A DNA stretch of 50,598 nt, taken from positions 1-50,598 of the forward strand of contig JAHHGS010000093.1 in NCBI GenBank assembly GCA_019359715.1, in the 5' to 3' direction. A program made the position numbers and the translations under genes. The stretch is from Aphanocapsa sp. GSE-SYN-MK-11-07L (GTDB lineage Bacteria > Cyanobacteriota > Cyanobacteriia > Thermosynechococcales > Thermosynechococcaceae). The notes below the pieces were generated by a model. The model was not told the origin of the DNA. It saw nothing but the letters and a program-made list of their open reading frames with translations, and searched no databases. Positions 1 through 50,598 of this stretch are shown one piece after another (position 1 is the first letter of the stretch; each line of letters begins with the position of its first letter).

Positions 1-125
1 TTACCTGCCGAAGTTTCTCAAAAATGACCCGCCGAGGTTGCTGTCATTTGGGTGCCGAAGTTAGTGTCTTTAGGCCGCCGAAGTTAGTGTCTTTGGGCTG
101 CCGAGGTTAGTGTCTTTAAGCACTT
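1..125. mobile_element. Probable end of a Tn7-like transposon (array of transposase-binding repeats)
   Basis: Five imperfect direct repeats start at about 7, 31, 54, 77 and 100, a regular 23-24 bp spacing. The best copies read GCCGAAGTTAGTGTCTTT; the first two are more diverged. The array stops where a recognisable ABC-transporter reading frame begins in mid-domain, as expected where a transposon end has landed in a gene. Tn7-like and related DDE elements carry several ~22 bp TnsB-type sites at each end, so that class is my inference. No transposase lies in the window and the element continues off the left edge, so family and exact terminus are unproven. Confidence 0.5.
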
Positions 126-549
126 TCGACTAGGAAATCCACATCTTTCCTTTGAACAGATTGTCAAAGCCTGCCAGATTGCCCAGATCGATGACTTTAT
201 TAGTCAGTTACCCAATAATTACCAGACGATATTAGGAGAATTTGGGGCGAATCTCTCCGGTGGTCAACGACAACGGTTAGCGATCGCCCGCGCGATCGCT
301 ACCGATCCACCAATTTTAATCATGGATGAATCTACTGCCGGTTTAGATCCGGTGAGTGAATGTCAAGTCTTAGATCAACTGCTTAGCCAGCGTGAGGGAA
401 AGACCACAATTATGATCACTCATCGACCCAGCGTCATTAACCGGGCTGATTGGGTTGTGCTACTGAGTGATGGCCAAATCCAACTTGAGGGCGAACTGTT
501 GACTTTGCGAGAGAAACCTGGTGATCATCTCAAGTTCCTACTCCCTTAA
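121..549 (+). pseudogene. ABC exporter ATP-binding domain, 5'-truncated
   Basis: Only the second half of a nucleotide-binding domain remains. The frame is open from the repeat array: a Q-loop-distal segment, the signature LSGGQRQR (about codons 46-53), Walker B ILIMDES, D-loop and switch histidine (MITHRP), ending at 549. An in-frame stop at 85-87 inside the repeats closes it upstream, so Walker A, the membrane domain and any N-terminal peptidase domain are missing. The sequence resembles exporters of the HlyB/bacteriocin-processing type, and the next gene encodes a double-glycine leader peptide, which fits a peptide secretion pair. An ATG at 322 could start only 75 residues without the signature motif, so a functional product is unlikely. 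The best explanation is disruption by the adjacent transposon end. Confidence 0.8.
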
Positions 550-657
550 CCGTCTGCATATAGTAGACAGCTATAAATCCTTCAGCCCGATTAGTTTGAA
601 TCTAAAGCAAATGCAATCAATGTAGTTAATCTCTGTCATCAAATTAAGGTGAAATAT

Positions 658-1002
658 ATGTCTAAATCAAAAAGTATTTTAAGCTCTGATTTTTTGGCAT
701 CGCTAGAGCCAGGATTGTTAACTCAGCTCTCAGATCAAGAGCAAGAAACGGTAATGGGAGGGAGGCAAAGCATATCAATGTATCCGATGGTCACGTTTTC
801 TTTCTCTGACTCGATTCACCTGATTACTAGCGCTCGTAATAATCAAAGATTAAATTTTTCTAATAATGTTAGGGGTGGACACTTTAACTCTAATTCTGAT
901 ACTAGTTATGAATTGCACAGAACCACCAGCTACACTGTCACCTTGCCTGCATACTTGTTGTCATCAGGATCTGGCTTTAGTATTTTATCTCTGTTCCGAT
1001 AG
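658..1002 (+). CDS. Double-glycine leader peptide, bacteriocin-like precursor
   Basis: A 114-residue peptide with a leader of about 34 residues ending LSDQEQETVMGG. This is the typical leader recognised by peptidase-containing ABC exporters, which cleave after GG during secretion. The remaining ~80 residues are rich in Ser, Asn, Thr and Tyr, have no Cys and no clear membrane segment, and match no bacteriocin family I recognise. The ATG at 658 is preferred to the GTG at 649 because an AAGG ribosome site lies 8 bases upstream of it. It sits 108 bp downstream of the truncated exporter ATPase, so its own exporter is probably lost unless another one in the genome serves it. The leader call is strong; the core function is unknown. 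Confidence 0.7.
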   Translation: MSKSKSILSSDFLASLEPGLLTQLSDQEQETVMGGRQSISMYPMVTFSFSDSIHLITSARNNQRLNFSNNVRGGHFNSNSDTSYELHRTTSYTVTLPAYLLSSGSGFSILSLFR

Positions 1003-1012
1003 GTGTTCTTGG

Positions 1013-1621
1013 CTACTTCGGCTGATTATTTCGCACGAACTCAATCCGCGATAAGGCACTGGTGGCTGTCTCCCGCACGTAAGCGTCAGCCGATTCGTCT
1101 TCGATCAGGGCGGCTAGCACTTCACCGCTGCGGCGATCGCCGACGGAAGCTAAGGCATTGACAATCGAAACCGCTAACCCGATATTGTCGGTTGCCTGGA
1201 GCGACTCAATCAAAATATCTAGAGCCGGTTCGCCAATCTCACCCAGCGCCATGGCAGAGCCAATATGCACAACTGGGTTATCATCTTGCAGACCCGTCCT
1301 TAAGCCTGCTAGTCCTTCGACTGGAAACGGCTCTTCTGGGTAGTTGAGGGCAATCTGAGCTAGGGCTTTGGCGGCGCTGCCGCGCACCGTTACGTTCTCG
1401 CTCTTGGTTAAAGCTTCCACCAGCGGGTCAACGGCATCAAAACCGATCATGCCCAGCGCCTTAACGGCGGCCCGCCGATAGACAACATCTTCATCGTCCA
1501 GTGCCCTCATTAAATGGGGAACGGTCGTTTCGTCGCGGGTTTCAAAGATTTCTAGCATCGCTCGATCGCGCAGATGAGGATTCGGGTGCTTGAGTTGAGC
1601 AAAAAGGGCATCTTGGGTCAT
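1013..1621 (-). CDS. cpeZ: HEAT-repeat phycoerythrin lyase/chaperone subunit CpeZ
   Basis: A 202-residue all-helical protein of PBS-lyase HEAT-like repeats (recurring A-x-x-A-L-G/A-x-I-G helices across its whole length). CpeZ works with CpeY in attaching phycoerythrobilin to phycoerythrin and stabilising the subunits. Length and repeat type also fit CpcF/PecF, the smaller partners of E/F lyases. The CpeZ assignment rests on its position: last gene of a minus-strand series cpeB, cpeA, coiled-coil gene, cpeY, this gene, the order known from phycoerythrin-producing cyanobacteria. It follows cpeY by 32 bp and is likely co-transcribed with it. Acts in the cytoplasm on nascent PE subunits. Confidence 0.82.
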   Translation of the reverse strand: MTQDALFAQLKHPNPHLRDRAMLEIFETRDETTVPHLMRALDDEDVVYRRAAVKALGMIGFDAVDPLVEALTKSENVTVRGSAAKALAQIALNYPEEPFPVEGLAGLRTGLQDDNPVVHIGSAMALGEIGEPALDILIESLQATDNIGLAVSIVNALASVGDRRSGEVLAALIEDESADAYVRETATSALSRIEFVRNNQPK

Positions 1622-1653
1622 AGCAAAAAAATCAAACGGTAACTTCCATTGAA

Positions 1654-2925
1654 TCAGGCTTTTCTTGATCTAGCTTTTGCCTGCACCAGCCAGTCTGCAT
1701 CATTGGCAACCACCTGATGAGCGCTTAAGTCGCCAAACTTTTCTAGCGCCAGCAGAGCCGCATACTTCAGATCCCAGATTTTAGTTTCTAGGCAGGCTTT
1801 TAGGTCGGGAATGGCGCGGCGATCGCCCAGTTCACCGAGGGCGATCGCTGCTGCCGCTCGCGATTTTTGGAACTGGGGCTGCGGATTGTAGAGGGCTTCC
1901 ATGAGCAAGTCGTAGGCGGGGGCGTGTTTGAGCCAGCCCATCAGCTTCATGACATGAAAATGAGCGCCGTAATCCGCCTCTGCTTCTGCGGCGTAGGTGG
2001 CAAACAGAGCCGCCGGGGCCGCCTCGGCGTGGTGGTCAAGCATCGTTTGGGTGGCCAAATAGCAGCGCCCAAAGTCAGTTTCGTAGAGTTCCCGAATTAA
2101 AAAATCTAGACTAGGCGGCTGGTCGTAAGCATGCACTAGCTTCAGATCTTGGGGATGATCGCGCAGGGATTGTTCAATATAGGGCTGGATGTCAGTAAAA
2201 GTCAGTTTGCCTTCTGCGATGCCTGCTTCGCCCAGTTGCCGCAGGGTGCGGAGTCGGAATACTAGTGACACTGGGCAACAAGCAATGTCTGGAATTGCTT
2301 GGTAGTAGCGAACATCAATCAGGTCTTGTAGGGCCAGTCGTCGAGCCACAACATTTGAGTGCTGCAAGAAGCCAACCACTCGTTCCATCAGCGTATAGTC
2401 TTGGCTGAAGTGGCAAACGGCGGCGATCGCCGCGCTGGCGGTCGGCACATCTTCTGCATCGACAAATTTGCGAATGCTCTCTAGGGCTGGCCCATAGTTG
2501 AGCTTCCGCAGGGCATGAATCATCACCCGATAGGTCTGCCCTGGCTTGTCAAGCAACTGGGTAATTTCTGCCAAAATGGCGGGGTCTTGGGTGCCAATTT
2601 CAGCGATCGCCCAGACGGCATTTTCCACCGTGTAGCAATCCTCTTCTGCCAAGCAAGTCCGAATCACGGGTAAAGCAGGTTGAGCTTGCAACCAGCCCAG
2701 CGTTTCCACGGACTTCCGGCGGACAATCCGGTTATCTAAACAAGGGTCAGTGGTTTGGATGGCTCGAATCAAGGCATTGATCGATTGCTCCGTCGGAAAA
2801 TTGACCAAGTGAGAGGCCGCAATATAGCGAGAATCTTCCTGGTTGAGTTCGCTTTGCGGTGTATCCAAGAGGGCGATCGCTTGCTCTTCAGTCAAATTAA
2901 AGAGCTTATTAAACCGTTTTTCCAT
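1654..2925 (-). CDS. cpeY: HEAT-repeat phycoerythrobilin lyase CpeY
   Basis: A 423-residue protein of E/F-type lyase class, with HEAT-like repeats at about residues 50-180 and again at 340-410 and a less repetitive middle. In studied species CpeY attaches phycoerythrobilin to Cys82 of CpeA, helped by CpeZ. Length matches CpeY and is much longer than CpcE (~270), and the location downstream of cpeBA supports it. The ATG at 2925 lies 11 bp after the end of the coiled-coil gene, so the two are probably translated from one message. The opening MEKRFNKLFNLTEEQAIALL looks like the family N-terminus. Confidence 0.88.
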   Translation of the reverse strand: MEKRFNKLFNLTEEQAIALLDTPQSELNQEDSRYIAASHLVNFPTEQSINALIRAIQTTDPCLDNRIVRRKSVETLGWLQAQPALPVIRTCLAEEDCYTVENAVWAIAEIGTQDPAILAEITQLLDKPGQTYRVMIHALRKLNYGPALESIRKFVDAEDVPTASAAIAAVCHFSQDYTLMERVVGFLQHSNVVARRLALQDLIDVRYYQAIPDIACCPVSLVFRLRTLRQLGEAGIAEGKLTFTDIQPYIEQSLRDHPQDLKLVHAYDQPPSLDFLIRELYETDFGRCYLATQTMLDHHAEAAPAALFATYAAEAEADYGAHFHVMKLMGWLKHAPAYDLLMEALYNPQPQFQKSRAAAAIALGELGDRRAIPDLKACLETKIWDLKYAALLALEKFGDLSAHQVVANDADWLVQAKARSRKA

Positions 2926-2936
2926 AAATTAGCCCG

Positions 2937-3452
2937 CTAGCTTGATGTTTCACCCATTTGCAAGCGCACAAAATCAGCAACCGTTTGCCGAAGCTCAGTA
3001 ATACTTGCGGACAAGTTGGCAATTTGTTCTTGATTGGCCATAATTTGCCGATCATTAGCGGCGCTTTGATTCTGAATTGCAGTTATTTGCTGAGTATTTG
3101 CGGCAATTTGATCTTGATTTGCGGCAATTTGTTGAGCATTTGAAGTAATTTGCCGAGTATTCGCAGATATTTGTTCTTGATTGGCAGCGATTTGCCGAGT
3201 ATTCGCAGTGGTTTGTTCCTGATTATCGGCAATTTGCTGAGTAATCGCAGCAATTTGTTGCTGGTTTGTTGCCTGTTGAGCAGCGATTTGGGCCAGAATT
3301 TGGCTGATCTGGGCCAAATTTTGAGTTACTCCAGTGATTGCAGAGTCTTGGTGAGCGATCGCACTTTCATGATCAGCCAAGCGGTTTTCATGGCGAATAA
3401 TCGCTTGAGCGTTCTCTGTGACAATTGTTTGGACTGAATCAGCGGAAGTCAT
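2937..3452 (-). CDS. Heptad-repeat coiled-coil protein inside the phycoerythrin operon
   Basis: A 171-residue, Gln/Asn/Ala/Ile-rich protein with no family I can name. Residues ~60-145 are successive 7-residue units such as IAANQEQ, ISANTRQ and IAANTQQ, with a hydrophobic residue at the first position of each unit; this predicts a long, probably multimeric coiled coil. The tail LRQTVADFVRLQMGETSS is non-repetitive. There is no signal peptide or membrane segment. It lies between cpeA and cpeY on the same strand, 11 bp before cpeY. I chose the ATG at 3452; a TTG at 3464 would add four residues, and neither has a good ribosome site. Similar repeat proteins are common in cyanobacteria near Uma2 genes. 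A structural or scaffold role in PE assembly would be speculation. Confidence 0.75.
   Translation of the reverse strand: MTSADSVQTIVTENAQAIIRHENRLADHESAIAHQDSAITGVTQNLAQISQILAQIAAQQATNQQQIAAITQQIADNQEQTTANTRQIAANQEQISANTRQITSNAQQIAANQDQIAANTQQITAIQNQSAANDRQIMANQEQIANLSASITELRQTVADFVRLQMGETSS
3030..3300. repeat. Degenerate ~21/42-bp tandem repeat inside the coiled-coil gene
   Basis: On the plus strand, alternating blocks such as GCGATTTGCCGAGTATTCGC and ATTTGTTCTTGATT recur with a period of about 21 bp (one heptad) and a better match at 42 bp (two heptads). The copies are diverged but obvious by eye. Such arrays change length by slippage, so allele length may differ between strains. Confidence 0.7.
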
Positions 3453-3532
3453 CGAGGCTGGCAATCAACTAAACAAATTATGCTTGATCATAAGCGAATC
3501 TGGAGAGCGATCGTTTGCCCCTCAAACAACAA

Positions 3533-3587
3533 GGGGATCCTGAGCCAATGCTCAACCTAATCAGGTAAAGCAACACTCAGAATCCCC
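3533..3587 (-). terminator. Stem-loop downstream of cpeA (terminator or processing hairpin)
   Basis: GGGGATCCTGAG (3533-3544) pairs with CTCAGAATCCCC (3576-3587): 11 of 12 positions plus a wobble, around a 31-base loop. There is no strong U tract. It lies between cpeA and the coiled-coil/cpeYZ genes. It could stabilise the 3' end of an abundant cpeBA message and let only part of transcription continue into the lyase genes; that role is inferred. Confidence 0.5.
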
Positions 3588-3637
3588 ACTGCAACTAGAC
3601 TTTAAACTAGTCAGTCGCCGTAGTCAACGGCAGTCAA

Positions 3638-4156
<519 letters not shown>

Positions 4157-4225
4157 TCAGAAGGGTTGGATAGTTAGATTAAGTGTTGAGAGAAGATAGT
4201 CTCTCACTCACCATTAGTCGGAAGA

Positions 4226-4804
<579 letters not shown>

Positions 4805-4903
4805 TTACATTGCCTACTCTGGAGCAGGACAATATCGAACATAAAAGAAGCGGGTGACACCAGTCTCAGTTATGAGGAACAAAGCAATAATCCGTAACAT
4901 TTA

Positions 4904-4939
4904 GAAAAAATCCCCCTTCAGACGGGTTTTGAAGGAGGA
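4904..4939 (-). terminator. Rho-independent terminator of nblA
   Basis: Read on the minus strand, TCCTCCTTCA and TGAAGGGGGA form a 10-bp stem (one wobble) around AAAACCCGTC and are followed by a T6 run. It lies 38 bases after the nblA stop and upstream of cpeB, insulating the phycoerythrin operon from nblA transcription. Confidence 0.85.
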
Positions 4940-4976
4940 AATATCGCAAATTGAGGCGGTAGAGTCAGTGGCAAAC

Positions 4977-5147
4977 TTAGAAGGCTTGTTTCATCAGGTG
5001 CTTAATCATATTTTCCTTGACCATTAATTGGCGCAGCACTTCTAGCAGAAACGTTCGCGATTGCTCTGGGCTCAGGTCTCTAATCTGCTCTTCGTAAAGC
5101 TTGAGATTAAATTTTTGCTCTAGGCTCAGTTCAATTGACATGTCCAT
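4977..5147 (-). CDS. nblA: Phycobilisome degradation protein NblA
   Basis: A 56-residue protein with the full NblA signature: IELSLEQKFNLKLYEEQI, then LSPEQSRTFLLEVLRQLM and the basic C-terminal helix ENMIKHLMKQ. NblA is a small helical adaptor, made under nitrogen or sulfur starvation, that binds phycobiliproteins and brings them to the Clp protease. I start at the ATG at 5147 (MDMSIEL); a second ATG at 5141 is possible, while the upstream in-frame extension to 5168 is not family-like. It lies directly upstream of cpeBA in the same direction with its own terminator, so the antenna genes and their degradation factor are neighbours but separate transcripts. nblA next to cpeBA is known from Fremyella/Calothrix. 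Confidence 0.93.
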   Translation of the reverse strand: MDMSIELSLEQKFNLKLYEEQIRDLSPEQSRTFLLEVLRQLMVKENMIKHLMKQAF

Positions 5148-5355
5148 CGGGTTTACTCCTCGACGCAACGTTACTTAGGTCAACTTTGGCTACAGATTAA
5201 CAAAAGTAACATCTACTTGACAAGTACGCACTTTTAGACGATTGCGAATAATCAGAGTGGCATCTCCTGCTAAATCTGTATGATTATTAAGAGGGGTTAA
5301 TTGCTGAAGAGAATGCCCCGATATTTTTCACCTCTAAGGAGTCAAATTTCCGTCT

Positions 5356-5937
5356 ATGGATGCCATGGAGTTTTTTCAGCGCAGCACTGGCCGGTGGCGA
5401 TCGCAGCGCACAACCCACCACCTGGCCTTCAAGCGGGCGGAAACGGGCGAATCTGAAATTGTGGTAGAAGCCCTGGCGGCTGATCATCCAAAAGTGGTTG
5501 AAATTTGCCAACTCCATCAGGTTGACCCCAGCTTAGCGATCGGTGGTGCCTACGTTTCCTGGCAAGGCTCAATGGGCTGGGATAAAGAAGATGAGGATCA
5601 TACTGGCTCCACCGTGTTTGCCTTGGTGCCAGATGCCAAAGAGCCTCGCCAAGGGGTGCTGCTGCGGGAGCGCGGCTATGCCGAAATTGTGCCTGTGGCG
5701 GGTCAGTATCAAATGGACGACGAAGAAGCTTTGGTGTTGACAACCGAGTACGAAACCATGAGTTCGATTGAGCGTTTTTCCTTTGCTGCCCCCAATTTGC
5801 GAATGCGAACCAGCACCGTCAAGCGGTTTGGTGGATTTAGCACGGCTACTTTCTGCACCGAGTTTTTGATTGAAGAATCGGCTGCCTCTCAAGCTCAGTC
5901 GGAACCCGTGCAGGCGTTTTCGCTCTTGGGTTGGTGA
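5356..5937 (+). CDS. cpeS: S/U-type phycobiliprotein lyase CpeS/CpcS
   Basis: A 193-residue lipocalin-like lyase. Hallmarks are the N-terminal MEFFQRSTGRWRSQRTTHHL, the FALVP segment and the GFSTATFCTEFLIEE strand near the end. S-type lyases load bilin on the central Cys82-equivalent of phycobiliproteins; beside a phycoerythrin operon, CpeS (Cys80 of CpeB) is likely, but CpcS-type specificity cannot be excluded from sequence. An ATG at 5365 (MEFF) is an alternative start. It is divergent from nblA and its stop overlaps the start of the next gene by 4 bases (GTGA). Confidence 0.9.
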   Translation: MDAMEFFQRSTGRWRSQRTTHHLAFKRAETGESEIVVEALAADHPKVVEICQLHQVDPSLAIGGAYVSWQGSMGWDKEDEDHTGSTVFALVPDAKEPRQGVLLRERGYAEIVPVAGQYQMDDEEALVLTTEYETMSSIERFSFAAPNLRMRTSTVKRFGGFSTATFCTEFLIEESAASQAQSEPVQAFSLLGW

Positions 5938-6500
5938 GGGCAGCAATCCTGACCACAAGCAGCGCTGACCCATTTACGCGCGGTCTAGATTATCTCTATG
6001 GTGTGCGTAGCTTGGCTCCAGAGGCCGGGGTGATTGATTTGGTTGAGCAGCTTGAGCAGCGAATTCCAATTTGCACCTGGATTGGCACTCACATTGAGCA
6101 GGTAAATCAGACCTTAGCGGCTCATCTTCAGGCTTGCCATGCTTGTTTTCATGCTTGGCAACAGCCTCAACTGCAAATTTTTGCGACTCCGTTGGCCCAA
6201 TCTTTTGCGATTGAGGCGCTGTGCAACTTCAACACTGACCCCATCACCCTCTTGATTGACGTGGGGCGAGTGGTGCCAGCCGATTGGTTGGGTTTAGTCG
6301 TGCATGAATACGCCCATGCCCAGGCGGGTTCACCGGGGCATCATCAGGCGTTTGCTACATCTCTGACCCATCTTTGCTTAGGATTGGCGATCGCCCCGCC
6401 TCAACTTGGCAACGAAGAGAGTTTGCGCTTCTACCCCCCCTGCCGCCCAATGGAGCATCCCCTGGCCTTTTGGCGGGGAGAAAGTGATTTTGTTGCTTAG
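5934..6500 (+). CDS. Uncharacterised protein with HExxH-type zinc site, coupled to cpeS
   Basis: A 188-residue protein of unnamed family. The clearest feature is HEYAHAQAGSPGHHQAF near residues 125-141: HExxHA followed by HHxxF. This looks like the metal site of SprT-like or minigluzincin-type metallopeptidases and is preceded by a hydrophobic strand, as usual. There is no signal peptide, so it is probably cytoplasmic. The GTG at 5934 overlaps the cpeS stop, implying translational coupling; the TTG at 5931 is an alternative. A role in phycobiliprotein maturation or turnover is suggested only by this context. The stop overlaps the convergent pentapeptide gene by 4 bases. Confidence 0.75.
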   Translation: MRAAILTTSSADPFTRGLDYLYGVRSLAPEAGVIDLVEQLEQRIPICTWIGTHIEQVNQTLAAHLQACHACFHAWQQPQLQIFATPLAQSFAIEALCNFNTDPITLLIDVGRVVPADWLGLVVHEYAHAQAGSPGHHQAFATSLTHLCLGLAIAPPQLGNEESLRFYPPCRPMEHPLAFWRGESDFVA

Positions 6501-7396
6501 CGAAAATATCCACTTGCCTTTGAGAAATCGGTATTGCGGAGGTCGGCCAACTCAAACTTAGCTCCAGTCAATTCAGCACCGCGAAAAGAGGTGCCAATGG
6601 CGTGATGCCATTCGTCGCCAACCTGTCTCAAAGCCAGGGTTGTACAGCCGAGATAAACCAGGGTGAGCAGACCAAAGAAAATGCCAGCCCAGCCAGCTTG
6701 AGCATGTATGTACGCGCCTGCGATTACTCCCCACATCATCGCTGTGGCATAGCTCAAGATTGTGCTGGCAACCTTGACCGTTAGCTTAAAGGCAGTCTTG
6801 TCGTAACGGCTGCATAAGCTTACGGTTAACGCACCGATCAAGGTGCTTTGCAAGGCCACCGTTACCTTGCGATCGACAAGATCCAACAAAATTTGATTGA
6901 TCGGGGCAGCAGAGTCAGGCACTCTCATCTGGTAGAACAGCTCTAGTCCGTGTTGGAGCCGATCAGGATAATAAAACCCGCAGACAAACCCGACCACTGC
7001 CCCCGCCAAAATGCCCGTCACAATGGCAATTACTTTTCTGAACTGAGAGCGTTTGACTAGGGTCATCAAGACAGGGCTGAAGCCGACCAAGCTGAGCAAA
7101 ATATACAAAAATTGCAGGTGCGGAGCAGCCGGATTGAGGGGTGGTTCGCCAACGGTTGTAAACACGAGCCGAGCCACAGCATCCCCCACCCATCCGCCTG
7201 CGAGCGCAATCAGCATTCCCAAGAACAGGCGCTGTTGCCAAGTTAGCCCAGCTCTGGCGTTGCTAAAATCGGCACCGCTCAAAATTGCCCCGCTGAAGTT
7301 ACAGCCACGAATGTCTGCCCCCTGAAAATTGGCTGAGCTGAGATCTCGATTTTTGAACGAACGATTTCTGAGGTTGCGGCGGCTAAAATGGCTCAT
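6497..7396 (-). CDS. Pentapeptide-repeat membrane protein
   Basis: A 299-residue protein. Residues ~1-45 are A(D/N)LxX pentapeptide repeats (FSRRNLRNRSFKNRDLSSAN and onward), followed by about six hydrophobic segments from residue ~55 to 255, then a second short run of repeats (GAELTGAKFELADLRNTDF). This mixed architecture is common in cyanobacteria and its function is unknown. The ATG at 7396 begins right at the repeats; an upstream in-frame start at 7441 would add 15 atypical residues. The C-terminal repeat block is short (about four units) and ends SKASGYFR, so the gene may have lost further repeats at its 3' end. Confidence 0.75.
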   Translation of the reverse strand: MSHFSRRNLRNRSFKNRDLSSANFQGADIRGCNFSGAILSGADFSNARAGLTWQQRLFLGMLIALAGGWVGDAVARLVFTTVGEPPLNPAAPHLQFLYILLSLVGFSPVLMTLVKRSQFRKVIAIVTGILAGAVVGFVCGFYYPDRLQHGLELFYQMRVPDSAAPINQILLDLVDRKVTVALQSTLIGALTVSLCSRYDKTAFKLTVKVASTILSYATAMMWGVIAGAYIHAQAGWAGIFFGLLTLVYLGCTTLALRQVGDEWHHAIGTSFRGAELTGAKFELADLRNTDFSKASGYFR

Positions 7397-7446
7397 GGTG
7401 AAACTGGACAGGGAATAGCGGTGATATTTTTCTGCCTTCAAACATT

Positions 7447-8373
7447 ATGCTAAAACGGCGATCGCGGCAGTTCGTCCTCAACCTGCTAATCACGGCAATT
7501 TTGAGCCTGCCGATTGTTTGGTATGGTTTTGCCCAATGGTCTCGCCCGCCTCGCAGCCCAGCAGCGCGATCGCTGTTTGAGGGCATTCGCTACGAGCGGC
7601 AGGTGCTGTCGGTGCCGCGTCCGGTCATGGTGCATATTGTGGCGATCGATCTGGCTGCTCCAAGCGTTAGACCCTTCGTCACACCGGGATTCTTGGCAGA
7701 ACCCTGGTGGGGAAGTAACTCATCCGCGATGACTGTGACTGAATTCGTCGCTCAGTTTAAGCTCCAGGTTGCAATTAACGCTAATTTTTTTCATCCATTT
7801 ATGGAGAATAAGCCCTGGGACTTCTATCCCGACAGCGGCGATCCGGTTCACAATATTGGGCAAGCGACCTCCAACGGCCTCACCTACTCTCGCGGCAAAC
7901 CTGGCCGGCCGGCAATTTGCTTCCTAGACCACAATCGCGTTCAGATGGTTGCGATGGGTTTGTGCCCAAAGGAAACGCAGCAGGCGGTGGCTGGCAAAGA
8001 GATGCTGGTTGAACATGGTCAGATTGTGCAGCAGTCTGCGGAGACGCTTAAAGGAGATAAGTCCTATCCGCGCAGTCTCGTAGCGATCGATCAATCTGGT
8101 CAAAAACTTTGGCTGATTGCAGTTGATGGCAAGCAATTTGAGTACAGTGAAGGGCTAAAACTAACAGAAATGGCTGACTTTGTGCTGAAATTAGGCGCTG
8201 ATGCTGCGATCAATCTAGACGGAGGTGGCTCAGTGACCTTAGCTGTCCAAGCTCTAAAGGAAGTCAAAGTGTTGAATGCTCCCATCCAGACCCGCATCCC
8301 AATGCGGGAGCGCCCTGTTTCAAATCAGTTGGGATTTTTTGCTAACCCACTTCCCTCAGAGCGTCATAGTTGA
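7447..8373 (+). CDS. Phosphodiester glycosidase (NAGPA-like) domain protein
   Basis: A 308-residue protein with an N-terminal hydrophobic segment (~8-28), so exported or membrane-anchored, then a phosphodiester glycosidase domain of the NAGPA/DUF2233 type. Supporting motifs are INANFF (about residue 115), SLVAID in the middle, and the family hallmark AAINLDGGGSVTL near residue 260. In animals the domain uncovers mannose-6-phosphate; bacterial members are thought to act on cell-envelope glycans and their substrate here is unknown. It is divergent from the pentapeptide gene, with 50 bp between the starts. Domain assignment is good, role uncertain. Confidence 0.85.
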   Translation: MLKRRSRQFVLNLLITAILSLPIVWYGFAQWSRPPRSPAARSLFEGIRYERQVLSVPRPVMVHIVAIDLAAPSVRPFVTPGFLAEPWWGSNSSAMTVTEFVAQFKLQVAINANFFHPFMENKPWDFYPDSGDPVHNIGQATSNGLTYSRGKPGRPAICFLDHNRVQMVAMGLCPKETQQAVAGKEMLVEHGQIVQQSAETLKGDKSYPRSLVAIDQSGQKLWLIAVDGKQFEYSEGLKLTEMADFVLKLGADAAINLDGGGSVTLAVQALKEVKVLNAPIQTRIPMRERPVSNQLGFFANPLPSERHS

Positions 8374-8606
8374 GCCGCATTGTTCGCCAACAAATTAACC
8401 GTCAGCCGCTTTTGCTCAATGGCATCAATAGAAAAGGCGCGATCGAGTATTACAGATTGCTACATCTGTCGAGCAGAAATAAGTTCAATTACCTAGCCAC
8501 CGTATGCTGACTTTTGGACTTGTCTCGCAAGTTTTAGTCAATTGGTCGCTGCTAATTTGACCAAGTGATGAATTGGTAAATTCGAGTTTTAGAGAGGTTT
8601 GAATAA
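8374..8606 (+). other. Intergenic leader upstream of cpcL
   Basis: A non-coding stretch of 233 bp before the linker gene. I see no open frame with coding character. It should contain the cpcL promoter, and a GAGAGG ribosome site is present about 10 bases before the ATG. No operator could be assigned by eye. Confidence 0.4.
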
Positions 8607-9371
8607 ATGCCTATTCCTTTACTGGATTATGCTCGCTCTGCTCAAAACCAGCGTGTGGCTGGGTTTGAAATTTCGGGCGATGAGCAACCTAGAATTTATA
8701 CGACGGAAAATTTACTCTCAGCCGATGAGATAGATGCCTTGATTGTGGCAGCCTATCGGCAAGTTTTTCATGAGCAGCAAATGCTCTCCAACAACCGTCA
8801 ACTGTTGCTGGAGTCTCAACTGAAGTCTCAGCAAATCACGGTCAAAGAATTCATCCGTGGCTTAGCTACTTCTGATGCGTTTCGGCGGCTAAACTACGAT
8901 GTCAACAATAATTACCGCTTTGTCGAGCTTTGTGTGCAACGGCTGTTAGGGCGGCAAGTGTACAGCGATCGCGAAAAAATGGCTTGGTCAATTGTCTTGG
9001 CTAGTAAAGGGCTGCACGGGTTTGTTGACGATTTAATCAATAGCGAAGAGTACATCAGCAACTTCGACAACAATACCGTTCCTTACCAGCGGCGGCGAGT
9101 GCTGCCCCAGCGGGCCCGGGGCGAATTACCGTTTGAGCGGATGGCCCGCTATGGAACTGACTACCGCGATCAGTTACCCCGTCCTTCTAATATTCGTTTG
9201 AGAGTCATCGGGCAAGCAGATGGGCTATTCGCCAAATTTGAACCCTTTAACTGGGAAACCTTTGTCCGCCGCGCCAATTGGTCAGCCGTGTCAGGCCTAG
9301 GGTTGATTCTGTTCTTAATCATTTTCTTTGTCTTAGCCCTCTCAACCACAACGATTAATCCAGCAGGTTAG
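8607..9371 (+). CDS. cpcL: Membrane-anchored phycobilisome rod linker CpcL (CpcG2-type)
   Basis: A 254-residue protein. Residues ~1-180 are a phycobilisome linker domain (PF00427): MPIPLLDYARSAQNQRVAGF, the FIRGLATSDAFRR motif and the LLGRQVYSDREKM segment. Instead of the core-binding tail of CpcG1, the C-terminus is one strongly hydrophobic helix (about residues 229-247), the defining trait of CpcL. In other species CpcL holds phycocyanin rods that lack an allophycocyanin core on the thylakoid and feeds photosystem I. The gene stands alone between non-antenna genes and ends in a strong hairpin. Confidence 0.93.
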   Translation: MPIPLLDYARSAQNQRVAGFEISGDEQPRIYTTENLLSADEIDALIVAAYRQVFHEQQMLSNNRQLLLESQLKSQQITVKEFIRGLATSDAFRRLNYDVNNNYRFVELCVQRLLGRQVYSDREKMAWSIVLASKGLHGFVDDLINSEEYISNFDNNTVPYQRRRVLPQRARGELPFERMARYGTDYRDQLPRPSNIRLRVIGQADGLFAKFEPFNWETFVRRANWSAVSGLGLILFLIIFFVLALSTTTINPAG

Positions 9372-9378
9372 TTTGGCA

Positions 9379-9410
9379 GGGCTGAGTTCTTAGGACTGGG
9401 AACTCAGCCC
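9379..9410. terminator. Hairpin between the convergent genes cpcL and the 225-aa membrane protein
   Basis: GGGCTGAGTTC (9379-9389) and GAACTCAGCCC (9400-9410) form a perfect 11-bp stem with a 10-base loop, 8 bp after the cpcL stop. No U tract follows on either strand, so it may act as a 3' stabiliser or a weak bidirectional terminator. Confidence 0.6.
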
Positions 9411-9426
9411 TCAGAGTTAAAAGAGT

Positions 9427-10104
9427 CTATTCTGCTGCGATCGGCAGTAGCTCCGCTTGAGAGTCCAAAGGGGCGCGTAGGCTCAGATAGGCAATTGGGC
9501 CGAGCAGCGGAATCAAGGCGATCGCTAGCCATAATCCTCGCTGACTCATGCCACGGCGAGCTAAATCATCCGGCACTAAAACGGGAAAGAGCAGGCTGAG
9601 CAAGCAAAAATCTAAGCTCATAACATGGATAAACCGACTGGTCTGCCACTGCTGCCAGAAGTCTGACCAGTCACCCTTAAGCAAGCCATAGCTGAGCAGG
9701 GCGATCGCTGCTAGTCCTAGAGCAACTCCGATCCAGCGAGACTCGGTGAGTTTGAGCACACCATTCACCGGGCCAGCAAACTGAGCGGGCGATCGACGCA
9801 GCGCCAAATAAGGCAGAATCGCAAAAGCACCGACTGCAAAGGAAGCAACCACAAATATCCAGGCAGCTAAATTCTGCCCGCGTCCATCCACCAGCAGCAG
9901 ACAGGTGTAAACCAGCGGCCAAATTCCCATCAGGTTAAATAGCGCTATCACTAGCGGATTAATCCCTGCCCACTGCCCCGTAGACAGGTTTTGAATCAAG
10001 CTGAAGGTATCGGGCTGATCGGGGGGAGCCAGCAGGAAAGCGTAGCAAATAAACCCCAGCCACAGTAAGTCAAAGCCAATAAATTTCAGCCAATTTTGGT
10101 TCAT
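9427..10104 (-). CDS. Conserved multi-pass membrane protein
   Basis: A 225-residue protein with about six hydrophobic helices spaced along its length and the motif FPVLVPDDLARRGMSQRG near residue 180. The PDD-x-x-RR signature resembles DUF2834-type proteins shared by cyanobacteria and plastids; function unknown. Its ATG overlaps the queE stop by 4 bases, so it is translated from the queDE message, but nothing in the sequence links it to deazaguanine synthesis. Confidence 0.8.
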   Translation of the reverse strand: MNQNWLKFIGFDLLWLGFICYAFLLAPPDQPDTFSLIQNLSTGQWAGINPLVIALFNLMGIWPLVYTCLLLVDGRGQNLAAWIFVVASFAVGAFAILPYLALRRSPAQFAGPVNGVLKLTESRWIGVALGLAAIALLSYGLLKGDWSDFWQQWQTSRFIHVMSLDFCLLSLLFPVLVPDDLARRGMSQRGLWLAIALIPLLGPIAYLSLRAPLDSQAELLPIAAE

Positions 10105-10907
10105 AGCTGCCCGATCGCTTTATGAGTTTGCGGAATCACTCGTACAGACTTGAGGTTAGCTTTCATCAGGGCTTGCCAAGCCAAAACTTGCTCCGGTCTG
10201 GGTGCGGTTAAATCTTTGGCTGTACCCAGCGGAGTGACAGGCTGTAAAAAAACCGGGATAGCTGGATGCACCTCCGCCACAAGCTGACGGGCCTGCACCA
10301 AATCGCTAGTCTGGGTTTGGGCAGAAACAATCAGCTTACAGAAGACTTCTAGCTTGGCACTATGGCAGCAGCGGAGAAATTCGCTGTGAGCTGACCAGTG
10401 AGACTCGCCGCTGACGCTGGGCAGTTTAATGTCCATCCCAACTGCATCTAGGTAAGGCAAAATTGGTTGGAGCAGCAAGGGCAAATGCCCTGCTGTTTCC
10501 AGATAAATTGGTAAGCCGGTTCGATCGCGGACTAGCGGCAAAAACTGCGCCAAAAACTCGGCGTGCAGAAGCGGTTCACCGCCGGTCAGGCTAATACTAT
10601 CGTGCAGTCCTGGCTGATTTTGCTGATTAACCCAATCTAAAAGCTGTTGACTGGTGACAGGGTTATTGGCGGTCAAAAAATCTCGTTCGCCGGGCGATCG
10701 CTCAATTTGGCAAGTCTGGCTGGGCTTCCAGGTATGGGCGCTATCGCAAAATCGACACCGCAAATCACAAATGCCAAACCGGATAAAAATTTGGCGCGTT
10801 CCCACGTTCAGTCCTTCACCTTGAATGGCTGAAAAAACTTCCACCAGAGCAGCTGTCAGGTCTGGAGGATCTGAAACTTGAGCCGGAGCGGTAGCGAAGT
10901 TGACCAT
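10101..10907 (-). CDS. queE: 7-carboxy-7-deazaguanine synthase (radical SAM)
   Basis: A 268-residue radical SAM enzyme that rearranges 6-carboxy-tetrahydropterin to 7-carboxy-7-deazaguanine, a step to preQ0 and queuosine. The cluster motif is C47-x3-C51-x2-C54 (CDLRCRFC), the SAM-binding LTGGEPLL follows at ~108-115, and the N-terminus has the family's EVFSAIQGEG. It lies 9 bp downstream of queD on the same strand, its substrate supplier. There is an insert of about 15 residues after the cluster motif (TWKPSQTCQIERSP), as in other QueE proteins of this type. Confidence 0.93.
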   Translation of the reverse strand: MVNFATAPAQVSDPPDLTAALVEVFSAIQGEGLNVGTRQIFIRFGICDLRCRFCDSAHTWKPSQTCQIERSPGERDFLTANNPVTSQQLLDWVNQQNQPGLHDSISLTGGEPLLHAEFLAQFLPLVRDRTGLPIYLETAGHLPLLLQPILPYLDAVGMDIKLPSVSGESHWSAHSEFLRCCHSAKLEVFCKLIVSAQTQTSDLVQARQLVAEVHPAIPVFLQPVTPLGTAKDLTAPRPEQVLAWQALMKANLKSVRVIPQTHKAIGQL

Positions 10908-10916
10908 ACAAAAAAA

Positions 10917-11357
10917 TTAGAGCGGCAAAAACTCAGCGCTATTGACCCGCGTTTCTTCCAGCCGCAGTCGCTCGATTTGCACGATTGGACTGTAACCCAA
11001 ACTATCGAGTACGGCTTGGGCTTGACCAGCAAGCAGGCGGGCTAAATTTTCGGTGGTTGGGTCTTCTGGGGTGAGAAACAAGCGCAGGGTTGGATCAGCC
11101 GATCGCAGAGTTTGCACCAGTGGGTCAGCCTGGTTCAGGATTAAGGCATGGTCAATATGCTGGTCTAGCCAGCCCCGCCAAACTGCCTTGAGTTCGCCAA
11201 ACTCAATTACCATCCCTTGCGAATCAAGTTTTTCGGCTTTTAGGGTCAGCACAATTGTCCAGCTATGTCCGTGAATATTACGGCACTTGGAACCACAGTT
11301 CGCCAGCCAAAACCGATGGGACGCTTCTGCATTGTGCTGAATTTCGAGGCGATACAT
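10917..11357 (-). CDS. queD: 6-carboxy-5,6,7,8-tetrahydropterin synthase
   Basis: A 146-residue QueD/PTPS-family protein. The zinc histidines are visible as His14 (EASHRF) and His29/His31 (NIHGHSW), with the candidate catalytic Cys25 just before them (KCRNIHGH). The middle motif DHALILN and the late PTTENLAR stretch, with its conserved glutamate, complete the family pattern. It makes 6-carboxy-tetrahydropterin from dihydroneopterin triphosphate for QueE. First gene of queD-queE-membrane protein. Confidence 0.93.
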   Translation of the reverse strand: MYRLEIQHNAEASHRFWLANCGSKCRNIHGHSWTIVLTLKAEKLDSQGMVIEFGELKAVWRGWLDQHIDHALILNQADPLVQTLRSADPTLRLFLTPEDPTTENLARLLAGQAQAVLDSLGYSPIVQIERLRLEETRVNSAEFLPL

Positions 11358-11385
11358 AGCTCTCTTGAGAGTCTCTCAGTGAATC

Positions 11386-11487
11386 GCCCCCTTAACTCCA
11401 CCTCGCGAAGTGCGTCCGTCTAGGACATATTCTAGGGAACTTGGAGTTGAAGTCCCCCAGAATTGGGGGATTTAGGGGGCGTAGGTT
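11386..11487. repeat. Small palindromic intergenic repeat element
   Basis: Nested imperfect inverted repeats: GCCCCCTTAACTCCAC near the left end and GATTTAGGGGGC near the right end, with AGTCCCCCAGAATTGGGGGA just inside the right. The CCCCCAGAATTGGGGG palindrome beside TTTAGGGGGC is a widespread cyanobacterial intergenic repeat. It lies upstream of queD and looks like a small non-autonomous element (MITE-like); no coding content. Confidence 0.55.
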
Positions 11488-11545
11488 TGTCGAAATGACA
11501 AATAGACCTGGGTATGACTTCATTCTACAAATATTAAACTTGACG

Positions 11546-11598
11546 CTAAAAAACCCTCTGCGCTAGCAATTCTCAAATCAGCACAGAGGGTTTTTTAG
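11546..11598 (-). terminator. Bidirectional terminator after petD
   Basis: CTAAAAAACCCTCTGCGC (11546-11563) and GCACAGAGGGTTTTTTAG (11581-11598) pair at 17 of 18 positions around a 17-base loop. The arms carry A6 and T6 runs, so the hairpin can terminate from either side. It lies 12 bases after the petD stop. Confidence 0.9.
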
Positions 11599-11609
11599 CA
11601 AACTTGACT

Positions 11610-12095
11610 TTAGAACAAGCCCAAGGTTAAAGATTTGTCAATCGGGAAGGTAGCGCCAATTCCTAACCAGAGGGTGACAACAGTCCCAAATAGAAAGACT
11701 GCGGTCGCGACTGGTCGACGGAAGGGGTTTTGGAACTTGTTGACGTTCTCAATGAACGGAATCAAGATCAAGCCCAGCGGCACCGAAGCCATCAGCAGCA
11801 CGCCCAGTAGCTTATTTGGGACAGTCCGCAAAATTTGGAAGACAGGGTAGAGATACCACTCTGGCAAAATTTCTAGCGGAGTAGCGAAGGGATTAGCAGG
11901 CTCACCAATCATAGCGGGGTCGAGCACAGCCAAGCCAATGCACAGAGAGATTGAACCCATGATCACGACTGGGAACATATAAAGCAGGTCGTTGGGCCAG
12001 GCGGGTTCACCGTAGTAGTTGTGCCCCATGCCTTTTTTGAGCATGGCTTTCAACTCAGGGTCATTCAGGTCTGGCTTTTTAATGATTTTTGCCAT
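11610..12095 (-). CDS. petD: Cytochrome b6f complex subunit IV
   Basis: A 161-residue protein matching the normal PetD length, with three transmembrane helices and the conserved stretch [19 protein letters not shown], which contains the PEWY quinol-oxidation motif. With PetB it forms the core of the thylakoid b6f complex and lines the plastoquinol oxidation site. It is downstream of petB on the same strand (117 bp gap), as in other cyanobacteria, and is followed by a strong terminator. GGAGAC precedes the ATG. Confidence 0.98.
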
Positions 12096-12212
12096 TGAGC
12101 GGTCTCCTTAACAAACGAGGGTCAGCGTCAGATCATCATCGTCAAAATTGATGTCAAACCTGTGATTCTTTCTAGGGCAGCAGAGCCGATCGCAGGTGAT
12201 CAAAACAAAACC

Positions 12213-12860
12213 TTAAAGCGGGCCGGAAATGCCCTGCTTACGAATCATCAGAAAGTGCAGCAGCATGAAGACAGCAATCAGCCAAGGCAGCACAAAGGTA
12301 TGAGCGCTGTAGTAGCGAGTCAGCGTCGCTTGACCGACACTTTCACCACCGCGCAGCAGTTCAGTAATCAATGAACCAACGACAGGAATTGCTTCCGGCA
12401 CACCTGAAACAATCTTGACCGCCCAATAACCAACTTGATCCCAAGGCAGAGAGTAACCCGTCACCCCAAAGGAAACGGTGATCACCGCCAAGACAACACC
12501 CGTCACCCAGGTCAGCTCACGGGGCTTTTTGAAACCGCCGGTCAGATAAACTCGAAACACGTGCAGGATCATCATCAGCACCATCATGCTGGCAGACCAC
12601 TTGTGAATGGAGCGAATCAACCAGCCAAAGTTGACGTCATTCATAATGAACTGAACTGAGGTAAACGCCTCAGCGACAGTTGGCCGGTAGTAAAACGTCA
12701 TTGCAAATCCAGTTGCAAACTGGACTAGGAAGCAGGTGAGAGTGATGCCGCCCAAGCAGTAGAAAATATTAACGTGGGGAGGAACATACTTGCTGCTGAC
12801 ATCCTCGGCGAGTGCCTGAATCTCTAGGCGCTCCTCGAACCAGTCATATACTTTGCTCAT
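12213..12860 (-). CDS. petB: Cytochrome b6
   Basis: A 215-residue protein, exactly family length. Cys35 (FYCLGG), which holds the extra heme cn, is present, as are the heme-b histidines in [21 protein letters not shown] (His86, His100) and in [11 protein letters not shown] with the later histidine near residue 202. It transfers electrons across the thylakoid membrane within the b6f complex. First gene of petB-petD; divergent from ctpA across 263 bp containing a perfect hairpin. No obvious Shine-Dalgarno site precedes its ATG. Confidence 0.98.
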
Positions 12861-13010
12861 AAAGCCAATGATTCCTGAAAAAAATGTATCGCTTCATGAA
12901 AAATGTAACATAGTCCACACATCAATTTCAGCCAAAACCAGGCGCATTTCTCGAATCGATCGCCATCCTGAATCGAATCTTGTCGCGATCGCAATCTGGG
13001 GTCAGAACGA

Positions 13011-13055
13011 ATTATTTTTTGAATCCCTCACTTTACCAGGGATTCAAAAAATAAT
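13011..13055. promoter_or_regulatory. Perfect 17-bp inverted repeat between divergent petB and ctpA
   Basis: ATTATTTTTTGAATCCC (13011-13027) is followed after 11 bases by its exact complement GGGATTCAAAAAATAAT (13039-13055). The T6 and A6 runs at the stem base give it the look of a terminator, yet it lies in the upstream region of both neighbouring genes. It could be the 3' end of a small transcript, a barrier between the two promoters, or a leader structure. Confidence 0.7.
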
Positions 13056-13123
13056 CTTAGTTAAAATCCTAATTAATTTCAGCCGGCAGCAATCTAATTG
13101 CGATCGCTGGTTAAAATTTAGCT

Positions 13124-14368
13124 ATGAGAAAACTTGGGATTTGGTTTGGACTGGTTTTGGGGTTGGCGATCGCAATTTTGACGATCTTTTCACCACCAGC
13201 TTTGGCCTTGACTGAAGAGCAAAAGCTCTACAACGAAGCTTGGCGGATTGTTAGTCAGTCCTATGTGGATGAATCTTTCAATGGCAATAATTGGTGGCTA
13301 GTGCGACAGAATGCCCTCAAACAGCCGCTGCCCGATCGGGAAGCCACTTACACGGCCATTCAACAAATGCTGACCAAGCTAGAAGACCCGTTTACGCGGT
13401 TGCTCAAACCAGCTCAGTATCGCAGCCTGCAAACCACGACTACTGGCGAACTAACCGGGATTGGGCTGCAAATTTCCCTTGACGCTAAAACTGGCTATTT
13501 AGAGGTGATTACGCCAATTGAAGGCTCGCCTGCCGCTAAAGCCGGGTTGCACCCTAAGGATCAAATCTTGCAGATCGATGGCACTCCGACCAATCAATTG
13601 ACGCTGGACGAAGCCGCCGAGCGGATGCGCGGCCCAGTTGGCTCTTCGGTGCTGCTGACGGTGCGCCATCCCGATGCGCCCAGTTCTGACCAATTAAAAA
13701 TTAACCTCAAGCGCGATCGGATTGCCCTTAACCCCGTCCAGGCTGAACTGAAAACTCTAGACGATGGCAGCAAGCTAGGCTACATTCGGCTGAATCAGTT
13801 CAATGCCAATGCCACCACCCAAATGGCGCAAGCAATTCAGCGGCTAGAAAAGCAGGGCAGCGATCGCTACATTCTGGACCTGCGCAGCAATCCCGGCGGG
13901 TTGCTTCAAGCCGGAGTAGACATTGCCGAACTGTGGATGAACCCTGGCACGATTGTTTACACCGTCGATCGCCAGGGCATTTTAGGCAGTTTTAGCGCCA
14001 ACCAACCCGCCCTCACCCATGACCCGCTGGTGGTGCTGGTCAACCAAGGCACCGCTAGCGCCAGCGAGATTTTGGCCGGAGCGCTCCAAGATACGGGGCG
14101 GGCCAAGCTGGTTGGCGAAAAAACCTTTGGCAAAGGCTTGATTCAGTCGCTGTTTAATCTTTCGGATGGGTCGGGGCTGGCGGTGACGATCGCTCGCTAC
14201 GAAACCCCCAGTCACCACAATATTGACAAAGTTGGGATTACTCCAGATCTGGTTGTTGCGTTAGCTCCGATCGCGATCGACCAGGTGGGCACCGATACTG
14301 ATCAGCAGTATCAGGCTGCCGTCCAGTTGCTTGATACCCCGGCGGTTATGGCCAATGCGCTCCGGTAG
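13124..14368 (+). CDS. ctpA: Carboxy-terminal processing protease CtpA
   Basis: A 414-residue S41 protease. A signal peptide (~1-29, ending SPPALALT) sends it to the lumen. A PDZ domain spans about 105-195 and the catalytic core follows. Ser312 in GTASASEI and Lys337 in GEKTFGKG are spaced 25 residues apart, as for the catalytic Ser/Lys dyad of D1-processing proteases. It trims the C-terminus of D1 so the manganese cluster of photosystem II can assemble. CtpB/C paralogues exist in cyanobacteria; I prefer CtpA from length, N-terminus and the petBD neighbourhood. Confidence 0.9.
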   Translation: MRKLGIWFGLVLGLAIAILTIFSPPALALTEEQKLYNEAWRIVSQSYVDESFNGNNWWLVRQNALKQPLPDREATYTAIQQMLTKLEDPFTRLLKPAQYRSLQTTTTGELTGIGLQISLDAKTGYLEVITPIEGSPAAKAGLHPKDQILQIDGTPTNQLTLDEAAERMRGPVGSSVLLTVRHPDAPSSDQLKINLKRDRIALNPVQAELKTLDDGSKLGYIRLNQFNANATTQMAQAIQRLEKQGSDRYILDLRSNPGGLLQAGVDIAELWMNPGTIVYTVDRQGILGSFSANQPALTHDPLVVLVNQGTASASEILAGALQDTGRAKLVGEKTFGKGLIQSLFNLSDGSGLAVTIARYETPSHHNIDKVGITPDLVVALAPIAIDQVGTDTDQQYQAAVQLLDTPAVMANALR

Positions 14369-15602
14369 GCGAACGTATCACGACCCTTTGCACGGCGCGA
14401 TCACGCTCACAGTTGACGATCCGACCGAAGCGCTGCTGATTCAACTGATCGATACGCCGGGCTTTCAGCGCTTGCGGCGAATTCGCCAGTTAGGCACAGC
14501 CAGCCTCACCTTTCATGGGGCCGAGGGGTCACGCTTTACCCATTCCTTGGGGGTAATGGCGATTGCCCGTCGCGCCTTTGATTTACTGGTGGAAAGCTAT
14601 CCGCAGCTACAGCCCTATCGCCCTTTAGTGCTGTGCGGGGCCCTGCTGCACGACATTGGGCACGGGCCATTCAGCCACACCGGGGAAGATATTTTCGGCA
14701 GCAACCACGAGTATTGGACCTGCCGGATTCTGCGAGAATCTCTGCCCTTGCGGCAAAAATTAGATGCTTTTAGCCCTGACTTAGTTGACCAACTTGAACA
14801 GGTTTACTTAAAGCAATTTGAGCCACCCGTGGTTTGGCAGTTAGTTTCCAGCCAGCTTGACTGCGATCGGCTTGACTACCTAATGCGCGACAGCTACTTT
14901 ACTGGCGCTTCCTACGGGCATCTTGACCTAGATCGAATTTTGCTCGCCCTCAATTACGACCCGGTGAGCCAGCAGTTGGTCGTGGTTGGCAAAGGACAAG
15001 CGGCGATCGAGCACTATCTGGTCGTCCGCTACTTTATGTACGCTCAGGTCTATAATCACCCCAAGAATATTGCCGCTGCCGTCGGTCTAGAGCAAGTTTT
15101 TCGGCAGGCCAAACTCCTGTTGCTCAAAGGTCAACTGACAGCGGATGCCACCGTCACTGCCTGGCTAACTCAGCCCAGCCAGGAGCTGACTTTGGCCCAG
15201 TACTTGGGGGCTGATGATGGGGTGTTTAGCTACCATATTCAGCATTGGCAAACTAGCGCTGAGCCAGTTTTAGCCGATCTGTGCCGTCGCTACTTAGACC
15301 GAGATTTACTCAAAGCCTTGGATGTGAGTCATCTGGATCAAGATCAGCAGGCTGAATTATTGGCTAAGACCGAGCAACTGTTAGCCAGAGCCGGATTTGT
15401 CCCAGAATGCTACACCGGACTTCGGGTGGCATTGAGCCGGGGCTACACCCTCTATCAGCGCGGGATTAAACTGCAAACCACGCTGGGCTTACAGGAAATC
15501 AGTCAAGTTTCGCCCCTTGTTCAAACTTTGACTCAGCCCTACCAAAAAGCTTGGCTGCTCTACCCCAGAGAAATCGCAGCGGATGTGCTCCAGCTTAACT
15601 AG
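14355..15602 (+). CDS. HD-domain phosphohydrolase
   Basis: A 415-residue protein with an N-terminal DPLHGAI segment and the HD metal site: the H in FTHSLGV, then HDIGHGPFSH about 50 residues later, and a downstream D in LDCDRLDYLMRD. This is the SAMHD1/dGTPase-like HD architecture; predicted activity is removal of triphosphate or phosphate from nucleotides, substrate unproven. The ATG at 14355 overlaps the 3' end of ctpA by 14 bases, so the two are probably translated together. A TTG at 14331 would extend it, but without support. Confidence 0.88.
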   Translation: MRSGRRTYHDPLHGAITLTVDDPTEALLIQLIDTPGFQRLRRIRQLGTASLTFHGAEGSRFTHSLGVMAIARRAFDLLVESYPQLQPYRPLVLCGALLHDIGHGPFSHTGEDIFGSNHEYWTCRILRESLPLRQKLDAFSPDLVDQLEQVYLKQFEPPVVWQLVSSQLDCDRLDYLMRDSYFTGASYGHLDLDRILLALNYDPVSQQLVVVGKGQAAIEHYLVVRYFMYAQVYNHPKNIAAAVGLEQVFRQAKLLLLKGQLTADATVTAWLTQPSQELTLAQYLGADDGVFSYHIQHWQTSAEPVLADLCRRYLDRDLLKALDVSHLDQDQQAELLAKTEQLLARAGFVPECYTGLRVALSRGYTLYQRGIKLQTTLGLQEISQVSPLVQTLTQPYQKAWLLYPREIAADVLQLN

Positions 15603-15672
15603 AGCATTACTAAGAAACGTTACGTTCCATCAGCTTGAATCGCTATACTGCGAGAAAAATTATTGCTGAGCT

Positions 15673-15927
15673 ATGAACATTGAACATCCCACTGCCCAAG
15701 GCGCAACGCCTGAAGAAGAGAAAGAGCTACAAGACCTCAAACTCAGGATTGAGCGATTGATTGAGGATGGCAAACTGACGCACACTGAGTATCGGGATCT
15801 GGTGAATTCTCTGCATCTCAACTCTGGTCACAGTGCTGATCAAATCAGGCGAATTATTGAGCTTTATCGCAGTATTGTCACGGACAAACTGAAAACTGGC
15901 GATCTGGTATATCAAGAGTTTGACTAG
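15673..15927 (+). CDS. Small acidic helical protein of unknown function
   Basis: An 84-residue, Glu/Leu-rich protein, mostly helical (ELQDLKLRIERLIEDGKLTH, then a second helical stretch around IRRIIELYRSIV), with no Cys and no membrane segment. It is probably a conserved cyanobacterial protein but I cannot name it. It has an intergenic region on both sides (70 and 53 bp) and the same direction as its neighbours. The opposite-strand frame has no coding character. Confidence 0.65.
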   Translation: MNIEHPTAQGATPEEEKELQDLKLRIERLIEDGKLTHTEYRDLVNSLHLNSGHSADQIRRIIELYRSIVTDKLKTGDLVYQEFD

Positions 15928-15980
15928 GCCAGTGCTGACTCGGAAGATTAAATCTCTAGAATCCGCTCAGTTGCTTGCCT

Positions 15981-16979
15981 ATGAAAGTTGCCGTCTTTAG
16001 CACCAAACCCTACGATCGCCAAGTCTTAGAAGTTGCCAACTACGACCACGAACACGACCTCGTTTTTTTTGAAGTGCCGCTCAATCGCAAAACGGCTCGC
16101 TTGGCGACTGGGTTTTCGGCGGTGTGCGTATTTGTGAATGACCAGCTCGATCAAGTCACGCTCGGCATTTTGGCCAGTCACGGCACCAAGCTGGTTGCCC
16201 TCCGCTGTACTGGCTTTAACAATGTAGACCTGAAAGCTGCCACCAGTTTGGGCATGACGGTAGTACGTGTCAGCGCCTACTCGCCCTATTCTGTAGCAGA
16301 GTTTGCGGTTGGGCTGATTTTGACCCTCAACCGCAGGTTTCATAAAGCCTATAACCGAGTTCGAGAAGGAAATTTTGCTTTAGAGGGGCTGCTGGGGTTT
16401 GACCTCCGGGGTAAAACCGTCGGGGTGATTGGCACCGGCAAAATCGGCTTAATTTTTGCTCAACTGATGCAGGGATTTGGCTGCAAAGTTGTTGGCTACG
16501 ACCTTTATCCGAATCCGAACTTTGAGACAGTAGCGGCTAAATATGTGCCCCTGTCAGAACTCTTTGCCCAGTCCGACATTATTTCGCTTCACTGCCCGCT
16601 CACGCCGGAAACGCATTATTTGGTGAATCAAGCCGCGATCGCTCAGATGAAACGAGGAGTGATGCTGATCAACACCAGTCGGGGCGGGCTGATTGACACT
16701 CAGGCGGTGATTGATGCCCTCAAATCTCAAAAAATTGGTGCTCTCGGCTTAGATGTTTACGAGCAGGAATCTGACCTCTTTTTTGAAGACCTCTCGAATG
16801 AAATTATTCAAGATGACCTGTTTGAGCGACTGCTAACATTTCCAAATGTGATTGTGACTGGGCATCAGGCCTTTTTCACCGCCGAAGCGCTGCGAGACAT
16901 TGCTGAAACCACCCTAGAAAATATTACTGATATTCAAGCTGGGCGAGACTGTCCCAATCAAGTTGTGCTTCCCAAGTAG
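15981..16979 (+). CDS. D-2-hydroxyacid dehydrogenase (D-lactate dehydrogenase type)
   Basis: A 332-residue enzyme of the D-isomer-specific 2-hydroxyacid dehydrogenase family. The NAD site [10 protein letters not shown] is at ~148-157; the catalytic Arg (NTSRGG), Glu (DVYEQES) and His (TGHQAFFT) are all in their usual order. The sequence is close to fermentative D-lactate dehydrogenases (LdhA/Ddh), so pyruvate to D-lactate is the best guess. The ATG at 15981 gives the standard start [12 protein letters not shown]. Confidence 0.9.
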
Positions 16980-17079
16980 TTGTCATTCTTGGGAAGGACT
17001 TTGCTACAGAGCTTTTAGCAAAATATACTGTCAGTGCTTTCAGCCTGAAGCACTATAAAATTAGGAAAATTAGGGGGTG

Positions 17080-17955
17080 ATGCTGGGTAGCTCTATGGGG
17101 TTATTAATTAATTTAGACGGGGTAATTAGCCCCGCTGCCACGATTTCAGTTTTAGACCGAGGATTCCTATACGGTGATAGCGTCTACGAAGTCGTGCGGA
17201 CGTTTAACCGTCAGCCAGTTGGATTGCAGGAACACCTCGATCGCCTGCGTCGGTCTGCCGCTTACCTTTATCTGGCCGTGCCTTGGAGCGATCGCCATCT
17301 TAAGCAAGAAGTTGATCAAACCCTCCAGCAGGCAACTGGCGAGGAATTTTATATTCGGATTGTTGTGACGCGGGGGGCTGATCAAACGATTGCCTTGCTG
17401 CCAAGCGCTCAAATTCAGCCCAGTCTAATGATTGTGGTTTCGGCAATTGATCCGCAGCCCAAGCTGTCAGAAACCGGGCTGCATTTACAAATCGTCGATC
17501 GCATCCGTAACCACCAGCAGGCCCTTAGCCCTGCGGCTAAAACGGGTAACTACCTGAATAACATTCTTGGCCTCCTGGAAGCCCGCCAGCAAGGGGCAGA
17601 CGATGCCCTGATGCTGAATCCGCAGGGAGAAATTGCCGAAGCAACCACCAGCAACCTCTGGCTGGTGCAGGATGGCATTGTCAAAACGCCCAGGGTTGAA
17701 GCGGGGATATTGCACGGAATTACCCGCGCTTTTCTACTGCAAATTTTGCGCGATCGCCAGATTCCTCACCAAGAAACCACCCTCAAACCGGCCGATCTTT
17801 GGCTGGCAGACGAAGCTTTCTTAAGTTCTTCGGTGCGCTTGTTGATGCCAATTAATCAGATCAATGACTACCAATTACCGCAGTGTCCTAGCTCAATGAC
17901 TCGCTTTCTGTGGGATCAGTTGCTGATGCTGATGCAGGACTCCACTCAGGATTAA
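17080..17955 (+). CDS. Class IV PLP-dependent aminotransferase
   Basis: A 291-residue fold-type IV enzyme. The core pattern is present: LDRGFLYGDSVYEVVRT, the PLP lysine in SPAAKTGNYLNNILGLLEA (about residue 155), and the phosphate-binding EATTSNLWLV. The family includes branched-chain aminotransferase, D-amino-acid aminotransferase and aminodeoxychorismate lyase (PabC); the length and the YGDSVYE motif do not decide between them. Starts are ambiguous: GTG 17077, ATG 17080 behind a GGGGG run, or ATG 17095. Confidence 0.85.
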   Translation: MLGSSMGLLINLDGVISPAATISVLDRGFLYGDSVYEVVRTFNRQPVGLQEHLDRLRRSAAYLYLAVPWSDRHLKQEVDQTLQQATGEEFYIRIVVTRGADQTIALLPSAQIQPSLMIVVSAIDPQPKLSETGLHLQIVDRIRNHQQALSPAAKTGNYLNNILGLLEARQQGADDALMLNPQGEIAEATTSNLWLVQDGIVKTPRVEAGILHGITRAFLLQILRDRQIPHQETTLKPADLWLADEAFLSSSVRLLMPINQINDYQLPQCPSSMTRFLWDQLLMLMQDSTQD

Positions 17956-17968
17956 TGGACTTTAGGCT

Positions 17969-19396
17969 CTAATGAGCAACGCTGGCCCGCTTAAACGCTT
18001 CGTCTAAAACTTCTGAGAGAGTGGGGTGGGTGTGCACCAGCGGTGAGAGATCGTGGACGCTCTGCCGCTTGGCGATCGCATTCGAAGCTTCATGAATTAA
18101 ATCAGCAGCGTGGAGCCCCAAGATGTGCGCCCCTAAAATTTCCCCTGTATCTTCCCGGAAAATAATTTTTGCCATCCCATCGGTTTCGCCCTCGGCCAGG
18201 GCTTTCGAGTTGCCCTTGAAATAGGTGCGAACATTGCTCACCTTAAAGCCTTCGGCTTCACCGAGTTTTTGGGCATCTGGCTCAGTCAAACCAACAAAGC
18301 TAATTTCGGGGTGGGTAAAGGCAGCGGCTGGGATGCTGCGGTAGTCTATCTGGCGATCGCGCCCGCAAATCGTTTCCACAACCGCAATTCCCTGCGCCGA
18401 CGCCGCGTGGGCCAGCATCATTTTGCCTGTCGCATCGCCGATCGCCCACAGATGAGGCACGGGTTCGCCCTGGTTTAGCACTGCCATGAAGTCATTAATG
18501 GGGATAAAGCCTCGTTTGTCGGTTTCTACCCCAACGTTCTCCAGACCCAGATTCTTGGTGGCAGGAATCCTGCCGGTGGCGACTAAACAAGCATCGACTT
18601 CTAGGGTTTCTACAACTTCTTTGGTCTTCGCATCGGCTAGCTCAATCACGACTGGCGACCCTGGCGTGACTTTGATGGCCAATCTGCCGACATGGGTTTC
18701 AATGTCTCTGGGCGCAATTAGGACTCGCTGGGCAATTTTGGCAATGTCAGGGTCAAAGGTGGGCATTAGCTGATCGAGGGCCTCAATCATTGTTACTTCA
18801 CTGCCCAAGGCGGTGTAGACATCCGAAAACTCTAGCCCAATGTAACCACTGCCAATAATCGCTACCCAATCAGGTAGCCACTCTAACTTGACCGCCTGAT
18901 CGCTGGTGAAGACGGTTTGACCATCCACTTCAACTCCAGGGGGAACCCAAGGGACTGAGCCGCTGGCTACAATAATGTCTTTAGCCGTGATCGTTTTTTC
19001 ACCCGCCGATGTAGTGACGCTGACCTTCTGCGGGCCAGCGACTTTGCCCCAGCCCTGAATGGTGTCTACCTTGAGTCGGGTCAGGCTATTGGTCAAATCA
19101 CCCCGAATTTTTTGCACCAGATTGTCGGCATGGGCAGCCACGGCACTGCGATCGAAAGACACCTGCCCCAATTGAATGCCCAGCGCTTTCAGATGATGCT
19201 CGTTGTGCAGTTCGCGGACTCGCCCCGAAGCAGCTAGCAGCGCCTTCGAGGGAATACAGCCCCGATTAACACAGGTGCCACCCATCTCGGCCGATTCTAT
19301 AATGGCGGTTTTTAAGCCACAGGCCACAGCATGAATCGCTGCTCCATGTCCGCCGACACCGGCACCGATAATCACCAAATCGTAGTCAAAACTCAC
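17969..19396 (-). CDS. lpdA: Dihydrolipoamide dehydrogenase (E3)
   Basis: A 475-residue flavin disulfide oxidoreductase. It has an N-terminal FAD site ([18 protein letters not shown]), the redox disulfide [13 protein letters not shown], the NAD site [12 protein letters not shown] and the C-terminal active-site HTHPTLSE. It reoxidises lipoyl groups of pyruvate dehydrogenase and the glycine cleavage system. The GTG at 19396 is chosen because AGGAG stands before it and the FAD motif then begins near residue 5; the longer frame to 19456 adds 20 atypical residues. Confidence 0.95.
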
Positions 19397-19634
19397 GCTG
19401 CTCTCCTGATTGCTGTTAAGCTGTCCACCCTTAAACTTACAAGCTGGTTGAACCATGCCTTGACAGCTTCAACCAATCAAATCAAATCTGGCTTGCTACA
19501 TTCTCGGTTGGATCGGGTGGATTCAGCAACCATCAGCGCAAGATGGTTAGCGCATGTCGCTCATCCAGGGGACCGCTCAGGGAATCTGGTTTGGCCCCCC
19601 TATGATAGAAGCAAGCTTCAACGTGACTAGCGCT

Positions 19635-20420
19635 ATGGTTCTTCAGGCTCCAGCCCAACGCCAGCAACCCTCTGTAACCTGGACTCACCTCCCAGATGAC
19701 TTTGTTCTGCCTAATGATCCTGGGGAAAATATTCAACAGCCTGCTCTAGCGGCCGCTCTCACCGATGCCTTAAGTGCGGGCGATCGCCTGCAATCCCAAA
19801 TCCTAATTGCCTCTAACTTCGGTCTGGTAGCGACGGTTGAGCAAAAAACGGTTGTAAAAGCGCCAGACTGGTTCTATGTGCCCCAGGTTTTAGCAATTTC
19901 CCCCGAAACGATTCGACGCAGCTATACGCCAAGTCTGGAGGGCGACCCGGTAGCTGTTGTGATCGAGTTTCTCTCTGAAACCGATGCCGGAGAATATTCG
20001 ATTCGCCCCACCTATCCCTATGGCAAGTTCTATTTTTTTGAGCAAATCTTAAAAGTTCCCACCTATGTCATTTTCGATCCGCTCAGCTTGAGCCTAGAAG
20101 TTCGCTGTCTGCAAGCAGGCACGTATGTTTTGCAAGCTCCCAACCCAGAAGGACGCTACTGGATTCCTGAAATTGAGCTATTTCTAGGACTTTGGCAGGG
20201 CACTCGCGTTGGGATGACGATTCACTGGCTGCGCTGGTGGGATGAAGCGGGCCAGCTCTTGTTGTGGAGTTCTGAGCAAGCTGAGCAAGAACGCCAACGG
20301 GCTGATCAGGAGCATCAGCGGGCTGAAACAGCGATCGCCGCTCTAGAAACAGAACGACACCAAACAGCAGCCCTAGCCGCAAAATTGAAAGAACTGGGCA
20401 TTGATCCAGCCGCGCTTTAA
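19635..20420 (+). CDS. Uma2-family (DUF820) putative endonuclease
   Basis: A 261-residue protein of the Uma2/DUF820 family, abundant in cyanobacteria and built on a PD-(D/E)xK nuclease fold. Visible elements are KAPDWFYVP (the D), VVIEFLSETD (E) and YFFEQILKVPTYVIFD; the C-terminal ~50 residues are a charged Glu/Gln/Arg coiled coil (EQAEQERQRADQEHQRAETA) ending in the common tail LKELGIDPAAL. Biological role unknown. The ATG at 19635 (MVLQAPAQ) is family-like, while the frame to 19554 is not. Confidence 0.85.
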   Translation: MVLQAPAQRQQPSVTWTHLPDDFVLPNDPGENIQQPALAAALTDALSAGDRLQSQILIASNFGLVATVEQKTVVKAPDWFYVPQVLAISPETIRRSYTPSLEGDPVAVVIEFLSETDAGEYSIRPTYPYGKFYFFEQILKVPTYVIFDPLSLSLEVRCLQAGTYVLQAPNPEGRYWIPEIELFLGLWQGTRVGMTIHWLRWWDEAGQLLLWSSEQAEQERQRADQEHQRAETAIAALETERHQTAALAAKLKELGIDPAAL

Positions 20421-20461
20421 AATCGAAAACTAACTCCTTAAAAGCATTACCCAGGGTAGTT

Positions 20462-20914
20462 ATGGATGCAACTCTCCCATTATCCTCAACCCAGCGAGAC
20501 CACTTCGCGATCGCCTTTGCGCCCCTATCGCTGGCGGAAGTTTATGCCTTAGCAGACGATCCGGGCAATGGGGCGATCGTGGTGATGAGCGGCATGGTGC
20601 GCAATCAAACCGATGGCCGCCCGGTAATTGCCCTAGAGTATCAAGCCTACGAACCGATGGCTTTAAAGGTATTTAGTCAAATTGCGGCTGAGATTCGCGG
20701 CGACTGGCCAGAGGTAAGAACGGTTGTAATTCACCATCGGACAGGGCGACTGGAAATTGGTGAAATTAGCGTGTTAATTGCGGTTGGCTGCCCCCATCGG
20801 GCGGAAGCCTTTGCGGCCTGCCAATCCGCGATCGATACGCTCAAGCAAAATGCGCCGATCTGGAAAAAAGAATGGTTTTCGGCTGAGGAGTATCAGTGGA
20901 GTAAGTGCTGCTGA
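20462..20914 (+). CDS. moaE: Molybdopterin synthase catalytic subunit
   Basis: A 150-residue MoaE. Supporting motifs are GAIVVMSGMVRNQTDGR, LEYQAYEPMA, IHHRTGRLEIGE, the VGCPHRAEAF stretch and the lysine-bearing IWKKEWF near the end. With MoaD it adds the dithiolene sulfurs to cyclic pyranopterin monophosphate. No moaD or other molybdenum-cofactor gene is next to it here. Confidence 0.95.
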   Translation: MDATLPLSSTQRDHFAIAFAPLSLAEVYALADDPGNGAIVVMSGMVRNQTDGRPVIALEYQAYEPMALKVFSQIAAEIRGDWPEVRTVVIHHRTGRLEIGEISVLIAVGCPHRAEAFAACQSAIDTLKQNAPIWKKEWFSAEEYQWSKCC

Positions 20915-21118
20915 GAATTAGTTTATTGTCCTTAATATTTAAATTGGCTAGACTCAGTTCTGCTGATAGCCAAAACTAAGCGAAATAAGCACCGTTGAGA
21001 CTTATTGATATATATTCTCATTTGCTAAGATGTATTTTTATCCACAAAAGTCCTTCGGTATAGACGCTATCTTGTTAAAATCAGTAACAAATATAAAGAA
21101 ATTGGGCTGGAATAACTT

Positions 21119-22282
21119 ATGGGTCGTACTGGGGTGTTGCTGCTGAACTTGGGTGGACCCGATCGAATCGAGGATGTTCGTCCTTTCCTGTTTAATCTGT
21201 TTTCTGACCCAGAAATTATTCGCCTCCCCTTTCCGTGGCTGCAACGTCCTCTAGCCTGGCTGATTTCCACCCTGCGCTTCCGCAAGTCTCAGGGCAATTA
21301 CCTGCAAATTGGTGGCGGTTCACCCCTGCGCCGGATCACCAATGAGCAAGCTCAGGCCCTGGAGGAACATCTGACTCGCCAAGGGCTAGATGTGAGTACA
21401 TATGTTGGGATGCGCTACTGGCACCCGTTTACCGAAGAGGCGATCGCCCAAGTCAAGCGAGACAACATCCAAAAATTGGTTGTGTTGCCGCTTTATCCCC
21501 AGTTTTCAATCAGTACCAGTGGCTCTAGCTTTCGTCTGCTAGAAAGTTTGTGGCAGCAAGATCAACAGTTGCAGTCGATTGAATACACCCTGATTCCTTC
21601 TTGGTACAGTGCCCCAGGCTACGTACAGGCGATGGCCGACCTGCTGCGGCAAGAAGTTGATCAGTTTGCCGACCCAAATGACGTGACCGTATTTTTTAGC
21701 GCTCATGGGGTGCCGCTCAGCTACGTCGAAGAAGCAGGCGACCCCTATCAAGCCGAAATCGAAGCCTGTACGGGCCTGATCATGAAAGCCCTCAATCGTC
21801 CCAATCCGCACGTCTTGGCCTATCAAAGTCGAGTTGGCCCTGTCGAATGGCTCCAGCCCTACACCAAAGATACAATCCTGGAATTGGCAGAGCAGGGAGT
21901 CAAAAACTTAGTCGTAGTGCCAATTAGCTTTATTTCAGAGCATATTGAAACCCTCCAAGAAATCGATATGGAGTATCGGGAGCTGGCAGAAGAAGCTGGC
22001 ATTGAGAATTTCCGGCGGGTGCCTGCCCTAAATACCCATGCTGGGTTTATTGACTCTTTGGGCAGCTTGGTACAGGAAGCATTGGTGAAGCCAAACTGTC
22101 GCTTCGATCAGGTGATTCGCCCCGATAAAAAGATGAAGATGTACCCGCAGGAACAGTGGGAATGGGGGTTAACTTCAGCGGCTGAACGTTGGAATGGTCG
22201 TCTGGCCATGATTGGCTTTATTGCTTTGATGGTCGAGCTGATTAGCGGTCAAGGCCCGCTCCACTTTGTCGGGTTGCTCTAA
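21119..22282 (+). CDS. hemH: Ferrochelatase with C-terminal chlorophyll-binding (CAB) helix
   Basis: A 387-residue ferrochelatase, inserting Fe2+ into protoporphyrin IX to make heme (needed for bilins as well). The catalytic domain covers ~1-320: [11 protein letters not shown] at the start, the metal-site histidine in [12 protein letters not shown] and the conserved glutamate in [13 protein letters not shown] short linker leads to a single helix with the LHC motif [14 protein letters not shown] at ~360-373, the membrane-anchoring, chlorophyll-binding tail typical of cyanobacteria. Complete and standard in length. Confidence 0.97.
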
Positions 22283-22326
22283 ACCAATCCTGTGAGTCAA
22301 CTACGGCTTGAGGCGATCTTAGGATC

Positions 22327-23175
22327 TCAGATTGCTTGAATTAGCAGTTGATAATTCATGGTTGAAGTTGCATTTTTGCCGCGAATTAAGCCACTCACTG
22401 GGGCAGCATTACTTGGCCAGGCAGTTGCAACAAGGGGAATATGGCGATCGCTGACCACTAGGCCTTGGGTTGGGTCGTAGCCTCGCCAGCCTGCGCCTGG
22501 TAAATAAACCTCTGCCCAAGCGTGCAGATGCCGATCTTGAGCGTCCAGATCACCTTCTTGGTAGCCGCTGACAAACCGGGCTGCTAACCCAACCGCTCGA
22601 CAGGCGGCCATAAACAGCACGGCTAAGTCTCGGCAAGAGCCAGCTTTTTGCGTCCAAGTCATGCAGGGCGGTAGCGGAGAACCCGTTTCACGAATTTGGT
22701 ACTGGCAGGCTTTGTAAATTTGCTGAGTTAGCTCACTCAGAAACATAATTGGATTCTCATCCACGGCTTGGGCGATTTCCTGAGCGAGTTGGTAAGCGAC
22801 AGGGTCAATCCCGATCGCTTCTGCCAGATACGGTTGCAGCCCTGCCAGCACAGAAGTTGGGTAATCGATTGGGATTTTTGTTGCCCAAGCCTCCAGTAAA
22901 AAATTAAATGGATTCATGCAGTAGGTGCTCACCTGAGACTGGACATGATACGTCAGGTGTTGAGTTGGGGTTTCATACCACCAATGGCGGGCGATCGCGT
23001 TGCCTTCTGGGTCTAAAATTTCGGTGGTGCCCGCAGGCGGAGGTGTCACCTGCACCTGGAACTGTTCCAGCGATTGGTCGCCATCGCAGCGAGGACGCAG
23101 CCGCAGCAGGTGGGGCTGCAAGACTACAGGCTGACTGTAGGTATAGGTGGTCGTGTGACTAATTTGGTATCGCAC
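22327..23175 (-). CDS. Transglutaminase-like cysteine protease
   Basis: A 282-residue protein with an N-terminal beta domain (MRYQISHTTTYTYSQPVVLQ) and a transglutaminase-core protease domain: Cys in KAGSCRDLAVLF (~190), His in DRHLHAWAEVYLP (~228) and Asp in GYDPTQG (~243). Such proteins usually lie beside an alpha-E protein and a circularly permuted ATP-grasp protein in one operon of unknown function, possibly peptide-like modification. Here the alpha-E gene is about 1 kb upstream, separated by a toxin/antitoxin-like pair. Start is GTG. Confidence 0.9.
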   Translation of the reverse strand: MRYQISHTTTYTYSQPVVLQPHLLRLRPRCDGDQSLEQFQVQVTPPPAGTTEILDPEGNAIARHWWYETPTQHLTYHVQSQVSTYCMNPFNFLLEAWATKIPIDYPTSVLAGLQPYLAEAIGIDPVAYQLAQEIAQAVDENPIMFLSELTQQIYKACQYQIRETGSPLPPCMTWTQKAGSCRDLAVLFMAACRAVGLAARFVSGYQEGDLDAQDRHLHAWAEVYLPGAGWRGYDPTQGLVVSDRHIPLVATAWPSNAAPVSGLIRGKNATSTMNYQLLIQAI

Positions 23176-23352
23176 AAATCGGCAAAAGAATAACAGCAGT
23201 AAAAAGTATCCAGCCTGCTCATAAGTAGGATTTATACCTAGAACATAAAGAGTTAAGGTAGGCAGTGCTGCTATGAAAGCCTGGATTGCAACATAGCCTA
23301 ACTTATCCTTGAGTTGGCTGCTACGATCGAACCAGGAGTTAGAAAGATAATC

Positions 23353-23580
23353 ATGAGTTTGGTAATTACAGATGACCTAGTACGAGCAAGCGGCTTATCA
23401 GAGCGAGAATTGCTTTTAGAAATTCTCCTAATGCTGTTTCGCCAAGACAAAATCAGCTTGGGAAAAGCTAGTGAGCTGATAGGAATGTATCGGTTACAGT
23501 TTCAAAAACTTCTGGCCGATCAAGGCATCTGCGTCCATTATGACGTAGAGGAATTTCAGGAAGATCTCAATACTTTTTAA
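23353..23580 (+). CDS. UPF0175-family protein (putative antitoxin)
   Basis: A 75-residue protein. Helical segments SERELLLEILLMLFRQDKIS and LGKASELIGMYRLQFQKLLA match the UPF0175 family, a small helix-turn-helix-like group often found directly upstream of DUF3368 PIN-like proteins. It ends 13 bases before the DUF3368 start, so the two form an operon. The role as antitoxin is inferred from this pairing. Confidence 0.85.
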   Translation: MSLVITDDLVRASGLSERELLLEILLMLFRQDKISLGKASELIGMYRLQFQKLLADQGICVHYDVEEFQEDLNTF

Positions 23581-23593
23581 CACTGGATTGGTA

Positions 23594-24079
23594 GTGATCA
23601 CTGTCAGCAACACCTCACCAATCTCAAACTTAGCCAAGGTTGGGCGCTTAGCTCTGCTCCAACAACTATACGGGGTGATTTTGATTCCGAGTGCAGTTAA
23701 TGAGGAATTATTGGACAAGAGAGCCGGTGAAATTGTCATTACAGCAGTCCAATCAGCAATTTGGTTAGAAATTGACTCAGTACAAAATCAAGAATTGGTC
23801 AATCAATTGCGTAACCGTGTCAATCTGGGAGAGGCTGAAGCAATTGTCCTGGCTTTAGAAGTGCAAGCGAATCGGTTGCTAATTGATGAGCGTTTAGGCA
23901 AACAAGCTGCAACAAATTTAGGATTAAAAATGACTGGAGTATTGGGAATTCTTTAGTTAGCGAAACGCCAAAATTTAATCAAGGCGGCCGAACCAATAAT
24001 GGATGATTTAATCACCCAAGCAAATTTCAGAATTAGTAACCAACTTTACGCAGATGTGCTGGAGGCAGCAGGTGAGTAA
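23594..24079 (+). pseudogene. DUF3368 PIN-like toxin, interrupted by a nonsense codon
   Basis: The frame opens ITVSNTSPISNLAKVGRLAL, the usual DUF3368 start with an early Asp/Asn-Thr-Ser metal-site region, and continues through LGEAEAIVLALE and LLIDERLGKQAA. A TAG at 23954-23956 stops it after GVLGIL. The same frame then continues without shift as LAKRQNLIKAAEPIMDDLIT, the family C-terminus, to TAA at 24077-24079. The gene is therefore full length but for one in-frame stop. The product would lack about 40 C-terminal residues. Either a true inactivating mutation or a base error. Confidence 0.8.
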
Positions 24080-24217
24080 ACCTTAAATCAACGATATCTA
24101 AGTGAGGATGTCTTGATCCGAGACTTTCTGGCAGCGCTTACCCCCTAGCACTAATCTGAAAGTTGACAATGGGCACAATTGTTCTTAACGATTATTAACA
24201 CAGCAAAACCGCAGCAC

Positions 24218-25210
24218 TCATTGATATTGAGACTGGAACTGAGACTGTGAAGTTTGAGTAACTAATGCTCCTAGGTCAAAAAAGGTTTCAAAAATGCTAC
24301 CTCCTAACTGGTTGAGCTGGTTCTGGAATTGATCTAAGAACTCGTGCATTCCCCGCGCCACGATTTCATCCATCGTTAAATAGTCCAGTTCTGCCCGCAG
24401 TCGCCCTAATGAACGTTCGACCGGGATGCGCCAAGTGCCAATCGGGGTGCCGGTAATATGGTGCAGCGATCGCTCAGCCTCGCGCAAGCAAAACCGAATC
24501 GATCGCGGGAATTCTGTTTCCAAAATCAAAAACTCCGCCACGCCAGCCGGGGTAATGCGGTGTAGCCCCCGTTTCCGGTACATCTCGTAGGCACTGGCTG
24601 ACTTGAGCAACGCCATCCAACCAATTTCATCAATCGTTGTGCCAACATCGTCGGGTGAAGGCAACAGCAAGAAATACTTGACGTCCAAAATTCGGGTTGT
24701 CTTGTCTGCCCGTTCGAGCAAGCGACCAATTTTACCAAAGTGCCACCCCTCGTTGTGGGTCATCGTTGCATACATCACCCCCACAAACAAATGGCTAGCT
24801 TGTTTTACTTCTTCCAAAAAATTAGCCAAACTGGGCAAAGACTGATTTTTAGAGGCATCTCTGACCAAACTATAGAAGCTATTGATCTGTTGCCACATTT
24901 CTGAAGAAATCACTTCTCGCACTGAAGCCGCATTATCTCTGGCGGCTTGTAAGCAAGACATAATTGAATTGGGATAGTTAGCGTCAAAGGTGAGGAACTG
25001 AATCACATTCTCAGCCGTAATTTCGCCGTAATCTGACTGAAAATGAGGCAAGTCGCCCGTGGTCAAAACGAGCGGCTCCCACTGCTGACCCACCCCAACC
25101 GGCATATCCAGCAGCAAATTTAAGTTGACATCTAAAAACCGAGCAATATTCTCTGCCCGCTCAATGTAACGGTTTAGCCAATAGATTGAATCTGCAACAC
25201 GACTCAGCAT
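24218..25210 (-). CDS. Alpha-E domain protein
   Basis: A 330-residue all-helical protein of the alpha-E family: MLSRVADSIYWLNRYIERAENIARFLDVN at its start is the diagnostic segment (here given across several words: conserved Y-W, R-Y-x-E-R-A-E and A-R motifs). Conserved acidic residues give the family its name. It normally partners with a transglutaminase-like protein and a permuted ATP-grasp protein; the transglutaminase is nearby, the ATP-grasp is not in the window. ATG 25210 is preferred to GTG 25219. The C-terminus ends in a Gln/Ser-rich tail. Function unknown. Confidence 0.85.
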   Translation of the reverse strand: MLSRVADSIYWLNRYIERAENIARFLDVNLNLLLDMPVGVGQQWEPLVLTTGDLPHFQSDYGEITAENVIQFLTFDANYPNSIMSCLQAARDNAASVREVISSEMWQQINSFYSLVRDASKNQSLPSLANFLEEVKQASHLFVGVMYATMTHNEGWHFGKIGRLLERADKTTRILDVKYFLLLPSPDDVGTTIDEIGWMALLKSASAYEMYRKRGLHRITPAGVAEFLILETEFPRSIRFCLREAERSLHHITGTPIGTWRIPVERSLGRLRAELDYLTMDEIVARGMHEFLDQFQNQLNQLGGSIFETFFDLGALVTQTSQSQFQSQYQ

Positions 25211-25361
25211 TTTAAGCACTCTAAAACGAAAATTTTGGTTAATCTACTTGAGCAAATTGGCCGGATGATGAACTTTGAACGATCATCAGGTTTAATGATT
25301 ACGCGAATTTTGGTTGAAAATCTGTCATCCACGCACGTTGTCTGATGATTGACCTAGCGGT

Positions 25362-26195
25362 TTAGCAAGATTTGTGTTCAACTGCAACTGGATAACTGGT
25401 AATCATCAGTTCCTGACCTTTAGCGGCATTGGTTTGTCGATAATTGTTCATACCATACTGCAACTGCCAGGGGTAGAGATGAGCAAATCCAAAATTTTCG
25501 CGAATTGAGGTCGAGTCGTCGTAGGTAATCAGCCACGGGTGCGGACAAGCTTGAAGGGCGATCGCAAACTTTTGGTGATCAAAGGCAGCGTGTAAATCTC
25601 CTTTTTTGCCGTACAGCTTTGAGGCAGTGGCGGTTAAATATGGCGGATCAAGAAAAATGAACACGTCACTCCCTGGTTGCTCTAGCAAAACAGAGTAATT
25701 CAGGTTTGTAATTTGCACATCTGCTAAAAGAGGCTCGATCGCCTGCAATCTTTGAATGGAAGAGTCAGTAAACCTGGCTTCAAAGGCGGCTTGAGAAAAG
25801 CCGCCGCAGTCAGCCGTCCCAGAAAAGGTGATTCGATTCAGGACAAAGAAGCGGACGGCTCGGTCAAAGGCAGACAGGGAGTTTAGATTGACTGTGGTTA
25901 AGGCTTGAAAAACGGCTCTGCCCTGCTCTGGTGCTACCTTAAATTGCTGCACTGCCTTGACCAGATCTGGCAAGCAAGCTTGAGCCTGCTGCCAAAAGCA
26001 AAACACATCGTAGTTGAGGTCGTTGATCCAAACCCGCAAACCTGGCTGCTTTTGCTTCAGGTAAATAAACACAGAGCCGCCGCCGACAAACGGTTCTCGA
26101 TACTCTTGAAAATCCGTAGGAGTGTACAGAGAAATTTGAGGAATTGCTTTAGATTTACCGCCAGGATATCGCAATGGGCTTTTAACTACCTTCAT
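25362..26195 (-). CDS. Orphan D12-class DNA adenine methyltransferase
   Basis: A 277-residue Dam-like N6-adenine methylase. The SAM-binding LRYPGGKSKAI is at the N-terminus, FVGGGSVF follows at ~35, and the catalytic DPPYL is at ~190, with a target-recognition region between. No restriction endonuclease gene is adjacent, so it is either solitary (GATC methylation inside GCGATCGC sites would be plausible in a HIP1-rich genome) or has lost a partner. The ATG at 26195 starts directly at the motif region; the frame to 26282 adds a low-quality extension. Confidence 0.85.
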   Translation of the reverse strand: MKVVKSPLRYPGGKSKAIPQISLYTPTDFQEYREPFVGGGSVFIYLKQKQPGLRVWINDLNYDVFCFWQQAQACLPDLVKAVQQFKVAPEQGRAVFQALTTVNLNSLSAFDRAVRFFVLNRITFSGTADCGGFSQAAFEARFTDSSIQRLQAIEPLLADVQITNLNYSVLLEQPGSDVFIFLDPPYLTATASKLYGKKGDLHAAFDHQKFAIALQACPHPWLITYDDSTSIRENFGFAHLYPWQLQYGMNNYRQTNAAKGQELMITSYPVAVEHKSC

Positions 26196-26296
26196 GCAGA
26201 ATTGTACTTTTTTTGCAGCGCATGGCAAATGCGAGGGGGGCGGAAGATCACGCATAAATGTACATAAAAATGATTCGTGCAAGAGGTCTAATCTGA

Positions 26297-27205
26297 TTAA
26301 GGAATCGGAATCGTATGCAGCAGGCGATGCACGATCGCCTTCGCATTACGTCCACCGCTAGGAATCAAACGATGGCAGAGGACGTGGGGAGCCAGAAACT
26401 TGACATCATCAGGAATGGCGTAGTCTCTGGCTTCTAGAAAGGCCAGCGCTTGAGTGGCTCGCTGGAGGGCAACGGTGCCTCTGGGGCTAACCCCTAGCGT
26501 TACTTCTTCGTCTTCGCGGGTAGCCCGGACTAACGCCAAAATGTACTGCTGTAGCACCGGCTCGACTTTGACCTGAGCACAGCGACGCCGCAACTCTTCG
26601 ACTTCTAGGAGCGTAATGCAGGGCTGGAGGGTTTGCAGCGTTCCGCCAAACTGAAGGCGTTGCAGCATTTGCAGTTCTTCTTCTTCATTCGGGTAGCCCA
26701 AGCTGAGGGAAATGCCAAACCGATCCAATTGGGCTTCTGGGAGCGGAAATGTTCCCTGATACTCAACCGGGTTCTGCGTCGCAATCACAAAAAAAGGATT
26801 AGGAACCAGATGAGTCGTGCCGTCGATCGTCACCTGTCCTTCTTCCATCACTTCTAGCAGGGCTGACTGGGTGCGAGGGGTGGCGCGGTTAATTTCATCG
26901 GTCAGCAAAACATTGGCAAAGATTGGCCCTGGCAGAAATTGAAATTTGGCTTCCTGGGGGTTCCAAATATTGGTGCCCGTCACATCTGTGGGCAATAAAT
27001 CAGGCGTACATTGAATCCGTTGAAATTGACCGTCAATCGAACGAGCTAAAGACTTAGCCAAGAGGGTTTTACCCACCCCCGGTACATCTTCTAACAGGGC
27101 ATGACCGCCAGACAGCAGAGACACCAGCACCAAGCGAATCGCTGCATGTTTACCCACGATCGCATAATTTAAATTCTCAATCAGTCGGTCGATCGGTGGT
27201 TTCAT
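26297..27205 (-). CDS. MoxR-family AAA+ ATPase
   Basis: A 302-residue MoxR ATPase. Walker A is EDVPGVGKTLLAKSLA (~42-57), Walker B/DE region is VLLTDEINRATPRTQSALLE, sensor 1 is FVIATQNPVEYQGTFPLPEA, and the C-terminal lid is present. MoxR proteins are chaperone-like remodelers, usually next to a DUF58/VWA partner; none is seen here. ATG 27205 (MKPPIDRLIENLNYAIVGK) is the family start. Confidence 0.92.
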   Translation of the reverse strand: MKPPIDRLIENLNYAIVGKHAAIRLVLVSLLSGGHALLEDVPGVGKTLLAKSLARSIDGQFQRIQCTPDLLPTDVTGTNIWNPQEAKFQFLPGPIFANVLLTDEINRATPRTQSALLEVMEEGQVTIDGTTHLVPNPFFVIATQNPVEYQGTFPLPEAQLDRFGISLSLGYPNEEEELQMLQRLQFGGTLQTLQPCITLLEVEELRRRCAQVKVEPVLQQYILALVRATREDEEVTLGVSPRGTVALQRATQALAFLEARDYAIPDDVKFLAPHVLCHRLIPSGGRNAKAIVHRLLHTIPIP

Positions 27206-27381
27206 GGTGATGCAGTCTCTCCTGAAGACAGGCACAGGGAAAGTTAGTGTACAGTTGATGCTCCAGTTTAGCCTTTCAGCAAGTCTAGCAATCAATTGGA
27301 ATTCTCAGAAAAATGCTGGGTAGACGCACCCGCTTTCGGCTCAACTGAACGGATCAGTCTGACAGTCTGGACGGCTAACCC

Positions 27382-27672
27382 TTGAGTCAGGTTTTTCTCT
27401 GGCTAGGGATGGGAGGTGGCAACTTTCGAAGTGAAGACAGCGTGCTGAATGACACCAGCACGGCGGGGGTGTTTGAGTCAGTGGCCGTGCGGGTAATTGA
27501 GCCCGTGAACCTAATTGCCGAATGGTCTGGACAAGACTTGTCAATGGGCTTATCGATTATTCCCTTTCGGCGTCTGCCTTTGGTGATTACGCCAGCCGTG
27601 AGTGACATTACCGGCAACGCTGGCGATGGAGTCAGGTTTGTGCTGGGAATTGGCTACGGTTTTTCTTACTGA
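27382..27672 (+). pseudogene. C-terminal remnant of an outer-membrane beta-barrel-like protein
   Basis: The last ~95 codons form alternating strands (ESVAVRVIEPVNLIAEWSGQ, GLSIIPFRRLPLVITPAV, RFVLGIGYGFSY) and end in an aromatic residue after a GIGYGF motif, typical of outer-membrane barrels. There is no start with a ribosome site and no signal peptide upstream; the region before 27382 shows no continuation. It looks like the tail of a longer deleted gene. Family not named. Confidence 0.55.
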
Positions 27673-27683
27673 GGACGGTGGTA

Positions 27684-28337
27684 ATGAATCTAGGACTGGA
27701 TTGGCGGTTGGGAGCGGTTCCGGTTTTGGTGGCGATCGCCGGTTAGCTCAAGATTTCCTGCCCAGTCCAACCGAACCAACGAGTCAGCCCTGGCTGATTC
27801 GGAAACAGGTGCCAGAGACAACGCGGACGAAGCTGCAGCAAATTGCCCGCACCTTTTGGACGAAAACTAGCGATCCCAGAAAGCTGGGCACCACCAGCTA
27901 TTTGGCTTCATCTCAACAGCTCTATCCCTGGCTGGTTGCTCCGCTGGTCGCAGACCTGCAAGCAAACCGAATTGATACCCTGGTCTTTTGCATGGACAAT
28001 GGGCTGCGATCGCTGCCCCTAGCAGCCCTCAACGATGGCCAGGACTTTTTGGTCGAAAAATACAATCTGGCCTTGATTCTGAGCTTTAGCCTCAGCGTCT
28101 TTGGGACTAATGACCGGGTTTTATCAGCAGTTGGAATCAAGCGCGACGAGATCGGCGGCCCTCCGCCAAACTCAACTAGTCATGCTGAAGGGTGAGATTC
28201 GGGTTGAGCAAGGGCAGTTGCGGCTGTCTGAGCAGATGCGAGTGCCCTTGCCAGCGGCTCTTGCTAATATTAAACAACTCGATTTCCGCCATCCCTATTT
28301 TTGGTCAGCTTTTCAAATTGTCGGGAACTGGAACTAA
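27684..28337 (+). pseudogene. CHAT-domain protein remnant
   Basis: Three pieces in order. The first, 27684-27746 (MNLGLDWRLGAVPVLVAIAG then stop), looks like the signal-peptide start of a secreted CHAT protein. The second, in another frame from about 27750, has LVFCMDNGLRSLPLAALNDG and FLVEKYNLALILSFSLS, the front of a CHAT caspase-like domain. The third, from about 28104 in a further frame, has LMTGFYQQLESSATRSAALR and ends LDFRHPYFWSAFQIVGNWN, the CHAT C-terminus. The His/Cys-bearing middle and the TPR region are missing. At least two deletions and two frame changes show it is dead. Confidence 0.8.
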
Positions 28338-28340
28338 ATT

Positions 28341-28493
28341 TAGCGGACTACCACCAGCTTTCAGAAATCATTAGGCTTCTTAAATATGGTTAGGACTTGC
28401 GTAGTTAATTTAAGAAGAAAATGAGAAGCAGCTAAATAAGCTCGAATCGCCTCTCGCACAAATATCATGATCGCCCGCTCTACAACATGAAAC
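28341..28493. other. Non-coding gap between pseudogenes
   Basis: It contains the segment TTAGGACTTGCGTAGTTAA (about 28389-28407), which resembles termini found on cyanobacterial insertion sequences, and a minus-strand frame of about 43 codons without a recognisable product. I could not assign an element. Confidence 0.3.
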
Positions 28494-28795
28494 TCAATCT
28501 TGCGTGGGCGATCTAAGCCAATTCACCAAATCGGTTAACTCAGAAAAGTCAAGCAGCGCATCGCCTAACGCTTCCAACTGCGATAGAGATAGCGCCTCAA
28601 CTTGAGTGTTCAATTCTGCTGGCAATGTTCCAAATCGACGGGTGAGCAGACGTAGGATCAGCGTTCGGCTTTACCGTCCCAGAGGGAATCGACCTTCTTC
28701 TTGCCTGCCTTCCTGCTTGCCTCTTTGTTCACCTACCGGAGCAAGATTTCTTGATACCAGGGCGACTCCCTTAGTACTGCCATATCCCACCTCAT
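28494..28795 (-). pseudogene. Rpn-type nuclease/DUF4351 protein, degraded 3' part
   Basis: On the minus strand, MRWDMAVLRESPWYQEILLR runs into a TAG. After a frame change it continues with a Lys/Gly-rich linker and then LRLLTRRFGTLPAELNTQVE and LSLSQLEALGDALLDFSELT to a TGA at 28494-28496. The first part is the usual C-terminal stretch of cyanobacterial Rpn/PD-(D/E)xK proteins and the second is a DUF4351 domain. The nuclease domain is absent, and a stop and a frameshift interrupt the rest. Confidence 0.75.
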
Positions 28796-28846
28796 GATTT
28801 GCCTTACTACTCTATAGTGCAATTAGAGGCATTTATTTGAGAGCTT

Positions 28847-29779
28847 ATGACCGTTCAACCATCGGCGATTCCTGTGGAAGGTCTTGCTAATGTCTCTGAT
28901 CCAGCCATCTTTTCCCAGATTTGGCAATGGCAGGGGCTAGGGATTCGCTATCAGCAAGCGGGTACGCAAGGGGCAGCAGTGCTGCTAGTTCACGGCTTTG
29001 GCGCTTCCAGCGATCACTGGCGGAAAAATATTGCCGTTTTGGGTCAGACCAACCGCGTCTATGCGATCGACCTGCTTGGGTTTGGCCAATCTGCTAAACC
29101 TCGCCCCGTTCCTGAGCTTGCTTATACTTTTGAGACTTGGGCCGCCCAAGTGCTGGCATTTTGCCGGCAGGTGATTGGAGAACCTACTTTTTTAGTTGGA
29201 AATTCAATTGGTTGCATTGTTGCTCTTCAGTCCGCCGTCACAGAACCGGCTTGGGTGCGCGGGATTGGGATCTTAAACTGCTCCCTGCGGCTGCTGCACG
29301 ATCGCAAGCGGGCGACTTTACCCTGGTATCGGAATGTTGGCTCCAGCTTGCTGCAAAAAGCGTTGGCGTATCCGGCGATCGGCAATTATTTCTTCACTCG
29401 TCTGGCTAAACCAGAGGTGATTCGCAAGATTTTACTGCAAGCCTACGGGCATAAAGAGGCAGTTACCGATGAGTTGATCGAACTTTTGCTTAAACCGGCT
29501 CAAGACAAGGGGGCAGTCGATGTCTTCCTAGCTTTTATTCGCTATTCTCAAGGCCCGCTGGCTGAGGATTTGCTGCCCCAGATCAATTGCCCAATCGTTA
29601 TGCTGTGGGGAACTGATGATCCCTGGGAGGCGATCGCCCTCGGTCAAGAATTAGCCACCTGTGGACAAGTTGAGGAATTTATTCCGCTCAAAGGGGTAGG
29701 TCATTGTCCTCAAGATGAAGCACCAGAGTTGGTCAATCCAATCTTGCAGACCTGGCTATCTCGTCACAGTCCCAATTAA
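28847..29779 (+). CDS. Alpha/beta hydrolase
   Basis: A 310-residue alpha/beta hydrolase. Motifs: oxyanion-hole VLLVHGFGASSDHW (~45-58), nucleophile Ser120 in VGNSIGC, acid in LWGTDDPWE (~264) and His in GVGHCPQDE (~286). No signal peptide. The closest familiar plant/cyanobacterial group acts on esters such as phytyl chains of chlorophyll derivatives, but substrate assignment from sequence alone is not justified. It starts a new plus-strand unit after the pseudogene zone. Confidence 0.85.
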   Translation: MTVQPSAIPVEGLANVSDPAIFSQIWQWQGLGIRYQQAGTQGAAVLLVHGFGASSDHWRKNIAVLGQTNRVYAIDLLGFGQSAKPRPVPELAYTFETWAAQVLAFCRQVIGEPTFLVGNSIGCIVALQSAVTEPAWVRGIGILNCSLRLLHDRKRATLPWYRNVGSSLLQKALAYPAIGNYFFTRLAKPEVIRKILLQAYGHKEAVTDELIELLLKPAQDKGAVDVFLAFIRYSQGPLAEDLLPQINCPIVMLWGTDDPWEAIALGQELATCGQVEEFIPLKGVGHCPQDEAPELVNPILQTWLSRHSPN

Positions 29780-29957
29780 TCGTTAAGGCACTGCTTGTTG
29801 GAGTGCAAAGCACTTAAAAACATGGCTATCTCTATAGCCTTAAAAGTTAGGCTCATGCCTTGAAGACCTTTGCAAAATTTTCAAAACCTGAGCCTAAGCG
29901 ACGGGCGCTATTTGTTTCTATCAGAAGGCGCAGTTGCTGATCTCAAAATCACCAACC
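29780..29957. other. Convergent intergenic region with a weak inverted repeat
   Basis: TTAGGCTCA (about 29847) and TGAGCCTAA (about 29889) are exact complements separated by about 34 bases. No U run is present. Possibly a 3' structure for the two convergent genes. Confidence 0.3.
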
Positions 29958-30632
29958 CTACTGAGCATACTTACTCAACACCTTTCTTAATCCGGCGGCG
30001 GCGGCGGGGGCAGGCGGCGGGTTGTCAAAGATTTGCTGGGCGGTAATATTGGGCTTCTGGTAAAAATCAGCGTTGCGATTGTTCTCGATGCCTAACTTAG
30101 TTCCTTGTAATGAAACCCCAGCAAATAGCCCTTCGCGATTGCGAACGTAAGTATAAACATCAGGGATTGTCGAGCTGTTCGTGACAGGAGTAGCCCCGGA
30201 TGGCCCGGCTGTGGCTGAGACATTACCACCGATGCTAAAATCTCGCGCTAGCGCCCGATCGACGGCGTTTCTAGTATTGAAAACAATGATCACATCACTC
30301 GACTGGGCCCCAAACTGGAAGCCGACACTGCCGCCAGTTAAGGCGACAAAAGCAGGGTCGCTCCAACCCGTTTTGGGATTGCGAACAGCCAAAACGCCTG
30401 ATCCGCGAGTTCCACCTAAAATAAAGCCAGCCTTAACCACTCTAGGAATAATTGCAATTCCTAAAGCGTTCTGTAGGACTGAACGTGGAATTCCAGACAC
30501 TTCATTTGAGAAAATTTGGGTTGCCGCCTGCACTGTTTCCGTTGCTCTTGCCTGACTGGCAAAGGTCGGTTGAACGGTAGAAACCAGCATGGTAGCAACA
30601 ACAGGCACAACGACAAATGGGCGTAAATTCAT
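29958..30632 (-). CDS. SYLF-domain (Ysc84-like) lipid-binding protein, exported
   Basis: A 224-residue protein with a signal peptide (~1-26, ending TFASQA) and a SYLF/Ysc84 domain: LQNALGIAIIPRVVKAGFIL, GGTRGSGVLAVRNPKTGWSD, and FQFGAQSSDVIIVFN. The domain binds phosphoinositides in eukaryotes; the bacterial periplasmic role is unknown. A Pro/Ala-rich segment (PPPAPAAAAG) precedes the end. AGGAGAAGAG stands just before the ATG, a good ribosome site. Confidence 0.9.
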   Translation of the reverse strand: MNLRPFVVVPVVATMLVSTVQPTFASQARATETVQAATQIFSNEVSGIPRSVLQNALGIAIIPRVVKAGFILGGTRGSGVLAVRNPKTGWSDPAFVALTGGSVGFQFGAQSSDVIIVFNTRNAVDRALARDFSIGGNVSATAGPSGATPVTNSSTIPDVYTYVRNREGLFAGVSLQGTKLGIENNRNADFYQKPNITAQQIFDNPPPAPAAAAGLRKVLSKYAQ

Positions 30633-30639
30633 TACTCTT

Positions 30640-31120
30640 CTCCTAAGTCTGCTGATAAATAATATTGACTTACGTTTTAGGAGGTCTACATTTCCCCTAT
30701 TCAGATTAGAGCATGAATAGACCTTTTACCTGAATCGGGTTTTGGGATGATTTTGTCATGTTTTAGCGTACTCACTTTGGCATTTAGAGCAAAGAGTTAA
30801 TGCTACTTTCGAGAGAGCATGGCCTGCTGATTGAATTGAGCAATCAGATTGTGTTGCTTTAGTCCTGGCGATCGCAGTTTTTGCCCTACAGTCACAAATT
30901 GGCAATTTTGATCTTGGCTTGCTGAGGCTGGAATCCATAAAAAAATCCTCGATCTTGGCTGAGAACTCAAGATTACTGGGTGAGCAAGGTGCTAGAGAGC
31001 CAAGTCACGATTAAGCCAGGTTGTGGATGGTCACAGTAAAATTATCAAGTAGCCTTGCAGAGGGGACTCAAAAAAAAGTCAAGTCAGTTGCAGGCAAAGA
31101 GCAATAACTTCCTGTTACCC
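30640..31120. other. Intergenic region before the kinase-TIR-AAA gene
   Basis: About 480 bp with no convincing gene. The only minus-strand frame (30756-30938) is Cys/Ser-rich, without a ribosome site and unlike any known protein. Promoters for the divergent neighbours must lie here; I could not place them. Confidence 0.35.
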
Positions 31121-31126
31121 GGCGGG

Positions 31127-33751
31127 ATGATGGATTTCCCAACTGGGGGAGTAGGATTTAGCGACAGGAGTAAGGTTTTGATCATTGGTCAGCTACTGGG
31201 TGGACGCTACCAAATCACCAGTGTTTTGGGGTCAGGCAGTTTTGGGCAGACGTATTTGGCGATCGACAGTCATCGCCCGATCAAAACGGAATGCGTGGTC
31301 AAGCATCTTAAGCCGGCCACCACGGATGTCAGCTTTTTACCGACTGCCAGAGAATTATTTAAGCGCGAAGCCCAAACCCTGGAGCGACTGGGGCACCATG
31401 ACCAAATTCCGCGCTTGTTGGCTTACTTTGAGCAGCAGCAAGAGTTTTATCTAGTTCAAGACTTCATTGCTGGGCAGGTACTGCGGCTAGAGCTGCCCCT
31501 CGGCTGCGGTTGGACAGAAATGGCTGTGGTTCAGATGCTGCAAGATATTTTAGGCGTCTTAGAATTTGTCCACGCCTGCGGGGTGATCCACCGAGATATT
31601 AAGCCAGATAATCTGATCCGGCGGCAGTCTGATCAGCAGTTGGTGCTGATCGACTTTGGCGCCGTCAAAGAAATGCGGATGTCTTTGAGCAGCGGCACCC
31701 TGATTTCAGATCAGGGCGGTGGCACGATCGCCATTGGCACGCCCGGCTATATGCCCCCTGAGCAAGCGCAAGGCCGCCCCCGCGCCAGCAGCGACATTTA
31801 TGCAGTTGGCATGATTGCGATCCAAGCTTTAACCGGGCTGCCGCCGGCTCAGCTCCAGCAAGACAACCAAGGCGCTTGGCTATGGCAAGATCGAGTTCAA
31901 GTCAGCGAAGGCTTGAGGCTAATTCTCAATCGGATGGTGCGCCCGCAGTGGCAAGAGCGCTATCAGTCCACCCCCGACGTTTTGCAAGCGGTTCAGCAGT
32001 TAGACCAAGCACCAAGCTGGTTCCAACGCATGGGGCGCTTTTTACGAACTCCGGTCGGAGAAACGAAACCAAAACCAAGCAGCGGTACAAGTTCCAGCGG
32101 TATCAAATCGGCGACACCCGTTCCACTCCCACCGCCAACAATTCCAGAGACAACGCCTGTCCCAGTGGCTGTGGCTAGCTCCGCTGACCCGAAGAGTTTG
32201 CGCGTGTTTATTAGCTATCGTCATCAGGAACCTGAAACAGCCCTGGCGGAACAGTTCTTCCAGCGCTTACAAGCGGCAGGGCATCAACCCTTTATGGCCG
32301 CAGAAAGCATTCAGCTTGGCGAAGGCTGGGGGCAGCGGATCGATGCTGAACTGCACGCCTGTGACTTTTTTCTGCTGTTAATTTCGGCACAGTCGGCTAG
32401 CAGTGAGATGGTGCTCGAAGAAGTTCGCACCGTCAAGCAACTGCACGACAGCCGCAGCGATCGCCGCCCTGTAATTTTGCCGATTCGGGTTAACTTTCCG
32501 CTGGAAGCGCCGCTCAACTACGAACTGCGGGGCTATTTGCATCGATTGCAGCAGCGATTTTGGCGATCGCCAGCCGACACCGCTGAATTAGTCCAGGAAG
32601 TGACCGATTTGCTGGCTAATCCAGCCGCCGAGATTGAGCGATCTTCTGCCCTGGAACCGTCAAGCATTCCTTCAACCGGCGGTTCACAGCCGACAGTGCC
32701 ACCCCCAGCCATTGCCGCCGATAGCCCACCCCTGCCCGTTGCGGAGCCAGAACTGCCAGAAGGGCAGGTAGACTTGGCTTCAGCCTTTTACATTAACCGA
32801 CCGCCGATTGAAAACCGCTGCACCGAAACAATCACCCAACCTGGCGCTTTGATTCGGATCAAAGCCCCCCGCCAAATGGGTAAAACCTCGCTGATGGCGC
32901 GCATTCTCTACCAGGCAACCCGAGCGGGCTATAAGACAGTGCCGCTCAGTCTGCAATTAGCTGATGCCAAGGTGTTTACCGATCTAGAGAAGTTTTTGCG
33001 CTGGCTGTGTGCCAGCGTTGGGCGGCGGCTGGGCTTGGCCAATCAACTGAACGACTATTGGGACGATATTTTTGGCAGCAAGTACAATTGCACCGCCTAC
33101 TTTGAAGAGTATTTGCTGCCTGGGATTGATCAGCCTTTGGCGCTGGGCTTAGACGAAGTCGATCGGGTGTTTGAGTATCCCGAATTAGCCAGCGACTTTT
33201 TTGGCCTGCTGCGGGCTTGGCATGAAGAAGCCAAAAACCGCGACATTTGGAAAAATCTCCGCTTGGTCGTCGTTCACGCGACCGAGGTTTATATTCCCCT
33301 CAACACCAACCAATCTCCCTTTAATGTTGGTTTGCCGATCGAACTGCCAGAGTTTAAGCCCAATCAAGTGGATGAGTTAACTCGTCGCCACGGTTTGAAC
33401 TGGCAACCGCGGCAAGTTGAGGCATTGATGGATGTGATTGGCGGGCATCCGTTTTTGGTGCGTCTGTCGCTCTATAACATTGCTAGAGGCGATGTCAGCT
33501 TAGAAGAACTGCTGCGATCGGCGGCGACTGAAGAAGGCTGCTTCCGAGATCACTTGCGCTGGCAATCCTGGTATCTGCAACAGAACCCCGAACTAGCCAC
33601 CGCTTTCCAGCAGGTGCTCAACGCTAACACGCCAGTTCGGCTCGACAACACTGCCCTGTTCAAACTGCGTAGCCTCGGACTGGTTAACCTAGAAGGAAAT
33701 GAAGCCGTTCTGCGCTGTAATCTCTATCGCCAGTATTTTAGTCGGGAGTGA
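31127..33751 (+). CDS. Serine/threonine kinase - TIR - AAA-like ATPase fusion
   Basis: A very large signalling protein (874 residues from ATG 31127). Domain 1 (~20-290): Hanks-type kinase with GQLLGGRYQITSVLGSGSFG, catalytic HRDIKPDN and DFGAVKE, and the APE-equivalent PPEQAQG. A Pro-rich linker follows. Domain 2 (~360-515): TIR-type, with LRVFISYRHQE, an LISAQSASSEMVLEEV stretch holding a possible NADase glutamate, and VILPIRV. A second Pro-rich linker leads to domain 3 (~560-870): AAA-like domain (PF14516 type), Walker A KAPRQMGKTSLM, Walker B LALGLDEVDR. No signal peptide or membrane helix. A TTG at 31178 has a better ribosome site (AGGAG, 7-base spacing) and may be the true start. Likely a sensor or defence protein; target unknown. 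Confidence 0.9.
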   Translation: MMDFPTGGVGFSDRSKVLIIGQLLGGRYQITSVLGSGSFGQTYLAIDSHRPIKTECVVKHLKPATTDVSFLPTARELFKREAQTLERLGHHDQIPRLLAYFEQQQEFYLVQDFIAGQVLRLELPLGCGWTEMAVVQMLQDILGVLEFVHACGVIHRDIKPDNLIRRQSDQQLVLIDFGAVKEMRMSLSSGTLISDQGGGTIAIGTPGYMPPEQAQGRPRASSDIYAVGMIAIQALTGLPPAQLQQDNQGAWLWQDRVQVSEGLRLILNRMVRPQWQERYQSTPDVLQAVQQLDQAPSWFQRMGRFLRTPVGETKPKPSSGTSSSGIKSATPVPLPPPTIPETTPVPVAVASSADPKSLRVFISYRHQEPETALAEQFFQRLQAAGHQPFMAAESIQLGEGWGQRIDAELHACDFFLLLISAQSASSEMVLEEVRTVKQLHDSRSDRRPVILPIRVNFPLEAPLNYELRGYLHRLQQRFWRSPADTAELVQEVTDLLANPAAEIERSSALEPSSIPSTGGSQPTVPPPAIAADSPPLPVAEPELPEGQVDLASAFYINRPPIENRCTETITQPGALIRIKAPRQMGKTSLMARILYQATRAGYKTVPLSLQLADAKVFTDLEKFLRWLCASVGRRLGLANQLNDYWDDIFGSKYNCTAYFEEYLLPGIDQPLALGLDEVDRVFEYPELASDFFGLLRAWHEEAKNRDIWKNLRLVVVHATEVYIPLNTNQSPFNVGLPIELPEFKPNQVDELTRRHGLNWQPRQVEALMDVIGGHPFLVRLSLYNIARGDVSLEELLRSAATEEGCFRDHLRWQSWYLQQNPELATAFQQVLNANTPVRLDNTALFKLRSLGLVNLEGNEAVLRCNLYRQYFSRE

Positions 33752-33778
33752 AAAGGATTTTGGGTTGCGTAAGCGAGA

Positions 33779-34984
33779 TCAAACATCGTAGGTGCGTCCG
33801 CGCCAAGTTGTGGGGCGGCGGCTGGCCGAGAGCCAAATCCGCAGCGTCGCTAGCGGGTCAGCTAAGGGAGAGAGCCAAAATAGCCAGCGTCCTTTAGAAG
33901 CACTAGGGGCATAGGAAGTGCGAATTCCCGACAATACTCCTAAACGGAGAAGCAGCAAAAACAGATTGAGTCCCCAGTCGATCGCTAGGGGCAACGACCA
34001 AGGGTGCAGCCATAGTCCGGCTAGAACCAGCGGCAGCGGCAATCCCTGCACGGTCAGTAAAAACCAGCAATCTGCCCAGGTTTGCCCTGGCTTGGTGGCA
34101 TCTTTGAGGTCAAGCGATCGCCCCCACTCTTGCCAGGTTTCTGCCATCCCTTCATACATTCGCACCCGCAGCAGATTGGCTCCGTCTAAAAAGGCGACTC
34201 TGGCGCCTTGAGCAGCCGCTTGCCGAGCCAGGGTGACATCATCGCAGAATGATCCTTTAGCGCCGGTGTAACCGCCTAACTTGACGAGCAGCGATCGCCG
34301 AATTAGAAAGCACTGCCCATTCGCCAGCACCCGGTCTGGAGTTTGGACAACCTCGCCCCCGGCCCCAAAGCGGTAAATCAGCGTTACCAGCAGGGCTGGC
34401 TGGAGCCACCACTCCCCTGGATGCTTGAGAATAAACTGGGGCGATAAAGAAACCAAATCTAAATTGTCGGCGGCAGCAGCTTTGAGCAAGCTGGCGACTA
34501 AGCCTGGCTGGGGCTGGGTGTCGGCATCAATTCCTAAAATCCACTCACTCGCTTCCGCGCTCTCCAAAAACCCGGTTTGCAATGCCCAAGGGCGACCCAC
34601 CCAATCCGCAGGCAGTGGGTGATCTGATAGAAGTCGATAGCGGGGGTCTTTTTGTTGGGCCGCTTTGACCAACTCCGGCGTCCCGTCCTGGGAGCAACTA
34701 TCGACGACCAGAATTTCTCTGACGGCATAGCTCTGGCGACTCAGTCCTGCCAAGCAGGGGCCAATCCGCTGCGCTTCGTTCAAAGTGGGCACAACCACAC
34801 TCACCTGCCCCAAATGACTGAGATCAGACGCTTTTGGGCTAAGCGGTAAACGACGATTCAAGCCACCCAGCAGGCGAGAGATTAAAATCATCGCCGCTGG
34901 CAGCTGGACGGCTAACAGCAGCAGCGCGATGCCGCTAATTCCGGGTTGGTTGACAAGGGCGATCGCCACTTCATTTAGAAACAA
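33779..34984 (-). CDS. cruG: Glycosyltransferase family 2, carotenoid 2'-O-glycosyltransferase CruG
   Basis: A 401-residue membrane GT2. It has an N-terminal helix (~15-38), a nucleotide-sugar domain starting VSVVVPTLNEAQRIGPCLAG, IDADTQPQPG as the DxD motif, a GSFCDDVTLARQA acceptor-site stretch and C-terminal hydrophobic helices. CruG adds a sugar to the 2'-OH of myxol, making myxoxanthophyll. Assignment rests on similarity to this class and on cruF directly upstream, overlapping by 14 bases. Confidence 0.85.
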   Translation of the reverse strand: MFLNEVAIALVNQPGISGIALLLLAVQLPAAMILISRLLGGLNRRLPLSPKASDLSHLGQVSVVVPTLNEAQRIGPCLAGLSRQSYAVREILVVDSCSQDGTPELVKAAQQKDPRYRLLSDHPLPADWVGRPWALQTGFLESAEASEWILGIDADTQPQPGLVASLLKAAAADNLDLVSLSPQFILKHPGEWWLQPALLVTLIYRFGAGGEVVQTPDRVLANGQCFLIRRSLLVKLGGYTGAKGSFCDDVTLARQAAAQGARVAFLDGANLLRVRMYEGMAETWQEWGRSLDLKDATKPGQTWADCWFLLTVQGLPLPLVLAGLWLHPWSLPLAIDWGLNLFLLLLRLGVLSGIRTSYAPSASKGRWLFWLSPLADPLATLRIWLSASRRPTTWRGRTYDV

Positions 34985-35903
34985 CTTCTAAGGGCGGAGC
35001 TGTCAGCGCTTCAACTTGAATTGGATCAGTCAATTCATCCTGCAAGCTGATCGGAGCAGACCACCAGAGGGCCAAGGCAGGAATGACTCCCAGCACCACT
35101 CCAATCGCAGTTGGAATCCAATAGCGCTGATCGAGCGAAACCAGAGTAATCGCGGCTCCAAACCCAAAATTCACCAAATAAGTAATCAGCGGCACAATCA
35201 ACTGCGATCGAGAGAGCAGGATCGGAGAGTGCCGCCACAGCAAGGCCGCCACTGCCATGAAGATTGCTCCCGTGCCTGTCCAGCCAGCCAAATTACGATA
35301 GGGCATTCCGAAGAAAGCGCCAATTTCCTGAAACTCCCAAAACGGGACGGGCGCTTGACTCATCGCCGGATCAAGCACAAAATCCCAGGAGGTGAGCAAA
35401 ATTGCCCCCACCAAGACGCTAAGAGCGCTCAGCCAGCCGACACTCCAAGCCCGTCCAGCCGAGCGGGAAAATAGCCCGCAGTAGGCCAGCAAAAAAGCAG
35501 ACAGCCCCATGTAAAACCAAGAGAGGGGAATTGTGAACGGCACCAGCCCGGCAATTTTATAGCCCAAGCCGTTCAGGTAGGCGTAGTGCCCAAACGGAAA
35601 GCCCGTACTGGTGCCCAGAAGCTCGCTGCCGGCAGAAATCAGCACGGCTGGCAGTAAAAAAGTTAGCAGCTTCGCAGTTCCCAGCGTCCGATAAGCATGG
35701 AGTGCCACCGCCGCTGCCCCCAAAATAATGTAAACCACGCCTCCCCCCGCCATGCTCCACTGAAATAGCCGCTGCCCAAAGCTGGGTAGGCTGAGCACGA
35801 AGTCAGGATGGGGCAAGACTAGCAGAAGTCCAGCTAGCCCGAAGATCATGGCAGCGACGTGAGTGATCAGGCAAACACGCTCAGCAATTAAGATTGGCTT
35901 CAT
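34971..35903 (-). CDS. cruF: Carotenoid 1',2'-hydratase CruF
   Basis: A 310-residue multi-pass membrane protein of the CruF/CrtC-like PF04240 family: about eight hydrophobic helices and the characteristic ELLGTSTGFPFGHYAY motif, then WDFVLDPAM. It hydrates the psi end of gamma-carotene in the route to myxol glycosides, carotenoids that stabilise the cyanobacterial membrane. ATG 35903 (MKPILIAER) is preferred to GTG 35915. Translationally coupled to cruG. Confidence 0.9.
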   Translation of the reverse strand: MKPILIAERVCLITHVAAMIFGLAGLLLVLPHPDFVLSLPSFGQRLFQWSMAGGGVVYIILGAAAVALHAYRTLGTAKLLTFLLPAVLISAGSELLGTSTGFPFGHYAYLNGLGYKIAGLVPFTIPLSWFYMGLSAFLLAYCGLFSRSAGRAWSVGWLSALSVLVGAILLTSWDFVLDPAMSQAPVPFWEFQEIGAFFGMPYRNLAGWTGTGAIFMAVAALLWRHSPILLSRSQLIVPLITYLVNFGFGAAITLVSLDQRYWIPTAIGVVLGVIPALALWWSAPISLQDELTDPIQVEALTAPPLEVVSK

Positions 35904-35915
35904 ACTGAAGTTCAC

Positions 35916-36318
35916 AGCGGGGTGGGGGACGTTCTCTAGTTTACAAATGTTTAGAAAAAACGCATGGTAAACGTCAAATTTTTATTGGTCGCAGGTTTTT
36001 AGCCCTGCGATCGCAACTGGTTTAAGGTCAATCAGTTCACAGGCAATCTTAAGGCAGTTTCCGCTGGAAAGCTACGAGCTTTAGTTTCTATGTTGATCCC
36101 TCTTTGGGCAGATTAAGGGTCTGGTCAGATGCCAGCGATCGCAGTTAACAGGAAGCGGAATGGCAAATGTGGGATGATTCTATCCAGCTTTGCCCCCACT
36201 GGTTCAGTCCGTTTGTCGGGGGTTATACCAATTCAAATTGGTTCTGGATTGAATATTTTTTTTGCATGTAATCCTGAAAGCGATATTAAAGCCAAGATGT
36301 TGGGTAGGAAAAGCAGTC
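35916..36318. other. Long intergenic region with inverted repeats
   Basis: About 400 bp between divergent genes. It holds two GCGATCGC (HIP1)-type palindromes, and CCAATTCAAATTGG (36228-36241), a palindrome with a 2-base centre of a kind often seen in cyanobacterial intergenic repeats. The downstream ATATTTTTTTTGC stretch is an AT-rich candidate promoter area. No gene is supported. Confidence 0.4.
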
Positions 36319-37491
36319 ATGAACTTAGTTGTCGGTGGTGTTGCTCTGATTGTTGCCTTGGTCATCTTGATCTGGCTGGGGCTGGAACTCAAGTATGCTC
36401 GTCGTCCCGGTTTTCCGCTTGAAGTGATTCGAGGCAACTGGGATCTAGACCGAACCCAGCCTGAGCATTATGTTTTGACCGGCGAAATGGGTCTGAGCAA
36501 TCCTCGCCTAGACTTGGAAGTGATGGTGCCAGAGCTAACCGCAGCGGTGACGCTGCTCTCAAAGCAGAGTGTGGCGGCGATCGCTCACCGGGTAACGATA
36601 ACTCCAGCCCATCCCGATGCGGCTGCCCGCGCCGATTGCTACTGGTTCGCCTACATTGTCAAAACCTGCCAGCAAACCCAAGTCAAGCTGCAAATTGATC
36701 TGACCGGCCCAGACTTGGCGGCGCTGCAAGCGGCCTGGGTGCGAGTCAACTACGTTGTTTACGGGCCAAAGGGTCGAACTCATCGCACCCACCATGAGGT
36801 AGTTCCCTTTGTGTTTCCGCAGCCTCAGCCCCAGGAAGCCTTGGCTTGGCGATCGGTCGAACAGGGAGCAGTCCTGCCGATTCGCACCCACTTGCTCAAT
36901 CCGCTCGATCAACCCGTCGAGATTGTCAAACGCTATGTGGTGCCCTATGCCCGGCCTGGCGATGTGGTAACGATTGGTGAAACCCCGATCGCAATTATGC
37001 AGGGGCGCTGGCGACATCCGAGCGAAATTCAACCCGGTTGGGTGGCCACTCGCGTTTGCCAGTTTTTCTTGCCCACGTCCAGCTTGGCCACGGCCTGCGG
37101 GATGCAAACCCTGGTTGATATTGTGGGCCCGACTCGCGTTCTGCTGGCGTTTTTAGGCGGAGCGATTGCCAAAGTCTTCGGTCACGCCGGCGGTTTTTAT
37201 CAACTGGCGGGAGAAGAAGCCCGTCTGATTGATGATGTGACTGGCACCCTGCCCCCCTACGACCAGTTTGTGGTTTTGGGCCCAGTCAACCCGCAGCAGG
37301 TGGTCGATCAAATTCGCCAAGAAACTGGTTTAGCAGCGGCGATCGTCGATGTAAATGACTTAAAAGCAGTCAAAGTGCTAGCCGCCACTTCTGAGGATTT
37401 GATTCCCTTCCTGATCACGGCTTTGCGGGCCAACCCGGCGGGTAATGCGGATGAGCAAACCCCCGTTGTGCTAATTCGGCCAAAGGCTTGA
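36319..37491 (+). CDS. F420-0:gamma-glutamyl ligase-like membrane-anchored protein
   Basis: A 390-residue protein. An N-terminal helix (~4-25) precedes a soluble region. Residues ~205-370 resemble CofE-type coenzyme F420-0:gamma-glutamyl ligase: RYVVPYARPGDVVTIGETP, IQPGWVATRVCQFFLP, VGPTRVLLAFLGGAIAKVFG, and AGEEARLIDDVTGTLPPYDQ. Cyanobacteria use F420 mainly in photolyase-type enzymes, and this family's actual substrate is unknown. ATG 36319 starts at the hydrophobic segment. The conserved domain is clear, the activity is not. Confidence 0.75.
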   Translation: MNLVVGGVALIVALVILIWLGLELKYARRPGFPLEVIRGNWDLDRTQPEHYVLTGEMGLSNPRLDLEVMVPELTAAVTLLSKQSVAAIAHRVTITPAHPDAAARADCYWFAYIVKTCQQTQVKLQIDLTGPDLAALQAAWVRVNYVVYGPKGRTHRTHHEVVPFVFPQPQPQEALAWRSVEQGAVLPIRTHLLNPLDQPVEIVKRYVVPYARPGDVVTIGETPIAIMQGRWRHPSEIQPGWVATRVCQFFLPTSSLATACGMQTLVDIVGPTRVLLAFLGGAIAKVFGHAGGFYQLAGEEARLIDDVTGTLPPYDQFVVLGPVNPQQVVDQIRQETGLAAAIVDVNDLKAVKVLAATSEDLIPFLITALRANPAGNADEQTPVVLIRPKA

Positions 37492-37692
37492 ACTCAGTTC
37501 AAGTGTCTAATGCCTGATCCAAATTTCGAGCGGTTCTAAACCAAAAATTTTGCTGAAAACCTCGCCTCGTGGAGCTTTCAATCAAATGATAACTATACGT
37601 AATTTTGACACCGATAGAACTCAGACGGCTGAATGTCGCGAGTCTGGTGGTTTTTCGATAAAATGAAGTTGCTTCAGCTAGAGCGATCGCCA

Positions 37693-38829
37693 ATGACTCC
37701 AATTGTTTCCGAAAAGTCAGACCTTGTAGTCCGGCCAATTCAGTTCCGCGACCTGGATATCGTTGAGCGATTGCTGACAGAGTCCTTGGCAGCAGAGGGC
37801 GGCGATCGGGCAGTTGATATCAGCCGCCCCCTAGAGCAAATGCGGCAGTGGTATTTGCCCCTAAAACTGCTCAGCTTGGTTCCTAATCAGTTACAGTCCT
37901 TGACGCGGATTTATGTGGCTGAGCAAGACAATCAGGTGCTGGGACTGATCCAAGTGGCTCCGTTTAACTGCACCCGCAGCACTTGGCGGATTGAATATGT
38001 AACCCCAGCGATCGGGACTCAGCTTCTGCGCCACTGCTTTGAATCGATCTGGGAAGCCCGCACCTGGTTGTTAGAGGTAAATGTTAACCATGCGGAAGCC
38101 CTCAGCCTCTACCGACAGAACGGCTTTCAGCCTTTGGCCCAAATGACCTACTGGGCGATCGCTCCCGAACAACTGGCCAACCTGGCCCAGCGAGAGCCTG
38201 ACCTGCCGAATTTACTGCCAGTCAGCAACGCCGATGCGGGTTTAATTTATCAGCTTGATACGGCTGCCATGCCTCCCTTAGTGCGGCAGGTGTTCGATCG
38301 GCATATTCACGACTTTAAGACCGGGTTGTTACCCAAGGTTGTGCTGGGTCTGCGGCAGTGGCTTGGCCGGACAGATCTGGTCAGCGGCTATGTGTTTGAG
38401 CCGCAGCGCAAGGCGGCGATCGCCTACTACAAAATCCGACTCTGCCGAGATGGTTCTCATTCCCATCTCGCCGATTTAACGGTTCACCCCGCCTATACCT
38501 GGCTTTACCCAGAAGTATTGAACCAAATTGCCCGTTTGACGCAAGCCTTTCCAGCCGCTGCCCTCCACGTTACCTCTGCTGACTATCAGCCAGAGCGAGA
38601 AGCCTGCCTAGAGCAAAGTGGAGCGGAGCGAATTGAGCATACTTTGATGATGTCGCGATCGGTTTGGCACAAGGTGCGCGAGTCTCGCAACCTCTCTTTA
38701 GAAGGCTTGCAGCTTTCAGAAGTCCTGCAAGGATTTCAGCCGAATCGTAAGCCCGTGCCAGGGCGAATGACGCTGCTCCGCCAGGATGTCGATTTACCGC
38801 CCCCCGATCATGACCCGACTCCCGGTTGA
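37693..38829 (+). CDS. GNAT-family N-acetyltransferase, two-domain
   Basis: A 378-residue protein. The N-terminal GNAT domain contains LVVRPIQFRDLDIVERLL, VAEQDNQVLGLIQVAP and LLEVNVNHAEALSLYRQNGF (the acetyl-CoA-side motif B). The C-terminal half resembles a second, diverged GNAT unit (LADLTVHPAYTWLYPEVLNQ). Substrate unknown. ATG 37693 gives the natural start; ATG 37663 would add ten residues. The 3' end overlaps the next gene by 20 bases. Confidence 0.82.
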   Translation: MTPIVSEKSDLVVRPIQFRDLDIVERLLTESLAAEGGDRAVDISRPLEQMRQWYLPLKLLSLVPNQLQSLTRIYVAEQDNQVLGLIQVAPFNCTRSTWRIEYVTPAIGTQLLRHCFESIWEARTWLLEVNVNHAEALSLYRQNGFQPLAQMTYWAIAPEQLANLAQREPDLPNLLPVSNADAGLIYQLDTAAMPPLVRQVFDRHIHDFKTGLLPKVVLGLRQWLGRTDLVSGYVFEPQRKAAIAYYKIRLCRDGSHSHLADLTVHPAYTWLYPEVLNQIARLTQAFPAAALHVTSADYQPEREACLEQSGAERIEHTLMMSRSVWHKVRESRNLSLEGLQLSEVLQGFQPNRKPVPGRMTLLRQDVDLPPPDHDPTPG

Positions 38830-39688
38830 GCCATTGCCCGCTTATTGGGTAGATGCCTTTACCCAGCAGCCGTTCACTGGCAACCCTGCTGTCGTGATTC
38901 CCGAAGCTGAACGCTTGAGTGCAACTCAAATGCAGCAGATTGCGAGGGAAGTCAACTGCTCGGAAACGGCTTTTATTAGTCCACCGACTGACCCTCAAGC
39001 TGATCTTGAATTGCGCTGGTTTACTCCCGCTCGGGAGGTGGATCTGTGCGGTCATGCCACCGTTGCTGCCCTGCATACGTTGGTTGATCTCAACTCTCAG
39101 TATCTTCAGCCGCAAACAATGCTGCAAACTCGCAGTGGCTTGCTAGCGGTTGAAATTGAAACCAAAGAGGAGAATAAAGGCGCTCTGATTTGGTTGACGG
39201 TTCCTGCCTGTCAGTTTCAGCCCATTCAGGCAGCTACTCTGAGCGCCGCCTTGGGAGTAGAGTTGACCAGTCGCGATCTCCCCTCCGTGGTGGACTCTCT
39301 GAACCAAGATGTTCTATTTCCGATCGCCAGCTTGGCTGAACTGCATGCCCTCAAACCCGATTTTCCTACGCTGGGGGCGATCGCCCAACAGCAGGGTTGG
39401 CGCGGTATTTGTGCTTATTGCTTGGAAACGATCGAGTCATCCAGCAGCGCTCACTTACGCTTTTTCGCCCCCCACTATGGAATTGCTGAAGACCCGGTGA
39501 CTGGCTCCGTCAGCGTGCCCTTAGCCAGCTATCTCCAGCAAACTGGCAATCTCCATCAGCCCCGACTAATCCTAGAGCAAGGCGACTGCCTAGGCCGGAG
39601 CGGACGGGTACAGGTTGATTTGAGCGGCGATCGCCCCCGGTTTGGCGGGCAGGCGGTGACGGTGATGCGAGGAGAACTCTACCTGTGA
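38810..39688 (+). CDS. PhzF-family isomerase
   Basis: A 292-residue protein of the PhzF/epimerase-like family. VDAFTQQPFTGNPAVVI at the N-terminus, NCSETAFI with the family's glutamate, the LRWFTPAREVDLCGHATVAA segment, and EDPVTGSVSVPLASYL in the C-terminal half. PhzF itself works in phenazine synthesis; most family members are of unknown function. ATG 38810 overlaps the GNAT gene, and the stop overlaps the ruvX start (GTGA), so all three are coupled. Confidence 0.9.
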   Translation: MTRLPVEPLPAYWVDAFTQQPFTGNPAVVIPEAERLSATQMQQIAREVNCSETAFISPPTDPQADLELRWFTPAREVDLCGHATVAALHTLVDLNSQYLQPQTMLQTRSGLLAVEIETKEENKGALIWLTVPACQFQPIQAATLSAALGVELTSRDLPSVVDSLNQDVLFPIASLAELHALKPDFPTLGAIAQQQGWRGICAYCLETIESSSSAHLRFFAPHYGIAEDPVTGSVSVPLASYLQQTGNLHQPRLILEQGDCLGRSGRVQVDLSGDRPRFGGQAVTVMRGELYL

Positions 39689-40131
39689 TTTCAGTCCTGG
39701 GCTTAGATTTGGGTAAAAAAAGGATTGGTGTGGCTGGCTGCGATGGGACGGGTTTGATTGCGACGGGGTTGACTACCATTCATCGGCGCAGCTTTCAGCA
39801 AGACATGCTGGAACTAGAGCAAATTGCGCAAGCGCGGCAGGTGCAGTTGCTGGTGGCCGGATTACCCTACTCAATGGATGGTACGCTAGGATTTCAGGCT
39901 CAACAGGTGCAACGATTGGGACGGCGAATTGCGATCGCGCTTAGCTTACCGCTAGAGTATGTGGATGAGCGGCTCACCTCTGTCCAGGCAGAGGAACTGC
40001 TGCGAGCAGAAAAGCGCCACCTGATCCGCGACAAGCACTTGATTGACCGCAAAGCCGCAGCGCTAATTTTGCAGCAATGGTTAGATCAGCGCCGGAGTCA
40101 GCCGACACCAATTTTATCTTCTCTAAAGTAA
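39685..40131 (+). CDS. ruvX: Holliday-junction resolvase-like RuvX (YqgF)
   Basis: A 148-residue RNase H-fold protein. VLGLDLGKKRIGVAG with the first catalytic Asp, VAGLPYSMDGTLG, YVDERLTSVQAEELL with the acidic residue, and DRKAAALILQQWLD at the C-terminus. Proposed roles are processing of pre-16S rRNA and recombination junctions. GTG start overlaps the phzF-like stop by 4 bases. Located 6 bp before the DUF3727 gene. Confidence 0.93.
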   Translation: MISVLGLDLGKKRIGVAGCDGTGLIATGLTTIHRRSFQQDMLELEQIAQARQVQLLVAGLPYSMDGTLGFQAQQVQRLGRRIAIALSLPLEYVDERLTSVQAEELLRAEKRHLIRDKHLIDRKAAALILQQWLDQRRSQPTPILSSLK

Positions 40132-40137
40132 GGGACT

Positions 40138-40731
40138 ATGACCAAGTACACATCAGCGTGGGGCCCAGCCGACACCGAAGCAGACGGCCCAACCGTCATC
40201 TTGACCGACGAAAGCGGGCGATCGATTACCTGCTACGTCGAGTTAACCCTTGAAATTGAAGATCAAGAATACGCCTTGCTCCATCCAGTCGATTATCCAG
40301 TTGAAATTTTCTCTTGGGTTGAAGATCAAGAAAGCGGCGAAGAAACCCTAGTTGGGATTGATGAATCTGAGCTAGCCCAGATTTTTGACACGGCCAAAGC
40401 TGTGCTAGCCGAACAAAACCTCACGCTCAAAAACACGGCCCTTTCTTTAACCGTGGACGGGGATTTGCCTGAAATTGACGAAGATGAGGTGATTACCCTC
40501 GAAATGGAAAATGGGGCAGGCGCAGAAGAAGAGGAGTATCAGCCCTTGGCGACTGGCTTTTTTCACAAAGAGCAAGAATACGCCATTTACACCCCGCTCA
40601 ACCCAATGCTGCTGGTTTCTCGCGTCAAACCCGGTCAAGCGCCAGAACTGCTCTCGCCCGAAGAATTTCAAGCTCTGCAACCGCTCCTAGAACAGCACCT
40701 GGCTGACCAGTTGTTTGAAGATTTGGAGTAA
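40138..40731 (+). CDS. DUF3727 protein
   Basis: A 197-residue, very acidic protein. The N-terminal part (TVILTDESGRSITCYVE, YALLHPVDYPVEIFSW) is DUF1292/DUF3727-like, and the second half repeats the pattern (EYAIYTPLNPMLLVSRV). Conserved in cyanobacteria and plastids, function unknown. Adjacent to ruvX and mltG in most cyanobacteria, as here. ATG is 6 bp after the ruvX stop. Confidence 0.88.
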   Translation: MTKYTSAWGPADTEADGPTVILTDESGRSITCYVELTLEIEDQEYALLHPVDYPVEIFSWVEDQESGEETLVGIDESELAQIFDTAKAVLAEQNLTLKNTALSLTVDGDLPEIDEDEVITLEMENGAGAEEEEYQPLATGFFHKEQEYAIYTPLNPMLLVSRVKPGQAPELLSPEEFQALQPLLEQHLADQLFEDLE

Positions 40732-40760
40732 GGCTTGATGTTGAGTCAGCAGGCAGCTCT

Positions 40761-41822
40761 GTGAAGTTTCTACTGCCTAGGTCTTTTTCGCTTAAACTTG
40801 CGGCTCCTCTGCTCCTAGCTGGGCTGGGTATAGGCGGGTGCGGCTTGTGGTGGAGTTGGGCGATCGCTCCTGTCTCATCCGGGGCAGCGCCAAGCCAGCA
40901 CTTAACGATCGCGGCTGGCACCTCTGCCGATGCCGTCGGTCAGCAACTGGAAGCCGCTGGTTTAATTCGCTCCCAGCTCGCTTGGAAAATCTGGGCCCGC
41001 TGGCTGGGCTGGCAAGACGCCCAGGCGGGCCCCCAATCTGGAACCTTTGCCCTTTCTAAGAAAGACTCACTGCCGGCGATCGCCGAGCAGATTTGGCAGG
41101 GCGATGTCTTGCAAACCCGATTCACAATTCCCGAAGGCTGGTCGATCAAACAAATGGGCGCCTATTTCCAACAGCGGGGCTGGTTCTCCGCGGCTGAGTT
41201 TGAGCAAGCCGCCCGTCAAATTGACCGCGATCGCTACCCGTGGCTGCCTGCTCAGCTCACCACCTTAGAGGGCTGGCTCTACCCGAATACCTACCAACTG
41301 CCGGCCGGAAAAGTCACGCCAACCGATGCAATTCACTTAATGCTAGATAGCTTTCAAAAACTGGCCTTGCCCTTGTACAAACAGCAGCCGACTCAACTCA
41401 GCCTGACAGATTGGGTAAAGCTCAGCAGCATTGTTGAAAAAGAAGCAGTCGTTCCCCAAGAGCGCCCCTTGATTGCTGGCGTCTTCTTGAATCGACTGCA
41501 CCAAAAGATTCCTTTAGGGTCTGACCCGACCGTTGAGTATGGCTTAGGCTTTCACCAAACTCCTGATCAACCCCTGACATTTGCCCAGGTCAAAACGCCT
41601 TCGCCCTACAATACCTATCTCAATCCTGGCTTGCCGCCGACGCCGATCGCTAGTCCTGGCTCAGCCAGTTTATCGGCAGTTCTGCAACCGGCCGAAACCA
41701 ATTACTTGTTCTTCGTGGCGCGGTATGATGGAACTCACGTCTTTAGCCGCACCTTGGCGGAACATGAGGCTGCTCAAGAGCAAATTCATCGTCAACGGAA
41801 AGTCCAGTCCTCTTCTTCATAG
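40761..41822 (+). CDS. mltG: Endolytic murein transglycosylase MltG (YceG-like)
   Basis: A 353-residue protein. A hydrophobic segment (~10-30) anchors it in the cytoplasmic membrane. A LysM-like region follows, then the catalytic domain with TIPEGWSIKQMGAYFQ, the glutamate in LSSIVEKEAVV (about residue 225), GVFLNRLHQKIPLGSDPTV and SPYNTYLNPGLPPTPIASPG. MltG cleaves nascent glycan strands and ends polymerisation. GTG start 40761. Confidence 0.93.
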   Translation: MKFLLPRSFSLKLAAPLLLAGLGIGGCGLWWSWAIAPVSSGAAPSQHLTIAAGTSADAVGQQLEAAGLIRSQLAWKIWARWLGWQDAQAGPQSGTFALSKKDSLPAIAEQIWQGDVLQTRFTIPEGWSIKQMGAYFQQRGWFSAAEFEQAARQIDRDRYPWLPAQLTTLEGWLYPNTYQLPAGKVTPTDAIHLMLDSFQKLALPLYKQQPTQLSLTDWVKLSSIVEKEAVVPQERPLIAGVFLNRLHQKIPLGSDPTVEYGLGFHQTPDQPLTFAQVKTPSPYNTYLNPGLPPTPIASPGSASLSAVLQPAETNYLFFVARYDGTHVFSRTLAEHEAAQEQIHRQRKVQSSSS

Positions 41823-41837
41823 TTTTATCTGCTGATC

Positions 41838-42368
41838 ATGGCAGTTGCCTTTCCAGTTTCGTTATTACAGCCTAACCTTTCTTTAAAAGACACGATTCTT
41901 CAACTCACTCCAGACCTGATTAAAAGTCATGGTTTGAGGGGATTAGTGTTAGATGTTGATGATACGCTAGTGCCAACTTGGGATCGAGAAGTGCCGCCAG
42001 AAGTTTTGATCTGGCTGAATCAAACCAAGTCCATTGTTGACCTGTGGTTAGTCAGCAACAATGTCAGCCACGCCCGGATTCATCGGATTGCCACCGCGAT
42101 GGACTTACCCTACTTACTGCGGGCAGGAAAACCCTCACGCCGCAAAATTCGGCAAGCGGTTGAGGCGATGAATCTGCCGATTGAGCAAATTGGCATGGTG
42201 GGCGATCGCATTTTTACCGACGTACTGGCCGGAAATCGCTTAGGCATGTTCACGATTTTGGTCAGACCGATGGGCGATCCAACCCGCTTCGATCAAAAGC
42301 TGATGCTGCGCTCGTTTGAAATTTGGCTATCAAAGCGCTTAGGCGCAACTCTGGCTCCAGATGCCTGA
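41838..42368 (+). CDS. YqeG-family HAD phosphatase
   Basis: A 176-residue HAD-IIIA phosphatase. Motif I is LVLDVDDTLVPTWD (~38-51), followed by DLWLVSNNV (motif II), the Lys in GKPSRRKIRQA, and MVGDRIFTDVLAGNRLGM as motif III/IV. YqeG-type proteins act on phosphatidylglycerol-phosphate or similar substrates. It lies 16 bp after mltG and closes this operon-like series. Confidence 0.92.
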   Translation: MAVAFPVSLLQPNLSLKDTILQLTPDLIKSHGLRGLVLDVDDTLVPTWDREVPPEVLIWLNQTKSIVDLWLVSNNVSHARIHRIATAMDLPYLLRAGKPSRRKIRQAVEAMNLPIEQIGMVGDRIFTDVLAGNRLGMFTILVRPMGDPTRFDQKLMLRSFEIWLSKRLGATLAPDA

Positions 42369-42540
42369 GGTCGTTTGCCGAGTCAACATAATATTTTGAA
42401 AGTCTGATGAATTGAGGCTTTCCCAAACCGCAAAGCCTTTCCCACTCAGACAAACCAGTTTAAGTTTGCAGGCAGGGGAGTTTTTTTTGGCGACAAAACT
42501 CGGTAAAGTGTAGAGGATATTAAAAGGTGTCATTAATACC

Positions 42541-43026
42541 ATGAGTGTAGTTAGCCAGGTGCTTTTGCAAGCCGATGATGAACTCCGGTATCCCAGCGCT
42601 GGGGAACTGAAAAATCTCGCAGAATTTTTTCAAACGGGTGAGCAACGGACGCGGATTGCCGGAATCCTTGCCGAAGGCGAAAAACGAATTGTTGAAAAAG
42701 CCAGCAAGCAGCTTTGGCAAAAGCGCCCCGATTTCATTTCTCCGGGCGGCAATGCCTACGGCGATCGCCAGCGGGCCCTCTGCCTGCGCGACTATGGTTG
42801 GTACATGCGCTTAGTCACCTACGGCGTGCTGGCGGGTGACAAAGACCCCATCGAAAGCATTGGTCTAGTTGGGGCACGGGAAATGTACAGCTCCTTAGGC
42901 GTGCCTGTACCAGGCATGGTGGAAGCAATTCGCTGCCTGAAGGAAGCCTCTTTGGCGCTTCTAAGCGAAGAAGATGGTGAGGAAACAGGCCCTTACTTTG
43001 ACTTTATTATCCAATCTATGTCCTAA
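42541..43026 (+). CDS. apcD: Allophycocyanin-B alpha chain ApcD
   Basis: A 161-residue alpha-type core phycobiliprotein. [18 protein letters not shown] is the family N-terminus and the chromophore cysteine is Cys81 in [10 protein letters not shown]. ApcD is a terminal emitter in the phycobilisome core, red-shifted, passing energy preferentially to photosystem I. The gene is alone, away from apcAB. Upstream, TAGAGGATATT supplies an AT-rich leader with no clear ribosome site. Confidence 0.95.
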
Positions 43027-43051
43027 CCTGAGCTGTCATTTCCGATCGCTC

Positions 43052-43079
43052 AATCCCTGTGCTGCCAAGTACGGGGATT
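43052..43079 (+). terminator. Terminator-like hairpin after apcD
   Basis: AATCCCTGT (43052-43060) pairs with ACGGGGATT (43071-43079), one wobble, with a 10-base loop; a short T stretch follows. It sits 25 bases after the apcD stop and 6 bases before the end of the convergent cupin gene. Confidence 0.5.
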
Positions 43080-43085
43080 TTGGCT

Positions 43086-43697
43086 TTAAATCTCTGCTAC
43101 AGCTAACTCTGAATAGTCGTCGTCCATTGAGGTGCGGAAGAAGAACATGCAGCCATTGGTGGTGTGGGAGGGTTCGTGCACGGAGTCTGGCAGAGAGCGA
43201 ATGTAATCAAGCGCGCCATAGACTTCGCCATTCAGCCTCAAATCTCCCTCCAGCATCAAGATTTCTTCGGTTGCCGCGTGGCGATGGATCGGGTAGTTAA
43301 CGCCTGGTTCAGCTTTTAATAGTCCAGAAATTTCGCGCCTGCTCAGATCGCGGTGAACAATCGCAATTTGCACACCCGGAGTCGGATGGGGATGCCACTT
43401 CAAGTTCTGCGATCGCAGCACCCGAAAAGCGGAAGCTAAGGGCGGTGCCTCGGTCGCCAGTTCTGGGGTTGGCAACTGCAAGCGGTCAAACAAACGCTCT
43501 TTTACGTTTGCAGCCAGAGGCAAAACGGGCAGACTATAGGGCATTGCCGTGCTGCCAGCTTCATAGCCGGCCAATTCACCTGCCAATTCTGGACAGTCTG
43601 CAATTTGTTGCTCAACCCAGGTTCGCTCTGTCTCGTCTAATAGGTCGAGAGCGTAAAGTGGAGCCAGTTCACAGAAACAATTGTTTTCAGCAGTCAT
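43086..43697 (-). CDS. ChrR-like cupin anti-sigma factor
   Basis: A 203-residue protein of two parts. The N-terminal ~85 residues (LAPLYALDLLDETERTWVEQ, IADCPELAGELAGYEAG) form an anti-sigma helical domain like ChrR/RskA. The C-terminal half is a cupin (YPIHRHAATEEILMLEGDLR and CMFFFRTS). ChrR senses singlet oxygen in Rhodobacter by a zinc-bound anti-sigma unit; a similar function is possible here, but no sigma-factor gene is adjacent. An N-terminal CFCEL motif could contribute to metal binding. Confidence 0.85.
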   Translation of the reverse strand: MTAENNCFCELAPLYALDLLDETERTWVEQQIADCPELAGELAGYEAGSTAMPYSLPVLPLAANVKERLFDRLQLPTPELATEAPPLASAFRVLRSQNLKWHPHPTPGVQIAIVHRDLSRREISGLLKAEPGVNYPIHRHAATEEILMLEGDLRLNGEVYGALDYIRSLPDSVHEPSHTTNGCMFFFRTSMDDDYSELAVAEI

Positions 43698-44005
43698 GAG
43701 GGGCTTGAGCCTTGAATGTAATTAACTAAACCAGTCTCAGCAAACGGGCGGTTTCAGTCATTCGGGTCAACTTTTTAGCTCTTGCCGAATTTTAAATCCA
43801 ACTGCGCCTTAGTAAAGTCCCCCAAAGGCATGAGAATCTAAATCTGGAGGTTGACAATGATGCTAATTCTAGTCAACTAGGCTTGCTCAATATAGCCAAT
43901 GTCGTCGGTTGGGCTGCTGAGGCGGTGGGCTGCACGACAGAATTAATCATGCTCTCAGTTAAATCTACGCCGAATTTAACAGTTTGGTTCTCTGATATCG
44001 CAGAT
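43698..44005. other. Intergenic region upstream of tRNA-Met
   Basis: It holds an open plus-strand stretch from about 43855 to the tRNA region (NSSQLGLLNIANVVGWAAEA and onward) with no start or ribosome site and no family I recognise. It may be a decayed gene. No other feature stands out. Confidence 0.3.
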
Positions 44006-44034
44006 TTGCAAGTTCGATTTATTCTGGCTATACT
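44006..44034 (+). promoter_or_regulatory. Sigma-70-type promoter of the initiator tRNA-Met gene
   Basis: TTGCAA (44006-44011, -35) and TATACT (44029-44034, -10) are separated by exactly 17 bases, and the tRNA begins 13 bases after the -10 box. This near-consensus spacing suits a stable-RNA promoter. Confidence 0.8.
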
Positions 44035-44046
44035 GGTAAGGCGCAT

Positions 44047-44123
<77 letters not shown>

Positions 44124-44132
44124 ATAGATTAG

Positions 44133-44164
44133 CCCCTGTAAATATACATATTTACAGGGGTTTT
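44133..44164 (+). terminator. Rho-independent terminator of tRNA-fMet
   Basis: CCCCTGTAAATAT and ATATTTACAGGGG are exact complements with a two-base loop, followed by TTTT. It lies 10 bases after the tRNA. Confidence 0.85.
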
Positions 44165-44276
44165 AACTTTTTAGAGTAAATATAATTTTGATTGCAAATG
44201 CCCAGTCAGCCGTGGATGGTGCAGCTTGGATTGATAAGCTTAAGCACGAATCCTCCACTGGCGTTCAGAGTTAACT

Positions 44277-45680
44277 ATGTCGAATTGGCCTCAGCCTTTT
44301 TTAGTCGCAGTCGTGGGCTTACCCTTGGCGCTGCTCTTATTCGATCTGCCTGGGCATGGGCTGCGATCTGTATTGCTGTCGGGTCTATTGGCGATCGCGG
44401 GCTGGCGGTTGGCCCGCTGGGGTCGAGGAAAGCCGCGATCCTTCCTGGCTCTAAGTCCAGCCAGAGCTGACCGAGCCACAGTCCAGCAAACCTTGGCGGT
44501 GACGACTACTCTGCTCCGACAGTTGCAGGTAGAACTGCCGCAAGCGCATCCTGTAGCCTGGCACAACCAAGCGGCAGAAATTGCGACGGGGCTAAATCGC
44601 CAAGAAATTCACCTGACGGTGTTGGGCGGTAAGGGCGTCGGTAAATCATCCCTGGTGGAATACCTGCAAACCCATGCCCCGCTGGCGCGTCCCTGCTTGC
44701 TGGCTGAAACAGAATTGTTTAATCCGGGGGTTGTGGAAGATTTGCGGGCAGACCTGGTGCTGTTAGTCGTGGCTGGCGACCTGACGGAGCGGGAATATCA
44801 GGCTCTTACCCGGCTGCACAAGCATCACCAGCGCACCCTGCTGGTTTGGAATAAGCAGGATCAGTTTTTGCCGGTGGATCGCCCACTGGTGCTGCAACGT
44901 CTGTGCCAACGCCTGCAAGGAGTGCTGGCCCCAGAAGATGTGCTGGCGATCGCCGTTCAGCCGAGTCAGTTACGGGTGCGACAAGTCTTAGCAGATGGGT
45001 CGAGCCAAGAACGATTGGAGCAGCCCCCACCGGATGTTGCAGCCCTGCTTGAGCGGTTGCTAACTGTACTCACCCAAGAAGCCGCAGATTTGGTCTTGCA
45101 GCACTCTTTCCGGCAAGCCCAAAGCTTACAGGCAGAAGCTCAGCGCTTGCTCAATCAATCGCGGCGCGATCGCGCCTTGCCGATGATTGAGCGCTGGCAG
45201 TGGATTGCAGCCGGAGCCGCCTTTGCCAATCCGTTTCCGGTGCTAGATTTATTGGCGACGGCTGCCATTAGTACCCAAATGGTGCGCGAATTAGGAGCCA
45301 TTTATCAGCAGCAGTTTTCCCTGGAGCAGGCCCAGGCGATCGCCCGCACGCTAGCTGGATTAATGCTCAAGTTTGGGCTGGTGGAATTTTCAACCCAAAC
45401 CCTAAGTGGGTTACTCAAAGGCAACTCTCTCACCTACATTGCCGGTGGTCTGATCCAAGCTGCCAGTGCCGCTTATTTGACTCGCATGGCCGGGCTAAGT
45501 TTAGTCGAGCATTTCCAAAGCTATAGCCCATCGCCCGATCGGGCTGAACCCTTGCGTACAATCTTGCCCCGCTTGTTCAAAGCCAATCAACGCCCAGAAA
45601 TGCTACAGGGCTTACTCCAGCAGGCTACTACTATAATTCCAATGCCTGAGCAAGAAACAGCTTTGCCGATCGAAAAATGA
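44277..45680 (+). CDS. YcjF-like (DUF697) GTP-binding membrane protein
   Basis: A 467-residue protein. Two N-terminal helices (~8-45), then a G domain: P-loop LGGKGVGKSSLVEYL (about 118-132), LVWNKQDQ (NKxD-like), and a C-terminal DUF697 domain with hydrophobic helices (FANPFPVLDLLATAAISTQM). The G domain lacks a clear DxxG. Cyanobacteria carry several such proteins of unknown role. ATG 44277 starts directly before the first helix. Confidence 0.88.
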   Translation: MSNWPQPFLVAVVGLPLALLLFDLPGHGLRSVLLSGLLAIAGWRLARWGRGKPRSFLALSPARADRATVQQTLAVTTTLLRQLQVELPQAHPVAWHNQAAEIATGLNRQEIHLTVLGGKGVGKSSLVEYLQTHAPLARPCLLAETELFNPGVVEDLRADLVLLVVAGDLTEREYQALTRLHKHHQRTLLVWNKQDQFLPVDRPLVLQRLCQRLQGVLAPEDVLAIAVQPSQLRVRQVLADGSSQERLEQPPPDVAALLERLLTVLTQEAADLVLQHSFRQAQSLQAEAQRLLNQSRRDRALPMIERWQWIAAGAAFANPFPVLDLLATAAISTQMVRELGAIYQQQFSLEQAQAIARTLAGLMLKFGLVEFSTQTLSGLLKGNSLTYIAGGLIQAASAAYLTRMAGLSLVEHFQSYSPSPDRAEPLRTILPRLFKANQRPEMLQGLLQQATTIIPMPEQETALPIEK

Positions 45681-45737
45681 GTTTCGTGACCACCAGGAAT
45701 GATGTAATATTGCCCAATTTTCCTTTGGCTATACTGA

Positions 45738-46313
45738 AAGCAGTCTTGCTGGAGAGTCCTGCGATGGTTCGTCCGCAATGATTTCTACATCTCTGGCAAC
45801 CTCACGGTCTACTACAACGAACAGCAGCTCAAGCAGCGGGACTTCCGAGGCCCAGATATCTTTATCGTCCCGGGAACTGAAAAGAAAAATCGTCGCAGTT
45901 GGGCGATCTGGGAAGAAGGGGGCAAATACCCCAACGTGGTGATTGAGCTGCTCTCTAGTTCTACCGCAACCGTGGATCGAGGCAAAAAGAAAGACCTTTA
46001 TCAAGATGTATGGCGGGTGCCAGAGTATTACTGGTTTCATCCAGAAACAATGGAATTTGCCGGGTTTCATCTCGTCAATGGTCAGTATGAAGCAAGTCCC
46101 CCAACCGACAGTGGATGGCTGTGGAGTGAGCAGTTAGGGCTATATCTGGGCATTCATGAGCGGCAGTTGCGCTGGTTGACTGAGGAAGGACAGCTTATCC
46201 CCCTGCCAGAGGAGCAAGAACGACAAGCTAAAGAGCAAGCAGAACATCGAACGGCACAGCTAGAAGCCTTTTTGCGATCGCAGGGCATCGACCCTGATCA
46301 CCTACCAAAATAA
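45738..46313 (+). pseudogene. Uma2-family protein, 5'-truncated
   Basis: The frame runs from a stop at 45735-45737 with no ATG, entering the Uma2 domain at RNDFYISGNLTVYYNEQQ and continuing with FRGPDIFIVPGT, YPNVVIELLSSSTATVDRGK, KKKDLYQDVWRVPEYYWFHP and a charged Glu/Gln tail ending SQGIDPDHLPK. A normal Uma2 protein has about 60-70 further N-terminal residues and a start. A GTG at 45936 would make a 125-residue fragment without its active-site region. Probably a decaying gene, distinct from the intact copy at 19635. Confidence 0.75.
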
Positions 46314-46392
46314 AGGCGCAATCAGTACTCAGATCGAGCGCTCGCCCACTCCTCTCTAGCCTAGGGTGGTGGTGCTGAACGTGCCGATCAAA

Positions 46393-46425
46393 CAAAAAAA
46401 TCGGGTGAACATTGCTCACCCGATC
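46393..46425 (-). terminator. Rho-independent terminator of fbaA
   Basis: On the minus strand, ATCGGGTGA and TCACCCGAT form a stem around a short loop, followed by a T7 run. It lies 34 bases after the fbaA stop. Confidence 0.88.
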
Positions 46426-46458
46426 AAAATACTCTAGAAGTGTTTAGAGCTGAAAAAC

Positions 46459-47538
46459 TTAAGCTAGGACAGTCTTGCGAGTCACCTGAGACAGGTCGCC
46501 TTTGGCGTACTTGGCAGCATAGTCTTCTAAAGACCCCTGCTTGATCTTGCTGGCGTTACCGGCGGTGCCAAACTGCTGATAGCGATCGGCGCAGACCTTT
46601 TGCATGTACTTAATCGAAGGCTTTAGGAAGTAGCGGGGGTCAAACTCAGAGGGCTTAGAAGCCAGAGCTTCCCGGACGGCGGCGGTGATTGCGAGGCGGC
46701 AATCAGTGTCAATGTTGATTTTCCGCACCCCGCTCTTGATGCCTTTTTGAATTTCTTCGACGGGTACGCCATAGGTTTCCGGGATGCTGCCACCATACTG
46801 GTTAATCAACGCCAGCAAATCTTCGGGCACAGAAGAAGAACCGTGCATCACTAAGTGGGTATTCGGCAAGCGGCGGTGAATTTCTTCAATCCGGCTGATT
46901 GCCAAGATTTCGCCGGTTGGCTTACGGGTGAACTTGTAGGCACCGTGGCTGGTGCCGATCGCCACTGCCAGAGCATCAACTTGGGTTTGTTCAACAAAGT
47001 CAACTGCTTCGTCAGGGTCGGTCAGCAGCATTGAGTGGTCGAGTTCACCTTCAAACCCGTGACCGTCTTCGGCTTCGCCTTTGCCGGTTTCGAGAGAACC
47101 CAAGCAACCGAGTTCACCTTCGACGGAAGCGCCGATCGCATGGGCAACCTTTACCACTTCTTTGGTCGTATTGACGTTGTACTCATAGCTGGCGGGAGTT
47201 TTGGCATCTGCTTCTAGAGAGCCATCCATCATCACGCTGGTAAAGCCGTTTTTGATCGCCGAGTAGCAGGTAGAGGGGGCATTGCCATGATCTTGGTGCA
47301 TGACAATCGGAATATGGGGGTAGGTTTCTACCGCCGCAATAATCAGATGACGAAGAAAGTTTTCGCCAGCATAGGAGCGAGCACCGCGAGAAGCTTGCAG
47401 GATTACCGGGCTATCGGTCTCCTCAGCAGCCCTCATAATTGATTGGATCTGCTCCATGTTGTTGACATTGTAAGCAGGAATGCCGTAACCATTTTCAGCC
47501 GCATGATCAAGCAACAGCCGCATTGGTACGAGCGCCAT
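46459..47538 (-). CDS. fbaA: Class II fructose-bisphosphate aldolase
   Basis: A 359-residue zinc aldolase that cleaves or makes fructose-1,6-bisphosphate (and sedoheptulose-1,7-bisphosphate) in the Calvin cycle and glycolysis. Zn ligands are visible in VMHQDHGNA, the [13 protein letters not shown] segment and HGSSSVPE. The [11 protein letters not shown] stretch binds phosphate. A strong ribosome site (AGGAGG) precedes ATG 47538. Followed by a clear terminator. Confidence 0.97.
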
Positions 47539-47881
47539 AGGTAATCCTCCTGGGTATTTGTAAAGACATTTAGCTGCAAAAGCTAAACATTGAGACTAAA
47601 TTCTTAGCATAATCTTAAGATAGTCTACCACTCTGGCGATCGGCTGGAATGATCATTCCCCAAAATCGCTAAGTATAAATTACTAGCCAAATAATTTTGG
47701 ATTTGATCCGGATTGACCCTGAAGGCTTACAGAATCTGATTTTTGTCTGTTTTGATGGGGATATTGTCTGGAAGAAATTCGCGAAAGACTGATTAGAATA
47801 GGCCCAGAGATTCGCAACACTGCTCAATCAACTCAAGTAAATCCTCAATCTCTTTCAGCCCGTTATTCATGGAGGTGCCAG
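47539..47881. other. Divergent promoter region between the two aldolase genes
   Basis: It is 343 bp, AT-rich, with several -10-like TATA(A/C)T stretches. No gene is supported. Both aldolase promoters must lie here, so shared or opposing control is possible, but I could not place an operator. Confidence 0.4.
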
Positions 47882-48910
47882 ATGTACGCTCAGGAGCTTG
47901 AAGCAACGGCTAAAGCCATGGTCGCTGGCGGCAAAGGGATTGCCGCCCTTGATGAAAGCTATAAGACCTGCAACCAACGGTTTGAGAAACTGGGGATTCC
48001 GACGACTGAAGCCATGCGGCGAGCTTACCGAGAAATGCTGCTGACCACGGCTGGCGTGGGTGAATTTTTGAGCGGAGCAATTTTATTTGACGAAACGATT
48101 CGCCAATCAACTAGAGATGGCCTTCCCTTTACCAAAGTCATGATCGATGCAGGCGTAATTCCGGGGATTAAAGTCGATACGGGTGCTAAGCCCTTAGCTG
48201 GCGGGCCGGGTGAAACGATTGCAGAAGGGCTAGACGGGCTGCGAGAGCGAATTGCTGAGTATTACAAAATGGGGGCCCGCTTTGCCAAGTGGCGAGCCGT
48301 GATTAATGTTAGCGATCGCCTGCCTTCTCGTTACGGAATCGAAACCAATGCCCACGCCTTGGCTCGCTACGCTGCCCTTTGCCAGGAGGGAGGACTGGTG
48401 CCGATTGTGGAACCAGAAGTGCTGATGGACGGCAATCATACCCTCGATCGCAGCTACGAGGTTCACCTAGAAGTGCTGAAGACGGTCTTTAACGAACTCT
48501 ACCGGCAGGGCGTCAAGCTCAACCAGATGGTGCTTAAGCCGAGTATGGTGATTCCTGGCGTTGATTGTCCTCAGTCGGTGAGTGTCGAAGCAGTGGCTGA
48601 TGCGACGGTGGCATGTTTGCTCAACTGTGTCCCCGCTTTGGTTCCCGGCTGTGCTTTTTTGTCTGGGGGACAGAGCGATGCCTTAGCGACAGTCCACCTC
48701 AACACGATGAATGCAATCTATCGCGGCAAGCTGCCTTGGCATTTGACTTTTTCTTACGGACGCGCCCTGCAAAAACCGGCTCTCGAAAAATGGTTGGGCA
48801 GCGATGAAAATGTATCAGCGGCCCAGAAGATTTTTTATCACCGAGCGAAATATAATGGAGCCGCCAGTTTGGGCGAGTACCGACCCGAAATGGAAATCGG
48901 GTTGGTTTGA
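47882..48910 (+). CDS. Class I fructose-bisphosphate aldolase
   Basis: A 342-residue Schiff-base aldolase of the classical plant/animal type, unrelated to the class II enzyme next door. KGIAALDESYKTCNQRFEKLG, LFDETIRQ, AKWRAVI, the Schiff-base lysine in QMVLKPSMVIPG (about 221) and FLSGGQSDALATVHLN are present. Length is normal. GGAGG precedes ATG 47882. Confidence 0.95.
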   Translation: MYAQELEATAKAMVAGGKGIAALDESYKTCNQRFEKLGIPTTEAMRRAYREMLLTTAGVGEFLSGAILFDETIRQSTRDGLPFTKVMIDAGVIPGIKVDTGAKPLAGGPGETIAEGLDGLRERIAEYYKMGARFAKWRAVINVSDRLPSRYGIETNAHALARYAALCQEGGLVPIVEPEVLMDGNHTLDRSYEVHLEVLKTVFNELYRQGVKLNQMVLKPSMVIPGVDCPQSVSVEAVADATVACLLNCVPALVPGCAFLSGGQSDALATVHLNTMNAIYRGKLPWHLTFSYGRALQKPALEKWLGSDENVSAAQKIFYHRAKYNGAASLGEYRPEMEIGLV

Positions 48911-48934
48911 GAGCGATCGGCAAATTTCTCGTAG

Positions 48935-50475
48935 CTACAGCTTATTTTGCCTGCTCTCTTTTAAAACAATAATGATTGCTGTTACCACTTCTTCTAGTTC
49001 AATCGGTTTGGCAATATGCTGTTGGAATCCGGCTTGAAGGGCTTGCTGCTGGTTGAAGTCTCCGGCATAGGCAGTGAGGGCGATCGCTGGAATCAGTCCC
49101 CCTTGGGCTGGTGGCAAAGCTCTAATCTGCCGGATTAGCATGTAACCATCAATGTCCGGCATCCCGATATCACAGAGCAGAACGTCGGGTGTAAATTCCT
49201 TTAGCGCCGCCAACGCTGCTTCCGCCGAAGCAGTAATCTTCACCCTAGCCCCAAACTGATCCAATATCATCGCAATCAAGTCTCGTGAGTCGGCATCATC
49301 ATCGACGACTAAAACTTGAAGACCGCTCAAGTCGGGGTCAGAAGCGAGTGAGTCAAGCATTGGCTCGTTAGTCGATTGCATCGGCTTCAGGGGTAGTTGA
49401 ACGGTAAAGGTTGCGCCTAAATCTTCTCCTAGGCTAGCTGCCCAGACTCTGCCACCATGTAATTCTACAATTTGGCGGACGAATCGCCAATCCTAACCCC
49501 AAGCCGCCAAACTTGCGGGTGCTTGTACTATCGGCTTGCCGAAAGTAGTCAAACACATCGGGTAAAAACTCGGACGCAATTCCCTTGCCGTTGTCGGCAA
49601 CGGTGAGTTGAGCCTGGGTTTCAAGCATCTCTAGGCGGAGAGTAACCTGACCGCCGATCGGCGTAAATTTAACCGCATTCGATAGCAAATTCCAGACCAC
49701 CTGCTGCAAGCGGGTGGAATCACCTAAGACAGAAAGCGGATTGGGATCAAGGTTGATTTCTAATCGAATTGATTTGGCTTCTGCTGCTAGACGGATCGTT
49801 TCAACCGCAGCTCGAATTGGCGAAGCGAGATTAATCGAACTGACGGTTAGGTTGAGTTTGCCTTGCAGAATCCGCGAGACATCCAGCAGATCATCAATTA
49901 AATTTGCTTGCAGTTTGGCATTGCGCTCAATCGTCTGAAGGGCTTGCTGGGTCTTTGCCTGATCAAACTGGCGCGTTTGCAGCAGCTTTGACCAGCCTAA
50001 AATCGGGTTGAGGGGCGATCGCAGCTCATGGGAGAGCACGGCCAAAAATTCATCTTTAATCCGGTTGACCTTTTCAGCTTCCGCTCTTGCCGCTTGCTCC
50101 CGCTGTAGCAATTGTTCCCGCTCAATTTCAATCCGTTTCTGTGCAGTAATATCAAGCGCGGTGCCGATGAAGCGGAGCGGAACTTGGCTGGGACTAAAAA
50201 TGACTTTTCCTTTTGCTGCAATCCAGCGCTCAACGCCATCTTCAATTCCAATCGCCCGATATTCAATCTCAAAGTTGCCATTTGCAGGATCAAGCGCAGA
50301 TTGTCCACTTTCATAGACCCGATCGCGATCGTTAGGATGAAGCGCAGCTAGATGCATGTCATAGGTCACGGCAGCTTGCGCAGAGAGTCCAAACATTGCT
50401 TTGCAGCCGGCGTCCCATTCCAACGCCTGGGTGCTAAGGTTCCAGTCCCAGGTGCCCAACTCTGCTGACGCTAAG
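48935..50475 (-). pseudogene. Hybrid histidine kinase with PAS and receiver domains, frameshifted and truncated
   Basis: Minus-strand order: PAS domain ([20 protein letters not shown]), kinase core with H box [12 protein letters not shown] box [11 protein letters not shown] and GGLGLGLAI, then a receiver with VVDDDADSRD, phospho-Asp in LLCDIGMPDIDGY and AKPIE. Near 49475-49483 one extra base shifts the frame: the kinase stops at 49434, while the other frame gives [20 protein letters not shown] and flows directly into the receiver. Removing one C restores one frame. The 5' end at about 50475 is cut by an insertion sequence, so earlier sensor domains are gone. Confidence 0.85.
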
Positions 50476-50598
50476 GGCTTGTCACGAAATAAGGTTTACA
50501 ACTCTGCGAGTTTAGAGAACTATTATTGAGGCATGGAGGATAACTCAAAACTGACAGAGAAACTCCGTTCAATATTGCCCTATCTTAATGAAAGGCAG
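50476..50598 (+). mobile_element. Insertion sequence left end, ISAzo13-like
   Basis: Native kinase sequence ends near 50475. The following 123 bases include a short non-coding end and the start of a transposase frame, reaching the window edge. Confidence 0.7.
50533..50598 (+). CDS. ISAzo13-family transposase, 5' end only
   Basis: The 22 visible residues (MEDNSKLTEKLRSILPYLNE and two more) match the N-terminus of ISAzo13-family transposases as I remember them. The gene continues past the window. An opposite orientation to the interrupted kinase is clear. Confidence 0.65.
   Translation, partial: MEDNSKLTEKLRSILPYLNERQ

Follow-up and report, generated by a model that had tools for sequence, protein, structure and literature searches.

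The first 122 bp of the window, a 50,598-bp stretch of DNA from Aphanocapsa sp. GSE-SYN-MK-11-07L, are almost certainly the left end, upstream of istA, of an IS21-family insertion sequence that is present in about 26 copies and is here inserted in a gene for a C39 peptidase-containing ABC exporter. The remainder of the element lies beyond the left edge of the window. The original prediction, a transposon end with a transposase-type repeat array inside an ABC exporter and with the rest of the transposon off the left edge, was correct as far as it goes. The features at the window start are as follows.

1–122, minus strand: istA-proximal (left) end of an IS21-family element of high copy number; it terminates at 122 and reads inward, on the minus strand, 5'-TGCTTAAAGACACTAACCTCGGCAG
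1–127, unstranded: 127-bp contig overlap common to other copies, the reason the contig starts here; the k-mer size was probably 127
5–15, unstranded: terminal repeat unit 5 (innermost visible), CTGCCGAAGTT
29–39, unstranded: terminal repeat unit 4, CCGCCGAGGTT
52–62, unstranded: terminal repeat unit 3, GTGCCGAAGTT
75–85, unstranded: terminal repeat unit 2, CCGCCGAAGTT
98–108, unstranded: terminal repeat unit 1 (outermost), CTGCCGAGGTT
123–129, unstranded: 7-bp target-site duplication CTTTCGA; partner copy beside the opposite end on contig C157
123–549, plus strand: 3' part of the interrupted C39 peptidase-containing ABC exporter gene, with the second half of the nucleotide-binding domain

Five direct repeats with the 11-bp core CTGCCGAAGTT and variants of it start at positions 5, 29, 52, 75 and 98, giving spacings of 24, 23, 23 and 23 bp. 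The predicted array with 23–24 bp spacing is real: self-match of positions 1–122 at period 23 is 66%, whereas 1000 dinucleotide-preserving shuffles averaged 33% and never exceeded 42%. The TAG noted earlier at 85–87 is also present, in frame with the exporter fragment.

The 122-bp end was found at 26 contig ends of the same genome (5.1 Mb, 159 contigs) with 99–100% identity. 26/26 copies agree up to ...TTAAGCA and then differ, which places the exact junction at 122/123. Contig edges fall 122–127 bp from this divergence point, as an assembler overlap of 127 bp predicts. The common divergence point and the contig-edge distances together indicate that the window begins in an element terminus, where the assembly broke. 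The assembler would have failed to resolve the repeated IS21-family element, leaving a contig that begins 127 bp ahead of unique sequence. The window's right edge likewise overlaps another contig by exactly 127 bp. Named genomes, scanned for exact matches to the terminus, gave none.

The opposite end was found by a pattern search for spaced GCCGAAGTT units in the same genome. This second end type (D), located at 21 sites, carries two GCCGAAGTT repeats and reads ...TTTCAGCA, terminating in ...GGTGCCGAAGTTCTGTCTTTCAGCA. Read inward, the two ends begin TGCTTAAAGACACTAACCTCGGC and TGCTGAAAGACAGAACTTCGGC and are inverted repeats of one another. The termini are of the TG...CA form (TGCTTAAAGACA... 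and TGCTGAAAGACAG...), with five repeats at one end and two at the other. Flanks of the window-type (A) end and the D end pair through target duplications: 5 pairs at 8 bp, 7 at 7 bp, 2 at 6 bp and about 4 at 5 bp, whereas shuffled flanks gave 0.009, 0.03, 0.14 and 0.5 pairs, respectively. At 6–8 bp this amounts to 14 pairs against approximately 0.2 by chance, and pairing in the wrong orientation produced 0 pairs at 6 bp or more. Target duplications of 5–8 bp extend across about 17 paired sites. An open frame of at least 200 codons is kept across the join in 12/20 matches listed at 5–8 bp, a few of which are chance 5-bp matches, compared with 11.5% of all cross-pairings. A matching end with a 5-bp duplication had been expected at the window site. 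The opposite end was indeed found, on contig C157, but the duplication there is the 7-bp CTTTCGA and not 5 bp. The repeat-bearing ends of C153, C132, C15 and C49 were rejected as the opposite end, having other termini and being far fewer; it is the D end that pairs by duplications. These ends, at C153 (1–126), C132 (29296–29421), C15 (1–125) and C49 (13922–14047), share the AACTTCGGC repeats but fall into two or more additional end families with termini of their own (...TCATTTTGCA and ...AAATACAGCA). The genome probably harbours further IS21-like elements.

The nucleotide-binding domain was predicted to start in mid-fold after the repeats, and this was borne out. The exporter fragment at 121–549 covers just positions 83–137 of the 137-position Pfam ABC_tran model, and C157 carries the remaining half. 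When the flanks of the window and C157 are joined and one 7-bp copy is removed, a single frame of 733 amino acids results, in which the nucleotide-binding domain is continuous. Taken separately, the pieces match Peptidase_C39, ABC_membrane and both halves of ABC_tran, and an HlyD-type gene adjoins. Insertion of the IS21-family element in the exporter gene cut the nucleotide-binding domain. A short ORF at 649–1002 (plus strand) comes immediately after the interrupted exporter and its HlyD partner (on C157); it encodes a double-glycine-type leader (...LSDQEQETVMGG|RQ...) and matches the CTB-family bacteriocin model NF038167 weakly, below the cut-off (E 6e-4). A bacteriocin-like peptide operon comprising this ORF, the C39 exporter and HlyD was probably knocked out by the insertion.

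Assignment to the IS21 family comes from genes next to such ends. On contig C146 the opposite end lies directly downstream of the C-terminal half of IstB (PF01695, E 9e-41), in one slightly diverged copy that is itself cut by another repeat. That repeat, about 125 bp long, is shared by the contig starts of C146 (1–126), where it cuts istB, and C61 (1–123), and is a different insertion sequence nested in the IS21 copy at C146. The window array matches DNA beside and upstream of the annotated istA on plasmid pB of Chroococcidiopsis sp. CCNUC1, and its best database matches are IS21 istA/istB elements. Intact relatives in other cyanobacteria are full elements of about 2.6–2.9 kb carrying istA and istB between such ends. 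Their termini are TG...CA, and several of the elements have 5-bp duplications. The encoded proteins score above the NCBIfam cut-offs for the IS21 transposase (NF033546, E 2e-85) and the IS21 helper ATPase (NF038214, E 2e-65). The element is a new member of this family. In relatives with the same end plan istA is upstream of istB; the interior of the present element is missing from the assembly. A search with the IstA of a related element gave no match in the assembly of this genome. The interior contig, a collapsed repeat, may have been lost by binning or length filtering. Because the interior is absent from the assembly, we only infer that the window copy carries intact istA and istB.

In published IS21 ends, several direct repeats (L1/L2 and R1/R2) accompany a terminal CA, the duplications are 5 bp long, and two repeats are needed for IstA integration (PMC10122671; PMC11208146). 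IS5376 and the IS21 prototype resemble the window's element in their direct repeats at both ends, terminal CA, istA/istB plan and low target specificity (PMC10122671; PMC11208146). The prototype has two repeats per end, however, whereas the window's element has five on the left and two on the right. Related elements occur in Chroococcidiopsis sp. CCNUC1 plasmid pB and in plasmids of Leptolyngbya boryana and Acaryochloris. Upstream of istA these carry AACTTCGGC-type repeats with a spacing of about 23 bp, and a smaller number of repeats lies beyond istB; the termini are TGC...GCA, and the IstB proteins are 63–79% identical over the C-terminal half. They differ in repeat spacer sequences and terminal bases, and their readable duplications are 5 bp rather than 5–8 bp. 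The element of Acaryochloris sp. 'Moss Beach' has AACTTCTCC-type repeats instead of AACTTCGGC-type.

In established IS21 biology, IstB prepares the target DNA, and IstA, bound to the end repeats, links the 3' ends at the terminal CA to it (PMC10122671; PMC11208146). By analogy, the five window repeats would be multiple terminal IstA binding sites, L1–L5. IstA, aided by the AAA+ protein IstB, would have bound them, joined the CA ends to the target and so put the element into the exporter gene, duplicating CTTTCGA. The outcome that is seen is insertion at many unrelated sites with target duplications of 5–8 bp.

The original prediction had placed a Tn7-like or CRISPR-associated transposon (CAST) to the left of the window. 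In Tn7-like elements, too, transposase sites form arrays with a spacing of about 23 bp and the ends read TG...CA, Tn7 and CAST elements likewise pair a DDE transposase with an AAA+ helper, and IS21, Mu and Tn7 are mechanistically akin (PMC10122671). Nevertheless this reading is very improbable. The opposite end adjoins istB, relatives of the array flank istA/istB, and the window's end is dispersed in 26 copies; what lies to the left is almost certainly an IS21 element. The ends belong to a high-copy insertion sequence with istB; no TnsB is linked to them, nothing was seen of a linked TniQ or Cas, and nothing points to CAST. TniQ (PF06527) had no match in the genome, in a search that lacked a positive control (the control genomes had none either) and with the element interior missing. 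No tnsB or tnsC was found in the element, and the only Mu-transpos_C (PF09299) gene of the genome, on C61, is unlinked to these ends. The Tn7-like reading fails because this single TnsB/MuA-type gene is outside any copy and, subject to the missing control, because TniQ gave no match. The constant 5-bp duplication of Tn7-like and CAST elements was not seen either: the window site has 7 bp and others 5–8 bp. The C61 gene was rejected as the transposase of the window's end, being Mu-type, situated in the flank of the element end on that contig, and followed by its own neighbour that reads as MuB-like. Integrase-core (rve) genes elsewhere in the genome are unlinked to these ends and were also rejected. 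At C61 5510–8736, the MuA-like gene followed by the MuB-like AAA gene is probably a remnant of a Mu-type transposable prophage.

Two other explanations concern the element itself. A non-autonomous, MITE-like derivative, with IS21 ends but no genes and mobilised by an IS21 copy elsewhere, is unlikely though the least remote of these alternatives. Consistent with it, a transposase gene is visible at one copy only (C146) and the interior contig is absent from the assembly. However, a MITE that fits within a read or insert would normally have been assembled, the relatives are full istA/istB elements of about 2.6–2.9 kb, and loss of the interior contig by binning or a length cut-off explains its absence equally well. 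A solo repeat array with no transposon, such as a dispersed intergenic repeat, is hardly conceivable. Repeats forming a dispersed family had been named as evidence against the original prediction, and they are dispersed, at 26 contig ends, but each copy is an element end and none is a lone repeat. Against a solo array stand the single terminus that all copies share exactly, the existence of a second end type and the duplications between paired flanks; the paired duplications already refute it.

The finding of an IS21-family end is mostly a correction of the Tn7-like/CAST reading. Since IS21 ends share this appearance, an array of transposase sites spaced by 23 bp is no specific mark of a Tn7-like or CRISPR-associated transposon, and contigs beginning in one often reflect a high-copy insertion sequence at which the assembly broke. 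The target duplications of this one IS21-family element probably do vary from 5 to 8 bp, mostly 7–8 bp, unlike the uniform 5 bp of IS5376. The range for the IS21 family as a whole is 4–8 bp. A literature search found nothing specific on variation of duplication length within one IS21 element. This variation is the sole unusual feature of the element, and a mildly unusual one. If true, it would imply that the distance between the two IstA strand-transfer sites is flexible and is set by target DNA deformed by IstB. The recovered insertions with measured duplications form a small natural data set on the IstA/IstB target stagger.

Further into the window, a phycobilisome alpha/beta pair (PF00502; 3638–4132 and 4226–4780, minus strand) is followed by two HEAT-repeat-like genes (1013–2925, minus strand). 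The latter are probably bilin lyases, in an ordinary phycobiliprotein operon.
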